Part shown: positions 1-50,628 of the stretch, piece after piece
Layout: each line of letters starts with the position of its first letter
Position numbering within the stretch: position 1 is the stretch's first letter
Assembly (NCBI GenBank): GCA_017502165.1
Contig: JAFVVO010000033.1
Coordinates: forward strand, 1 to 50,628
DNA length: 50,628 nt
Direction: 5' to 3'
Source: Clostridia bacterium
GTDB lineage: Bacteria > Bacillota > Clostridia > Christensenellales > QALW01
The notes under the pieces: generated by a model
Told to the model about the DNA's origin: nothing
Databases searched by the model: none
Seen by the model: the letters and a program-made list of their open reading frames with translations, nothing else
Made by a program: the position numbers and the translations under genes

Positions 1-99
1 AAAAAAGACAGCCGCACGGGAGCGGCTGCCGGAAAAGGTAATGCGATGCTAAACTTTCAGAGCCACTTTCAGTGGCAAGCCAGCAACAACCCCTTATAG
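1..99 (+). CDS. Possible 3' end of a gene entering from the left
   Basis: Frame 1 is open from the first base to a TAG at 97-99, giving about 32 residues (ending ...WQASNNPL). If the structure here is an IS605-type right end, this would be the C-terminal tail of its TnpB. No conserved motif is visible and 32 codons can be open by chance, so this is only a candidate; the sequence to the left would decide it. Confidence 0.2.
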   Translation, partial: KKDSRTGAAAGKGNAMLNFQSHFQWQASNNPL

Positions 100-108
100 G
101 GGTAGGAG

Positions 109-138
109 AAAACCACTAGTTGAACTAGTGGTTTTTAT
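109..138. terminator. Bidirectional intrinsic terminator
   Basis: An 11-bp stem (AAAACCACTAG/CTAGTGGTTTT) with a 5-nt loop. It is followed by a T-rich run on the plus strand and by a shorter U run on the minus strand, just downstream of the cpsB stop codon at 140. It can end both the left-hand element and the exopolysaccharide operon. Confidence 0.75.
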
Positions 139-139
139 T

Positions 140-820
140 TTATTTTAAAATTTTTTTGCCGTTAGAAGTTATTTTATGAATAAGCTGCTCGGATAAATAC
201 TTTTGCAGAATATCAAAGTTCGGTCTGCGAGTAGTTGTATTGTGGCAGTCACTTCCTGCCAAATGAAGCAAATCATCCGACAAAAACTTCTTTACTCTGT
301 GACGAATAAACACGTTTTCCAGACATTCAATATTAAACTGCACCAAACACCCTATCTCAGCTAATTCTTCGAGGAATTGCCGCTTAAAAAGCCTTGGATA
401 CCTATCTATGTGCGCGATTATGGGGATAACGTCAAAATCGACTGATAACTTGTTTATAAGCTTTATCAGCTGCTCCTCGTTCGCGTCACCAAACGGTATT
501 TCCAACATAATATAATTTCCGCCATCAATACAAAGCTGTGTAAGGTTCTCTTTTGTTAATAGCGTATCAAGTAAATAAACCTCTGCCCCTACGTGAAGCT
601 TAAAGCCGAATTTATCAAAGACGTTTTTTGTTTCAACAACTCTTTTATTACGTTCCTTTACAAAATCACTTATTCGCTGAGAATGAGGATAAAAGTGAGG
701 AGTTAAAACAACGCTTTTTACACCTTGTGTCTGAAGCAACGAAAGCATTTCTTCAAGCTGGGCTTCGTTTTTTGCTCCGTCATCAAAACCAGGTAAAAGG
801 TGTGAATGGAAATCAATCAT
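140..820 (-). CDS. cpsB: CpsB/YwqE-type tyrosine-protein phosphatase (PHP family)
   Basis: A Mn-dependent protein-tyrosine phosphatase that removes phosphate from the partner BY-kinase and so tunes capsule or exopolysaccharide export. It opens with the PHP metal motif DFHSHLLPGFDDG (His5, His7), has a further metal-site segment IIAHIDRYPRLF near residue 135 and GSDCHN near 190. The 226-residue length is slightly below Bacillus YwqE (about 254). Its ATG overlaps the stop of the kinase gene by one base (TAATG), which implies translational coupling. It is the last gene of the operon before a terminator at 109-138. Family assignment is firm; the polymer it controls is unknown. Confidence 0.9.
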   Translation of the reverse strand: MIDFHSHLLPGFDDGAKNEAQLEEMLSLLQTQGVKSVVLTPHFYPHSQRISDFVKERNKRVVETKNVFDKFGFKLHVGAEVYLLDTLLTKENLTQLCIDGGNYIMLEIPFGDANEEQLIKLINKLSVDFDVIPIIAHIDRYPRLFKRQFLEELAEIGCLVQFNIECLENVFIRHRVKKFLSDDLLHLAGSDCHNTTTRRPNFDILQKYLSEQLIHKITSNGKKILK

Positions 821-1503
821 TACTGCTGTCTGTAGGGCTTATATTGAGTTTTTTTGCTCTTAAAGCGTTTACCGTTAAGAACAATACCGATAAGCTTACC
901 GTAGTGCTGCTTAACACTATCAACGGCCTTATCAAGCTCAGTAAAGGTGGATTTATTCTGATATGCTACTAATACAACGCCGTCAACAAGCTGAATAACG
1001 GGAATTGCGTCAACAACGATATTAACGGGAGGTGTATCGATGATAATGTAATCAAATCTTAAGGATAACTCGTCAAGCATATCGGCAAAAGCCTGGCTTG
1101 AAAGCAATTCTGAAGGGTTTGGCGGAATAATGCCGGAGCTGATTACCGAAAGCTCCGTGCCGGGCACGGTCTGAATAATTTCGTCAAGGGTGCACATTCC
1201 AACAAGATAGTTGGTTAAGCCTTTGGCTGATTTTAAGTGGAAGAACTTACTAACCGTGGGCTTTCTTAAATCACAGTCAATAATAATGGTGCGGGAATTA
1301 ACCTGCTTTGAAAATGCCGCAGCAATGTTACAAGCAGTTGTTGTTTTACCTTCACCTGCTACTGAGCTGGTAATAAGAACTCTTTTGCAGCCTTGTTTAA
1401 TAATCGAAAGCGAAATGTTTGTTCTGGCAAGCTTATAAGCTTCAACGGTAGCAAAACCGCCGCCACCTGTAGCATAGCCTTTGTTTTTATTCTTATTTGC
1501 CAT
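820..1503 (-). CDS. cpsD: CpsD/CapB-type bacterial tyrosine kinase
   Basis: A cytoplasmic BY-kinase that autophosphorylates on a C-terminal tyrosine cluster and is activated by the membrane adaptor CpsC. The Walker A motif SSVAGEGKTTT lies near residues 46-56, Walker A' IIIDCDLRKP near 73-82 and Walker B IIIDTPP near 135. The tail is short, with only two tyrosines at the very end (QYKPYRQQ), fewer than in many homologues. The ATG at 1503 has an SD-like GAGGGGTG 7-8 nt upstream; an in-frame GTG at 1512 sits on that SD and is unlikely. The gene overlaps the end of cpsC by 11 bases and abuts cpsB. Confidence 0.92.
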   Translation of the reverse strand: MANKNKNKGYATGGGGFATVEAYKLARTNISLSIIKQGCKRVLITSSVAGEGKTTTACNIAAAFSKQVNSRTIIIDCDLRKPTVSKFFHLKSAKGLTNYLVGMCTLDEIIQTVPGTELSVISSGIIPPNPSELLSSQAFADMLDELSLRFDYIIIDTPPVNIVVDAIPVIQLVDGVVLVAYQNKSTFTELDKAVDSVKQHYGKLIGIVLNGKRFKSKKTQYKPYRQQ

Positions 1504-2212
1504 CGTTTTCACCCCTCGAATAAGAAATTGTTTCGTAATAATAATTACGCTTGCTATTATCGTTAAAATCGGGAATTGCCGCCATTATGGGCAACTGATA
1601 ACGTTCAATAAGCTCGTCCTCTTCCCTTATTCTTGTATCGAACATCTCTCTGAAAAGCTGAACACACAAAACAAGCACTGCAACAATAACGAAGGCAAGA
1701 ATAGCGTTTCTTACGGGATTAGGATTTGTTGGTGCAGTAGGAACGCGAGGAGATTCTACCTCTGCAAAGGAAATCTGTGTAGAGGTTGTCTGGGAAATTC
1801 TTGTATTTGCAAGACGCATTGCTGATTGAGCAATCATACAAGCAACCTCAGGATCATTGTCAACGGCACTTATAACAAGAACCGTGGTGTTGTCAATATA
1901 GCGGAATGACAGTTTAGGCAAGTAATCAAGCCCAACGTCGTCCTTTACAGCAAGAAAGAAATCGTGAGAATCTAAAATGCTCGTGCAGGTTTCGCCTAAT
2001 TTAAGTGCAAATGAAAAGCTATTGTTGCTCTCTGTAAGTGATTGAGGATCTAATTTGCCGATAATGTTTATTCTTGCAGTAGAAGTATAAGTAGGATTAA
2101 TAAGAAATTCACTTACAAAGTAAGCTCCTACGCCTGCAATCAAAGCGGCAATCAAGATGATGACTAACGATTTACGCAAAACGTTAACAACTAAGTCTAA
2201 CGAAATCTCCAT
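1493..2212 (-). CDS. cpsC: CpsC/Wzz-type chain-length determinant and kinase adaptor
   Basis: A membrane protein of the polysaccharide co-polymerase family, 239 residues. It has an N-terminal Wzz domain with a transmembrane helix at about residues 14-37, an extracellular part, a PRVPTAPTNPNP segment (the proline motif typical of these proteins) and a second helix at about 167-187, followed by a cytoplasmic tail that should contact CpsD. In Gram-positives the adaptor and kinase are separate chains, as here. It lies 13 bases after pgi, so it belongs to the same transcript. Wzx and Wzy partners are not in the window. Confidence 0.88.
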   Translation of the reverse strand: MEISLDLVVNVLRKSLVIILIAALIAGVGAYFVSEFLINPTYTSTARINIIGKLDPQSLTESNNSFSFALKLGETCTSILDSHDFFLAVKDDVGLDYLPKLSFRYIDNTTVLVISAVDNDPEVACMIAQSAMRLANTRISQTTSTQISFAEVESPRVPTAPTNPNPVRNAILAFVIVAVLVLCVQLFREMFDTRIREEDELIERYQLPIMAAIPDFNDNSKRNYYYETISYSRGENDGK

Positions 2213-2225
2213 TTTCTTTCTCCTA

Positions 2226-3632
2226 TCAAACTATAAATTTGTTGTCCTTTTGGGGAATTTGATTAAGCTCTGCTCTCTTCTCGTCGTATCCGGGACGGCC
2301 TAAAAGAGCATAGGTTGCATTTTTACCCTCTTCTACACCGGGCTGATCGAAGGTGTTGATATTGAGCATTGCACCGCAGTAAGCAGTTTCCAGCTCATAG
2401 AAGTACATAAGCTCACCGATTGTAAACGCATTAACCTCGGGAAGCATAATCGTATGGTTAAGGTGTCCGCTCTTAAGCAGAGCATATTCCGTTGCAACAC
2501 GCTCTGCGGTAATAAGCTCGTTCATAGTGTGACCGCAAAGGAAGTTTACTGCGGGGATATCCTCGCAACCGTCCGCAATCTTTACAACGGTTCTGTAATT
2601 ATCTACGCCGATAATTGTAACCACCTTATCAAAAGGACCTTCCGTATAAAGCTGAACCTGGCTGTGCTGATCAGTAACGCCCAGAGCCTTAACGGGAGTT
2701 TGCCCAACGTTAACTACATTGCCGTCAAGATCATATTTTTTGCCAAGAGATTCACCCCAAAGCTGACAATACCAGTCGGCCATAAATTTAAGGCTGTCTG
2801 CATAAGGCATCATAACGGAAATGTTGCAGCCCTTATTCATAGCAAGATACTGCATGGTTGCAGCCATCAAGGGAGCGTTAGCATAAATATCGTCGCTCTT
2901 GGAAATGGAATCCATATATGCGGCGCCTGCAAGCATTGCCTTAATATCAATACCGCAAACTGCGGCGGCAAGAAGACCTACGGGGCACATTTCACTGAAT
3001 CTTCCGCCAACGCCATCGGGAATTACATACTTCTTAAAGCCTTCTTTTTGGCAAAGCTTAATAAGATTTCCCTTTTCGGCATCGGTAGTTGCAATGATAT
3101 GATTTTTTGCCTCGTCACCCAGCTTCTTCTTTAAGGCATCCCATAAAATGAGATACTGAGTCATGGTTTCACTTGTGCTTCCTGATTTTGAAATAACGTT
3201 AAAGCAGGTCTTTTCAAGCTCAATAACGTCAAACAAAGCGGACATTCTTTCGGGGTCAACGTTGTCCTCAACAAAAAGCTTGGGGCAACCGCCTCTCTTT
3301 TCCTTAGGCAAATCGTTATAGTGCAGGTGATTCAATGCCTGCTGAATAGCAATGGGACCTAAAGCGCTTCCGCCGATACCAAGCACAACGAAATAATCAA
3401 ACTTGTTTTGAATTTCCTTTGCGGTTGCAATAATATCGTCAACAATATCATTTTGGTTGTAAGGCAGTTCCGTCCAGCCCATCATACCGGTGCCGCGGTT
3501 TGCTTCAACAAACTCAAACGCCTTTTTAGCATCTGCTTTTGCATTTTCAAGCTCCTGCTCGGTAAAGCCTTTGGCTCCAACGTACTGTGCCATCATGTTG
3601 TTTACGTCTAATCTGAGTCTATATTTTTCCAT
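2226..3632 (-). CDS. pgi: Glucose-6-phosphate isomerase
   Basis: Interconverts glucose 6-phosphate and fructose 6-phosphate in the cytoplasm. It shows the sugar-isomerase signatures ISKSGSTSET (near residue 148), GVGGRFSEM (near 208) and the active-site histidine segment DQHSQVQ. The 468-residue length is normal for the shorter Firmicute type. It lies 8 bases downstream of the glycosyltransferase gene and 13 bases upstream of cpsC, an unusual place. That position suggests that precursor supply is coupled to polysaccharide synthesis, though it may also be the only glycolytic copy in the cell. Confidence 0.95.
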   Translation of the reverse strand: MEKYRLRLDVNNMMAQYVGAKGFTEQELENAKADAKKAFEFVEANRGTGMMGWTELPYNQNDIVDDIIATAKEIQNKFDYFVVLGIGGSALGPIAIQQALNHLHYNDLPKEKRGGCPKLFVEDNVDPERMSALFDVIELEKTCFNVISKSGSTSETMTQYLILWDALKKKLGDEAKNHIIATTDAEKGNLIKLCQKEGFKKYVIPDGVGGRFSEMCPVGLLAAAVCGIDIKAMLAGAAYMDSISKSDDIYANAPLMAATMQYLAMNKGCNISVMMPYADSLKFMADWYCQLWGESLGKKYDLDGNVVNVGQTPVKALGVTDQHSQVQLYTEGPFDKVVTIIGVDNYRTVVKIADGCEDIPAVNFLCGHTMNELITAERVATEYALLKSGHLNHTIMLPEVNAFTIGELMYFYELETAYCGAMLNINTFDQPGVEEGKNATYALLGRPGYDEKRAELNQIPQKDNKFIV

Positions 3633-3640
3633 AATGCCTC

Positions 3641-4870
3641 CTATTTTTTTTCACCGTGAATTACGGGTTTCCAGGTTGTTGCAGGTTTAACGACTCCAAC
3701 AAAGTTTATCACCAGGAAGGTATAAACGAAAATCGGAAAACCTAAAATACCTTTTATATTTGCTAAAATATCTTTTTTCTCAAGTGCAAGCACTAACACC
3801 GCTTCAAAAATCATAGCTATAGCACCGGACAAAAGAGAAATAATAAAGCTTAAAATACTGAAAAGTAAAAACTGCTCGCCTACAAAAAGCATAATGAATA
3901 CCGACAACACCAAAGACACAAAGCCTAAAAGCATTGAAGGCACCGTCATCAGATGCATAAATGCCGCAAGCCTGTCCATAAGGCTTACCTGCTTTGCATT
4001 CCAAACGATTGGCACGCAGGTTTTAATACAGTTCCAGTTGCCCGTTGTCCAACGAATTCTCTGGTGCCAGGATTGGCTGAATAAAACAGGCTGTTCATCG
4101 AAGAAAACCGCATCGGGAATAAAATCAACCGTTACGCCTTCAGCAAGGCGATACATGGTAAATTCAACGTCCTCACAAATTTCCTTTGTGTGCCATCCGC
4201 CGCATTGCCTTAAAAGCTCCGTGCTGAGCATAAAGCCCGTACCGCCAATGAAAGCAGAAATTCCTAAATTCTTTCTTGCAAGCATAAAGAATCTCATTAA
4301 GGTGAGGAAATAAATCGAATATGCGCCGCTGACACTGCTGTCAAAGGGGTTTTTCGAATCTCTGTAGCCTTGCGCCATCTTACTGCCGTTATCAAGGGCT
4401 ACGTTCATTCTTTTAACAAAGTTTTTATCCGCAACGTTATCTGCATCAAAAACAAAAATCGCGTCACTGTCAAATTTTTCGTCAGCAAGAAGTTGATCGA
4501 TCAACCACTCAAGAGCATACCCTTTCATTGCTTTATCGGGCTGATTTCTTTCGTAAACAGTTGCCCCTGCCTCTTTTGCTTTTTCAGCAGTTGAATCCGT
4601 GCAGTTATCGGCAATTACGATAACATCGAGCAAGTCTTTAGGATAATCCTGCTCCTTAAGGCTTTTTATAATGCCTGAAATAACGTTTTCTTCATTTCTT
4701 GCGGAAATAATTGCCGTAAATTTATGATTCTTTTTTGCATCTGTTGTGTCAGGCTCCGGCTTTTTCAAGCCAAACAGCGCTAACAAAAAATGGAACAGAC
4801 AATAAATTCCTGAAAGGAGACCAATTATTGCCGCTATTATAAGCAAAACATACAACATAAAAATATCCAT
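3641..4870 (-). CDS. Membrane family-2 glycosyltransferase
   Basis: A processive-type GT2 enzyme resembling cellulose or hyaluronan synthases. One N-terminal membrane helix is followed by a cytoplasmic GT-A domain with ISARNEE, the metal-binding DADN and the acceptor-site QRIRW motif, and then three or four C-terminal membrane helices (from about residue 300). The start is ATG at 4870 (MDIFMLY), giving 409 residues. An upstream in-frame ATG at 4921 lies between the -35 and -10 hexamers of a good promoter (4910-4938), so it is not transcribed. It is the first gene of the operon with pgi and cpsCDB. The sugar donor cannot be read from sequence. Confidence 0.85.
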   Translation of the reverse strand: MDIFMLYVLLIIAAIIGLLSGIYCLFHFLLALFGLKKPEPDTTDAKKNHKFTAIISARNEENVISGIIKSLKEQDYPKDLLDVIVIADNCTDSTAEKAKEAGATVYERNQPDKAMKGYALEWLIDQLLADEKFDSDAIFVFDADNVADKNFVKRMNVALDNGSKMAQGYRDSKNPFDSSVSGAYSIYFLTLMRFFMLARKNLGISAFIGGTGFMLSTELLRQCGGWHTKEICEDVEFTMYRLAEGVTVDFIPDAVFFDEQPVLFSQSWHQRIRWTTGNWNCIKTCVPIVWNAKQVSLMDRLAAFMHLMTVPSMLLGFVSLVLSVFIMLFVGEQFLLFSILSFIISLLSGAIAMIFEAVLVLALEKKDILANIKGILGFPIFVYTFLVINFVGVVKPATTWKPVIHGEKK

Positions 4871-4909
4871 TCTCTTCGTAAGTAAAAGTGTGCGCACGCA
4901 CACGCATAT

Positions 4910-4938
4910 ATTATAACACATTAACTATGTAAAGGCAA
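4910..4938 (-). promoter_or_regulatory. Sigma-A promoter of the exopolysaccharide operon
   Basis: TTGCCT (4938-4933), a 17-nt spacer and TATAAT (4915-4910) on the minus strand. It fixes the glycosyltransferase start at 4870 rather than 4921. Confidence 0.75.
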
Positions 4939-4939
4939 G

Positions 4940-4967
4940 AAAAAAAACCGAATTGAATCGGTTTTTT
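4940..4967 (-). terminator. Terminator after rsfS
   Basis: A 10-bp stem AAAAAACCGA/TCGGTTTTTT with a 6-nt loop, with U-rich sequence after it on the minus strand. It separates the nadD-yqeK-rsfS transcript from the exopolysaccharide operon; the next promoter starts immediately beyond. Confidence 0.7.
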
Positions 4968-4991
4968 GGAAAGTAAATATATTACATATAT

Positions 4992-5348
4992 TTATTTATC
5001 GTTTTCGCAATAGGCAAAGCAATTACTTCCGTTTGCCCACAAACGCTCTAAATTGTAGAAAAATCTGTCTTCATCGAGAAAAACGTGTACGATTGCATCA
5101 TTATAGTCCATAACTATCCACCGTGCCTCATTGTAACCGTCAACCTTCAAGGGCTTTATCCCCTCTTTTGTCAGCTGATGCTCGATATTGTCGCATATTG
5201 CCTTCACCTGCGGCTTTGAGGTTCCGCTGCAAATAATAAAGGCATCGGATATTACCGTCATTTCAGAAATGTCTAAAACGCGCACGTCCTGCGCTTTTTT
5301 ATCAAGAGCCGCCGAACAAATTTTATTTATTAAATCTTTATTGATCAT
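4992..5348 (-). CDS. rsfS: Ribosomal silencing factor RsfS
   Basis: Binds uL14 on the large ribosomal subunit and blocks subunit joining when nutrients are low. The 118-residue chain carries the whole DUF143 fold, with ISEMTVISDAFIICSG near residues 27-42 and the C-terminal hallmark IVHVFLDEDRFFYNLERLW. Its ATG overlaps the yqeK stop (ATGA), so translation is coupled. The nadD-yqeK-rsfS order is the usual Firmicute arrangement. Confidence 0.95.
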   Translation of the reverse strand: MINKDLINKICSAALDKKAQDVRVLDISEMTVISDAFIICSGTSKPQVKAICDNIEHQLTKEGIKPLKVDGYNEARWIVMDYNDAIVHVFLDEDRFFYNLERLWANGSNCFAYCENDK

Positions 5349-5902
5349 AAATTCTCCTTTTCTAAATATGAAAGTGTTTGATACGTCAGCGGATGTAATT
5401 CTTCATTTTGCTTTGTTCGTTCAAACTCAATAGTTCCTTTAATTACTTCTATCATTGCCAAATCAATGGATTCTTTTGCTAATTCTCTTATTTCGTTAAT
5501 TCCGCCAAAGCTTCTGCCGTCTTCAATTGCGTCGGCAAGAAACACAATTTTTTCTTCAATGCTCATATTTTCTCTGCCGGTAGTATGATACTTTATGGCA
5601 TTAAGTATTCGTTCATCTGTGATACCAAATTCTTCTTGCGCAATAATTGACCCCAACGGCGCGTGAACAATTTGCGGATATTGCATAAAATCCTTAAGCT
5701 CATCCGCTTGCTGAGCGGTAGGCTCAATATATTTAGCGCAATCGTGAAGAAGCGACGCAATAAGCACCACTTCCATATCTGCGTCTGTTCCCTTTGCCAG
5801 CTCAACGGCCTTGTTTACTGTTCTGATTGTGTGCTCAAATCGTGATTGCGTAAGCATTTTCTTTAGTTTTTCAGAGTAAAAATCAATTTTTGTATAATCC
5901 AT
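5345..5902 (-). CDS. yqeK: YqeK-type HD-domain diadenosine tetraphosphatase
   Basis: An HD-superfamily metal phosphohydrolase, 185 residues. Members from Firmicutes hydrolyse Ap4A symmetrically to two ADP. The metal ligands are visible as H24 (RFEHTIRTV), the HD pair in SLLHDCAKYI and a later conserved Asp in LADAIEDGRSF. It overlaps nadD by 20 bases and rsfS by 4. Its standing next to NadD fits dinucleotide metabolism, but the function is taken from the family. Confidence 0.92.
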   Translation of the reverse strand: MDYTKIDFYSEKLKKMLTQSRFEHTIRTVNKAVELAKGTDADMEVVLIASLLHDCAKYIEPTAQQADELKDFMQYPQIVHAPLGSIIAQEEFGITDERILNAIKYHTTGRENMSIEEKIVFLADAIEDGRSFGGINEIRELAKESIDLAMIEVIKGTIEFERTKQNEELHPLTYQTLSYLEKENL

Positions 5903-6464
5903 TTTTCTCGATTATCTTTCTGACGCTATCGTCAACTAAATTATCAATATTCTCGTTATTTTTAACCCGTCTTTTAATTTCCGTCGAAGAGATTTCAAGC
6001 CCCATATGATTGGTCAGCTTAAACCTGCCTCCGCGGCTCTGTAATTCGATAATGCTTTCCTTGATATCGGCATTTTCACGAAGAACAACTATAAACTCTA
6101 CCATCTTTAATACGTCATCCACTCTGTACCACTTATGCAAAGTGTTGACCGTATCTCCTCCGATAATAAAATAATATTCATCCGTCGTGTTCTCTTTTAG
6201 AAAGTTAAGCGTATCAAAGGTATAGGTTTTGCCGATTCTGTCAAGCTCGATTCGGCTTACAAAAAAATCGTCCTGACCTTTTAATGCCGCATTAAGCATT
6301 TCAAATCTGACTTCTTTATTCGTCACCTTATCCTTGTGAGGAGCGTCACCAAGGGGCAAAAACATTATTTTATCAAGCTTGAATTCCTCAAGGCAAAAGC
6401 GAGCCATTTCCTTATGTCCAAAATGAATAGGGTCAAAGGTGCCGCCCATAATTCCAATTTTCAT
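5883..6464 (-). CDS. nadD: Nicotinate-nucleotide adenylyltransferase
   Basis: Makes nicotinate adenine dinucleotide from NaMN and ATP in NAD synthesis. The nucleotidyltransferase signature GGTFDPIHFGH is at residues 7-17 and the ISSTEIKRR phosphate-binding motif is near 158. The 193-residue length is normal. It heads the short nadD-yqeK-rsfS operon. In most relatives it follows obg directly; here a gene on the opposite strand (6511-7233) lies between them, so this operon needs its own promoter in the 46-bp divergent gap. Confidence 0.95.
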   Translation of the reverse strand: MKIGIMGGTFDPIHFGHKEMARFCLEEFKLDKIMFLPLGDAPHKDKVTNKEVRFEMLNAALKGQDDFFVSRIELDRIGKTYTFDTLNFLKENTTDEYYFIIGGDTVNTLHKWYRVDDVLKMVEFIVVLRENADIKESIIELQSRGGRFKLTNHMGLEISSTEIKRRVKNNENIDNLVDDSVRKIIEKNGLYKN

Positions 6465-6510
6465 TTTTTACCGTATATAACAAAACGCTTTTGAACATAA
6501 TTTTTGTGAG

Positions 6511-8501
<1,991 letters not shown>

Positions 8502-8534
8502 CTAAATTAACCTGCCACTATTTTAGCACAATAA

Positions 8535-9164
8535 CTATTCTTTGGCAAGCGACGAAAAGTATGCGCATTCATCCTTGAGTATACAGCTTTCACATTTTGG
8601 CTTTCGCGCTTCACAGCACCGTCTTCCGTGCCAGATAATCAAATGATGCACCTTCAGCCACTTTTCTTTTGGGATAATTGCCTGCAGCTGAAGCTCGGTG
8701 TTCAACTCGTCCTTCGCATTTGTCAAGCCTATTCTGTTTGCAACGCGGAAAACGTGAGTATCCACCGCTATTGCCGGAATACCGAAGCCCACCGACGCTA
8801 CCACGTTAGCGGTTTTTCTGCCCACACCGGGCAAGCTTTGGAGAACGTTCCAATCTCCCGGCACTTTCCCGTCAAATTCTTCAACGAGAATTTTTGACGT
8901 TGCTAAAATATTCTTCGCTTTATTTTTATAAAATCCGCAGGAAAATATCCTTTTCTCAAGCTCATCCTGAGAGAGCGTTATCATCTTTTCGGCAGTAGAA
9001 TACTCCTTGAACAGTTCGCGAGTAACTGTGTTAACACGCTTATCCGTGCACTGCGCCGAAAGCATAACTGCAACAAGTAGTTCATATACGCTTGAAAATT
9101 CAAGCTCTGTATCCGCGTCGGGATACATTATTTCAAGTTTTTCAATAATTTTTAATTCGTTCAT
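8535..9164 (-). CDS. nth: Endonuclease III
   Basis: A bifunctional DNA glycosylase/AP lyase for oxidised pyrimidines. It shows the helix-hairpin-helix LPGVGRKTANVV with catalytic Lys, the catalytic Asp in IAVDTHVFRVANR, and the C-terminal [4Fe-4S] cysteines (C..C.SC...C pattern in CEARKPKCESCILKDEC). ATG at 9164 gives 209 residues (MNELKI...), as in E. coli Nth. A longer frame would begin at a TTG at 9185 inside a terminator stem. Even the ATG at 9164 sits only three bases after the terminator's T-run and has no clear SD, so expression is odd. Confidence 0.93.
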   Translation of the reverse strand: MNELKIIEKLEIMYPDADTELEFSSVYELLVAVMLSAQCTDKRVNTVTRELFKEYSTAEKMITLSQDELEKRIFSCGFYKNKAKNILATSKILVEEFDGKVPGDWNVLQSLPGVGRKTANVVASVGFGIPAIAVDTHVFRVANRIGLTNAKDELNTELQLQAIIPKEKWLKVHHLIIWHGRRCCEARKPKCESCILKDECAYFSSLAKE

Positions 9165-9167
9165 AGC

Positions 9168-9197
9168 AAAAAAATCCGCCCGCAAAAATACGGGCGG
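9168..9197 (-). terminator. Terminator of the GH99-like gene, touching the nth start
   Basis: A 7-bp GC-rich stem CCGCCCG/CGGGCGG with an 8-nt loop, followed on the minus strand by seven T. The T-run ends three bases before the nth ATG at 9164. Confidence 0.85.
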
Positions 9198-9236
9198 TAA
9201 TTTATTTATTTTATCCGCCTTGGATATTTCCTTGGC

Positions 9237-10799
9237 TTATTTTGTTGCCTTCTTTTTTCCTTTTGAAGCAACGATGATAATAACAACTGCCGCAACAACT
9301 ACTACTGCTGCGCCGATTGCAACGTAAAGAATCCAACCGTTATCTGCTGAATTATTGCCGTTATCGCCGCCCTGGCTGTCATCGTTATTGTCGGGAGCGG
9401 GAGTTGCAATTACGTTTCCGTCCTTATCAACCTTAGAAAGAATTTCGTCGGTAGATCCCTTGTAGGTAGTAACAGTACCGTCAGCATCAGTAACAACTCT
9501 GTTGCCGTCGTTGTTAAGAACTGCAAGTGAAGTCATACCCTCAGCCTTGCCGTAGAAATACTCTCTCATAGCGGTAAGGTAAGACATATCATACTGATTA
9601 GCCTTATCGGTCTTTGTGGGGCAAAGATATGCGCCGCCAAGGAAGTCGTCCCAAGCATACATCATAACTGCATTAAGTTCGGCAGGCTTGTTGGTGGTAG
9701 CAACTGCCTTCTTAAGCTGGTCAACGATTTCTGTAGGAGTAGCCTTTGCAACTGATTCATCAGCAGCACCGCTTCTTGAGAAACGAACTGTTACCTCAGC
9801 ATCGTCGGAATACTTATTTGTTTTGATTTCAATGGGATTGTTTGCAAGGATAGTCTTGTCGAAGCCAGTTACAACGTTGGGAATTGCCTTATCAGCAGTT
9901 GCCCATTTTGCCTCAACAGTAGCAGCCATATTGGCATAAGCTTCACCGTTTTTGCCGGAGCCTTCGTACCAAGAAACAGTGTCGGCACCCTTTGCAATAG
10001 CTTCAGCATAGCTGGGAGCGTTAAGTGCAACGAAATATGCCTTTTCAATGCTGGGATCAAGAGGAGTTTCGGGATAATCAGCCTTTTTGTCGTTAGCACC
10101 GTTGGAAACAACGATCTTTACGCGTCTGTTGATCTTCTTGATCTGATTTTCGATATCATCGTTCCAGATAACAAATACAACGGGACGACCGTCAGAAGAG
10201 GTTAAGCATCCCTTTGTAATAAGGAACTGGTCAACGTAGGTTTCAATATCAACGGACTTATTGCTCTTAAGGTCGCCGTCAATAACAGTAGCATACTTAA
10301 CATCTTTATCATAAGCGTTCATGCTATAAAGAGTCTGATGACGCTTAAGCTGATGGTTCATATTTGAAAGAGCAGTTACTCTCTGTTCAGAACCAAAGAA
10401 GGATTTATCAACACCGGCATAATATCTGTATGCCATAAAGTCAATACCTGCAGCAGCTGCGGCGTTGATCTCGGAAAGATGATAATCCTGAGCATACTTA
10501 TCAAAGAAAACCTTGCCGTCAACATCATAAGCGTAGAAAGGAATTCTGTCAGTACCGGTTAAAAGCTCAGCCATTTTGTCAGCGATTGTATAATCGTGCT
10601 TTTTGGGATAAGTTTCAAAGGTGTACTGAACACCGCCGGGAGCGTAGCCGTAACCGTTTTCACCCTGGAGATAATATGCACCGATAAGTGCATCAACGGT
10701 TTTGGTTTCACCTGTAGCCTCAGCTTCAGCAAAGGAAACTACGCCAAAGCAAGAGAAAACAATGCAGATAGCCATTAAAGCCACTAATAATTTTTTCAT
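9237..10799 (-). CDS. Secreted, C-terminally anchored GH99/WbsX-like protein
   Basis: 520 residues. It has a signal peptide (about 1-26, cleavage near SFAEA), a large TIM-barrel-like domain, a low-complexity Asp/Asn/Gly linker (about 455-480) and a C-terminal membrane helix (about 485-510) followed by a lysine-rich tail. This is a membrane-anchored surface topology without LPXTG. Segments such as ALIGAYYLQG, AGIDFMAYRYYAG and MMYAWDDFLGGAYLCP with a following YLTAMREYF resemble the glycoside hydrolase 99-like (WbsX/DUF5010-type) fold, where the late motif is usually NEWxEGxYLEP. The acidic residues there are shifted (AWDDF), so catalysis is not certain. AGGAGGT lies 7 nt before the ATG; it has its own promoter and terminator. 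Confidence 0.6.
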   Translation of the reverse strand: MKKLLVALMAICIVFSCFGVVSFAEAEATGETKTVDALIGAYYLQGENGYGYAPGGVQYTFETYPKKHDYTIADKMAELLTGTDRIPFYAYDVDGKVFFDKYAQDYHLSEINAAAAAGIDFMAYRYYAGVDKSFFGSEQRVTALSNMNHQLKRHQTLYSMNAYDKDVKYATVIDGDLKSNKSVDIETYVDQFLITKGCLTSSDGRPVVFVIWNDDIENQIKKINRRVKIVVSNGANDKKADYPETPLDPSIEKAYFVALNAPSYAEAIAKGADTVSWYEGSGKNGEAYANMAATVEAKWATADKAIPNVVTGFDKTILANNPIEIKTNKYSDDAEVTVRFSRSGAADESVAKATPTEIVDQLKKAVATTNKPAELNAVMMYAWDDFLGGAYLCPTKTDKANQYDMSYLTAMREYFYGKAEGMTSLAVLNNDGNRVVTDADGTVTTYKGSTDEILSKVDKDGNVIATPAPDNNDDSQGGDNGNNSADNGWILYVAIGAAVVVVAAVVIIIVASKGKKKATK

Positions 10800-10828
10800 A
10801 GTATAACCTCCTAAAATCTGATACCAAA

Positions 10829-10857
10829 ATTATACAACATTACTTTTTAAAAATCAA
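10829..10857 (-). promoter_or_regulatory. Promoter of the GH99-like gene
   Basis: TTGATT (10857-10852), a 17-nt spacer and TATAAT (10834-10829) on the minus strand, about 30 nt upstream of the start codon. Confidence 0.65.
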
Positions 10858-10960
10858 TAGGTTTTTTCAAATTTTGTTACATTTTATTAATTTTTTAGTG
10901 CCGCAAGCACAATATTTTGTCCTTTGAAGGACATAAAAGCACTATTTTAGTACTTTGTAA

Positions 10961-10988
10961 TTGACATAAAAATTTTTTCGTTTATAAT
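10961..10988 (+). promoter_or_regulatory. Consensus promoter of glyS
   Basis: A perfect TTGACA (10961-10966), 16-nt spacer and perfect TATAAT (10983-10988), with a second TATAAT directly behind it. Only about 30 nt of leader remains before the ATG at 11023, too short for a T-box. Confidence 0.85.
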
Positions 10989-11022
10989 TATAATGTATTT
11001 TATTTTTACGGAGGTTTACTTT

Positions 11023-12399
11023 ATGGATATGGAAAAAATTATTGCTCTTTGTAAAGGCAAAGGTTTTATTTTTCCCGGCTCTGAAATTTACGGTGGCTTA
11101 GCAAACACTTGGGATTACGGCCCCTTGGGTGTTGAGCTTAAAAATAACGTTAAAAAGGCCTGGTGGCAGAAATTCGTTCAGGAAAGCCCCTATAACACAG
11201 GCGTTGACTGCGCAATTTTAATGAATCCTCAGGTTTGGGTAGCATCCGGTCATATCGGCGGCTTCTCTGATCCTTTGATGGACTGCAAGGCTTGTAAATC
11301 AAGATTCCGTGCCGACAAGCTTATTGAGGACTTCAACCACGAAAGAGGTACCGACATTGTTGTTGACGGCTGGAGCAATCAGCAAATGGAAGAATATATT
11401 AAGGAAAACAACATTGTTTGCCCCGACTGCGGCAAAATGGATTGGACGGGAATCCGTCAGTTCAACCTTATGTTCAAAACCTTCCAGGGCGTAACAGAAG
11501 ACTCTTCTTCTACCGTTTATCTCCGTCCTGAAACCGCTCAGGGTATTTTCGTTAACTTCAAGAACGTTCAGCGTACCACAAGAAAGAAGGTTCCCTTCGG
11601 TATCTGCCAGGTTGGTAAATCCTTCAGAAACGAAATCACTCCCGGCAACTTCACCTTCAGAACACGTGAGTTCGAACAGATGGAGCTTGAATTCTTCTGC
11701 AAGCCCGGTACTGACCTTGAATGGTTTGAGTATTGGCGCTCTTTCTGCAAAAAATGGCTTCTTGATTTAGGTATTAAGGAAGAATCTCTCCGCCTTCGTG
11801 ACCACTCACCTGAAGAGCTTTCCTTCTATTCAAAGGCAACTACCGACTTTGAGTTCTTGTTCCCGTTCGGTTGGGGCGAGCTTTGGGGTATTGCCGACAG
11901 AACAGATTACGACCTTAAACAGCACGCTGAGCACAGCGGTGAAAATATGGAATATCTTGACCCCGTTACAAACGAAAAGTACGTTCCCTATTGCGTAGAG
12001 CCCTCTCTCGGTGCCGACCGCGTAACCCTTGCTTTCCTTTGCAACGCTTTCGAAGAGGAAACTCTTGAAAACGGTGACGTTCGTAACGTGCTTCACCTTC
12101 ACCCCGTTCTTGCACCCTTTAAGTGTGCAGTTCTTCCCTTGCAGAAGAAGCTTTCAGAAAAGGCACTTGAAATCTATGCAGAGCTTGCAAAGCACTTCCC
12201 CGTTGATTATGACGAGGCAGGCTCAATCGGCAAGAGATATCGCCGTCAGGACGAAAACGGCACTCCCTACTGCGTAACCGTTGACTTTGATACCATTGAA
12301 AACGGCACCGTTACTATCCGTGACCGTGACACAATGCAGCAAATTACTCTTCCCATTGACCAGGTTGCTGACTTTATTAAGGAAAAGCTTGTTTTCTAA
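11023..12399 (+). CDS. glyQS: Glycyl-tRNA synthetase (dimeric, class II)
   Basis: Charges tRNA-Gly with glycine. It is the alpha2-type single-chain enzyme, not the alpha/beta GlyQ/GlyS pair. It shows the N-terminal [17 protein letters not shown], class II motif 2 [19 protein letters not shown] and motif 3 [10 protein letters not shown], with two Cys pairs of a zinc site (CKACKSRF and CPDCGKM). The ATG at 11023 has GGAGGT 7 nt upstream; an ATG at 10993 lies directly at the -10 element and is excluded. The 458-residue length is normal. It is monocistronic with a strong terminator. No T-box is present. Confidence 0.96.
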
Positions 12400-12420
12400 T
12401 TGAATTGCAAAATAATTAAA

Positions 12421-12446
12421 CCGCCGATTTTTCGGCGGTTTTTTTG
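12421..12446 (+). terminator. Terminator of glyS
   Basis: A CCGCCGA/TCGGCGG stem with a short loop, followed by eight T on the plus strand. Confidence 0.9.
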
Positions 12447-12513
12447 TGGAAAATTTGACTGAAACAATATAAAAAATCAGAAGTATAGCCAATTGAATTA
12501 TTTTATATGTCTG

Positions 12514-13680
12514 TTAAAAGGGTTTATTTACAATTTTATTCAATTTAGCATCGTGATAAATAATCTTATTCTCTAAAATAATGGTTTTTCTAAGGGTCAT
12601 ATTTTCGCCAATATTCTTGACTGTTTTGCCATCAAAGGTATACATTGATTCTGTCGTGTCACCGTCACTTACAGAAAAGAAAATTCTATTAGAGGTTTTA
12701 TAAAAATCATTATAAACATCAAGATTTTTATTTTCAAAGACAACCTCATCATTTTCAAAGGAATCATTCATTTTACAGATTCTGTTAACGTCATCAAAAC
12801 TAACGCAATAAAAAATGTCATCATTTAAGTTAGCAACACTTCTAAATCTTTTTTTCGATGGATCCTTGTATTCTAATTCGTCAGCACTTCTACCGTCTTG
12901 GCGGACAGTTTCATTTCTGGTTGTTACCATGTCTCGTTTAATAATGGAAAACTCCCTTGAAGCATGCTCAATATAATAACAATATTTACCCAAAACCGCA
13001 AAAGAATGGTAATCTTCCAAAAATCTTGAAACTGTTTTAGTTTTAACGTTGTACATTAAAGCCGACATACCGCTATCTTCAATCAGCAAAATGCCGTCAT
13101 CAATAAAACAAAAATCGTCAACAACATCACCATACGCATCGTTTTTATAACCTGTATCTTTATCCGCGTACGTATCCGCTCGATAAACAACTTCTAATTC
13201 GTTATTGTCGGAATATTTTATGATCGAAGAATTATCAAAAACAAAGTAAAGCTCATTATCTAACACGCTTAAACCATCAATGGTGCCACTGTTAATGATC
13301 TGCCAATCTAAATCCGTTGCTTTCTCGTGGACTCTTATTCCTTGCGCAGTTAAATAATAAAAATAATCTGAGCTTTCAACAACGGGTTTTATCCAATCGT
13401 ACCAAGAATGCCCAACGGAAAAATAAATCTGCTCAAGCCAATTAGCGTTCTTTTCTTTTGTAATTTCCGGCACCTTTAATTGTGATAATTTGCTCTCTAA
13501 AGTCGGCGTAGGTCTTACTGTGGGAGTCGGTTGTGGTGTTGGAACAACTGTTGGAATTATTTGTTCTGTAGGAGTAATTGTAGGCGTAGAAGCTATTTCG
13601 CTCGGTTTATCACCCTTGCACGCACAAAAGCTTATGGTAAGTAAAAAGGTTAGGAAAACCGCAAAATATTTCTTTATCAA
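12514..13680 (-). CDS. Lipoprotein with proline-rich spacer and beta-propeller-like domain
   Basis: A putative surface lipoprotein of unknown role. From a TTG start at 13680 the chain has a short basic and hydrophobic signal, a lipobox-like end FCAC with Cys at about residue 21, a Pro/Thr-rich spacer (PTP repeats, residues about 30-62), and then about 320 residues of repeated short strands with YFxF/YYxx and D-rich turns. These resemble the DUF5050-like beta-propeller domains found in many gut Firmicute lipoproteins. The longer frame begins at a TTG at 13689 that directly touches the SD (AAGGAG), so 13680 is preferred. It has its own promoter. No enzyme motif is seen. Confidence 0.65.
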   Translation of the reverse strand: MIKKYFAVFLTFLLTISFCACKGDKPSEIASTPTITPTEQIIPTVVPTPQPTPTVRPTPTLESKLSQLKVPEITKEKNANWLEQIYFSVGHSWYDWIKPVVESSDYFYYLTAQGIRVHEKATDLDWQIINSGTIDGLSVLDNELYFVFDNSSIIKYSDNNELEVVYRADTYADKDTGYKNDAYGDVVDDFCFIDDGILLIEDSGMSALMYNVKTKTVSRFLEDYHSFAVLGKYCYYIEHASREFSIIKRDMVTTRNETVRQDGRSADELEYKDPSKKRFRSVANLNDDIFYCVSFDDVNRICKMNDSFENDEVVFENKNLDVYNDFYKTSNRIFFSVSDGDTTESMYTFDGKTVKNIGENMTLRKTIILENKIIYHDAKLNKIVNKPF

Positions 13681-13703
13681 ACACCTCAACTCCTTTCAAA
13701 ATT

Positions 13704-13732
13704 ATTATATCTTTTCAAACATCAAAAGTCAA
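13704..13732 (-). promoter_or_regulatory. Promoter of the lipoprotein gene
   Basis: TTGACT (13732-13727), a 17-nt spacer and TATAAT (13709-13704) on the minus strand. It starts immediately after the terminator of the nucleotidase-kinase gene. Confidence 0.7.
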
Positions 13733-13743
13733 TATTCCATAAT

Positions 13744-13778
13744 AAAAAAAGCAATAAACAAAACGTTTACCGCTTTTT
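13744..13778 (-). terminator. Terminator after the nucleotidase-guanylate kinase gene
   Basis: On the minus strand a 9-bp GCGGTAAAC/GTTTATTGC stem with two G-U pairs, flanked by A and T runs. Its layout resembles the terminator in the 77-bp repeats at 17.0 and 18.6 kb. Confidence 0.65.
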
Positions 13779-13790
13779 AATATTATAATT

Positions 13791-14900
13791 TTACTTCAAA
13801 ATATTGCGAAGCTGCTCAACTGCGTCGTCGTAGGATTCAAAGCTGATAACGTAATCACAAATTGCCGCATTTTTGTCCATATATTCAATGGCGGTCAATC
13901 GATTTACCTTATCTTCGATTGAAGAATTTTTCTTCAAAATATTAGTCATCAATGCACGTTTTTCACGCTTGATGAATATGGACGTAACGTTTTTGAAGTG
14001 GGTTTTTAACGCCATTGCGCCACAAATATCCATAGTGGTGAGTACACGTTTTCCCTTATTTAAGATTTTTTCAACGTCAATCTTTTTGGAGCCGTAGCCG
14101 TGGCCTGCATACATTGTAGATTCAAGCAGCTCACCGTTGTCGCACATACTTCTGAACTCTTCAAGTGAAACGTAGTTGTACCAATTGTTTTCCTCAACAG
14201 CGGTGGGGTCCTTGGTTGTATAGCTTATCAGCTTTTCAAAGTCCTTGTTTTCGGCAAGGAATCGTGTTGCGATTTTAGATTTTCCACATCCGCTTGGGCC
14301 TACCAGCACCACAATGTCTGAAGATTCAAAAACGGACGAGCTTGGGTTTATGGAATAGCTTTCTGCAATTACTTCAACAATCTTTAAGAATTCGTCGTAA
14401 CGGTTTACTGCCAACATTCCCGTTGCTTCCTGATTCCAAGGACGGCGCATTAAAACGGGATATTTTGCATTAGAAGTAAGAATATTGTGCATTGCGTCAT
14501 CAAACAAAATATCTGTGTGGATGTTTTCCTTCCGCGCGCCCATATAGATATGGTCGGCAGAAATCTCAGGGAACTCCTCCATAATTCTTTGAGCGCGAAT
14601 ACCCATAACCTCGGGAGGAACGGCAGTACAAATGAAAATTTCAGTCATTTGACTAAGCTTGCGAACAAATTCCTTTGCTCCCTCATAAATGGGCTGATTG
14701 CGGTAAAAATCGGGGTCCTTAAAATACGGATAGATGCTGTCAATTCTTTCTCCCGTCTTCCCCCACTTTACCTTTTCGTAAATGGTCATAGGCGGATCAA
14801 ATTTATATTTTTCGTTTGCTAACCTTATGGCATAGCTTGTACATTCCATTAAAATATCGTCTACGTCGAGGGCAATAGATAACTTATATTTTCTGTTCAT
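13791..14900 (-). CDS. Fusion of 5'(3')-deoxyribonucleotidase-like and guanylate kinase-like domains
   Basis: 369 residues in two domains. Residues 1 to about 185 resemble NT5C-type HAD nucleotidases: the nucleophile motif ALDVDDILME (Asp12, Asp14), FICTAVP, MRRPWN and DILFDDAMHN in the usual order. Residues about 195-369 resemble guanylate kinase: P-loop VGPSGCGKSK, SYTTKDPT, the NYVSLEEF segment, NGELLE, YGSKK and the DICGAMALK strand. In true guanylate kinases the second segment is TTRxPRxGE, with arginines holding the GMP phosphate; here the first is Lys and the second is lost (TTKDPT), so the kinase substrate may differ. It lies 18 bases after a COG2509 flavoprotein gene and probably shares its transcript. 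Confidence 0.75.
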   Translation of the reverse strand: MNRKYKLSIALDVDDILMECTSYAIRLANEKYKFDPPMTIYEKVKWGKTGERIDSIYPYFKDPDFYRNQPIYEGAKEFVRKLSQMTEIFICTAVPPEVMGIRAQRIMEEFPEISADHIYMGARKENIHTDILFDDAMHNILTSNAKYPVLMRRPWNQEATGMLAVNRYDEFLKIVEVIAESYSINPSSSVFESSDIVVLVGPSGCGKSKIATRFLAENKDFEKLISYTTKDPTAVEENNWYNYVSLEEFRSMCDNGELLESTMYAGHGYGSKKIDVEKILNKGKRVLTTMDICGAMALKTHFKNVTSIFIKREKRALMTNILKKNSSIEDKVNRLTAIEYMDKNAAICDYVISFESYDDAVEQLRNILK

Positions 14901-14918
14901 AATATCTTCTCTCTTATT

Positions 14919-16289
14919 TTATTGTTTTTCTGCAATTTGGCGCGCAACAAACACACCGCTTGCAGAAGCGTGTGAAAGTGAATGAGTAATTCCGCTTCCG
15001 TCACCGATAATATAGAGGCCGTCGTATTTTGTTTCAAGGTTTTCGTTTACCTTTACCTCCATATTGTAGAACTTAACCTCAACGCCGTAAAGTAGCGTAT
15101 CATCGTTGGCAGTTCCGGGAGCAATTTTATCGAGGGCATATATCATTTCGATAATTCCGTCAAGAATTCGTTTGGGAAGCACCAGGCTTAAATCACCCGG
15201 AGTAGCGCTGAGAGTGGGAGTAACGAAGGACTCCTCCATTCTCTTATAATTGGAACGCTGACCGCGAATAAGGTCGCCAAAGCGCTGAACAATAACACCG
15301 CCGCCTAACATATTACTAAGCCGTGCGATTGATTCGCCATAACTGTTAGAATGCTTGAAGGGCTCGGAAAAATGCTTTGCCACAAGAAGCGCAAAGTTTG
15401 TGTTATTGGTCTGCTTAGACGGGTCCTCATAGCTATGACCGTTAACAGTTATAATACCGTTAGTGTTTTCGGTAACTACCGCGCCCTTGGGATTCATACA
15501 AAACGTGCGCACCTTATCACCGTACTGACGGGTTTTATAAACAATTTTACTTTCGTAAAGCTCATCAGTCAGGTGTGAAAACACTTCAGCAGGAAGCTCA
15601 ACACGTACACCGATATCAACACGGTTTGCCTCTGTGGGAATATCAATATCTGCGCAAACGTTTTCCATCCATTTGCTACCGCTTCTGCCAACGGAAATAA
15701 TGCATTTATCCGCAGTATATTCTTTACCCTGCACCGAAATCATATACTGATTATCAACGTAGCTTATCTTGTCCACGTGGGAATTAAAATAAAAATCAAC
15801 CTTATCGGCAAGATATTCGTAAATATTACCAAGAACAACGTAATTTTTATCAGTTCCCAGGTGACGCACCGAAGCATCAAGAAGATGCAGGTCATTCTGA
15901 ATACAGAGCTTTCGGAATTTGCTTCCCGTAGTGGAGTAAAGCTTTGTGCCGTCGCCGCCGTAAAACATATTTATTTCGTCAACGTATTTCATAAGATCGA
16001 GGGCTTGCTTTTTGCCGATATAATCGCAAAGGGTACCGCCGAAATCGTTGGTAATATTATATTTTCCGTCTGAAAAGGCACCTGCACCGCCAAATCCGCT
16101 CATAATCGAGCAGGTTTTACATTCTATACAGGATTTTATTTTATCCCCATCAATGGGACACTTACGTTTGTGAAGCGGATTACCTGCTTCAAAAACGGCA
16201 ATTTTTAATTCGGGAGCAAGTTTGGAAAGCTCGTAAGCAGAAAAAATACCGCCGGGGCCTGCCCCAATAATTAAAACGTCATATTTCAT
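14919..16289 (-). CDS. COG2509-type FAD-dependent dehydrogenase
   Basis: A predicted flavoprotein of 456 residues. The N-terminal dinucleotide-binding motif IIGAGPGGIFSAYEL is at about 6-20. A cysteine-rich segment (KRKCPI...KSCIECKTCSIMSGFGGAG) follows at about 42-70, and the C-terminal FAD contact GLYIIGDGSGITHSLSHA lies at about 425-442. These are features of the widespread uncharacterised COG2509 family; its physiological substrate is unknown. ATG has GGAGGATG upstream and a promoter at 16338-16366. It is followed closely by the nucleotidase-kinase fusion gene. Confidence 0.85.
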   Translation of the reverse strand: MKYDVLIIGAGPGGIFSAYELSKLAPELKIAVFEAGNPLHKRKCPIDGDKIKSCIECKTCSIMSGFGGAGAFSDGKYNITNDFGGTLCDYIGKKQALDLMKYVDEINMFYGGDGTKLYSTTGSKFRKLCIQNDLHLLDASVRHLGTDKNYVVLGNIYEYLADKVDFYFNSHVDKISYVDNQYMISVQGKEYTADKCIISVGRSGSKWMENVCADIDIPTEANRVDIGVRVELPAEVFSHLTDELYESKIVYKTRQYGDKVRTFCMNPKGAVVTENTNGIITVNGHSYEDPSKQTNNTNFALLVAKHFSEPFKHSNSYGESIARLSNMLGGGVIVQRFGDLIRGQRSNYKRMEESFVTPTLSATPGDLSLVLPKRILDGIIEMIYALDKIAPGTANDDTLLYGVEVKFYNMEVKVNENLETKYDGLYIIGDGSGITHSLSHASASGVFVARQIAEKQ

Positions 16290-16337
16290 ATAAAATCATC
16301 CTCCAATGATAAAACACATTTTATTTCAAGCGTTTTA

Positions 16338-16366
16338 TTATTACATAAATTACCCCAATTTGTCAA
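16338..16366 (-). promoter_or_regulatory. Promoter of the COG2509 gene
   Basis: Perfect TTGACA (16366-16361) with a TAATAAT-type -10 at about 17-18 nt spacing, preceded by TG at the extended -10 position (minus strand). The -10 is weak. Confidence 0.5.
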
Positions 16367-16390
16367 TACCCAACTTAAATAACATCTATA

Positions 16391-16416
16391 AACCCCGTGC
16401 GAAAATGCACGGGGTT
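16391..16416 (-). terminator. 10-bp hairpin downstream of the 158-residue protein gene
   Basis: Perfect stem AACCCCGTGC/GCACGGGGTT with a 6-nt loop. Only a weak U run follows on the minus strand, so termination may be partial. Its right arm overlaps the 13-nt motif GGGGTTACGTGTT that recurs at 17087. Confidence 0.5.
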
Positions 16417-16511
16417 ACGTGTTGTTTGGTTGTAAATGACTTAAGCTAATGGTAGATTTTTAGTTTTGCTGATGGGAGTCTCTCTTGGGTGATATAAGAC
16501 CCATACCTTTG

Positions 16512-16988
16512 TTACTCATAATCTGTTTTTCCTGCACCGATATATGATGCCAATACGGTTCCTTTTGAGTCAATAATCATTGTTCTTCCCTCAAATAAAA
16601 TACCGTCTAATAAAAAATATTTATAACCACTTTTTATCAGCCATACTTTATTTTGCTCATCAAAGGCTATCTTGTGATACAATCCTTTTTTAATGCTTTC
16701 GTACATTTCCGGATTAGCCGTTTTTAACGAAGTATCTGCAATTTTATATACGGTGAAGAAATCCGTTAGCTTATTTAATTCTGTGTTATCTCCTATGTCT
16801 AACTTTGCAACACCTAATTCAGAACTAAGTTCAGAATAGCTTTCGATATCTTCTTTATAATAAGCTATGTCAAAACTGCCAACATAATAGACAGGGCTCA
16901 ATGCTATAGTGGCGATGATAAAAAACAATATCAACAGAGAAGATATGACGATTATAATTTTTTTATTTCTTGAAGAAACTTTATTCAT
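16512..16988 (-). CDS. Unknown membrane-anchored protein
   Basis: Not recognised. 158 residues: a basic N-terminus (KVSSRNKK), one hydrophobic helix at about 11-30, and then an extracytoplasmic domain of about 125 residues that contains paired tyrosines and a late YIGAGKTDYE end. The ATG has AAGGTGG about 7 nt upstream. Its promoter (17013-17041) lies in the first copy of a 77-bp perfect repeat, so the gene forms one of two tandem modules. No homology to the neighbouring 438-residue protein was evident by eye. Confidence 0.6.
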   Translation of the reverse strand: MNKVSSRNKKIIIVISSLLILFFIIATIALSPVYYVGSFDIAYYKEDIESYSELSSELGVAKLDIGDNTELNKLTDFFTVYKIADTSLKTANPEMYESIKKGLYHKIAFDEQNKVWLIKSGYKYFLLDGILFEGRTMIIDSKGTVLASYIGAGKTDYE

Positions 16989-17009
16989 AAAATACCACCT
17001 TTCTTCAAC

Positions 17010-17086
17010 TTAATAATAAACCATTACGTTTGGAAAGTCAATACTAAAAAAGCGATAAACACTTGGTGTCTATCGCTAAAATTTAA
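17010..17086. repeat. 77-bp perfect direct repeat, copy 1
   Basis: Identical over 77 bases to 18554-18630. On the minus strand it holds a terminator (12-bp stem AGCGATAGACAC/GTGTTTATCGCT with one G-U pair, then six T) followed by a promoter (TTGACT, 17 nt, TATTAT at 17041-17013). Copy 1 drives the 158-residue protein gene. It ends with the TTAA that in copy 2 is the stop codon region of the metallopeptidase gene, which marks copy 2 as the likely original. Confidence 0.95.
17013..17041 (-). promoter_or_regulatory. Promoter inside repeat copy 1
   Basis: TTGACT (17041-17036), 17-nt spacer, TATTAT (17018-17013) on the minus strand, about 25 nt before the start codon at 16988. Confidence 0.6.
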
Positions 17087-17166
17087 GGGGTTACGTGTTT
17101 GTTTAGATGTTCAGCTACTAACGAGAGCTTTTTTCGGGTGCGGGAGAGGCGGAACTGTTGTCATCA

Positions 17167-18483
17167 TTATACGTCACCGCAAAACACAGTTATGCCGCCA
17201 AAATATCTTTTATACTTTTTTATTGAGGACTGTTCTTTTTTAATAGACTCCACATATTCTTGTTCGTCAAAGGAAAAATCAAACATATCCATTGCACTCT
17301 CATCTATTTTGCTAAAATCCACCATTAAATGAAAATCAATTACGTTATCCTCTTTTTTTAGCGTTACTTCACAACCTTCATAATCGTTTAATGGTAAATA
17401 CGTTGAGAAAATAAAGCTTTGGACAGCAAAATCCATTTCTGAAGAATAATATTCATAGCTATCCATAGTCCACGTCAAAAGCTGTCCGTTTTCATCGAAG
17501 GTCTGAATGCTTTGTGTTGACGAACCGTTAAAATCATTTACATAAATTGATTTTGCCGTCGCAATCCCGTAGAACATTGTTGACGCTATCATTATGATGG
17601 TTAATATTACTGAGCACAACAAAGTTTTAAAATGCTTAGCCGTTTGTTTTTTGGCTTCCCACGGTTCGTTATCTACAGTTTTAATAAATTCATTGCTGAA
17701 ATCGTTTTGCAAGGCGCATTTTCTATAGACAGTGTCGCCTCCGCGCTCTTTTATAAACGCAATGTGTTCTGCAGCCTTATCTTTTTCTCCCATTCTGATA
17801 AGTTGTGTAACAATAGAATTTCGGCAACCAACTTGGGTAATTAACGTATTCGAGTTCGCTAAAGCTTTTTCCAACTCAGCAACTATCTCTGTGCAATTAA
17901 GACCATCTCCGACAATAATCGAGCGATTAATCTTATGTATTTGTTCGTATGAAGCTCTCTGCTTATTATTAAAGTTAGCTGAATTAAATATTTCATCCGA
18001 TTTATTGTAAGCAACAATAGCTTCTTCAGTAAAACCAAGTCTGCAATAAGAAACAGCCAACACATAATAATATAAATATTTGTAGATAGTGAGTTTTTTG
18101 GCTTTGATCAACGCTTCAACGTCATATTTTTGCAAAATACTCAAAACTAAAGTGTATTTTCCGAGATGTAACAATAATTGGCAGATTAAAATTGCAACAA
18201 TCAAATCATTCCTTTTGTTATATCTTCCTTTGTATATTTGAAAAAGCTCGTTTAATCCTCTTTCGACTTCGCAGGTTTCGCTAACCGAGCTAAGAATTTT
18301 TTTGATTCGATTTATCGCAATTTTCTCAAAAACCGTTACACAGATGTACAACCATAAGAGCATCAGCAAACAAATTGTCCAGAGTTTTACGTTAGCATCA
18401 AAAAGGCTTAGTTCTATTACAATAGCGCCTGTAAATGCTATCAAGAAATAAGAAATTGCTATGTCCTTATACAATTTAATCAC
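17167..18483 (-). CDS. Unknown membrane protein with helical-repeat region
   Basis: Not recognised. 438 residues with a GTG start preceded by AGGAGG at 9 nt. Two N-terminal membrane helices (about 8-27 and 33-52) precede a cytoplasmic helical region of about 220 residues. Its alternating helices and the pattern ...LAVSYCRLGFTEEAIVAYNKS suggest TPR-like repeats. A third helix (about 287-308) leads to an outside domain of about 125 residues with YEYYSSEMDF and an acidic FSFDEQEYVESIKKE stretch. A TPR inside and a sensor-like domain outside suggest a scaffold or signalling role, but this is inference. It sits in the second tandem module, between the two 77-bp repeats. Confidence 0.6.
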   Translation of the reverse strand: MIKLYKDIAISYFLIAFTGAIVIELSLFDANVKLWTICLLMLLWLYICVTVFEKIAINRIKKILSSVSETCEVERGLNELFQIYKGRYNKRNDLIVAILICQLLLHLGKYTLVLSILQKYDVEALIKAKKLTIYKYLYYYVLAVSYCRLGFTEEAIVAYNKSDEIFNSANFNNKQRASYEQIHKINRSIIVGDGLNCTEIVAELEKALANSNTLITQVGCRNSIVTQLIRMGEKDKAAEHIAFIKERGGDTVYRKCALQNDFSNEFIKTVDNEPWEAKKQTAKHFKTLLCSVILTIIMIASTMFYGIATAKSIYVNDFNGSSTQSIQTFDENGQLLTWTMDSYEYYSSEMDFAVQSFIFSTYLPLNDYEGCEVTLKKEDNVIDFHLMVDFSKIDESAMDMFDFSFDEQEYVESIKKEQSSIKKYKRYFGGITVFCGDV

Positions 18484-18553
18484 CGTTTTGTGCCTCCTAT
18501 TATAGTGGGTGACAAGGTGACGGATCTATTGTCACCTTTTATCTTTATATGAT

Positions 18554-18630
18554 TTAATAATAAACCATTACGTTTGGAAAGTCAATACTAAAAAAGCGAT
18601 AAACACTTGGTGTCTATCGCTAAAATTTAA
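18554..18630. repeat. 77-bp perfect direct repeat, copy 2
   Basis: Identical to 17010-17086 and exactly 1544 bases away. It includes the stop codon of the metallopeptidase gene (18627-18629), its terminator, and the promoter (TTGACT at 18585-18580, TATTAT at 18562-18557) of the 438-residue protein gene. Confidence 0.95.
18557..18585 (-). promoter_or_regulatory. Promoter inside repeat copy 2
   Basis: TTGACT, 17-nt spacer and TATTAT on the minus strand, followed about 70 nt later by the GTG start at 18483. Confidence 0.6.
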
Positions 18631-19325
18631 TCTCTTCTTCCGCCGAAAATCAGAAGCAGACGCAATAATTGCATAAGTGAGACGGCTAATGCGGCAACAT
18701 AGGTTAATGCCGCGGCGGTAAGCACCTTTTTGGTGCCTACAAGCTCGTCACCGTAGAGAAAATTGTTCTCTTCAATAGCTACAAGCGCCCTTCTGCTTGC
18801 GTTAAATTCTGTTGGCAGGGTTACAAGCTGAAAAATCGTACTTAAACCGAAGCAGGCTATTCCTGCATAAACAAGGTTTGATATCCACGGAGTAAAACCG
18901 CCTAAAAGTAAGCCTAAAATAATTAACGGCATTGAAAGCATCGAGCCGATGTTGGTAATGGGCACAATAGCCATTCTGAATTTTGCAGGGGCATAATGCT
19001 CAGCATACTGAATGGCGTGGCCTACCTCGTGGCAGGCAATACCGATTGAAGCACAGCTTTTGCCGTAGTAAACGTCTTTTGAAAGACGGACAACGTTCTC
19101 TTTAGGGTCGTAATGGTCAGATAAATTCCCATTTACTGCTTCAACGGGCACGTTATTAAGTCCGTTTCGGTCTAAGACCAAGCGCGCCGCATCTGCGCCC
19201 GTTAAACCGCGGGCATTTGAAACACGGCTATATCTTTTGTACGTACTATTTACTCTTGCGTTTGCCCACAAAGCAAATATAACTGCGGGCATAACTAAAA
19301 CAAAATACGTCCAATCAAAGAACAT
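18627..19325 (-). CDS. YugP-type neutral zinc metallopeptidase (membrane)
   Basis: 232 residues of the COG2738 family. There is an N-terminal membrane helix (about 5-20), the zinc motif HEVGHAIQ near residue 99 with a preceding SIGIAC segment, two central helices (about 125-165) and a C-terminal helix near the end (ALTYVAALAVSLMQLLRLLL). The biological substrate is unknown in the family. It lies one base after the zinc-ribbon membrane protein gene and is co-transcribed with it. Its terminator is copy 2 of the 77-bp repeat. Confidence 0.88.
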   Translation of the reverse strand: MFFDWTYFVLVMPAVIFALWANARVNSTYKRYSRVSNARGLTGADAARLVLDRNGLNNVPVEAVNGNLSDHYDPKENVVRLSKDVYYGKSCASIGIACHEVGHAIQYAEHYAPAKFRMAIVPITNIGSMLSMPLIILGLLLGGFTPWISNLVYAGIACFGLSTIFQLVTLPTEFNASRRALVAIEENNFLYGDELVGTKKVLTAAALTYVAALAVSLMQLLRLLLIFGGRRD

Positions 19326-19326
19326 A

Positions 19327-19740
19327 TTACACCTTCTTTTCGAACTGTTTTTTGCAAACTCTGCAGGTAATTTTTATTTTACCTTTTCCTTTAGGAACTC
19401 TTGAATAGTTTTTACAGTTGGGGCACTTAATATAAGCATAATTTTTACGTTCATTGAACATTGTTCTGTAAAATTTTAACTTGCCGCGAAGCTTTTCGGT
19501 TCGTGCCAGGTATTTATGATTTTCCATAACGCGACGGTTGATATTTTTGGAAAATGCTCTGAAAATAATTAAGAACATAAACGCAAAGCTTACGCTTGAA
19601 CAAATAACAGAGCCCAAGGGCCAAAACAGATTAAAAATCATACTTACAACAGATAACACCAAGGCACAGCCAAGCATTACCTTGCCTAATTCGTCAACGC
19701 CGTAGCGACCGTACATAAATTTTATAAGCTTATCTCGCAT
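19327..19740 (-). CDS. Membrane protein with C-terminal zinc ribbon
   Basis: 137 residues from an ATG at 19740 with GAGGT 5 nt upstream; an in-frame TTG at 19752 overlaps that SD. It has a short amphipathic N-terminus (LIKFMYGRYGVDELGKVML), two membrane helices (about 22-62), a basic linker, and a zinc ribbon with two CxxC pairs (CPNCKN and CRVCKK). The layout is common in Firmicutes and has no assigned function. It precedes the metallopeptidase by one base, so the two may work together. Confidence 0.75.
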   Translation of the reverse strand: MRDKLIKFMYGRYGVDELGKVMLGCALVLSVVSMIFNLFWPLGSVICSSVSFAFMFLIIFRAFSKNINRRVMENHKYLARTEKLRGKLKFYRTMFNERKNYAYIKCPNCKNYSRVPKGKGKIKITCRVCKKQFEKKV

Positions 19741-19863
19741 AAAATACCTCAAATTAACGTTTTTTACCTATGTTTTAGAATATAAAAACTTTCGTTTTGA
19801 AATTTATAATTATATTGTACCCTATGATTTTGAAACTGATAAGTTTTAACGGTGAATTTTTGC

Positions 19864-20535
19864 TCACAAACCGTTATTTTTTAACTTTTCCATAGCGGCC
19901 TTCTCAATTCTGCTGACGTATGAACGGGAAATTCCTAATCGTTTTGCCGTTTCCCTTTGTGTCAAGGGACTCCTTCCCCCTATACCGAAGCGCAGAATTA
20001 TTATTTTTTGTTCTCTTTCATCAAGAACGCGCCTCATTTTTGCATAAATTTCCTTTATGAGCAGGCGGTTATTTACGCTTACGTCAACTTCTTCATCGTC
20101 ACTTTTCAGCACGTCGATCAAGGTCACCTCGTTTCCCTCTTTATCAGTGCCGATCGGATCGGAAAGTGAAACGTCACTTTTTCGTTTTTTGTTGGCGCGC
20201 AGGTGCATTAAAATTTCGTTTTCTATGCATCTTGAGGCGTAGGTTGCCAGGTGCGTGCTCTTGTCGGTGTTATATGATTTTACTGCCTTAATCAAACCGA
20301 TTGAGCCGATAGAAATCAAATCGTCGTTTTCGTATCCGCTTGAGGAATATTTCTTCGCTATATGGGCAACAAGCCGCATATTATGCTCAATAAGCTTGTT
20401 GTAGGCGTCAGTATCCCCTTGTAAATACCTTTGCAAAAGTGTTTTTTCTTCGTTTTTGCTTAAGGGCTTGGGAAAGGAGTTCTTTACGTGCCCAATAAAA
20501 AAACGAAGCTGAAGTATTAAATCAAGCAACCACAT
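19864..20535 (-). CDS. sigK: RNA polymerase sporulation sigma factor SigK
   Basis: The late mother-cell sigma factor, which drives spore coat and maturation genes. The 223-residue chain begins with a hydrophobic pro-sequence (LLDLILQLRFFIGHVKNSF), removed by SpoIVFB in model species. It then shows region 2 (IEHNMRLVAHIAKKY, DLISIGSIGLIKAV, RCIENEILMHLRA) and region 4 (RETAKRLGISRSYVSRIEK). The NEILMHLRA and SLSDPIGTDKEGNE segments match SigK closely. It is intact, with no skin-type prophage interrupting it. GGAGGT lies 8 nt before the ATG. Confidence 0.95.
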   Translation of the reverse strand: MWLLDLILQLRFFIGHVKNSFPKPLSKNEEKTLLQRYLQGDTDAYNKLIEHNMRLVAHIAKKYSSSGYENDDLISIGSIGLIKAVKSYNTDKSTHLATYASRCIENEILMHLRANKKRKSDVSLSDPIGTDKEGNEVTLIDVLKSDDEEVDVSVNNRLLIKEIYAKMRRVLDEREQKIIILRFGIGGRSPLTQRETAKRLGISRSYVSRIEKAAMEKLKNNGL

Positions 20536-20567
20536 TCAGCAAAACCTCCAAGTATTTTTACTTAAAG

Positions 20568-20597
20568 ATTATGCTGTAAACAGAAAAAATTTGACAA
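20568..20597 (-). promoter_or_regulatory. Promoter-like element upstream of sigK
   Basis: TTGTCA (20597-20592), an 18-nt spacer and CATAAT (20573-20568) on the minus strand. The sequence around the -35 (TTTGTCAAA) is one base from a 0A-box core (TGTCGAA). CATAATCT also loosely resembles a sigma-E -10 (CATACAnT), the expected factor for sigK; sequence alone cannot decide. Confidence 0.4.
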
Positions 20598-20648
20598 ATT
20601 TCTTATGCTTAAAGATAGCGTTTTATTAAATTAAAGCTCCGCGCTCGC

Positions 20649-22730
20649 TTAATTAAAATCAAATTTCACTTCACCGTTTTCCAGCTTCAGCGTGGCTGAA
20701 AACTCTTTACCTGCCTTTGAAATAAATCCTTCGATTTTAGAGGTTTTGCCCGTTTTAAGCAGTAATTCCGCATTGCCCTTTGATATAACACGCTTACAAA
20801 TTACTCCGTTAATTTTGAACTTACAGCCATCTTTATAGCCCGTACAACCATAGCCGTATCTGCCCTTAATAACGTCCTTACCGCAAAGAGGGCACTGCCC
20901 CACCTTATCTAAATAAAAACCGTTATCCGTTTCCTGCTCAATGGGCTTTTGCTCAACCTGAAAAACTGATGCTATTTCCCTTTCAGCCTGCCTAACACCT
21001 TCTTCAATTGTGGCGGTAGAACGGTAAATTTGCTTTAGCATCTTGCCCATTTCCGAGGTTTTGTATTTATCCATTGAAATTCCCATTTGCATTAGGGATT
21101 CAATTAAATATTCGCCTCTGGGCAAAATTTTATAAACGTCCTTTTTAAGTTCAATATATTCACTTTTACGTGCGTTATCAATGATTCCCGTTCTCGTGGC
21201 TTCCGTGCCCAGCTCAAGACCTTCGAAAATCGCACGATAATCCTCTTCGTCATTTTCGTCGGTGGCGTTTTTCTCGTCGCGGAAGGGGTTTTTAAGATAA
21301 TTATTCAGGGTTTCAATAGTATAATGCTTGGGCGGTGAGGTTTCTCTTTCGTAAGGCTGAAAGTGGATATTAACCGTGTCGCCCTTATTAAGTGAAGGCA
21401 GAATTTTGTCCTTTTGATTAAAATCGTCGTACTTTGTCCAGCCCTGCTGAACGATCACCGTTCCTTTAAGAACAAAATCCTCTTTTTCCCCTACGCCTAT
21501 TGTGATTTCTGTTTTATCGGCAATACATTCCTCAGCGCAGAAAACCGCAACAAACCTGCGCATAACCGCAGAATAAACCTTAAACTCATCGGGAGTAAGG
21601 TTGTCCTTTTGAGGAATTTTATAAGTGGGTGTTATTGCCGAGTGGGATTCGATTTTGGAATCGTCGAAAATCGTCTTTTTATCCTTAAAAACTACGGGAT
21701 AACCTAATTTTGCAACGCTTGCAAGTATCTGCTTTATTTTATCCTTTTCTGCCGTTGCAAGATATTCGGAGTTTGTTCTCGGATAAGTTAAATAGCCGCT
21801 TTCATAGAGCTTTTGAACTATCGCAAGGCTTTGTTCCATAGGCATTTTGTACTTTTTGCCTAAAAAGTTCTGCAATTTTGAAAGCGAGTAAAGCTTGCCG
21901 GGATTGATTACGTCTTTCTTTCTCTTAATATCCTTGACGGTTGCCGTTTCAAGATTATACTCATCTGCAAGCTGTTGAGCCTTGAATTTTTCGTTTTTCT
22001 CAAACTTTGCCTTGCTTATCAGCTCGATTTCCTGACCATTGGTCTCTTTATTACTTTTAATTGAATAAAAAACGTCGGGCACGAAGTTGCGAATAGCCAT
22101 ATCTCTGTCATAAATGGCCTTTACAACGGGAATTATTACTCTGCCTACTCTCAGCAGCACACCCGTTTTAAGTGTAGCATAACGGGTTAAATTAACGCCG
22201 TAGAGCCAATCAATATACGTTCTTGCAAGGCCTTCGTTGGCTAAATTATCGTATTCACGCTCGCTTTTCATTTCGTTTAGTGCCTGACGAACGGTTTGCT
22301 CCGTCTGGTCAGGAAGCCATAACCTGAAAACTTCTTTATCCGTTTTAGCATTTTCAATACAAAGACGAACGATAATTTCTCCCTCTCTGTCCGCGTCGCC
22401 TGCGTTAACTATCTTATCAACGTCCTGACGGGCACAAAGGGCGGAAATAATTTCAAATTGCTTTTTAACGCCCGAATCAACTTGCTTGTTGGCATCCTTT
22501 CGCAACTGAAACTTAAATTTTTGCGGAAAGCAAGGAATATTCTCAAGTGTCCACCTGCCTGATGCTGTGGGAGAATAATCTTCTATATCGCAAAGAGAAA
22601 ACAAATGGCCGAAAGCCCAAGTTATTATGTATCCGTTACCCTCTAAATAGCCGTCACGACGGTTGAATTTACCGATTGCGGCGGCAATATTTCGGGCAAG
22701 GCTTGGTTTTTCGGCAATAATTAAAACCAT
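20649..22730 (-). CDS. topB: DNA topoisomerase III
   Basis: A type IA topoisomerase that decatenates DNA and single-stranded junctions. The Toprim domain (IIAEKPSLARNIAAAIG at the start, NAGDADREGEII near residue 110) is followed by the active-site tyrosine in GYLTYPRTNSEYL (near 320). A C-terminal single zinc finger (CPLCGKD...CTGYKDGC, about 625-650) ends the chain. The 693-residue length is typical of the Firmicute TopB. It is the last gene of the long frr-to-topB transcript, 10 bases after a small membrane protein gene; no clear terminator follows. Confidence 0.95.
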   Translation of the reverse strand: MVLIIAEKPSLARNIAAAIGKFNRRDGYLEGNGYIITWAFGHLFSLCDIEDYSPTASGRWTLENIPCFPQKFKFQLRKDANKQVDSGVKKQFEIISALCARQDVDKIVNAGDADREGEIIVRLCIENAKTDKEVFRLWLPDQTEQTVRQALNEMKSEREYDNLANEGLARTYIDWLYGVNLTRYATLKTGVLLRVGRVIIPVVKAIYDRDMAIRNFVPDVFYSIKSNKETNGQEIELISKAKFEKNEKFKAQQLADEYNLETATVKDIKRKKDVINPGKLYSLSKLQNFLGKKYKMPMEQSLAIVQKLYESGYLTYPRTNSEYLATAEKDKIKQILASVAKLGYPVVFKDKKTIFDDSKIESHSAITPTYKIPQKDNLTPDEFKVYSAVMRRFVAVFCAEECIADKTEITIGVGEKEDFVLKGTVIVQQGWTKYDDFNQKDKILPSLNKGDTVNIHFQPYERETSPPKHYTIETLNNYLKNPFRDEKNATDENDEEDYRAIFEGLELGTEATRTGIIDNARKSEYIELKKDVYKILPRGEYLIESLMQMGISMDKYKTSEMGKMLKQIYRSTATIEEGVRQAEREIASVFQVEQKPIEQETDNGFYLDKVGQCPLCGKDVIKGRYGYGCTGYKDGCKFKINGVICKRVISKGNAELLLKTGKTSKIEGFISKAGKEFSATLKLENGEVKFDFN

Positions 22731-22740
22731 ATTAACTTCC

Positions 22741-23103
22741 TTATCTTAAAATGCTTATTGAACCGATTAATGGGAGCTGTTTTGCTTTTCCCCTAAAGGT
22801 ATTTATAACGCCGTAAGCGCAAAAGAAAATGGTCAAAAAAGACATTGCAAGCCATAAAAGCATTCTTACAACGGGGAAAATCGCAGGATATAAAGGCGAA
22901 AGCAAGTGGCTGACAAAGATCAATGCTATCATTATAAGCTGATTTATTGCAAGCACCATCCCCTGATTTGCGTGGAACTGCGCAAATTCTGAATCTGAAG
23001 CGCCGAACAGCGGCATTACAAACAAAAATCCAAAGTATGCAAAGCAGGAAATTCCTTTGTTTTCTTCAATATCCTTTTTGGAAAATTCATTTGTTCTATC
23101 CAT
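22741..23103 (-). CDS. Small DUF4870-like membrane protein
   Basis: 120 residues. A charged N-terminus (about 1-15) is followed by three membrane helices (about 20-33, 50-70 and 78-100). The segment FHANQGMVLAINQL resembles the F.H..QG motif of the DUF4870/Tic20-like family. Function is unknown. It is embedded between a radical SAM gene (2 bases upstream) and topB (10 bases downstream), so it is co-transcribed. Confidence 0.7.
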   Translation of the reverse strand: MDRTNEFSKKDIEENKGISCFAYFGFLFVMPLFGASDSEFAQFHANQGMVLAINQLIMIALIFVSHLLSPLYPAIFPVVRMLLWLAMSFLTIFFCAYGVINTFRGKAKQLPLIGSISILR

Positions 23104-23105
23104 TA

Positions 23106-23999
23106 TTATCTCCTTTTGCTTCCCTGAACAATATTATTTTTTTCTAAAAATTTATTTAGCTCGTTCAAGGTGTTATGCTTATCTGCGCTCCAAAGAGGCG
23201 CAATAAGCTCCTTTTTGTTTCCGTCACCGGTAATTCTGTGCAGCACAACCTGCGGCGGTATTATCTCAATGCACGCTCCTAAAATATCGAAATACTCGTC
23301 CATGGTAAGTGTTTTGCAGTTCATTTCAGCAAGACGGGTTCCCTTTAACACGTGCAAAAGCTGAAGCTTTATTCCGTCAATATTCTGGTTGCAGGCAAAC
23401 TCCACGCTTGAAAGCATATCTTCTTCAGTTTCACCGGGAAGACCAAGAATAATATGTGTAACGACCTCAATATTTGCGTCCTTTAACCGCTTAACTGCCG
23501 AAACAAAGCAATCGTTTTTGTAGCATCGGTTAATCAGTTCCGCAGTTTTTTCGTTTGAGGTTTGTAATCCAAGCTCAACTATTACCGGAATTTGCTTGTT
23601 TAATTCAGATAAAAACTCAATCTTATCGTCTTCAAGACAGTCCGGTCTTGTTCCGATAGAAATTGCAACTATGTCCTTTTCCTCTAAAACGGGCAGAAAA
23701 GTCTCCCTCAGTTTTTCTACCGTACCGTAAGTATTTGTATAAGACTGAAAATAACAGATATATTTGGCGTCTGCATTAACCTTTGACGCAATCAGAGCCT
23801 TTGCCGTTTCTAATTGCTCGTGAAGAGTTTGTCCCTTTGCGGCAAAATCTCCTGAGCCACCGGAGCAAAAAACACAACCGCCCACTCCGCATTTTCCGTC
23901 GCGGTTAGGGCAAGTAAAATCCCCCGAAACCGCAAGCTTATACACCTTTGTGCCGAATCTGTTTTTCAGATAAGTATTTAACGAATTATACCGTTGCAT
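23106..23999 (-). CDS. TIGR01212-type radical SAM protein (YtqA/YhcC)
   Basis: An [4Fe-4S]-SAM enzyme of about 297 residues. The start RYNSLNTYLKNRFG and the cysteine set CPNRDGKCGVGGCVFCSG match the YtqA/YhcC family, and IGTRPDCL and VELGLQTSNEKTAELINR are further family signatures. Its substrate is not established; a tRNA- or protein-modifying role has been suggested for relatives. The ATG at 23999 is one base past the ispG stop; a TTG at 24023 inside ispG is less likely. Confidence 0.88.
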   Translation of the reverse strand: MQRYNSLNTYLKNRFGTKVYKLAVSGDFTCPNRDGKCGVGGCVFCSGGSGDFAAKGQTLHEQLETAKALIASKVNADAKYICYFQSYTNTYGTVEKLRETFLPVLEEKDIVAISIGTRPDCLEDDKIEFLSELNKQIPVIVELGLQTSNEKTAELINRCYKNDCFVSAVKRLKDANIEVVTHIILGLPGETEEDMLSSVEFACNQNIDGIKLQLLHVLKGTRLAEMNCKTLTMDEYFDILGACIEIIPPQVVLHRITGDGNKKELIAPLWSADKHNTLNELNKFLEKNNIVQGSKRR

Positions 24000-24000
24000 T

Positions 24001-25047
24001 TTACATCTGCTTAATTTGTTCAATAAGTAATTGCTTCATTTTATCAAGCTCGCCCGTTGCTAAAAGCTCACCCGACTTAAACACAACGGCCTTTTCACCG
24101 TTTCCGCCGCCACCTGCAATGCCGATATCAGCATCCTTTGCTTCTCCGGGGCCGTTAACTACGCAACCCATTACGGCAACCTTGATAGGCTTTTTAACAT
24201 CCTTTGTTGCCTCTTTGACCTCGACAACTATTTGTTCAAGAGGAATTTTCGTTCTTGCGCAGGTTGGGCAGGAAATAATTTCAACGCCTTCGTCAAAAAG
24301 GCCTATACTGCGAAGAATATTTTGTGCGGCATAAATCTCCTGCACGGGATCACCCGTTAAGGAAACTCTAATGGTATCACCTATTTCATCAAGCAGTAAT
24401 ACGCCCATTCCGATAGCATTTTTAACGGTACCGATATCTGCAGTACCTGCTTCGGTAACGCCTAAATGCAAGGGATAATCGCATATATTGTGAAGCAATC
24501 TGTAAGCGGAAATCATCTTTCTAACGTTAGAAGATTTTACGGAAATGCACATATTGTAGAAGCCTTCTTTTTCTAAAATGCGTACGTTTTCCATAGCAGA
24601 AGCAACCAGGGCTTCGGGAGAATTTTCACCATAGCGTTCTCTCACTTTCGGTGAAAGACTGCCACCGTTAACTCCTATACGAATCGGCACCTGATGGCTT
24701 TTAGCGCAATCAACAAGCAGCCTTATTGCATTTGGATCGGTAATATTGCCGGGATTGATTCTCAGCTTGTCCGCACCGTTTTCAACTGCCTCAATAGCCA
24801 GGCGGTGATCAAAATGCACGTCTGCCACAAGAGGAATACTGATATTTTCTTTAATTTTCTTAAATGCCTTTGCGGCAGAAGAATCATAAACGGAAGCACG
24901 CACGATATCGCAGCCTGCCTGCTCTAAAAGCTTAATTTGTTCTATCGTTTTATCAGCGTCCGCCGTGTCGGTGTTAGTCATAGACTGAATAGCAATCTTA
25001 TTTCCTCCACCGATTTTAACGTTACCTATTTTTAATTCTTTTGTCAT
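24001..25047 (-). CDS. ispG: 4-hydroxy-3-methylbut-2-en-1-yl diphosphate synthase
   Basis: The penultimate step of the MEP isoprenoid pathway, converting MEcPP to HMBPP with a [4Fe-4S] cluster. The N-terminal IGGGNKIAIQSMTNTDT starts the TIM barrel. The cluster cysteines are in ISCPTCART and MGCVVNGPGEA (near residues 260 and 295), where the latter is the family's clearest signature. The 348-residue length fits the two-domain bacterial form. It lies 7 bases after rseP and is part of the dxr-rseP-ispG group. Confidence 0.96.
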   Translation of the reverse strand: MTKELKIGNVKIGGGNKIAIQSMTNTDTADADKTIEQIKLLEQAGCDIVRASVYDSSAAKAFKKIKENISIPLVADVHFDHRLAIEAVENGADKLRINPGNITDPNAIRLLVDCAKSHQVPIRIGVNGGSLSPKVRERYGENSPEALVASAMENVRILEKEGFYNMCISVKSSNVRKMISAYRLLHNICDYPLHLGVTEAGTADIGTVKNAIGMGVLLLDEIGDTIRVSLTGDPVQEIYAAQNILRSIGLFDEGVEIISCPTCARTKIPLEQIVVEVKEATKDVKKPIKVAVMGCVVNGPGEAKDADIGIAGGGGNGEKAVVFKSGELLATGELDKMKQLLIEQIKQM

Positions 25048-25054
25048 ATTTCAC

Positions 25055-26116
25055 CTAAAACAATTTAGAAATTTCAAGCACCGCCATCAGTCCTATCAAA
25101 AGCGCAAGACCGATAAAGTTTATTATGCCTTCCGTTTTTCTCGGTAAATGCTTGCCCGTTACGCCTTCGATAATGGCTGAAATCAATCTGAAGCCGTCAA
25201 GTGCGGGCAAAGGCAATAGATTCATTATCGCCAGGTTAAGACTTATGATTACAAGCAGCTCAATGATGATGATAATCATATTTCTTAATCGGATATTTAG
25301 CGGAATTTCCGCCATTTCCTCCCCTGAAGCCGAATCCTCAACAATGGTGCCGATCTGACCGATAGTTGAAATGGGACCGGTTATTCCCTCCGTTCCCAAC
25401 TGCCCCGTTACGAGCTGACCGAGAGTTTTATACATGGTTTTCGCCATATAAACGTTGTACTTAAAGGAAAAACCGAAGGACTGGAAAATGTTTTGCTCTA
25501 CAACACCGCTACCGTAGGAAATTCCCACCAAATACTTGTTGTCCTCGGCGTTATAGTATTTTTTTGCAGAATATTCTATCTTTTCACCGTTTCTAAGAAC
25601 GGAAAACCTGATAGGCGTATCGTTTGGAGTTTTGGTAATTTGTTCGCTTAACTGGTCAAAGGAAAATATCGTTTCACCGTTTACCGCATAAATAATATCG
25701 TCCTTTTGAGCAACTGAATGTAATTCAGATTGCTCGGTAACAGACGCAATTTGCGGAGCATAGTATCCAACGGAGCAGGTTAAAATTGCAGTCATAATAA
25801 ACGCAAAAATTATATTGAAGCCTGCACCTGAAAACATAACGATTGCCCGTTTATACCAGGGCATATTATTCATTGCTCGGGGATCGTCTGCTTCGCCCTC
25901 TTCGTCCTCTCCGCCAAAGGCAACAAAGCCGCCCATCGGAATCAACCTAAGAGAATAAACCGTTTCTTTTCCCTTTTGGGAAATAAGCTTAGGTCCCATA
26001 CCGATTGAAAACTCGTTTATTTTAAAGCCCAGCCATTTACCTGTTAAAAAATGCCCCGTTTCATGCACGAGAATTAAAATACCAAGCATTAAAATTGCAA
26101 TAATTATAAATAGCAT
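25055..26116 (-). CDS. rseP: Site-2 protease RseP/RasP
   Basis: An intramembrane zinc metalloprotease of 353 residues that cleaves anti-sigma factors and signal-peptide remnants. It has the zinc motif VHETGHF in the first membrane helix (near residue 18), a PDZ domain (about 115-200), and the second metal-site motif NLLPLPALDG near 300, with a final membrane helix at the end. It lies between dxr (16 bases) and ispG (7 bases), the conserved Firmicute order. Confidence 0.94.
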   Translation of the reverse strand: MLFIIIAILMLGILILVHETGHFLTGKWLGFKINEFSIGMGPKLISQKGKETVYSLRLIPMGGFVAFGGEDEEGEADDPRAMNNMPWYKRAIVMFSGAGFNIIFAFIMTAILTCSVGYYAPQIASVTEQSELHSVAQKDDIIYAVNGETIFSFDQLSEQITKTPNDTPIRFSVLRNGEKIEYSAKKYYNAEDNKYLVGISYGSGVVEQNIFQSFGFSFKYNVYMAKTMYKTLGQLVTGQLGTEGITGPISTIGQIGTIVEDSASGEEMAEIPLNIRLRNMIIIIIELLVIISLNLAIMNLLPLPALDGFRLISAIIEGVTGKHLPRKTEGIINFIGLALLIGLMAVLEISKLF

Positions 26117-26132
26117 TCCCTATTTGTGCCCC

Positions 26133-27266
26133 CTATTGTAAAGCTTCCCTGACTAATCTGTCAGTTTCGTAAATATCGTCAATACCGGGATTTTTAATTA
26201 TCTCCATATTAAAGATAGTATGCTCTATCAATTTGGGAATATCACAAAATCCTATTTTTTCTCTTAAGAATTGTTCAACCGCAACCTCATTTGCCGCATT
26301 AAGAGCACATGGCACGTTACCGCCCATCTTCATAGCTTCAAAGGCAAGCTGAAGGCAGGGGAATTTCTCATAATCGGGCTCAAAGAAGGTTAATGAGCCT
26401 CTTTTGGCAAGGTCAAGCCTGCCTGCGCCCGAATAAAAGCGCAAGGGATATTCAAAGGCGTACATAATAGGAAGCTTCATATCGGGCTCACCCATTTGTG
26501 CCATTACTGCACCGTCCTCAAACTCTACCGCTGAATGAACAACGCTTTCGGGATGAATAATCGGACAGATTTTATCTGCAGGAACGTCAAAAAGCCAGGA
26601 CGCTTCAATAACTTCAAGCCCTTTATTCATTAATGTTGAGCAGTCAATAGTAATTTTTTTGCCCATATTCCAGGTTGGATGCTTAAGTGCGTCGTGAACA
26701 GTTACGTTTTTAAGCTCTTCGACAGACATTTTTCTAAAGGGGCCACCGGATGCAGTAAGAATAATCTTATTGATTTTATTGTCTTTATTTCCCTGCAGAC
26801 ACTGGAAAATCGCAGAATGCTCACTGTCAACGGGATAAATAATGTCATTATTTGCTTTAACCGCATCAGAAACAAGCTTACCGCCCGTTACAAGAGCTTC
26901 CTTGTTTGCAAGGGCAATTCGTTTTTTTGCCTTTAAGCCTGCCATAACCGCAGGAAGACCTGCTATACCTACAACAGAAACAAGCAGAATTTCTGCTTGC
27001 TCCATAGTTGCTATTTCTTTTATTGCGTTTTTTCCGCAAATAAGTGCCGTCACGGGCGGAATTTTGTCCTTGATGCTCAGATATGCGCCCTCATCTTCAA
27101 TGGAAGCCATAAGGGGCTTAAATTCAATAATTTGCTTTAACAAAAGTTCAGCATTTGACTTTGCTGATAATCCCACAACGTTAAATTTATCGGGATACAT
27201 ACGGACAATTTCCAACGCCTGAGTACCTATTGAGCCCGTTGACCCTAAAATTGCTATATTTTTCAT
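26133..27266 (-). CDS. dxr: 1-deoxy-D-xylulose 5-phosphate reductoisomerase
   Basis: The first committed step of the MEP pathway, DXP to MEP with NADPH. It shows the Rossmann start AILGSTGSIGTQALEIV, IALANKEALV, the metal and substrate region PVDSEHSAIFQCL, and the flexible-loop segment HPESVVHSAVEF with GEPDMKLPI. The 377-residue length is normal. Its ATG overlaps the cdsA stop by 4 bases, so the two are translationally coupled. Confidence 0.96.
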   Translation of the reverse strand: MKNIAILGSTGSIGTQALEIVRMYPDKFNVVGLSAKSNAELLLKQIIEFKPLMASIEDEGAYLSIKDKIPPVTALICGKNAIKEIATMEQAEILLVSVVGIAGLPAVMAGLKAKKRIALANKEALVTGGKLVSDAVKANNDIIYPVDSEHSAIFQCLQGNKDNKINKIILTASGGPFRKMSVEELKNVTVHDALKHPTWNMGKKITIDCSTLMNKGLEVIEASWLFDVPADKICPIIHPESVVHSAVEFEDGAVMAQMGEPDMKLPIMYAFEYPLRFYSGAGRLDLAKRGSLTFFEPDYEKFPCLQLAFEAMKMGGNVPCALNAANEVAVEQFLREKIGFCDIPKLIEHTIFNMEIIKNPGIDDIYETDRLVREALQ

Positions 27267-28093
27267 AATATCCTCATAACAAAAATTTCAACGTATGCAA
27301 CCATAGCGATAAAACAGAGAATTATGCTGTCCATTCTGTCCATAATACCGCCGTGACCGGGAATATAATTTCCGTAGTCCTTAACGTTGCAGAAGCGTTT
27401 AATCAAGCTTGCCGTTAAATCACCGATCTGTGCAAAGGCGCCGCAGGCAAAGCCTATAACAAGCCAGTGAATAAGGTCAATGCTTGTATTGTGCATATAA
27501 AGTGAAATAACGTACATTGTGCCGCCACCGATTGTTCCGCCAATAAAACCTCCTACAGAGCCTGCAACGGTCTTTTTGGGGCTTATTTGAGGACAAAGCT
27601 TGCGCTTACCTATTGCAATTCCTATAAAATAAGCAAAGGTATCACTTAACGTTGCACAAAGGGCCGCGCCAAAGATCAAAAAAATTCCTTGCCGCATAGG
27701 ATCCGATAAATCGTTGTTTGCAAGAACTACCAACAACATACCGGGTAAAAGCGGATAAATCAGCGTAAAGCTGCTTGAAATTAATGTTTTAATGTCAACT
27801 TCCTTTGAGAAAACGGTGCAAATTGCAAGAACAAAGAACGTAAGGGCAGGTAAAATGATAATTCCCTTCGTGCCAAGAAAGGCAACGGCGGGATAAATAA
27901 GTGTCGCGGCAATAAGCAAAACGATTTTATTCGGCTTAAAGCCGCCCTTATCAAGTGCGTTAACCATATCAAACATAGCGAGGAAGCACACAACGCAAAC
28001 GAGAATAAGCGTGGTAACGGAGCCGATAAATATTGCGCTTAAAACAATCGCAATCATCACCGCCGCGCTTATAACGCGCTTAAGCAGGTCCAT
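27263..28093 (-). CDS. cdsA: Phosphatidate cytidylyltransferase
   Basis: Makes CDP-diacylglycerol from phosphatidate and CTP, the branch point of phospholipid synthesis. It is an integral membrane protein with about eight helices, ending in the signature GDLTASLIKR...DYGNYIPGHGGIMDRMDS. The ATG at 28093 (MDLLKR) has GGAGGT 8 nt upstream, within the end of uppS. A longer frame reaching 28129 would overlap uppS and is not needed. 276 residues. Confidence 0.95.
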   Translation of the reverse strand: MDLLKRVISAAVMIAIVLSAIFIGSVTTLILVCVVCFLAMFDMVNALDKGGFKPNKIVLLIAATLIYPAVAFLGTKGIIILPALTFFVLAICTVFSKEVDIKTLISSSFTLIYPLLPGMLLVVLANNDLSDPMRQGIFLIFGAALCATLSDTFAYFIGIAIGKRKLCPQISPKKTVAGSVGGFIGGTIGGGTMYVISLYMHNTSIDLIHWLVIGFACGAFAQIGDLTASLIKRFCNVKDYGNYIPGHGGIMDRMDSIILCFIAMVAYVEIFVMRIL

Positions 28094-28094
28094 T

Positions 28095-28787
28095 TTACAC
28101 ACCTCCGAATCTTCTAATGCGTCTTGCAAACTCTTCTAATGCTTTTTCGAACTCATTTTCGTCAAAATCAGGCCAATGAACGTTGGTAAAATAAAACTCC
28201 GAATATGCTGCCTGATACAAAAGGAAATTGGAAAGTCTTTCCTCACCGCTCGTTCTGATAATTAGGTCGGGATCAGGCAAATCAAAGGTGTAAAGATATT
28301 TTGAAACAATTTCCTCTGTAATATCTTGAACCGAATCAGCAATCATATTTTTGAATGCTCTGACAAGTTCAGCTCTTGCACCGTAAGCAAGAGCAATGGT
28401 AAATATTAATTTCGTGCAGTCTTTAGTCTTTTCAATACCGTTTTGAATAGCCTCCTGAACTACGGGAGAAAACGTGGAAATATCGCCTATTACGTTAAGG
28501 CGGACACCGTTTTCCTTAAGCTCCTGAGTTTCTTTATTGAAATATTCCACCAAAAGCTTCATAAGCGCCCCTACCTCATCGGCAGGGCGCTTGAAGTTTT
28601 CTGTAGAAAATGCATAAACTGTAAGATACTCAATTCCGCGCTTGGAACAGTATTTAACTATTTTTCTTACGTTTTCCGTACCAACCTTATGGCCGTAGGT
28701 TCGGGGAAAGCCTTTTTGCTTTGCCCATCTGCCGTTACCGTCCATAATGATTGCAACGTGGCGCGGAATATTTTGGGAATCAACCAT
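28095..28787 (-). CDS. uppS: Undecaprenyl diphosphate synthase
   Basis: A cis-prenyltransferase that supplies the lipid carrier for peptidoglycan and polysaccharides. The N-terminal HVAIIMDGNGRWAK holds the catalytic Asp, and the C-terminal RTSGEERLSNFLLYQ and FDENEFEKAL segments complete the family pattern; 230 residues. The stop lies 1 base before the cdsA start, and the chain is in the frr-uppS-cdsA-dxr group. Its product feeds the exopolysaccharide genes as well as the wall. Confidence 0.96.
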   Translation of the reverse strand: MVDSQNIPRHVAIIMDGNGRWAKQKGFPRTYGHKVGTENVRKIVKYCSKRGIEYLTVYAFSTENFKRPADEVGALMKLLVEYFNKETQELKENGVRLNVIGDISTFSPVVQEAIQNGIEKTKDCTKLIFTIALAYGARAELVRAFKNMIADSVQDITEEIVSKYLYTFDLPDPDLIIRTSGEERLSNFLLYQAAYSEFYFTNVHWPDFDENEFEKALEEFARRIRRFGGV

Positions 28788-28802
28788 AAAACCCCTCTTA
28801 AA

Positions 28803-29372
28803 TTAAATTGAAAGTAATTCTTTTTCCTTATCCTGAGCAACTGCATCAACGTTTGCAATGAACTTATCGGTTAATTTCTGCATAGCGTCACCTGCGCGCT
28901 TTTCATCGTCTTCAGTAATTGCCGAATCCTTTTTAAGCTTCTTGTACTGCTCTAACGCGTCACGGCGGATTGAGCGGATAGCAACCTTAGTGTCTTCAGC
29001 GTATTTCTTAACCTGCTTGGTAAGCTCAATACGTCTTTCCTCGTTAAGCTCGGGGAAAATAAGACGAATAACCTTACCGTCTGTGTTGGGGTTAATGCCA
29101 AGGTCAGACATCTGAATTGCCTTGCAAATGGGGTTAACCATTGAAGCATCCCAAGGTGAAATCATTAAAATTCTGGGTTCGGGCACGGAAATATTTGCCA
29201 CCTGAACGATTGGTGACATTGTACCGTAATATTCAACAAGTACCTTGTCGAGCACCTTAGGATTAGCTCTTCCTGCACGGATTGAGCCCATATTATCCTT
29301 TAACACGCTCAAGCTCTTACTCATTTTATCCTCTGCGGTCATTTCAATTTCAGTAATAAATTCGTTAGCCAT
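28803..29372 (-). CDS. frr: Ribosome recycling factor
   Basis: Splits post-termination ribosomes with EF-G. 189 residues, all helical in domain I. Conserved stretches are IRAGRANPKVLDKVLVEYYG, ILMISPWDASM, GKVIRLIFPELNEERR and KYAEDTKVAIRSIRRDA. It is first in the frr-to-topB transcript, with its own promoter just downstream of a terminator after pyrH. GGAGGT lies a few bases before the ATG. Confidence 0.97.
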   Translation of the reverse strand: MANEFITEIEMTAEDKMSKSLSVLKDNMGSIRAGRANPKVLDKVLVEYYGTMSPIVQVANISVPEPRILMISPWDASMVNPICKAIQMSDLGINPNTDGKVIRLIFPELNEERRIELTKQVKKYAEDTKVAIRSIRRDALEQYKKLKKDSAITEDDEKRAGDAMQKLTDKFIANVDAVAQDKEKELLSI

Positions 29373-29408
29373 AATAAACCTCCGTAAAAATATTATTTTC
29401 TACTTAAT

Positions 29409-29437
29409 ATAATACCAAATTTAGTAATTTTTTTCAA
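29409..29437 (-). promoter_or_regulatory. Promoter of the frr-uppS-cdsA-dxr operon
   Basis: TTGAAA (29437-29432), a 17-nt spacer and TATTAT (29414-29409) on the minus strand. The -35 lies in the T-run of the pyrH terminator, so terminator and promoter are merged. Confidence 0.65.
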
Positions 29438-29467
29438 GAAAAAAAGATGCATTACTGCATCTTTTTT
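29438..29467 (-). terminator. Terminator after pyrH
   Basis: An 11-bp stem AAAAAGATGCA/TGCATCTTTTT with a 4-nt loop, followed by a T-run on the minus strand. Confidence 0.85.
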
Positions 29468-29490
29468 GAAAAAGTTTTTCTGTTTTTCAC

Positions 29491-30216
29491 TTAATCGGCA
29501 TAAAACTCGTCTTTTATGTCATTTTTAACCACAGTTCCGAGGGCTTCACCTGCAGAAACTCTGCTGATTGAATCCTTTTCATTAAGCGCAAATACGCAAA
29601 CGGGAATGTCGTTATCCATACACATTGCGGTTGCGGAGCTATCCATTACCTGCAATCTGTCGGACAGAACCTTCGCAAAGGAAATTGAACGGTATCTCTT
29701 TGCACTTGCATCTTTTCTTGGGTCGGCAGAATAAACGCCGTCAATATTTTTGGCAAGCAAAATAGCATCCGCCTCGATTTCAGCCGCGCGAAGTGATGCC
29801 GCAGTATCAGTTGAGAAGAAGGGACTTCCCGTGCCACCTGCAAAGATGCAGATTTCACCATTTTCAAGGTGTTCCTTTGCTCTTCTTGAAGCGTAAGGCT
29901 CTGCAACGGCATCCATAGCAATACTCGTCATAACGTTGCACTTAATATCAAACTTCTCAATAGCATCCTTCATAGCAAGAGAGTTAATGATAGTGGCAAG
30001 CATACCCATATGGTCAGCGGCTACACGGTCCATATCTGTGCCCTGTCTTCCGCGCCAGATGTTACCTGCTCCAATAACGATGCCTACCTGAGTTCCGTTT
30101 TTTGCCAAAGCAGAAATCTGCTTAGCTACCTGCGTAATTGTATCAAAGTTAAAACCTTTGCCATCAAGGCCCATAGCTTCACCGCTTAATTTTAAGAGTA
30201 TTCTGTTGTATTTCAT
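29491..30216 (-). CDS. pyrH: UMP kinase
   Basis: Phosphorylates UMP to UDP. It is an amino-acid-kinase-fold hexameric enzyme: RILLKLSGEAMG at the start, GIVIGAGNIWRG, and DAILLAKNIDGVYSADP near residue 160. 241 residues, normal. It sits between terminators at 30250-30280 and 29438-29467, so it may be transcribed partly alone, although rpsB-tsf-pyrH-frr is the classical order. Confidence 0.96.
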   Translation of the reverse strand: MKYNRILLKLSGEAMGLDGKGFNFDTITQVAKQISALAKNGTQVGIVIGAGNIWRGRQGTDMDRVAADHMGMLATIINSLAMKDAIEKFDIKCNVMTSIAMDAVAEPYASRRAKEHLENGEICIFAGGTGSPFFSTDTAASLRAAEIEADAILLAKNIDGVYSADPRKDASAKRYRSISFAKVLSDRLQVMDSSATAMCMDNDIPVCVFALNEKDSISRVSAGEALGTVVKNDIKDEFYAD

Positions 30217-30249
30217 AATACCTCCAAATTACTAACGCAATCTAATTAC

Positions 30250-30280
30250 AAAAAAGAGAACACGTTTTTTGTGTTCCCTT
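30250..30280 (-). terminator. Hairpin between tsf and pyrH
   Basis: A 9-bp stem AGGGAACAC/GTGTTCTCT (one G-U pair) with a loop of 7 nt, followed by T residues on the minus strand. Probably a terminator or attenuator after tsf. Confidence 0.7.
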
Positions 30281-30290
30281 TATGTTTTTG

Positions 30291-30941
30291 TTAAGCCATC
30301 TGGCTCATAACCTCTTCTGCAAAGTTGTCCTGTCTCTTTTCAAGACCTTCACCCATTGCATAACGAGTATAACGACGAACGGTAATCTTTTCACCGATTT
30401 TAGCAATAGCTTCGGTAACGATCTGTTCAATTGTCATATCAGGATCGAGCATATACTGCTGTTCCATAAGGCAATTCTCTTTATAGAATTTGTTAATTCT
30501 GCCTTCGATAATCTTATCAACGAACTGTTCCTTCTTACCTTCGTTAAGAGCTTGAGCGCGGATGATTTCCTTCTCCTTCTCAATAACGTCAGCAGGAACT
30601 TCGTCACGGTTAAGATATGCAGGGTTTGCAGCAGCAATATGCATAGCAATATTGTGAACAAGCAACTTGAAAGCGTCGGTTTTAGCAACGAAGTCGGTTT
30701 CGCAGTTTACTTCAAGAAGAACGCCGATTTTGCCGCCCATGTGAATGTAGCTTTCAACGATACCTTCTGCAGCAATACGAGCCAGCTTCTTTGCAGCAGT
30801 TGCAAGACCTTTTTCACGAAGGATCTTTATTGCTTTTTCCTCATCACCATCTGCTTCAACAAGTGCGCGCTTGCAATCCATTAAGCCAACGCCCATTTTA
30901 ATTCTTAAATCATTAACTGCCTTAGCGGTAATCTGTGCCAT
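30291..30941 (-). CDS. tsf: Elongation factor Ts
   Basis: The nucleotide-exchange factor of EF-Tu. The UBA-like N-terminus with [20 protein letters not shown] and [17 protein letters not shown], and the conserved [14 protein letters not shown], are clear. At 216 residues it is the short Firmicute/thermophile-type, with one core subdomain rather than two. It follows rpsB by 20 bases and is coupled to it as in most bacteria. Confidence 0.96.
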
Positions 30942-30961
30942 TATTATATCCTCCTTAAAAC

Positions 30962-31732
30962 TTAAGCTTCAGTAGCTTCTTCGGTAGCTTCTTCAACTAC
31001 TTCAGCAGCTTCTTCAACTGCTTCTTCTGCATCGAAAGATTCACCCTGATTTGCTTCGATAACTGCGTTTGCCATAGTGCCTGCAAGAAGTTTTACCGCA
31101 CGGATAGCGTCATCGTTACCGGGAATTACGTAGTCAGCATCATCGGGATCGCAGTTGGTATCAACGATAGCAACAACGGGAATACCTAAAATCTTTGCTT
31201 CGTGAATAGCGTTTGCTTCTTTTCTGGGGTCAACAACGAACATAGCGCTGGGGATACCCTTCATTTCACGAATACCGCCGAAGTTAGCATCAAGCTCAGC
31301 CTTTTCCTTCATAAGCTTTGCCTGCTCCTTCTTGGGAAGAAGATCCATTGTGCCGTCCTCAATCATTTTTTCGATTTTCTTAAGCTTTTCAATTCTTGAA
31401 CGGATGGTCTTGAAGTTAGTAAGCATACCGCCGGCCCATCTCTGATTTACATAGAACATGCCGCAACGCTTTGCTTCAGACTCAATAGATTCCTGAGCCT
31501 GCTTCTTAGTACCAACGAAAAGGATTGTGCCGCCTTCGGAAGCAACGTCAAAAATAAAGGAATAAGCTTCCTCTACCTTTTTAACGGTTTTCTGAAGGTC
31601 GAGAATGTAGATGCCATTACGCTCTGTAAAGATGTAAGGAGCCATTTTGGGATTCCATCTACGTGTGGGGTGACCGAAGTGTACGCCTGCTTCAAGCAGG
31701 TTCTTCATTGAGATAACTGATTTTTCTGACAT
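30962..31732 (-). CDS. rpsB: Ribosomal protein S2
   Basis: A small-subunit protein, 256 residues. It shows [21 protein letters not shown] at the start, [22 protein letters not shown] and [19 protein letters not shown]. The C-terminal tail is a Glu/Ala-rich repeat ([21 protein letters not shown]), an acidic extension seen in related Clostridia. It is first in the rpsB-tsf transcript, with a strong promoter and a leader of about 90 nt. Confidence 0.97.
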
Positions 31733-31825
31733 TTTTATGTCCTCCTTGTTTTTTTCCTCCCCGAGTACGCTGCAAGCTTACCTTTTCAGGAACAAGCACA
31801 TTGCCCACTACTCGAGTGTGAATTC
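31733..31825 (-). promoter_or_regulatory. Candidate autoregulatory leader of rpsB
   Basis: About 90 nt of untranslated leader. CGAGTA near its 5' end (complement of 31809-31814) can pair with TACTCG near its 3' end (complement of 31762-31767), closing a multi-branch structure just upstream of GGAGG. Ribosomal protein leaders often bind their own product; that S2 does so here is inference. Confidence 0.35.
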
Positions 31826-31831
31826 TTGAGC

Positions 31832-31860
31832 ATTATAGCATAGCCAAGAATATTTGGCAA
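31832..31860 (-). promoter_or_regulatory. Promoter of rpsB-tsf
   Basis: TTGCCA (31860-31855), a 17-nt spacer and TATAAT (31837-31832) on the minus strand. Confidence 0.8.
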
Positions 31861-31923
31861 GCGTTTTTTATTATTTTTAGCCTAAAATCCCCTATTTTAT
31901 GGGCATTTTATGCTTTTTTAAGA

Positions 31924-31960
31924 AAAAATACCGACTGAAATTGCTTCAATCGGTATTTTT
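31924..31960 (-). terminator. Terminator of pnp
   Basis: A long stem AAAAATACCGATTGAA/TTCAGTCGGTATTTTT with one G-U pair on the minus strand, 12 bases after the pnp stop codon. Confidence 0.85.
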
Positions 31961-31971
31961 AAGGTTTTTAA

Positions 31972-34083
31972 TTATTTTTCTTCCTTTTCTTCCTTAGGAA
32001 GCATTGCTTTTCTTGAAAGGTTAATTCTGCCCTTATCGTCAATTTCGATAACGCGAACCATAATCTTGTCGCCTACCTCAACAACGTCGGTAACCTTCTT
32101 AACAAACTTGTTGTCAAGCTCACCGATACGGCAGAGACCTTCCTTGCCGGGAAGAAGCTCAACGAATGCGCCGAAATCCATAATGCGAACAACTGTACCG
32201 AAGTAGGTTTCGCCAACCTCGATTTCCTTAACGATATCGTCAATCATCTTCTTAGCTTTGTCGCCGGAAGCCTGGTCAACTGCATAAATAACAACTGTAC
32301 CGTCATCGCTGATATCAATCTTAACGCCGGTTTCAGCAATAATGCCGTTGATAACCTTACCGCCGGTGCCGATAACCTCGCGAATCTTGTCAACGTCAAT
32401 CTTGAAGGACATTGTCTTGGGTGCGTAGGGTGAAAGCTCAGCTCTGGGAGCGTCAAGAGTTGCCATCATCTTGCTCATAATGTGCATTCTTGCATCATAA
32501 GCCTGCTTAAGAGCACGTTCAAGAATGCTTCTGTCAATACCCTTAATCTTAATATCCATCTGGATAGCGGTGATACCGTCCTTGGTACCTGCTACCTTGA
32601 AGTCCATATCGCCAAGGAAGTCTTCAAGACCCTGAATGTCAGTTAAAACAACAACCTTGTCGGAGCCTTCTCTCGTATCCTTAATCAAGCCCATAGCAGC
32701 ACCTGCAACGGGAGCCTTAATCGGAACACCTGCATCCATAAGTGAAAGAGTTGATCCGCAAACTGAAGCCATTGAGGTTGAACCGTTTGAGGAAACGATT
32801 TCGGAAACCACGCGGATTGCGTAAGGGAAATCCTCCTCAGAAGGAATAACGGGCTCTAAGGAACGCTCAGCCAATGCGCCGTGACCGATTTCACGTCTGC
32901 CGGGTGCACGGAGAGGCTTGGGCTCACCGGTTGCATATCCGGGCATATTGTACTGATGCATATATCTCTTCTGGGTTTCACCGTCGATACCGTCAAGCTC
33001 CTGAACGTCGCTTAAAGGTCCTAATGTGGTGATTGTCATAGCCTGAGACTGACCGCGGGTGAAAACTGCTGAACCATGAGTACGAGGGAACATACCTGCT
33101 TCGCACCAAATGGGACGAACCTCGTCGATAGCACGTCCATCAGGACGAACGCCCTCATCAAGAATTTTGTTACGCATAACTTCTTTCTTGATGTAATAGA
33201 GTGAATCACCGATTTCACGCTTCTTTTCGGGGAAAATTTCCTCAAAATGAGCCTGAACGTCTGCCTCAACCTGCTCTTCACGAACTTCACGCTCGTGACG
33301 GTCAAAGGTCTCCATTACCCAAACTATTTTATCGTAGGCATACTCGCGAACTGCAGCGTCAATATCTTCAGGAACGTGGTAAAGGTCAATCTGTACCTTC
33401 TCTTTACCGATTTCCTTCTGAATCTCTTCCTGCCAGGCAACGATTTTCTTAATTTCTTCATGAGCAACCATGATACCTTCAAGCATCTGTGCTTCGGAAA
33501 CCTCCTTAGCGCCTGCTTCAACCATCATAACTGCATCTTTTGTGCCGGAAACGGTAAGATGTAAACGAGATTCCTTTCTCTGCTCGGCATTGGGGTTAAG
33601 AATGTACTCGTCACCGATTAAGCCAACGGTTACACTACCTGTGGGGCCTGCAAAGGGAATGTCGGACATTGTAAGAGCGAATGATGAACCGATCATTGCA
33701 AGAACGTCGGGCATATTGTTAATGTCAACTGAAAGGCAGGTTGCAACAACCTGAACGTCGTTAAAGAATCCCTTGGGGAAAAGAGGACGGATAGGTCTGT
33801 CAATCAAGCGGGAGGTTAAAATCGCCTTTTCGCTTGCTCTTCCCTCACGACGAATGTAACCGCCGGGGATTTTACCTACTGAATACTGTTTTTCTTCAAA
33901 CTCTACGCTCAGAGGGAAGAAATCCATACCTTCTCTGGGCTGCTTTGACATTGTTGCCGATACCATTACAACCGTATCGCCGCAACGAACTACACACGAA
34001 CCGTTTGTCTGTCCGCAGTATTTGCCGGTTTCAATAGTAAGCTCTCTGCCGGCATATGTCGTTTTGAATTGCTTAAATTCCAT
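31972..34083 (-). CDS. pnp: Polynucleotide phosphorylase
   Basis: A 3'-5' phosphorolytic exoribonuclease of RNA turnover, 703 residues. Two RNase PH domains (about 10-140 and 310-470; [24 protein letters not shown]) with a helical domain between are followed by a KH domain ([17 protein letters not shown]) and an S1 domain ([22 protein letters not shown]). The end is a short Glu/Lys-rich tail. It is downstream of rpsO with a separate terminator for each. Confidence 0.97.
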
Positions 34084-34200
34084 ATATTTTCTCCTTCTAA
34101 TAAAATTACCTAAATTTATAAAAAATGCAGTGATTTTTGCTTATTTTTTCAACAAAGAAACGCAAAAATCCGAAATTGCATAAGTTCACAGAAATTGAGA

Positions 34201-34229
34201 AAAAGCGGATAAGCAAGTTATCCGCTTTT
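34201..34229 (-). terminator. Terminator of rpsO
   Basis: A 12-bp stem AAAAGCGGATAA/TTATCCGCTTTT with a 5-nt loop, then a T-run on the minus strand. Confidence 0.85.
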
Positions 34230-34234
34230 AATAA

Positions 34235-34498
34235 TTACTTTCTCAAGCCAAGCTTTTTAACGATAGCTCTGTATCTCTCGATATCTTTTTCCTTAAGATA
34301 TGCAAGAAGGCCTCTGCGCTGACCAACCATTGTAAGCAAGCCTCTGCGGCTGTGATGATCCTTAGCGTGAGTCTTAAGATGCTCGTTAAGGTGGTTGATG
34401 CGCTCAGACAAAAGAGCAATCTGAACTTCAGGGGATCCTGTATCGGAATCGTGAAGCTTGTTAGCAGCAATTATTTCTGACTTTACTACCTTATCCAT
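34235..34498 (-). CDS. rpsO: Ribosomal protein S15
   Basis: A small 30S protein bridging to 23S rRNA, 87 residues. It has the conserved [25 protein letters not shown] and the C-terminal [13 protein letters not shown]. The ATG at 34498 (MDKVVK) has AAGGAGG about 8 nt upstream; an upstream frame extension to 34609 covers the leader and is rejected. Followed by a terminator before pnp. Confidence 0.97.
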
Positions 34499-34591
34499 TT
34501 TAATTTCCTCCTTATTAAATTTATGTAAACGCTGTTGTTCACAGTAAGCCGCCGGAGATGCGAGCAAACCGAGGACAAAGTTCCACATACG
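34499..34591 (-). promoter_or_regulatory. Leader of rpsO, candidate S15 binding site
   Basis: About 93 nt between the promoter and the ATG, with GC-rich segments (CTCCGGCGGCTT, CCTCGG) able to fold. S15 represses its own mRNA through varied leader structures in different bacteria; this one was not matched to a known class. Confidence 0.3.
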
Positions 34592-34597
34592 AAAGTG

Positions 34598-34626
34598 ATT
34601 ATAACACAATTAGAAAATATTGTAAA
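34598..34626 (-). promoter_or_regulatory. Promoter of rpsO
   Basis: TTTACA (34626-34621), a 17-nt spacer and TATAAT (34603-34598) on the minus strand. Confidence 0.8.
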
Positions 34627-34634
34627 CTGTTTTT

Positions 34635-35279
34635 TTATTCTTCAGCCAATTCTTCTGAAAATTCCTCAAAGGACGCTTCGTTTTCTTCTGCGGAATGTCT
34701 TTTTTCATCAAGCAACGGCATAACCATCTGCTCGGCCTCATCTGTTTCGAACTCACTGTTTTCAAGCAATTCGAGATTTTCCTGCTCAGGCAGATCGTCT
34801 AACGTTTTAAGCCCGAAATGACGGAGAAACAAATCAGTTGTTCCAAATAAAACAGGTCTTCCTATAACGTCCTTATGCCCCACCTCTTCGATTAACCCCT
34901 TCTGACGAAGGCTCATAACGGAATAATCGCATTTAACGCCGCGAATTTGCTCGATTTCAGAACGGGTAACGGGCTGTCGGTAGGCAATAATCGAAAGCAC
35001 CTCAAGGGCTGCTTGCGAAAGTGATTTGCGCTGAATGGGATTAAGTAAATCCTCAACAAACTGAGAGTTTTTGGGGTTGGTGCAGAGCTGAATTTTGGTG
35101 CCGAATCTTTTAAGCAGGATTCCGCTGTCGCCCGAATACTTCTGCTCTAAAATTTCAAGAGCACTCCAAAGCTCCATTTCACCGATATTTATTACTTTTT
35201 TAACGTCTTCCGTCTCAAGAGGCTCTCCGACGATAAACATCAGAGTTTCAACAATCGACGCAATTTCATTCAATTCCAT
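34635..35279 (-). CDS. scpB: Segregation and condensation protein B
   Basis: A kleisin-associated winged-helix protein of the SMC-ScpAB condensin. Clear segments are ETLMFIVGEPLE, LSQAALEVLSIIAYRQPVTRSEIEQIRGV and GRPVLFGTTDLFLRHFGL. ATG at 35279 gives 214 residues and overlaps scpA by 14 bases, with GAGGA upstream. The tail after about residue 165 is acidic and low in complexity. It ends the lysA-M50-scpA-scpB transcript. Confidence 0.95.
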   Translation of the reverse strand: MELNEIASIVETLMFIVGEPLETEDVKKVINIGEMELWSALEILEQKYSGDSGILLKRFGTKIQLCTNPKNSQFVEDLLNPIQRKSLSQAALEVLSIIAYRQPVTRSEIEQIRGVKCDYSVMSLRQKGLIEEVGHKDVIGRPVLFGTTDLFLRHFGLKTLDDLPEQENLELLENSEFETDEAEQMVMPLLDEKRHSAEENEASFEEFSEELAEE

Positions 35280-36039
35280 AATTTTCTTCCTCGTCAAACG
35301 AAGCGGCTTTTGCTTCTGTTTCTTTTGCTTCCATATTTAAGCTTACGGTAATATCACCAAAGGTTTCCTTTTGCTCTAAAAGTAAATATCTGTTCTTCCA
35401 TAATTCAAGCATAGCGGCAAAGGTAGTAACAACCTCGCTTTTGTTGCCGTCATCCTCAAACATTTCAAAGAAGGACATCTTCTTTTTCGAGGACAGTCTG
35501 CGGCGGATATACGCCATTTTGCCTTTAACCGTGTAAGCATCGCGCTTAATTTCTCTTTGCTTTTTAACGGTTTTGCTTTCAAAGCGCTTAAGCACGTCAT
35601 TAAACGCCGCCATTAAGGAATCAAGCTTCATTTCATTAAGCTCAATACGCTCCTGCAAATGAATTTCCTCAGGCAGCTTATAATAGATTTTAAGGGTTTC
35701 TTCTTCCATGGAATGAAGCTTCTCCCCTGCTTCCTTATACATCTTATACTCAGTCAACCGACGGATAAGGGCTGCTTCAGGGTCTTCTTCTCCTTCCTCA
35801 AGAGGCGCAGGCTTAGGAAGAAGCGAACGGGACTTAATTTCTAATAAGTGTGCCGCAACGGTTAAAAACTCACTTGCGTTTTCCATATCAAACTCTTCAA
35901 TACCTGCAATATAAGCAAGGTACTGCTCGGTTATATCGGAAACGAAAATGTCCTTAATATCAATTTTGTCTTTATCCAGCAAGTGAAGAAGCAAATCAAG
36001 AGGTCCTTCAAACTGGTTAAGTTTTAATTGCAGTTCCAT
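35266..36039 (-). CDS. scpA: Segregation and condensation protein A
   Basis: The kleisin subunit of SMC-ScpAB, 257 residues. The N-terminal LNQFEGPLDLLLHLLDKDKIDIKDI contacts SMC, followed by the ASEFLTVAAHLLEIKSRSLL stretch and a C-terminal winged helix (FFEMFEDDGNKSEVVTTFAAMLEL). It lies 10 bases after a site-2 protease gene. The final residues are acidic. Confidence 0.96.
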   Translation of the reverse strand: MELQLKLNQFEGPLDLLLHLLDKDKIDIKDIFVSDITEQYLAYIAGIEEFDMENASEFLTVAAHLLEIKSRSLLPKPAPLEEGEEDPEAALIRRLTEYKMYKEAGEKLHSMEEETLKIYYKLPEEIHLQERIELNEMKLDSLMAAFNDVLKRFESKTVKKQREIKRDAYTVKGKMAYIRRRLSSKKKMSFFEMFEDDGNKSEVVTTFAAMLELWKNRYLLLEQKETFGDITVSLNMEAKETEAKAASFDEEENYGIE

Positions 36040-36049
36040 TTTTCACCTA

Positions 36050-36763
36050 TTAAATAAACGCTACGAAAATTAAATCCATAACGGAAGTAATTGCGTCTAA
36101 GAACAAACCGGAAAGCCCTGCAATAATTCCGATTCTGTTGCTCAGGAATAAAAACGCCAATAAAATAATCGTTGAATGGCGCTCCATGGTTGTAAAGAAG
36201 TTATAATTGATTTTGCCGATTGCAAGCTCCTTAAGAAGCTTATAACCGTCAAGCGGCGGAATAGGCACTAAGTTAAACACCGCCAAGGTAACGTTAACGC
36301 TGATCAAATTGCCGAAAATCATATTTATAACGGTAAACAGTAAAATACCTCTTTCACTTTCGAAAAACCAGGAAACGTTAGGAAAAACAATAAAGCATAA
36401 AAAATACCATAAAAACGCAAAAACGAATGCAAGCAGCATATTAGCCACAACGCCTGCAACAGAAACGATAATCATACTTTTTCTGCCGTTTTTGAAGTTT
36501 GCAGGAACAACGGGTACAGGTTTTGCCCAACCGAAGCCCACTAAAAGCATACACGCGAAGCCCAAGGGATCAATATGCTTAAGGGGGTTAATCGTAAGCC
36601 TGCCCGAAAGCTTGGCAAAGCCGTCACCCTGCTTATAGGCCGCAAAGCCGTGTGCGTATTCGTGTACTGACAAAGAAAAGAGCAAGCACGGAATAACTAC
36701 CAAAAGAGCCAGCACGTTTGCCATTAAATTTTCTGTTCCGTCAAAAAGAATATCAAGTAACAT
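36050..36763 (-). CDS. M50 site-2 protease family protein
   Basis: 237 residues, membrane-embedded. Zinc motif SVHEYAHGF in the first helix region (near residue 33), several more helices, and the second motif LVPIPPLDGYKLL near 180. There is no PDZ domain, which distinguishes it from RseP at 25 kb. This small type is commonly found beside scpA or lysA in Clostridia; the substrate is unknown. It is co-transcribed with lysA (10 bases upstream) and scpA (10 bases downstream). Confidence 0.9.
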   Translation of the reverse strand: MLLDILFDGTENLMANVLALLVVIPCLLFSLSVHEYAHGFAAYKQGDGFAKLSGRLTINPLKHIDPLGFACMLLVGFGWAKPVPVVPANFKNGRKSMIIVSVAGVVANMLLAFVFAFLWYFLCFIVFPNVSWFFESERGILLFTVINMIFGNLISVNVTLAVFNLVPIPPLDGYKLLKELAIGKINYNFFTTMERHSTIILLAFLFLSNRIGIIAGLSGLFLDAITSVMDLIFVAFI

Positions 36764-36773
36764 TTTTCTTCTC

Positions 36774-38090
36774 CTATTTTAAGCTTTCAGGAATAAGGTC
36801 GTTAGCGATAATATCGTCGTAAGTCTGTCTTTTAACAATTAAGTCGTCCTTACCGTCATTAACAAGCACCATGGCAGGAACGGGGTTTCTGTTATAATTG
36901 CTTGCCATTGAATAGTTGTATGCACCGGTAGTGAACACACTTAAAATGTCGCCTACTTCAAGACTTTCAGGCATGGGACTGTCAAAGGTAATCATATCAC
37001 CCGATTCACAGCATTTGCCTGCAATAGCAACGCTTTTAACGTGATTCTGATTCATTTTTGAAGCGCAGGCGGCTTCGTAAACTGCGCCGTAAAGAGCGGT
37101 ACGAACGTTCTCAAACATTCCCCCATCACTCATACAATAGGTGCGCACGTCGGGAATTTCCTTAACGCCGTTAACTGTGTAAAGCGTTGTGCCTGCTTCG
37201 CCGACAATAAATCTTCCCAGCTCAAAAGCTACCTTGGGTACTGCTATTCCGTTTTGAGTACAAAGAGCATCAAGGGTATCAAAAATAACCTTTACAAAGC
37301 TTTCAGCAGGCTTGGGCTGGTCCTCGGCGGTATATCGAACTCCGAATCCGCCGCCAAAGTTAAACTCGGCAACGGTAATGCCCAATTCTGTTTTAAGAGT
37401 TTTTGCGAAATCTACAAAATGGCCGCACAGAACCGCAAAGGGCTCCTGCTCAAAAATCTGCGAGCCTATATGGCAATGAATTCCGCAAAGAGTCATAAAT
37501 TCGCTGTTATGTATCCTTTTAGCGCCTTCAAGGGCTTGTCCGTCAGAAATTCCAAATCCGAATTTGCAGTCCATCTTTGCAGTTTGCACCGCAGTATGAG
37601 CGTGAACGTCAATATTAGGACGCAAGCGAATGGAAACGCTTGCCTTTTTGTTTAATTTCTTGCATACATTTTCGATTAAATCAAGCTCGTCAAGACCGTC
37701 GGCAATAATGCAGCCGATCTGATTTTCTACCGCAAGAACAATCTCATCTTCGCATTTACTGTTACCGTGAAGTTCTAATTTTTCGGGGTTAATCCCCGCC
37801 TTAAGTGCAGCATAAAGCTCTCCGCCCGAAACTGCGTCAACACCGAGACCCTCGGAATCAACTATTTTGAGCATTGCCAGATTATTAAGCGCCTTTGAAG
37901 CGTACATTACCTTACCATTGGGAAAGTATTTTGCCATTGCGTCTTTTATTTCACGGCAATTTTTGCGAACAAATTTCTCATCAAGCACGTAAAGCGGCGT
38001 ACCATACTTTTGAGCAAGCTCAACAGTATCGCAGCCGCTGATAGTTAAATGTCCTTTTTCGTTTACATTCATTCCGTAACGTAATTCCAT
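36774..38090 (-). CDS. lysA: Diaminopimelate decarboxylase
   Basis: The last step of lysine synthesis, meso-DAP to lysine. The PLP lysine is in VMYASKALNN (near residue 66), with HGNSK, the phosphate-binding GGGFGVRYT, and CCESGD plus GAYNYSMASNYN near the end. 438 residues. It is first in the operon, directly behind a TTGACG/TATTAT promoter. Confidence 0.96.
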   Translation of the reverse strand: MELRYGMNVNEKGHLTISGCDTVELAQKYGTPLYVLDEKFVRKNCREIKDAMAKYFPNGKVMYASKALNNLAMLKIVDSEGLGVDAVSGGELYAALKAGINPEKLELHGNSKCEDEIVLAVENQIGCIIADGLDELDLIENVCKKLNKKASVSIRLRPNIDVHAHTAVQTAKMDCKFGFGISDGQALEGAKRIHNSEFMTLCGIHCHIGSQIFEQEPFAVLCGHFVDFAKTLKTELGITVAEFNFGGGFGVRYTAEDQPKPAESFVKVIFDTLDALCTQNGIAVPKVAFELGRFIVGEAGTTLYTVNGVKEIPDVRTYCMSDGGMFENVRTALYGAVYEAACASKMNQNHVKSVAIAGKCCESGDMITFDSPMPESLEVGDILSVFTTGAYNYSMASNYNRNPVPAMVLVNDGKDDLIVKRQTYDDIIANDLIPESLK

Positions 38091-38115
38091 AGTAAAATTC
38101 TCCTTTTACTTTGGT

Positions 38116-38144
38116 ATAATATCACAAAATGAACTTTTCGTCAA
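38116..38144 (-). promoter_or_regulatory. Promoter of lysA-M50-scpA-scpB
   Basis: TTGACG (38144-38139), a 17-nt spacer and TATTAT (38121-38116) on the minus strand. The -35 lies seven bases after the dacF stop codon. Confidence 0.7.
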
Positions 38145-38150
38145 TAATTG

Positions 38151-39296
38151 CTACTTCCAAAATGCAATAATTGTTTTAAGTCTGTCAAAGAAGCTTGCCT
38201 TTTCGCAGTCTTTTGCTAAAACAAGCTCTATCTGTCCGATTTCTTCACCGTTTAGAAGCACCGTCATTTTACCTACGCCCAGGCCCCGTTTTGCAGGCGC
38301 TTCAACAAATTCTGCGAGTTCAAGACGTGTTTCAAGCTTTTCATCTCCCGAATTTTCAACACAAACGGAAAATCCCTCTTTAGCACAAATCTGCGCCGAC
38401 TTGTCCTTGCCCTTTTTAACGGGTATTTCCTTGTCGAGCACCTGGTTAGCCTGAACCACAACCTTGTTTTCAAAGTTAGCAAAGCCGTAGTTAATCAGTT
38501 TTGACGCGTCCTCAAACCGAAGCTTACTCGTGCTTCCTCCAAGCACAACGGAAATAAGGCGCATATCCCCTCTTTTTGCCGTTGTGGTAACACAGAACTT
38601 CGCCTCGCTTGTTGACCCCGTTTTTAAGCCATCACAGCCCTGCAGAGAGCGGATAAGGCGATTAGTGTTTACAAGTTCGGTGCTTCTGCCGTCCTTTTCG
38701 TGCTTAAGCTCGTCCATCCAGATGGTGCTATACTTAAAATATCCTTTGTGCTTAAGCAGCTCGATACTCATCTTTGCCACGTCCGAAGCGGTAGACAAAT
38801 GGTTTGCTTCCGGAAGTCCCGTGCAATTTTCAAAATTGGTATTATCCATTCCCAATTCCTTTGCTTTTTGGTTCATTTTGCTAACGAAGGTTTCTTCGCT
38901 TCCGCAGAGCCTTTCAGCCATAGCAACCGCACTGTCGTTAGCGGAAGCAATGATAATTGATTTAATTAAATCTTCCGCCGAATAATCGTATCCTGCGTCT
39001 ATAAAAGCCTGAGATCCGCCCATACCTGCCGCCGTTTCGCTGACGGTAATCTTCTCATTAAGGGTTAGCTTACCGCTTTCAACGGCGTCAAAAATCAAAT
39101 TCAGCGTCATAACCTTGGTTATGCTGGCAATGGGCAGAGGTTTATCCGCGTCCTTTTGGAACAGAACCTTGCCGCTTGAAGCGTCAACCAAAATTGCCGC
39201 CTTTGCGTCAAGCGAAAGAGCTTCTTCCTTTGCAAAGGACTGAATAGGCACAAATAACAAGCTGAACGCAACAAGCGTTATTAAAAATTTTCGCAT
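38151..39296 (-). CDS. dacF: D-alanyl-D-alanine carboxypeptidase (DacF-like)
   Basis: A serine penicillin-binding protein that trims peptidoglycan side chains. Signal peptide at about 1-22, then the catalytic motifs PIASITKVM (SxxK, near residue 59), SAN (near 117) and KTG (LKTGSTSE, near 222). A C-terminal beta domain follows (about 270-355) and there is a short amphipathic end. Spore-formers use DacF or DacB in cortex formation; beside a SpoIIM-like gene and a Spo0A-type gene this is the likelier type, though a vegetative DacA role cannot be excluded. Confidence 0.88.
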   Translation of the reverse strand: MRKFLITLVAFSLLFVPIQSFAKEEALSLDAKAAILVDASSGKVLFQKDADKPLPIASITKVMTLNLIFDAVESGKLTLNEKITVSETAAGMGGSQAFIDAGYDYSAEDLIKSIIIASANDSAVAMAERLCGSEETFVSKMNQKAKELGMDNTNFENCTGLPEANHLSTASDVAKMSIELLKHKGYFKYSTIWMDELKHEKDGRSTELVNTNRLIRSLQGCDGLKTGSTSEAKFCVTTTAKRGDMRLISVVLGGSTSKLRFEDASKLINYGFANFENKVVVQANQVLDKEIPVKKGKDKSAQICAKEGFSVCVENSGDEKLETRLELAEFVEAPAKRGLGVGKMTVLLNGEEIGQIELVLAKDCEKASFFDRLKTIIAFWK

Positions 39297-39357
39297 AAAA
39301 AAATCCTCCTTTCAAGCCTATTTTTTGCTTAAAAAGAAGATTTTATTTTTGAAATTT

Positions 39358-39942
39358 TTACAAAACCGTATTGAAAAATCCTTTTAATCCCAGATTGGTA
39401 AAGCTTGCCAAGCAAAGCATTAAAAATAAAATAATTAAAAAAATCACAAGTCCTTTAGAGGTTTGCTTATAAAATTCAATTTCGCTTGAATCTATCCGTT
39501 TAATTCTTAATCTGTAAATTTGTCTGTTAAAGACAAAATACGCAAACACAGAAGAAAAAATCATAATGATTACGGAAAACAAAACGATAAAAAGGTTGGG
39601 CAGCAGCTCCTTTAATCCAAAGGCAGAGATAACCGTTCCCGTACACACTCCAAGCTTAAAGCCGAGCCCAAACAAATTGACAAATAAAAACGGAAACAGT
39701 ACTTTACTTAGGCTGCTTAATCCTAAAACAAAGAAATGCTTGATTGAGCTTCCCAATAGCTCAAGCACCGTGTTAGAAAACGGCTTACCAAGCAAAAGAG
39801 AAAGAAGTCCAAACTCAAAGCAGCCTTTTGCCACCGAAAGAACGTTTAATCCGATTATTTTTTGATAATGTATGCCCGTTGAATAGCCTATTGAAACAAG
39901 CACAAGCATAAAAATGAGCTTCAGATTTTCTCTGTTTTTCAA
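39358..39942 (-). CDS. SpoIIM-like membrane protein
   Basis: About 194 residues with five or so membrane helices. The order is a short basic N-terminus, a helix with IGYSTGIHYQK, a helix at about 40-55, a central FGLGFKLGVCTGTV glycine-rich segment, two more helices, and a last helix near the end. The G-x-G-x-x-x-G pattern and size recall SpoIIM, part of the SpoIIDMP engulfment machine. The TTG at 39942 has GGAGAAGG just upstream and is preferred over a TTG at 39972 without an SD. The location between a Spo0A-domain gene and dacF supports a sporulation role, but similarity is weak. Confidence 0.5.
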   Translation of the reverse strand: MKNRENLKLIFMLVLVSIGYSTGIHYQKIIGLNVLSVAKGCFEFGLLSLLLGKPFSNTVLELLGSSIKHFFVLGLSSLSKVLFPFLFVNLFGLGFKLGVCTGTVISAFGLKELLPNLFIVLFSVIIMIFSSVFAYFVFNRQIYRLRIKRIDSSEIEFYKQTSKGLVIFLIILFLMLCLASFTNLGLKGFFNTVL

Positions 39943-39998
39943 TAAACCTTCTCCAATCGAGTAAATTCTCAATTAAGAATATTACATTATTTTCTTTT

Positions 39999-40340
39999 TT
40001 ATGCGGAAAGATTTAACAGAATTCTGTCTGCGAGCATAAAAAGAAACTCGCTATTCGTAGGCTTTCCTTTATCCTGACTTACCGTGTAACCGAAAAAGTC
40101 GGTAATTTTGTTCAAATTCCCCATTTCCCAGGTCTTTTCTACCGCATAGCGAATATTTCTTTCCACACAGTCCGGTGCAGTTGAAAACTTTTCGGCAACG
40201 AAAGAGTACACCTCTTCAACGGAAATCATAACGCCTCTTTCAATTATTACGCTAACGGCATATCGGCTGAATCCGTAGCCTTTTATTTTATTGTTCATCC
40301 CCAACTCGTCAAGCTGACGGGTTATTTCCTTCATAAGCAT
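39999..40340 (-). CDS. Stand-alone Spo0A C-terminal (effector) domain protein
   Basis: 113 residues that align end to end with the DNA-binding domain of Spo0A. The equivalent parts are an N-terminal helix (ITRQLDELGM), KGYGFSRYAVSVIIE, the recognition helix VERNIRYAVEKTW, and ITDFFGYTVSQDKGKPTNSEF followed by LADRI. There is no receiver domain and no room for one: the ATG at 40340 follows AGGGGTGAT directly, with an alternative ATG at 40334. Without the phosphorylation switch it would bind DNA constitutively or as a partner or competitor of Spo0A at 0A boxes (TTGTCGAA). Its own upstream region has near-0A sequences. Divergent from the glycerol-phosphate dehydrogenase gene. Confidence 0.9.
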   Translation of the reverse strand: MLMKEITRQLDELGMNNKIKGYGFSRYAVSVIIERGVMISVEEVYSFVAEKFSTAPDCVERNIRYAVEKTWEMGNLNKITDFFGYTVSQDKGKPTNSEFLFMLADRILLNLSA

Positions 40341-40375
40341 ATTATCACCCCTGCTTATTGTAAAGGCTTAATTAA

Positions 40376-40439
40376 ACTTGCGCAAGTAAAATGAATGTCA
40401 TTCTTTGTCAAATGGCTTATTTATCTCCCGTTGACAAAA
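40376..40439. promoter_or_regulatory. Palindrome-rich control region between divergent genes
   Basis: Holds the 12-bp palindrome ACTTGCGCAAGT (40376-40387), the imperfect palindrome GAATGTCATTC (40393-40403), and TTTGTCAAA (40404-40412) facing TTGACAAAA (40431-40439). The two TTGTCAA units are one to two bases from a 0A box, and the second forms the -35 of the plus-strand promoter. They may be sites for Spo0A or the stand-alone domain protein. Confidence 0.45.
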
Positions 40440-40459
40440 TTTGTATTTAATAATATAAT
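40431..40459 (+). promoter_or_regulatory. Consensus promoter of the glycerol-1-phosphate dehydrogenase gene
   Basis: A perfect TTGACA (40431-40436), 17-nt spacer and perfect TATAAT (40454-40459), about 35 nt before the ATG. Confidence 0.85.
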
Positions 40460-40494
40460 ATCGGCAGAAAAATTTATAAAGGACTGAACAAAAA

Positions 40495-41757
40495 ATGGAA
40501 ATTTCCGAACTTCTCAAAGGAGTTAACTGCTCTTGCGGTAAAACTCACTGTTGTGCTATTAAATACGTATTTATTGAAAACAATGCAACCAAGCACTTAA
40601 AGGACATTTGTGCTGATTACAACCGCATTTTAATCGTTGCCGACGAAAACACTTACGGTGTGGCAGGCGCAAAAACCGAAGAATATATTTCAGAAAAAAT
40701 TGCTGACCGCCAGATCTTCGGCAAGGAAATTCTTATTCCCAACGAAGACGCCATCGACGCGGTTAAAGCAAAACTTAATAATATTGACTTAATTATCGGT
40801 ATCGGCTCAGGCGTTATCCAGGACCTTTGCAAATACGTTTCTCATTTTGAGCACGTTCCCTATTTTGTTGTAGCAACCGCGCCTTCAATGGACGGTTATG
40901 CATCCTCAGGCGCCGCTATGATAACAGGCGGAATGAAGGTTACTTATTCCGCAAAGGTGCCCGACGCATTTATTGCCGACACCTCCATATTAAAAGATGC
41001 TCCTATTGAAATGATAAAGGCAGGCTACGGTGACATTATCGGTAAATTCTCCGCTCTTAACGACTGGAAATTAGGTCAAATCGTTAACGGTGAATATTTC
41101 TGCCAATACATTTACGATTTAACCTATGATATGCTCAAGAAGACTCTTCCCCTTGCCGAATCACTTTTGGCACGTGACGAAGAGAGCATTAAGGTTTTAA
41201 CCGAAGCCTTAATCGTTGTTGGTATTGCTATGAGCTTTGCGGAAAATTCCCGCCCCGCATCGGGAAGCGAACATCATCTTTCCCACTTCTTTGAAATTAC
41301 GGGCATCGTTAACGGCAAAGAATATTTGCCCCACGGTATTGACGTTGCATTTTCCACCATTGAAACCGCAAAAATCAGACAGAAGCTTGCAAACGTGCCT
41401 TTCCCCAAAAAACCCTTTGTAATGGACAGAACTGATTATGAAGCCAAAATGAAGGAAGTATATTCCACCGTTGCCGAAGGCTGTATCGCGCTCCAGGATA
41501 AGTTAGGAACTTATAAGTCCGACCGCCATAGCGTGTATCTTGAAAAGGAAAACGAAATCAAGGCGATCCTCCGTGAAGCTCCTACAAGCGAAGAAATTAC
41601 AGAAATTCTTTCACGTGTTGGTTTAGACAGAAAACAGTTTACCGATACTTATACAAACAAGCAAATCAAAGACGCCATTTCCTTTGCAAAGGACTTAAAG
41701 GACAGATATTCTGTTTTGTGGATGTACTTTGATATGTTTGGCACTGAAGAAATTTAA
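40495..41757 (+). CDS. AraM / sn-glycerol-1-phosphate dehydrogenase family
   Basis: 420 residues of the iron-containing alcohol dehydrogenase superfamily, AraM/EgsA type, which reduces DHAP to glycerol 1-phosphate. The NAD-binding GIGSGVIQDLCKY and the SMDGYASSGA segment are present. Metal ligands match the family: Asp in AGYGDIIGK, His in ASGSEHHLSHF and His in LPHGIDV. In Bacillus the product goes to an archaea-type heptaprenylglyceryl phosphate; in many gut Clostridia the gene sits in arabinose operons. Here it stands alone behind a consensus promoter, so its role is open. The SD is weak (AAGGA about 12 nt upstream). Confidence 0.85.
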   Translation: MEISELLKGVNCSCGKTHCCAIKYVFIENNATKHLKDICADYNRILIVADENTYGVAGAKTEEYISEKIADRQIFGKEILIPNEDAIDAVKAKLNNIDLIIGIGSGVIQDLCKYVSHFEHVPYFVVATAPSMDGYASSGAAMITGGMKVTYSAKVPDAFIADTSILKDAPIEMIKAGYGDIIGKFSALNDWKLGQIVNGEYFCQYIYDLTYDMLKKTLPLAESLLARDEESIKVLTEALIVVGIAMSFAENSRPASGSEHHLSHFFEITGIVNGKEYLPHGIDVAFSTIETAKIRQKLANVPFPKKPFVMDRTDYEAKMKEVYSTVAEGCIALQDKLGTYKSDRHSVYLEKENEIKAILREAPTSEEITEILSRVGLDRKQFTDTYTNKQIKDAISFAKDLKDRYSVLWMYFDMFGTEEI

Positions 41758-41784
41758 TAAACGTACAACAAAGCATCTTATTTT

Positions 41785-41820
41785 ACCCGTTAATTTCTCT
41801 TTACAATTAACGGGTTTTTT
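41785..41820 (+). terminator. Terminator of the dehydrogenase gene
   Basis: An 11-bp stem ACCCGTTAATT/AATTAACGGGT with a 9-nt loop, followed by six T; the next promoter starts two bases beyond. Confidence 0.9.
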
Positions 41821-41821
41821 C

Positions 41822-41850
41822 TTGTATTTTTTATTTTTATGTAATATAAT
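41822..41850 (+). promoter_or_regulatory. Promoter of the D-lyxose isomerase gene
   Basis: TTGTAT (41822-41827), a 17-nt spacer and TATAAT (41845-41850). Confidence 0.65.
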
Positions 41851-41891
41851 ATTGATAGTTCTAAATAACTAATCCATTAGGAGAAAATAAA

Positions 41892-42578
41892 ATGAAACGT
41901 TCAGAAATTAACAAAGCATTAAAAGAATTAGAGGCAATGTGTCAAAAGCATCATTGTTACCTTCCGCCCTTTTGCCATTTTACACCTGAAGATTGGCAAA
42001 CAAAAGACCACGAATACGATGAAATTCGTGACTGTATGTTGGGTTGGGATATTACTGACTACGGCAAAGGAGAATTTGATAAGCTCGGTTTTTCTTTAAT
42101 CACCATAAGAAACGGAAATCGTTCTATGGAAGACAAATACCCTAAAGCTTATGCGGAAAAGTTGTTGTACTTAAAGGAAGGACAATATGCTCCAAATCAT
42201 TTCCACTGGTTTAAGACAGAAGATATCATTAACCGTGGTGGCGGTAACGTGTTAATAAGAGTTTACAATTCTCTTAAAAACGAAGAAATTGATTACGAAT
42301 CAGACGTAACGGTTCACACTGACGGCAGAACATACACCGTACCTGCCGGAACTCAGATTCGTTTAACTCCGGGCGAAAGCATTCACATTCAGCAATACTT
42401 GTACCACGATTTCGAAGTAGAAAAAGGCACCGGAGCCGTTCTTCTTGGGGAAGTAAGCCAATGCAACGATGATAACACCGACAATCGCTTTAATCCTCTT
42501 ATGGGAAGATTTCCCGAAATCGAAGAGGACGAAGCACCTTACAGATTGCTTTGTAACGAATATCCTGCAGTAAAATAA
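41892..42578 (+). CDS. D-lyxose isomerase family (cupin fold)
   Basis: 228 residues, DUF1498/D-lyxose ketol-isomerase family, which interconverts D-lyxose or D-mannose and the ketose. The metal site of the cupin barrel is seen as NHFHWFKTEDIINRGGG (His pair and Glu) with the fourth ligand in LYHDFEVE. The N-terminal helix MKRSEINKAL is typical. AGGAG lies 8 nt before the ATG. It is monocistronic with promoter and terminator of its own. Which sugar it handles in vivo cannot be told. Confidence 0.85.
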   Translation: MKRSEINKALKELEAMCQKHHCYLPPFCHFTPEDWQTKDHEYDEIRDCMLGWDITDYGKGEFDKLGFSLITIRNGNRSMEDKYPKAYAEKLLYLKEGQYAPNHFHWFKTEDIINRGGGNVLIRVYNSLKNEEIDYESDVTVHTDGRTYTVPAGTQIRLTPGESIHIQQYLYHDFEVEKGTGAVLLGEVSQCNDDNTDNRFNPLMGRFPEIEEDEAPYRLLCNEYPAVK

Positions 42579-42599
42579 AAAGTTAAAATTTTTAAGAGC

Positions 42600-42629
42600 A
42601 AAAAAGCCACCCGATTGGGTGGCTTTTTT
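42600..42629. terminator. Bidirectional terminator between convergent genes
   Basis: A 13-bp stem AAAAAAGCCACCC/GGGTGGCTTTTTT with a 4-nt loop and A/T runs on both sides. It serves the isomerase gene (plus) and the ATP-grasp gene (minus). A near-identical stem occurs at 44353-44380. Confidence 0.9.
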
Positions 42630-42636
42630 ATTAGTT

Positions 42637-43821
42637 TTATTCCTGACTTTCCATATATGCCCGATAAAATGCGTGAGCATCAAATTTTCTCAAGCCCTTG
42701 TTCTCAAAGAAACTCCTTATTTTATCGCGCGACAATGTTGGTCCGCACATAACCTGTTCATAATCCATAGCAGGATGCGAATTAATTTCACATAATTTCA
42801 TGCCTTCTTGAGTAATAATAATGTCCAATCCCAAATAATCAAGTGATGATACGTGATTGCAAAGATTGTTTATTTTATTGCGCACAAACTCCCAATTGGG
42901 AAGTCCTAACGTTTTCCATTCCGCATTAGTATCAGGGTGTTTTTCCAATAACCATTTTCCGTCAGGAGTATACCTTTTATAACGAATGCAAAAATCATTA
43001 TATTTTCCCGTTTCAAAATCAAAGCCTACACCTACACCGCCGGAAGAGAGATTACTTGCGCCTCCATTAACAGAAGTTCCAAATCTTGCATAGGAAACTG
43101 CGCACGACCACGTAGTCTGTGCATATCTGTCCTCACTGGTATTTTTGCACATAATTACTCGAAGCGTACATTCACTGTCCGGCCATACGTTTGCAAGCTC
43201 TTTATGCTGATGAGCGTATTCAGTAATTATATAATTACGCATTGTGTCGCGTATCTCTTCAAAACGAGTAAAATTAATTGGTTTATTATTTCCATACAGT
43301 CCGTCTTCGCGCTGTTCAAGCTTGATAAAACCGAGACCGCCGGATGTTCCGGAATTTGGTTTCATCGCAAGTATCTTTTTTTGTTGAAGAAGATTCCATA
43401 GGAAATCTTTGTCTTTCGAAATGTCTGTTGGACAATCCATTAAATAAGTAAAGCGGCCACCGCAAAGTTCATTTTCCACATAAGCATAGTATTCAGGCAT
43501 CGTGTCCTCACAGCCATTACTGTTAAGCACGTACTTTAACGTAGTTTTGTCCAACCACTTAAGAAAATGATTATTCATCGGATGGAGCATAAAATACTGA
43601 AAGTCAGGAACGTAATTTTGAAAATTTTCCTCAGTAAGTCCATATAATTCTATTCTTCCAGGATAAAAGCCTCTTTCTAAAGCCCATTTCTTTTTATCAT
43701 CATCGAAAACCGGAAAAGCCTCTTCATCATCACGTAATTTTTTTACGAACATCCCCGCCCATCGATAATCCATTCCGAGCGCACGAATTTTTTCGAGCAA
43801 GACATCATAATTTGTAGCCAT
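42637..43821 (-). CDS. Sugar-transfer associated ATP-grasp protein
   Basis: 394 residues with an ATP-grasp fold of the PF14397 (sugar-transfer associated) kind. Phosphate-loop-like AMKPNSGTSGGLGFIKLE lies near residue 155 and the C-terminal metal-binding LCEINSHPAMDYEQV near 355, with LGLDIIITQEG just before. Such proteins ligate or modify carboxylates and are often near capsule or teichoic acid genes; the substrate is unknown. The first 130 residues are helical and have no motif I know. A TTGACT/TATAAT promoter (43901-43929) drives it and it is divergent from an XRE regulator. Confidence 0.75.
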   Translation of the reverse strand: MATNYDVLLEKIRALGMDYRWAGMFVKKLRDDEEAFPVFDDDKKKWALERGFYPGRIELYGLTEENFQNYVPDFQYFMLHPMNNHFLKWLDKTTLKYVLNSNGCEDTMPEYYAYVENELCGGRFTYLMDCPTDISKDKDFLWNLLQQKKILAMKPNSGTSGGLGFIKLEQREDGLYGNNKPINFTRFEEIRDTMRNYIITEYAHQHKELANVWPDSECTLRVIMCKNTSEDRYAQTTWSCAVSYARFGTSVNGGASNLSSGGVGVGFDFETGKYNDFCIRYKRYTPDGKWLLEKHPDTNAEWKTLGLPNWEFVRNKINNLCNHVSSLDYLGLDIIITQEGMKLCEINSHPAMDYEQVMCGPTLSRDKIRSFFENKGLRKFDAHAFYRAYMESQE

Positions 43822-43880
43822 TTTTTCTTCTCCTCACCTTAAAAAACAAGTTTTCTCTTTTTTGTCGATAAAAATCCGCA

Positions 43881-43956
43881 AAATTCTTATCTTTAACACA
43901 ATTATACATATTTTATATGTTAAAGTCAAGTAAAATTCTAATCTTTACAGAATTTT
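43881..43956. promoter_or_regulatory. Operator-like repeats between ATP-grasp and XRE genes
   Basis: A 15-nt direct repeat AAATTCTTATCTTTA (43881-43895) and AAATTCTAATCTTTA (43933-43947), 14 of 15 identical, stand 52 bases apart, about five helix turns. Also a perfect 8-bp inverted repeat CTTTAACA/TGTTAAAG (43891-43898 and 43918-43925) and AAAATTCT/AGAATTTT (43932-43939 and 43949-43956). They frame the minus-strand promoter and fit binding by the adjacent XRE protein. Confidence 0.6.
43901..43929 (-). promoter_or_regulatory. Promoter of the ATP-grasp gene
   Basis: TTGACT (43929-43924), 17-nt spacer and TATAAT (43906-43901) on the minus strand, with the CTTTAACA/TGTTAAAG inverted repeat overlapping both hexamer regions. 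Confidence 0.7.
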
Positions 43957-43973
43957 AAGGAGGATTTTATTGT

Positions 43974-44216
43974 ATGAAAATTTATGATTATAACGGCAAG
44001 AAAAATATTTGCGGAGACAAAATACATGAAGCAAGATGTAAATTACGTTTAACTCAATCTGAATTAGCCGCAAAAATGCAATTGGCAGGAATTATTCTTG
44101 AGCGCGACAGTATTTCAAGAATTGAAATTGGATCTCGCTTTGTTGCGGATTACGAATTACGCGAGCTCGCAAAAATTCTTAAGGTTTCAACAGATTGGTT
44201 GTTGGATAATAATTAA
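43974..44216 (+). CDS. XRE-family transcriptional regulator
   Basis: 80 residues. A Cro/CI-type helix-turn-helix runs from about residue 15 (IHEARCKLRLTQSELAAKMQ) through ISRIEIGSRFVADYELRELAKIL to VSTDWLL, with a short N-terminal arm (MKIYDYNGKKNICG). There is no second domain, so it is likely a dimeric repressor responding to its own level or a partner. AGGAGG lies about 10 nt before the ATG. Divergent from the ATP-grasp gene with repeats in between, so autoregulation and control of that gene are likely. Confidence 0.85.
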   Translation: MKIYDYNGKKNICGDKIHEARCKLRLTQSELAAKMQLAGIILERDSISRIEIGSRFVADYELRELAKILKVSTDWLLDNN

Positions 44217-44352
44217 GGCAAAAGTATTTTTTATTCTGTTTTCGTTTTATTGTTTTTACTAACGAAAAATTTTAGTCTTGCGAAGTAATTCAACCCGTAA
44301 TTGAACGCCTTTTGCCTTTTATTTTAAGGTGTAAAAATCAAATCTCAAAACT

Positions 44353-44380
44353 AAAAGCCACCCGTTTGGGTGGCTTTTTT
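44353..44380. terminator. Terminator downstream of the XRE gene
   Basis: Stem AAAAGCCACCC/GGGTGGCTTTT with a 4-nt loop and T-run on the plus strand; it differs from the 42600-42629 terminator only in loop and tail. It also lies downstream of the FAD oxidoreductase gene on the minus strand. Confidence 0.85.
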
Positions 44381-44446
44381 ATAGCTTTTTCGCGTTAAAA
44401 CTTCCGCATTTTAAGATATTTTCAGCAAATCACCTCAAAAGAGCGA

Positions 44447-45745
44447 CTATTCTATTATGGAGCCCTCTTTGCGAATTTCTGCAACAAGTTTTGTAATATC
44501 AATATTCTGCACAGCAACGCCATCTGCTTTGCAAATTGCAACTGCAACACCTGCAGCCTGCCCCGTCTCCATGCAAGGTGCCTGGACACGAATTGCCGCA
44601 AAAGCTTCCGCATCGGCGCTGATACAGCGTCCTGCAATAAGCAGATTGGGCTCGCGTTCTGTGATTAAGCTACGAAAAGGAATATATCCCGCATCCTTGG
44701 GAAAGGTCAGTTCCTGGCCTTCGTCTCCGGGCAAATGAATATCCACAGGATGACAGGCACGGGCAACTGAATCATAGAATTTGACACAATCAACATATTC
44801 CTTTCCGCTCAGAATATGCACACCCTTAACACGTCGGCTTTCACGTATTCCGACAGAGGGCGCGATGGCAGTGATACGGCAATTTCGGAACTCTTCCACG
44901 TGCTCTCTCATTAGCTTCACCAATGTAAAGATGTCCTCACGCATTTTGGCCTCTGCGCACTGTAAATTCTGAACATTTGTAGCATCTATAGGAGAGCGCG
45001 TCATATTGACCGTAATACATCCATCGTTCATAGTGGTGGCAAGCCAAGGTCCGCCAAACTGTGGCACATATACACCTTGTTCTCTCAGGGCAAGAAGCTT
45101 TTCGCGTACAAATACTGCCTGATGGTTGAACCGATGGTTGCGCTGATGAATGATATGCATTCGTTTAGTTGAGGTATCTACCCCCGACAAACAGAAGCAT
45201 AATGAACCGGGTTGACGGTCTCTGCATTGAGGCAGCATCTCCAATCCTGCCTGCCAGGCGAGATCTGCGTCTCCGGTAGCATCAATGAAGTAGTCTGCCT
45301 CAAGCGCTTGCAATCCCTCTTTATTAGAGATTATTACCTTTTTAAGTATTCCGTTCTCCCGGACGCAATCGGACAAAAAAGTATTCATATACAGAGTGAC
45401 GCCGGCCTGCATAAGCATACGATATGCAGCAAGCTTATAGACCTCCGGATCGAATGAAAGATTGCACCGGGGCTCTTCAAACTGTGCTCCACCCAACGCA
45501 ATAAGTGTATCTGCAAAACGCCGCGGAATTCCTCCGGTGATAAAACGGCCGTTGTAAGCGAATTCACTCATAGGGTTTACAAATCCGGCAGTTGCCATGC
45601 CGCCTAAAAAGCTGAGTCGCTCCACCAAAGCCGTATTTACACCACGCTCTGCCGCGGCAATAGCAGCACCAATACCGGCGGCGCCTCCTCCGCAGATTAC
45701 CAAATCAAATTTTCCAATGACGGGGATATCTTTCACGTAATTCAT
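44447..45745 (-). CDS. FAD-dependent oxidoreductase (PF12831 type)
   Basis: 432 residues. Dinucleotide-binding motif LVICGGGAAGIGAAIAAAERG near residue 14, FLGGMATAG, the FIDATGDADLAWQAG segment near 152, and the C-terminal LLIAGRCISAD and APCMETGQAAG. This FAD_oxidored family often accompanies sugar-acid catabolism genes. Base use looks more GC-rich than the flanking genes (many GCC, CTG, CGC codons), which may indicate transfer. It is separated from the isomerase gene by 218 bases holding a decayed gene end. Substrate unknown. Confidence 0.8.
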   Translation of the reverse strand: MNYVKDIPVIGKFDLVICGGGAAGIGAAIAAAERGVNTALVERLSFLGGMATAGFVNPMSEFAYNGRFITGGIPRRFADTLIALGGAQFEEPRCNLSFDPEVYKLAAYRMLMQAGVTLYMNTFLSDCVRENGILKKVIISNKEGLQALEADYFIDATGDADLAWQAGLEMLPQCRDRQPGSLCFCLSGVDTSTKRMHIIHQRNHRFNHQAVFVREKLLALREQGVYVPQFGGPWLATTMNDGCITVNMTRSPIDATNVQNLQCAEAKMREDIFTLVKLMREHVEEFRNCRITAIAPSVGIRESRRVKGVHILSGKEYVDCVKFYDSVARACHPVDIHLPGDEGQELTFPKDAGYIPFRSLITEREPNLLIAGRCISADAEAFAAIRVQAPCMETGQAAGVAVAICKADGVAVQNIDITKLVAEIRKEGSIIE

Positions 45746-45826
45746 ATTATTTATCTCCTTTGTCTATAGTGTGTATTTATTGAACATTCTGACCGCACAG
45801 TATATAAATATTACATTTAACAACCT

Positions 45827-45931
45827 TTACCACTCTGAAGCTGAGCCGTCGGCGTGGCGCCAAACAGGATTTTTCCAATTATGCGGTGTTTTATTTTTTC
45901 AAGCGCAAGCTCATGGTTAAGCCTGCGCGTT
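45827..45931 (-). pseudogene. Decayed 3' end of a second galactonate dehydratase gene
   Basis: Bases 45846-45897 are identical over 52 nt to 46823-46874, the last part of the intact dehydratase gene. The copied frame still spells [14 protein letters not shown] and ends EW-stop (TAA at 45827-45829). One base is missing after the identical block (frameshift in ...LEEN), and about 12 bases are gone further upstream. Similarity fades near 45931. Only the terminal 30 or so codons remain. Confidence 0.85.
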
Positions 45932-45963
45932 TTACCCCACTTAAATATGAATGAGGTTAATGC

Positions 45964-46794
45964 TTACTTGCTTGAAATTTTGTTTGCCAGTAATCTTCCG
46001 GCCTTTTCACAGTATTTCAGCATGGGCAGAATTAAGCTTTCATCAAGATTGTCAAAGGAATGAATAACCTCGAGGGCGATAGGCTTATCATAGCCGTAGT
46101 TTTTGAGTGCTGACGTTATATTGTCCCAGTTGTGTAATCCGAGATACGGTGCCCAATGCCTATCGACTACCAAATCTGTGTCGTGAAGATGTAAGCATTG
46201 AATTTTGCCTTTAGGCAAGACGTTTATAAACGCTTCCGGCGTTTGATCAACTAAATAGCAGTGACCTACGTCAATACAAACACAAAAGGTGTTCGAATTA
46301 AGCTTTGCAACAAAATCTCTAAACTTTTCAGGAGTTTTAAGCCTGGATTTTGCAAGGTTTTCTACTGCAATTTTGATGTTGAACTTTTTGGCAAGAGCTT
46401 CAAAGGAATGATAATATTTTAAGTTGTAGTCGAAGAAAAGTTTTTCATCGTCAATATTGTTAACCGTATGAATAACGATTATTTCTGCGCCTAAAATTGA
46501 AGCAAATTCAATTGAACGGCAAATATGAGTGTAGTTAATTGAGGTTTCATCCATATTTTCGCCGTACTTAAAAGAAAACGGAGCATGTACCTGATAACAG
46601 TTTAGACCAAACTCGTCTAACGCTTGGCGAGTCTTTTTTGCGGTAGAAACGTAGCTTTCATCAAGCATTTGAGCACAATGCTCATTAGGAAATCCGTAAT
46701 CAATACCGTCAAATCCCGATTCTTTCAAGAGCTCAAAAACTTGTTTTTCACTTAAAAGAGCGCTGAGCTTGTAATTAGTCATCGAAATTTCCAT
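45964..46794 (-). CDS. Sugar phosphate isomerase/epimerase (AP endonuclease 2-type TIM barrel)
   Basis: 276 residues of the xylose isomerase-like TIM barrel family. Metal-ligand positions are visible: IKIAVENLA (Glu), CVCIDVGHCYLVD (Asp and His), LHLHDTDLV (His) and IALEVIHS (late Glu). Such proteins epimerise or isomerise sugars, sugar acids or inositol derivatives. Its place 9 bases after the dehydratase gene suggests it acts on a sugar acid or the related ketosugar that enters the pathway. The exact reaction is unknown. Confidence 0.8.
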   Translation of the reverse strand: MEISMTNYKLSALLSEKQVFELLKESGFDGIDYGFPNEHCAQMLDESYVSTAKKTRQALDEFGLNCYQVHAPFSFKYGENMDETSINYTHICRSIEFASILGAEIIVIHTVNNIDDEKLFFDYNLKYYHSFEALAKKFNIKIAVENLAKSRLKTPEKFRDFVAKLNSNTFCVCIDVGHCYLVDQTPEAFINVLPKGKIQCLHLHDTDLVVDRHWAPYLGLHNWDNITSALKNYGYDKPIALEVIHSFDNLDESLILPMLKYCEKAGRLLANKISSK

Positions 46795-46803
46795 AATAAA
46801 TAC

Positions 46804-47952
46804 CTACCACTCTGCAACGCTACCGTCGGCGTGGCGCCAAACAGGATTTTTCCAATTATGCGGTGTTTTATTTTCTTCAAGCACAAGCTCTTTGTTCACA
46901 TCAACACCAAGGCCTGCCTTCTTCGGCAAATCCACATAGCCGTCCGTAAACTTAAAGTCATCCTGATTCTTTACGTAATCAAGTACACTTTTTCCCACAT
47001 TATAGTGAATACCGATGCTCTGCTCCTGAATTACCGCGTTATAGCTTGTTGCGTCAACGTTGAGGCAAGCGGCAAGGGCAATAGGTCCTAAAGGACAGTG
47101 AGGCGCCAGGGCAACGTCATAAGCTTCTGCCATAGAGGCAATTTTCTTAACCTCCGTTATACCGCCTGCGTGTGACAAGTCGGGCTGAATAATATCAACG
47201 CCCCCCGCTTCAAGTAAGCGTTTGAAATCATATTTTGAGAAAAGTCTTTCACCCGTTGCAATCGGAATATTACATGCGGCGGCAATTTCCTTAAAGCACT
47301 CCATATTTTCGCACAATACGGGCTCTTCAATAAACATCGGGTCAAATTCTTCAAGCTTTTTTGCAAGCACCTTTGCCATAGGCTTATGTACACGGCCGTG
47401 GAAGTCAATGGCAATTCCAAAGTATTTTCCGCAGGATTCTCTGATAGCGGCAACACGTTCGAGTACCGCATCAATTTTATCGTAAGAATCAATCATTTGA
47501 AGCTCTTCTGTAGCGTTCATCTTGATTGCCTTAAAGCCTGCGTCCATTTTTTCCTTAGCGGCTGCGCCCACGTCGCTCGGACGGTCTCCGCCTATCCAAG
47601 AATAAACCTTCATCTTATTACGGCACTTGCCACCCAAAAGCTCATAAACGGGAACGCCAAACACCTTGCCCTTGATATCCCACAAGGCTTGGTCGATTCC
47701 TGACAAGGCACTCATCAGTACGCCGCCGCCACGGTAAAAGCCCGCGCGATAAATCGTACTCCAAATATCTTCAATGTCCGAAGGGTTCTTACCGATGAGA
47801 TAATCCTTGTATTCTTGCACACAAGCAAGGACGGTTGCCGCGTGGCCTTCCAGCACCGCTTCTCCCCAACCGACTAAACCTGCATCGGTTTTAATCTCCA
47901 CAAATCCCCAACGGGGACGTACAAAATAAGTGTTAACGCTTGTAATTTTCAT
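46804..47952 (-). CDS. dgoD: D-galactonate dehydratase
   Basis: An enolase-superfamily enzyme that dehydrates D-galactonate to 2-keto-3-deoxygalactonate. The 382 residues match E. coli DgoD almost throughout: [10 protein letters not shown]-type [23 protein letters not shown] (metal Asp and general-acid His), [27 protein letters not shown] and the base [16 protein letters not shown], ending in [11 protein letters not shown]. It lies between the kinase (30 bases) and the isomerase (9 bases). A decayed copy of its end is at 45827-45931. Confidence 0.93.
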
Positions 47953-47982
47953 TTATAATTCTCCATATATTTTTTCATAATT

Positions 47983-49005
47983 CTATCGTTGAACTCGTCC
48001 CGAAGCATTACCCTTTGCAAGTGATTCAACTTCAGCTACGGACACAAGATTAAAATCGTGCTCTATGCTGTGCTTAAGGCAAGATGATGCAACTGCAAAA
48101 TTGATAGCTTTCTGCTCATCGTAATCAGAAAGTAATGAGTAAATAAGAGCAGCCCCAAAGCTATCGCCGCCGCCTACTCTGTCTACGATGTGAACACTGT
48201 ACTTAGGTGAGAAGAAGGCTTTACCATTACTAAAAAGCATAGCGGCCCATTCATTATCAGATGCAGAAATACTGCCGCGAAGAGTAATTGCCACCTTTTC
48301 AAAATTAAATCTTTCTGTTAACTGACGGGCAACGCTGATATATCCATCGTGATTTACCTTACCGGCATTAAGATCCGTATCCTCCGCCTCTATGCCAAAG
48401 ACGTCTTTAGCATCCTCTTCATTGGCAATACATACGTCAACATAAGGCATTAATTCAGACATAACTTCCCTTGCAGTTTCTCTGGACCACAGCTTATTTC
48501 TGTAATTTAAGTCACAACTGATTTTAACTCCGAGCTCTTTCGCGGCCTTGCAAGCCTCAAGACATATTTTCGGTAATTCACCGCCAAGAGCAGGTGTGAT
48601 TCCCGTAAAATGAAACCAATCTGCCCCATTAAAAATCTCTTTCCAGTCAAAGTCTATAGCCTTAGCGTTTGCTATTGCAGAGCCGGCTCTATCATAGATA
48701 ACCTTTGACGCTCTTTGCGAAGCGCCTTTTTCTACAAAATATAAGCCGAGTCTGTTTCCGCCACGAACAATATAATCCGTGTCAACGCCGAAACGCCTAA
48801 GCTCATTAACGGCGCATTGACCAATCTCGTGAGCAGGCACCTTAGATACAAAGGCTGCTTTCAAGCCGAAATTTGCAAGGGATACTGCCACATTAGCTTC
48901 TCCGCCTGCATAGCTTGCTTCAAACTTATTCGCCTGAACAAAACGGTTATAACCTTCGGGGTTAAGTCTCATCATTATTTCACCAAACGTAATAATTCTT
49001 TTCAT
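47983..49005 (-). CDS. kdgK: 2-keto-3-deoxygluconate/galactonate kinase (PfkB family)
   Basis: Phosphorylates 2-keto-3-deoxy-aldonate for the aldolase. 340 residues, ribokinase fold: GEIMMRLNPEG at the start, SYAGGEANVAVSLANFG near residue 30, GLYFVEKGASQRAS, LNYRNKLWS, IANEEDAKDVFG and the catalytic VGGGDSFGAALIYSLL near 268. Whether it prefers gluconate or galactonate stereochemistry cannot be read, but the dgoD neighbour favours galactonate. 11 bases after the aldolase gene. Confidence 0.9.
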   Translation of the reverse strand: MKRIITFGEIMMRLNPEGYNRFVQANKFEASYAGGEANVAVSLANFGLKAAFVSKVPAHEIGQCAVNELRRFGVDTDYIVRGGNRLGLYFVEKGASQRASKVIYDRAGSAIANAKAIDFDWKEIFNGADWFHFTGITPALGGELPKICLEACKAAKELGVKISCDLNYRNKLWSRETAREVMSELMPYVDVCIANEEDAKDVFGIEAEDTDLNAGKVNHDGYISVARQLTERFNFEKVAITLRGSISASDNEWAAMLFSNGKAFFSPKYSVHIVDRVGGGDSFGAALIYSLLSDYDEQKAINFAVASSCLKHSIEHDFNLVSVAEVESLAKGNASGRVQR

Positions 49006-49016
49006 ATTTTTACTCC

Positions 49017-49673
49017 TTACTTAAACGAACGTATCTTTTCAATATATTTCTTGGCTGCATCGCAAACCTTTTGGTAATCGCCTGACTTAATCCAATCTTT
49101 ATTCGCAAGATTACCGCCAACGCCAACGCCTACAGCACCGGCCTTCAAAAAGTCTGTAACGTTGTTATCGTTAACTCCGCCCACAGCCAAAAACTTAATA
49201 TGGTTCAAAGGACCGCACACAGCTTTTATGTATGACGGTGCATCTCCTACGCAGGGAAACAGTTTTACAAAATCTGCGCCGGCATTATAGGCCGTCTTTG
49301 CCTCTGTAGGTGTGTATGCCCCGGGAATTGAAACTAATCCCAGCTCACGAGTTTTACTGATAACGGACACGTCTGTATCCGGAGAAATAATATAAGAAGC
49401 GCCCGCATCAGCGGCCATTTCCACCAATTCTGTACTTGTAACCGTACCTGCACCAACAAATATTTTGTCACCCATTTGTTCTTTGATTGACTTAATGGTG
49501 TTAGCAGTATCGATAAATGTTTCGGGTGATTTTTGGTTGAACGTAACCTCAACTAAGGTTATTCCGCCATCATAAAGGGCTTTTGCCGCCGCAATGGCTT
49601 CCTGCTCATTCACGCCGCGAATGATTGCAATGATTTTTTGATTGCAAATTTCGTTTATAATTGTTTCGCGCAT
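49017..49673 (-). CDS. KDPG/KDPGal aldolase
   Basis: A class I aldolase that cleaves 2-keto-3-deoxy-6-phospho-gluconate or -galactonate into pyruvate and glyceraldehyde 3-phosphate. The start is ATG at 49673 (MRETII), with GGGAGG 8 nt upstream, giving 218 residues. A frame extension to 49913 overlaps the divergent regulator and is rejected. The general base Glu (LVEVTF), the IIRGV segment, GAGTV, the Schiff-base Lys in DFVKLFP and FLAVGGVNDNN are in order. It is the first gene of the galactonate operon. Confidence 0.92.
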   Translation of the reverse strand: MRETIINEICNQKIIAIIRGVNEQEAIAAAKALYDGGITLVEVTFNQKSPETFIDTANTIKSIKEQMGDKIFVGAGTVTSTELVEMAADAGASYIISPDTDVSVISKTRELGLVSIPGAYTPTEAKTAYNAGADFVKLFPCVGDAPSYIKAVCGPLNHIKFLAVGGVNDNNVTDFLKAGAVGVGVGGNLANKDWIKSGDYQKVCDAAKKYIEKIRSFK

Positions 49674-49744
49674 ATAAAATTGCCTCCCTTTCATAAAAAC
49701 CTTTACTTTTCTTTTTTTTATGCTATTATATATTATAGAAGAAA

Positions 49745-49768
49745 TTTTTGACAAAATCTTGTCAAAAA
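49745..49768. promoter_or_regulatory. Inverted repeat between the aldolase and AraC-family genes
   Basis: Perfect 9-bp arms TTTTTGACA (49745-49753) and TGTCAAAAA (49760-49768) with a 6-nt centre. Each arm contains a TTGACA-like -35 pointing inward, and TATAAT-like runs lie at 49724-49736. It is a candidate operator for the divergent regulator, or part of an overlapping promoter pair. Confidence 0.5.
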
Positions 49769-49808
49769 ATAAGTATTTAGTGTCATTTTTTGCTTTTGGA
49801 GGATATTT

Positions 49809-50615
49809 ATGCATACACATTTTGACGTGGAGCGTGAGCGGAGCAATGAGCTTTATAAGGAAATTACCAATGATAACATAGACGGTCAATGTCATTTTAA
49901 TTTTCATTCCCAAATCGAGCTTTATTTTGTAGATGAGGGCGAAATTGATGCTTGTATTAATTCCGAAAGGCGATTGTTAAAAAAAGATCAGATGGCAGTT
50001 GCTTTAAGCTATGATGCGCATTTATTTCGTTCAATTGGTAATTCAACGTCCAGTATTCTTATTATACCGCCGGATATTTGCAGAGAATTTTCATTAGCCG
50101 TACAAAACAAGAGAGTAAAAAATCCTTTCATTTGTGATGAAGAAACGGTAAAACAAATAAAATTCTTTCTAAACGCTCTTAAAACGGAAAGCAACAACGA
50201 AGTTAAGCATCGAGGATTTTTATACATAATTTTAGGAATAGTTTTAGAGAACCTTTTTTTAGAAAACAAGGAAACTGCTATTGATACTGAGCTTTCTTCA
50301 CAAATTCTCTTTTACTTAAATAAAAATTTCCATAAAGAAATAACGCTTGATTCTTTATCGGCTACATTTGGCTACAGTAAGACCTATATTTCTCATTATT
50401 TTAAGGACTGCTTTGGAATCGGTATAACCCGTTACGTCAATATCCTCCGTTTGAGAAATGCTATGAAGCTTATGCGCGAAGCGTCAAACACTCACACCTA
50501 CTGTGCTTTGGAAAGCGGCTTCACTTCAATACGAACGTTTTATCGCGTCTTTAAGAGCGAATTCGGTTGTACTCCAAGCGACTATTTTGCATCGCAAAAC
50601 AGTCATATGAATTAA
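49809..50615 (+). CDS. AraC-family transcriptional regulator
   Basis: 268 residues. An N-terminal cupin-like sensing domain (HFNFHSQIELYFVDEGE near residue 31) is followed by two helix-turn-helix units (ITLDSLSATFGYSKTYISHYFK near 180 and the second with FTSIRTFYRVFKSEFGCTPSDY near 240). GGAGGA stands 8 nt before the ATG. It is divergent from the galactonate operon with an inverted repeat between, so it is the likely local activator sensing a sugar acid or a sugar. Confidence 0.9.
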   Translation: MHTHFDVERERSNELYKEITNDNIDGQCHFNFHSQIELYFVDEGEIDACINSERRLLKKDQMAVALSYDAHLFRSIGNSTSSILIIPPDICREFSLAVQNKRVKNPFICDEETVKQIKFFLNALKTESNNEVKHRGFLYIILGIVLENLFLENKETAIDTELSSQILFYLNKNFHKEITLDSLSATFGYSKTYISHYFKDCFGIGITRYVNILRLRNAMKLMREASNTHTYCALESGFTSIRTFYRVFKSEFGCTPSDYFASQNSHMN

Positions 50616-50628
50616 AAATGTGATAACT

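Follow-up and report, generated by a model that had tools for sequence, protein, structure and literature searches.

Results

Genes at the locus

Throughout, the window denotes the whole stretch of DNA that was analysed, 50,628 nucleotides from a member of the Clostridia, and positions refer to it unless another contig is named. Along the minus strand, the region of interest contains genes for a SigK-type sigma factor (19864-20535), a 141-aa protein, a metallopeptidase, two orphan ORFs of 438 and 158 aa, and an FAD-dependent protein (14919-16289), in that order. The metallopeptidase ORF (18627..19325, 232 aa) is assigned to the Zn_peptidase_2 zinc metallopeptidases (Pfam PF04298, E 2.9e-88), and the gene is conserved in 40 of the 61 genomes searched. 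There is no recombinase among the annotated genes between 12.5 and 20.5 kb.

The two orphan ORFs, which we refer to as the cargo, encode predicted membrane proteins and also lie on the minus strand. The 438-aa ORF (17167..18483) begins with a GTG codon, and its protein has hydrophobic segments near the N-terminus, at residues 94-112 and near residues 282-300, along with a helical middle; the product of the 158-aa ORF (16512..16988) has one N-terminal hydrophobic segment. The cargo genes have GC contents of 31% and 34%, compared with a mean of 42% over 373 sampled ORFs, which places them at the 1st and 5th percentiles.

Neither protein has a convincing match in Pfam, NCBIfam or PADLOC; given the lack of a PADLOC match, we discarded the possibility that these are defence genes. 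In PHROG, the closest entry for the 438-aa protein, of unknown function, is only a weak match (E 0.0028). Among 60 relatives and 395 other genomes of the order, we find no convincing homologue of either protein. The weak matches that do occur at the level of the order (E 8e-4 to 9e-3) we take to be chance rather than homology, and the two such loci that we inspected hold proteins of other kinds. Nor do the searches lend support to a plasmid, phage or viral origin: the 438-aa protein has no match in plasmids or viral contigs and no convincing homologue in genome contigs, and the 158-aa protein has no match in phages or viral contigs. AlphaFold models built without an alignment were too low in quality for a fold search, and neither the Rfam scan nor the tRNA scan of the window gave a hit.

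The leader of the 438-aa gene contains a hairpin, AAGGTGACAATAGATCCGTCACCTT (18514..18538, minus strand), followed by another GTCACC, which might indicate leader regulation. We considered whether this hairpin is a REP element and rejected the idea, because it occurs in a single copy in the genome and the genome contains no Y1 transposase.

A perfect terminator-promoter repeat

A sequence-only reading of this DNA had described two tandem modules, one for each cargo gene, that close with an identical 77-bp segment. The repeat is indeed exact: positions 17010-17086 are identical to 18554-18630, and the first flanking base differs on both sides. On the minus strand, the 77-mer begins with the base that directly precedes the metallopeptidase stop codon, includes a terminator, and finishes three bases past a sigma-A-like TTGACT-17-TATTAT site; both copies contain the terminator, with its 12-bp stem (-15.7 kcal/mol), and the promoter-like site, as had been claimed. 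In copy 2 (18554..18630), the terminator lies at 18595..18621, with a 3-nt loop and a T tract, and the promoter-like site, predicted by a sequence scan, lies at 18557..18585. This copy also holds the last base and the stop codon of the metallopeptidase ORF, and it is therefore likely to be the source, as the earlier reading had proposed. Copy 1 (17010..17086), probably the derived one, places the same terminator and promoter-like site ahead of the 158-aa gene.

Each cargo gene is thus supplied with a ready promoter in the sense of a promoter-like sequence. Because such sites are no more numerous in the region than in shuffles, we treat promoter activity as presumptive; both the promoter and the terminator activity of the 77-mer are predicted from its sequence. 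A search of the genome itself, 1.83 Mb, returns the two copies of the 77-mer and no third. We also searched 396 genomes of the order, including this one, using the 77+13-bp junction as the query, and the 77-mer is absent from the 395 others, with this or any other cargo; the nearest match is 44 bp at 82% identity, in a terminator-promoter-like region of one genome of another family.

A severed terminator marks the junction

The two modules also open with the same 13 nt, as had been reported: GGGGTTACGTGTT occurs at 16411 and at 17087. On the minus strand this 13-mer reads AACACGTAACCCC and stands behind each cargo gene. Behind the 158-aa gene (16411..16423), it runs on into GTGCATTTTCGCACGGGG, and the CCCC it contains makes up the left arm of a hairpin resembling a terminator, AACCCCGTGCATTTTCGCACGGGGTT (16391..16416, minus strand, on which its T tract is weak; the scan scored the hairpin on the plus strand). 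The GGGG of the 13-mer is accordingly one stem arm of the terminator at 16391-16416, and the 13-mer is therefore not an independent motif; at this position it is the intact edge of the terminator. Behind the 438-aa gene (17087..17099), the 77-mer directly abuts the same 13 bases, and the hairpin is severed after the CCCC arm. It follows that the copy at 17087 is the derived one, and that 17086/17087 is a recombination junction. With a slash marking the cut, the parent sequences are CCCC/GTGC and AGA/TTAA and the junction is CCCC/TTAA, without microhomology.

We considered whether the 13-mer might instead be the end of a mobile element. Allowing one mismatch, it has four matches in the genome, compared with two for a reversed control, and one of these lies within a coding gene and one at a contig end; there is no match in four other genomes of the family, a negative outcome for the search of relatives that the sequence-only reading had proposed. 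We therefore rejected this idea. A third exact copy lies at 71287-71299 of contig C14 (L043 1501-1513), 37 bases from the contig end and upstream of a gene for a secreted protein; by our own estimate, about 0.03-0.05 such copies are expected by chance.

Soundness of the assembly

It is important to ask whether the repeat could have been created by assembly. Contig ends in this genome overlap by exactly 141 bp, repeatedly; we therefore take the final assembler k to be 141, the assembler itself being presumed. With this k, the 77-bp repeat is bridged with 64 bases of unique flank. On the basis of these overlaps, we set aside collapse of a De Bruijn graph as the origin of the repeat. Low-coverage regions may stem from a smaller k.

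The other way in which an artefact might arise is that two strain alleles, with one gene each, were wrongly joined via the 77-mer. The assembly is fragmented and apparently metagenomic, with one genome per species, which is the setting for such an error. Nevertheless, unless this stretch derives from a much smaller k, the 141-bp overlaps imply that each 77-bp copy was bridged; the junction lacks homology that could mislead the overlap step; and a similar structure occurs in the separate assembly of a genome of the same genus, described below. We consider a misjoin of this kind very improbable.

A proposed origin in one recombination event

The two cargo genes share both the 13 bases behind them and the 77-mer ahead of them, so the simplest source of the second gene would be a sibling chromosome that had it at this position in place of the first. 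The stretch between the metallopeptidase and the next gene may be a variable slot for AT-rich, species-specific genes, and one recent recombination event would then have put a second occupant into the slot. The donor would be a fragment of the sibling chromosome bearing the alternative occupant, that is, the 77-mer, the 438-aa gene and the 13-mer behind it. By one route, the fragment would be circularised by end joining and then integrated by a single crossover inside the 77-mer; by another, homology on the metallopeptidase side would serve as an anchor, with an illegitimate fusion at the other end. Either route would leave the homology segment as a perfect direct repeat around the added gene, a common 13-nt edge, and, where a terminator stem is cut, one non-homologous junction. 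Two features that such integration should produce are found here: the exact 77 bp stand as a direct repeat around the 438-aa unit, and the one junction, CCCC/TTAA, is non-homologous. The donor allele, the single event and its mechanism are our inference. We regard addition to the slot by circularisation with a single crossover, or by homology-facilitated illegitimate recombination, as having about an even chance of being correct.

Each gene would thereby obtain the same promoter-like sequence and have a terminator as its boundary; through the repeat, the 1,544-bp unit could be lost or amplified. The earlier suggestion that the segment was duplicated recently, where a housekeeping gene ends, is supported.

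The same end state could also be reached within the lineage, by a tandem duplication of the 77-mer, both genes and the 13-mer, after which each copy lost a different gene or one copy had its gene replaced. Tandem gene duplications that retain near-identical terminators do occur elsewhere in the genome (L084 5456/6231 and L077 585/1887), the genes at L084 are paralogues, and the layout of repeat plus edge matches a tandem duplication. However, the interiors of the two modules are unrelated in sequence comparison, and neither gene leaves a remnant in the other module; we looked for residual homology between the modules and found none, a result that disfavours the idea that a duplicated gene merely diverged. 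This route would need more steps: a duplication and at least two further tidy events, each sparing an intact gene behind a well-placed promoter, while the 77 bp stayed identical. We view it as rather unlikely, though the most credible of the alternatives to the single recombination event.

The locus in a genome of the same genus

In a genome of the same genus (G001), the metallopeptidase is 72% identical and the order topoisomerase-SigK-134aa-metallopeptidase is retained. There a different terminator stands behind the metallopeptidase, and the next gene, judged from its sequence, encodes peptide chain release factor 3 (prfC), with no cargo gene at the locus; the gene for the FAD-dependent protein is on another contig. 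As far as the genomes compared show, then, the cargo appears to be specific to the source species. The sequence-only reading would have been contradicted if all relatives carried the same two genes in this order without the repeat, and what we find is relatives without the cargo.

Similar structures in the genome and the genus

From the 1.83-Mb genome, stretches adding up to about 430 kb were sampled for similar structures. Within the window itself, the 276-aa gene that follows a racemase-like gene has behind it a relic of the latter's 3' end (45828-45912 versus 46805-46890, 93%), and near-identical terminators (42602-42642 and 44353-44391, 90%) flank a 394-aa gene. On contig C1 (L068 5665-12645), six related terminator or terminator-promoter segments lie between unrelated genes and end at a convergent spoVAC-type gene. 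The genes between the segments encode a 285-aa protein; YitT and MscS; ROK and SIS; a lipase-like protein; a 226-aa protein; and a 161-aa protein. Two of the segments have 140 bp in common at 93% identity, including the promoter and start region, and two others contain a relic resembling the 3' end of the spoVAC-type gene, one of which aligns to that gene at 79%.

Contig C9 of G001 (L066) contains a 256-bp repeat (14942-15197 and 18020-18271, 95.7% identical) before two different genes. The repeat includes part of a terminator, a promoter and a start codon, and its second copy begins in the terminator loop.

In samples of about 400 kb, we count ten pairs of local, non-coding repeats that enclose an intact gene in this genome, at four loci, and one in G001; the same layout is absent from samples of that size from two other members of the order. 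Among same-strand terminator pairs less than 3 kb apart, 3 of 71 are near-identical in this genome and 0 of 69 in G001; for distant pairs the figure is 8 of 10,619. Apart from the pair at this locus, the two remaining near-identical close pairs belong to tandem gene duplications. These counts, which are small, suggest a tendency but do not prove one.

Several other structures were noted. On C9 of G001, a 35-bp exact repeat (14537-14571 and 14926-14960) coincides with the end and the start of a short downstream gene. On contig C10 of the own genome (L077), a non-coding repeat of about 300 bp (18606-18907 and 19691-19995, 82%) flanks a 158-aa orphan ORF, and the contig begins with a tandem gene duplication (560-1682 and 1862-2987). 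Contig C5 of G001 (L151 13327-16287) holds what looks like a diversity-generating retroelement, with a variable repeat in a 384-aa protein (14366-14469), a template repeat (14960-15063), a small accessory ORF and a reverse-transcriptase-like 353-aa ORF.

Discussion

Is the locus a cassette?

The sequence-only reading had proposed cassette-like capture. In its strictest form, this would be a site-specific cassette, or a tiny cis-mobilizable element, at the 3' end of the metallopeptidase gene, with the 77-mer as its att repeat. Such an element would account for a direct repeat that includes the 3' end of the gene and restores it on integration; the hairpin can be read as inverted recombinase sites, and similar layouts occur elsewhere in the genome. 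On the other side, no recombinase is seen in the annotated neighbourhood, although one could act from elsewhere; a T tract follows the inverted repeat as in a terminator, no other genome searched in the order pairs the 77-mer with different cargo, and the repeats at similar loci have no att-like core in common beyond terminator-like similarity. With the 13-mer explained as a terminator edge and the proposed checks negative, cassette capture finds no support. A plain recombination event explains the anatomy; we judge a site-specific element to be highly unlikely.

The integron gene cassettes are a natural point of comparison, having likewise one gene per unit and tandem units with a repeated element between them. 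The integron attC core box is GTTRRRY; on inspection, the 13-mer reads GTTACGT and does not fit it. Unlike integron cassettes, each unit here has its own promoter-like sequence, and no integrase is seen nearby.

The ssrA islands of Dehalococcoides are tandem genomic islands with a repeated gene end, formed by accretion as cited in that work (PMC3146451). The resemblance is one of layout only: in both cases the units stand in tandem behind a conserved gene, and a copy of that gene's end bounds each unit. The ssrA islands are large, many carry serine-recombinase genes, and their repeat is 20 bp and reused (PMC3146451), whereas the units described here are 0.7-1.5 kb and contain one gene, with no recombinase seen.

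A closer parallel lies in circularisation by ligation with a single crossover, and in homology-facilitated illegitimate recombination, both of which are described processes (PMC3240628). Such processes are expected to leave either the homology segment in direct repeat or homologous anchoring at one side, together with a non-homologous junction, and the locus agrees with this. Those were laboratory transfers of selected DNA, whereas the donor here is deduced and the homology segment is just 77 bp.

Evidence for and against recombination

Several observations support recombination at a variable slot: the perfect repeat ends at real sequence differences, the terminator is cut without microhomology, the module interiors are unrelated, the cargo is absent from the locus in G001 and has no convincing homologues in the order, the GC content of the cargo is low, and similar loci exist both in this genome and in G001. 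Against it, a strain with just one of the two genes is not seen, 77 bp is short for a RecA-dependent crossover, and the third exact 13-mer at a contig end could hint at an end that is reused.

Taken together, the evidence leads us to favour a recent and ordinary product of recombination at a variable slot over the work of a dedicated cassette system. Since similar structures recur in the genome and the genus, the structure is of moderate interest. It provides a clear snapshot of how a new gene can join the neighbourhood of a conserved gene, gaining a promoter and a terminator at once.

A stronger view is that orphan genes in this genus are repeatedly placed behind housekeeping genes by a mechanism that may even be dedicated to the task: breakage at terminator hairpins would duplicate a terminator-plus-promoter block along with each incoming gene. 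We hold this to be a long shot; if it were true, newcomer genes would arrive already insulated and expressed. More generally, the similar loci in this genome and in the sibling species suggest that orphan genes in the genus may regularly become established through the copying of terminator-promoter blocks.
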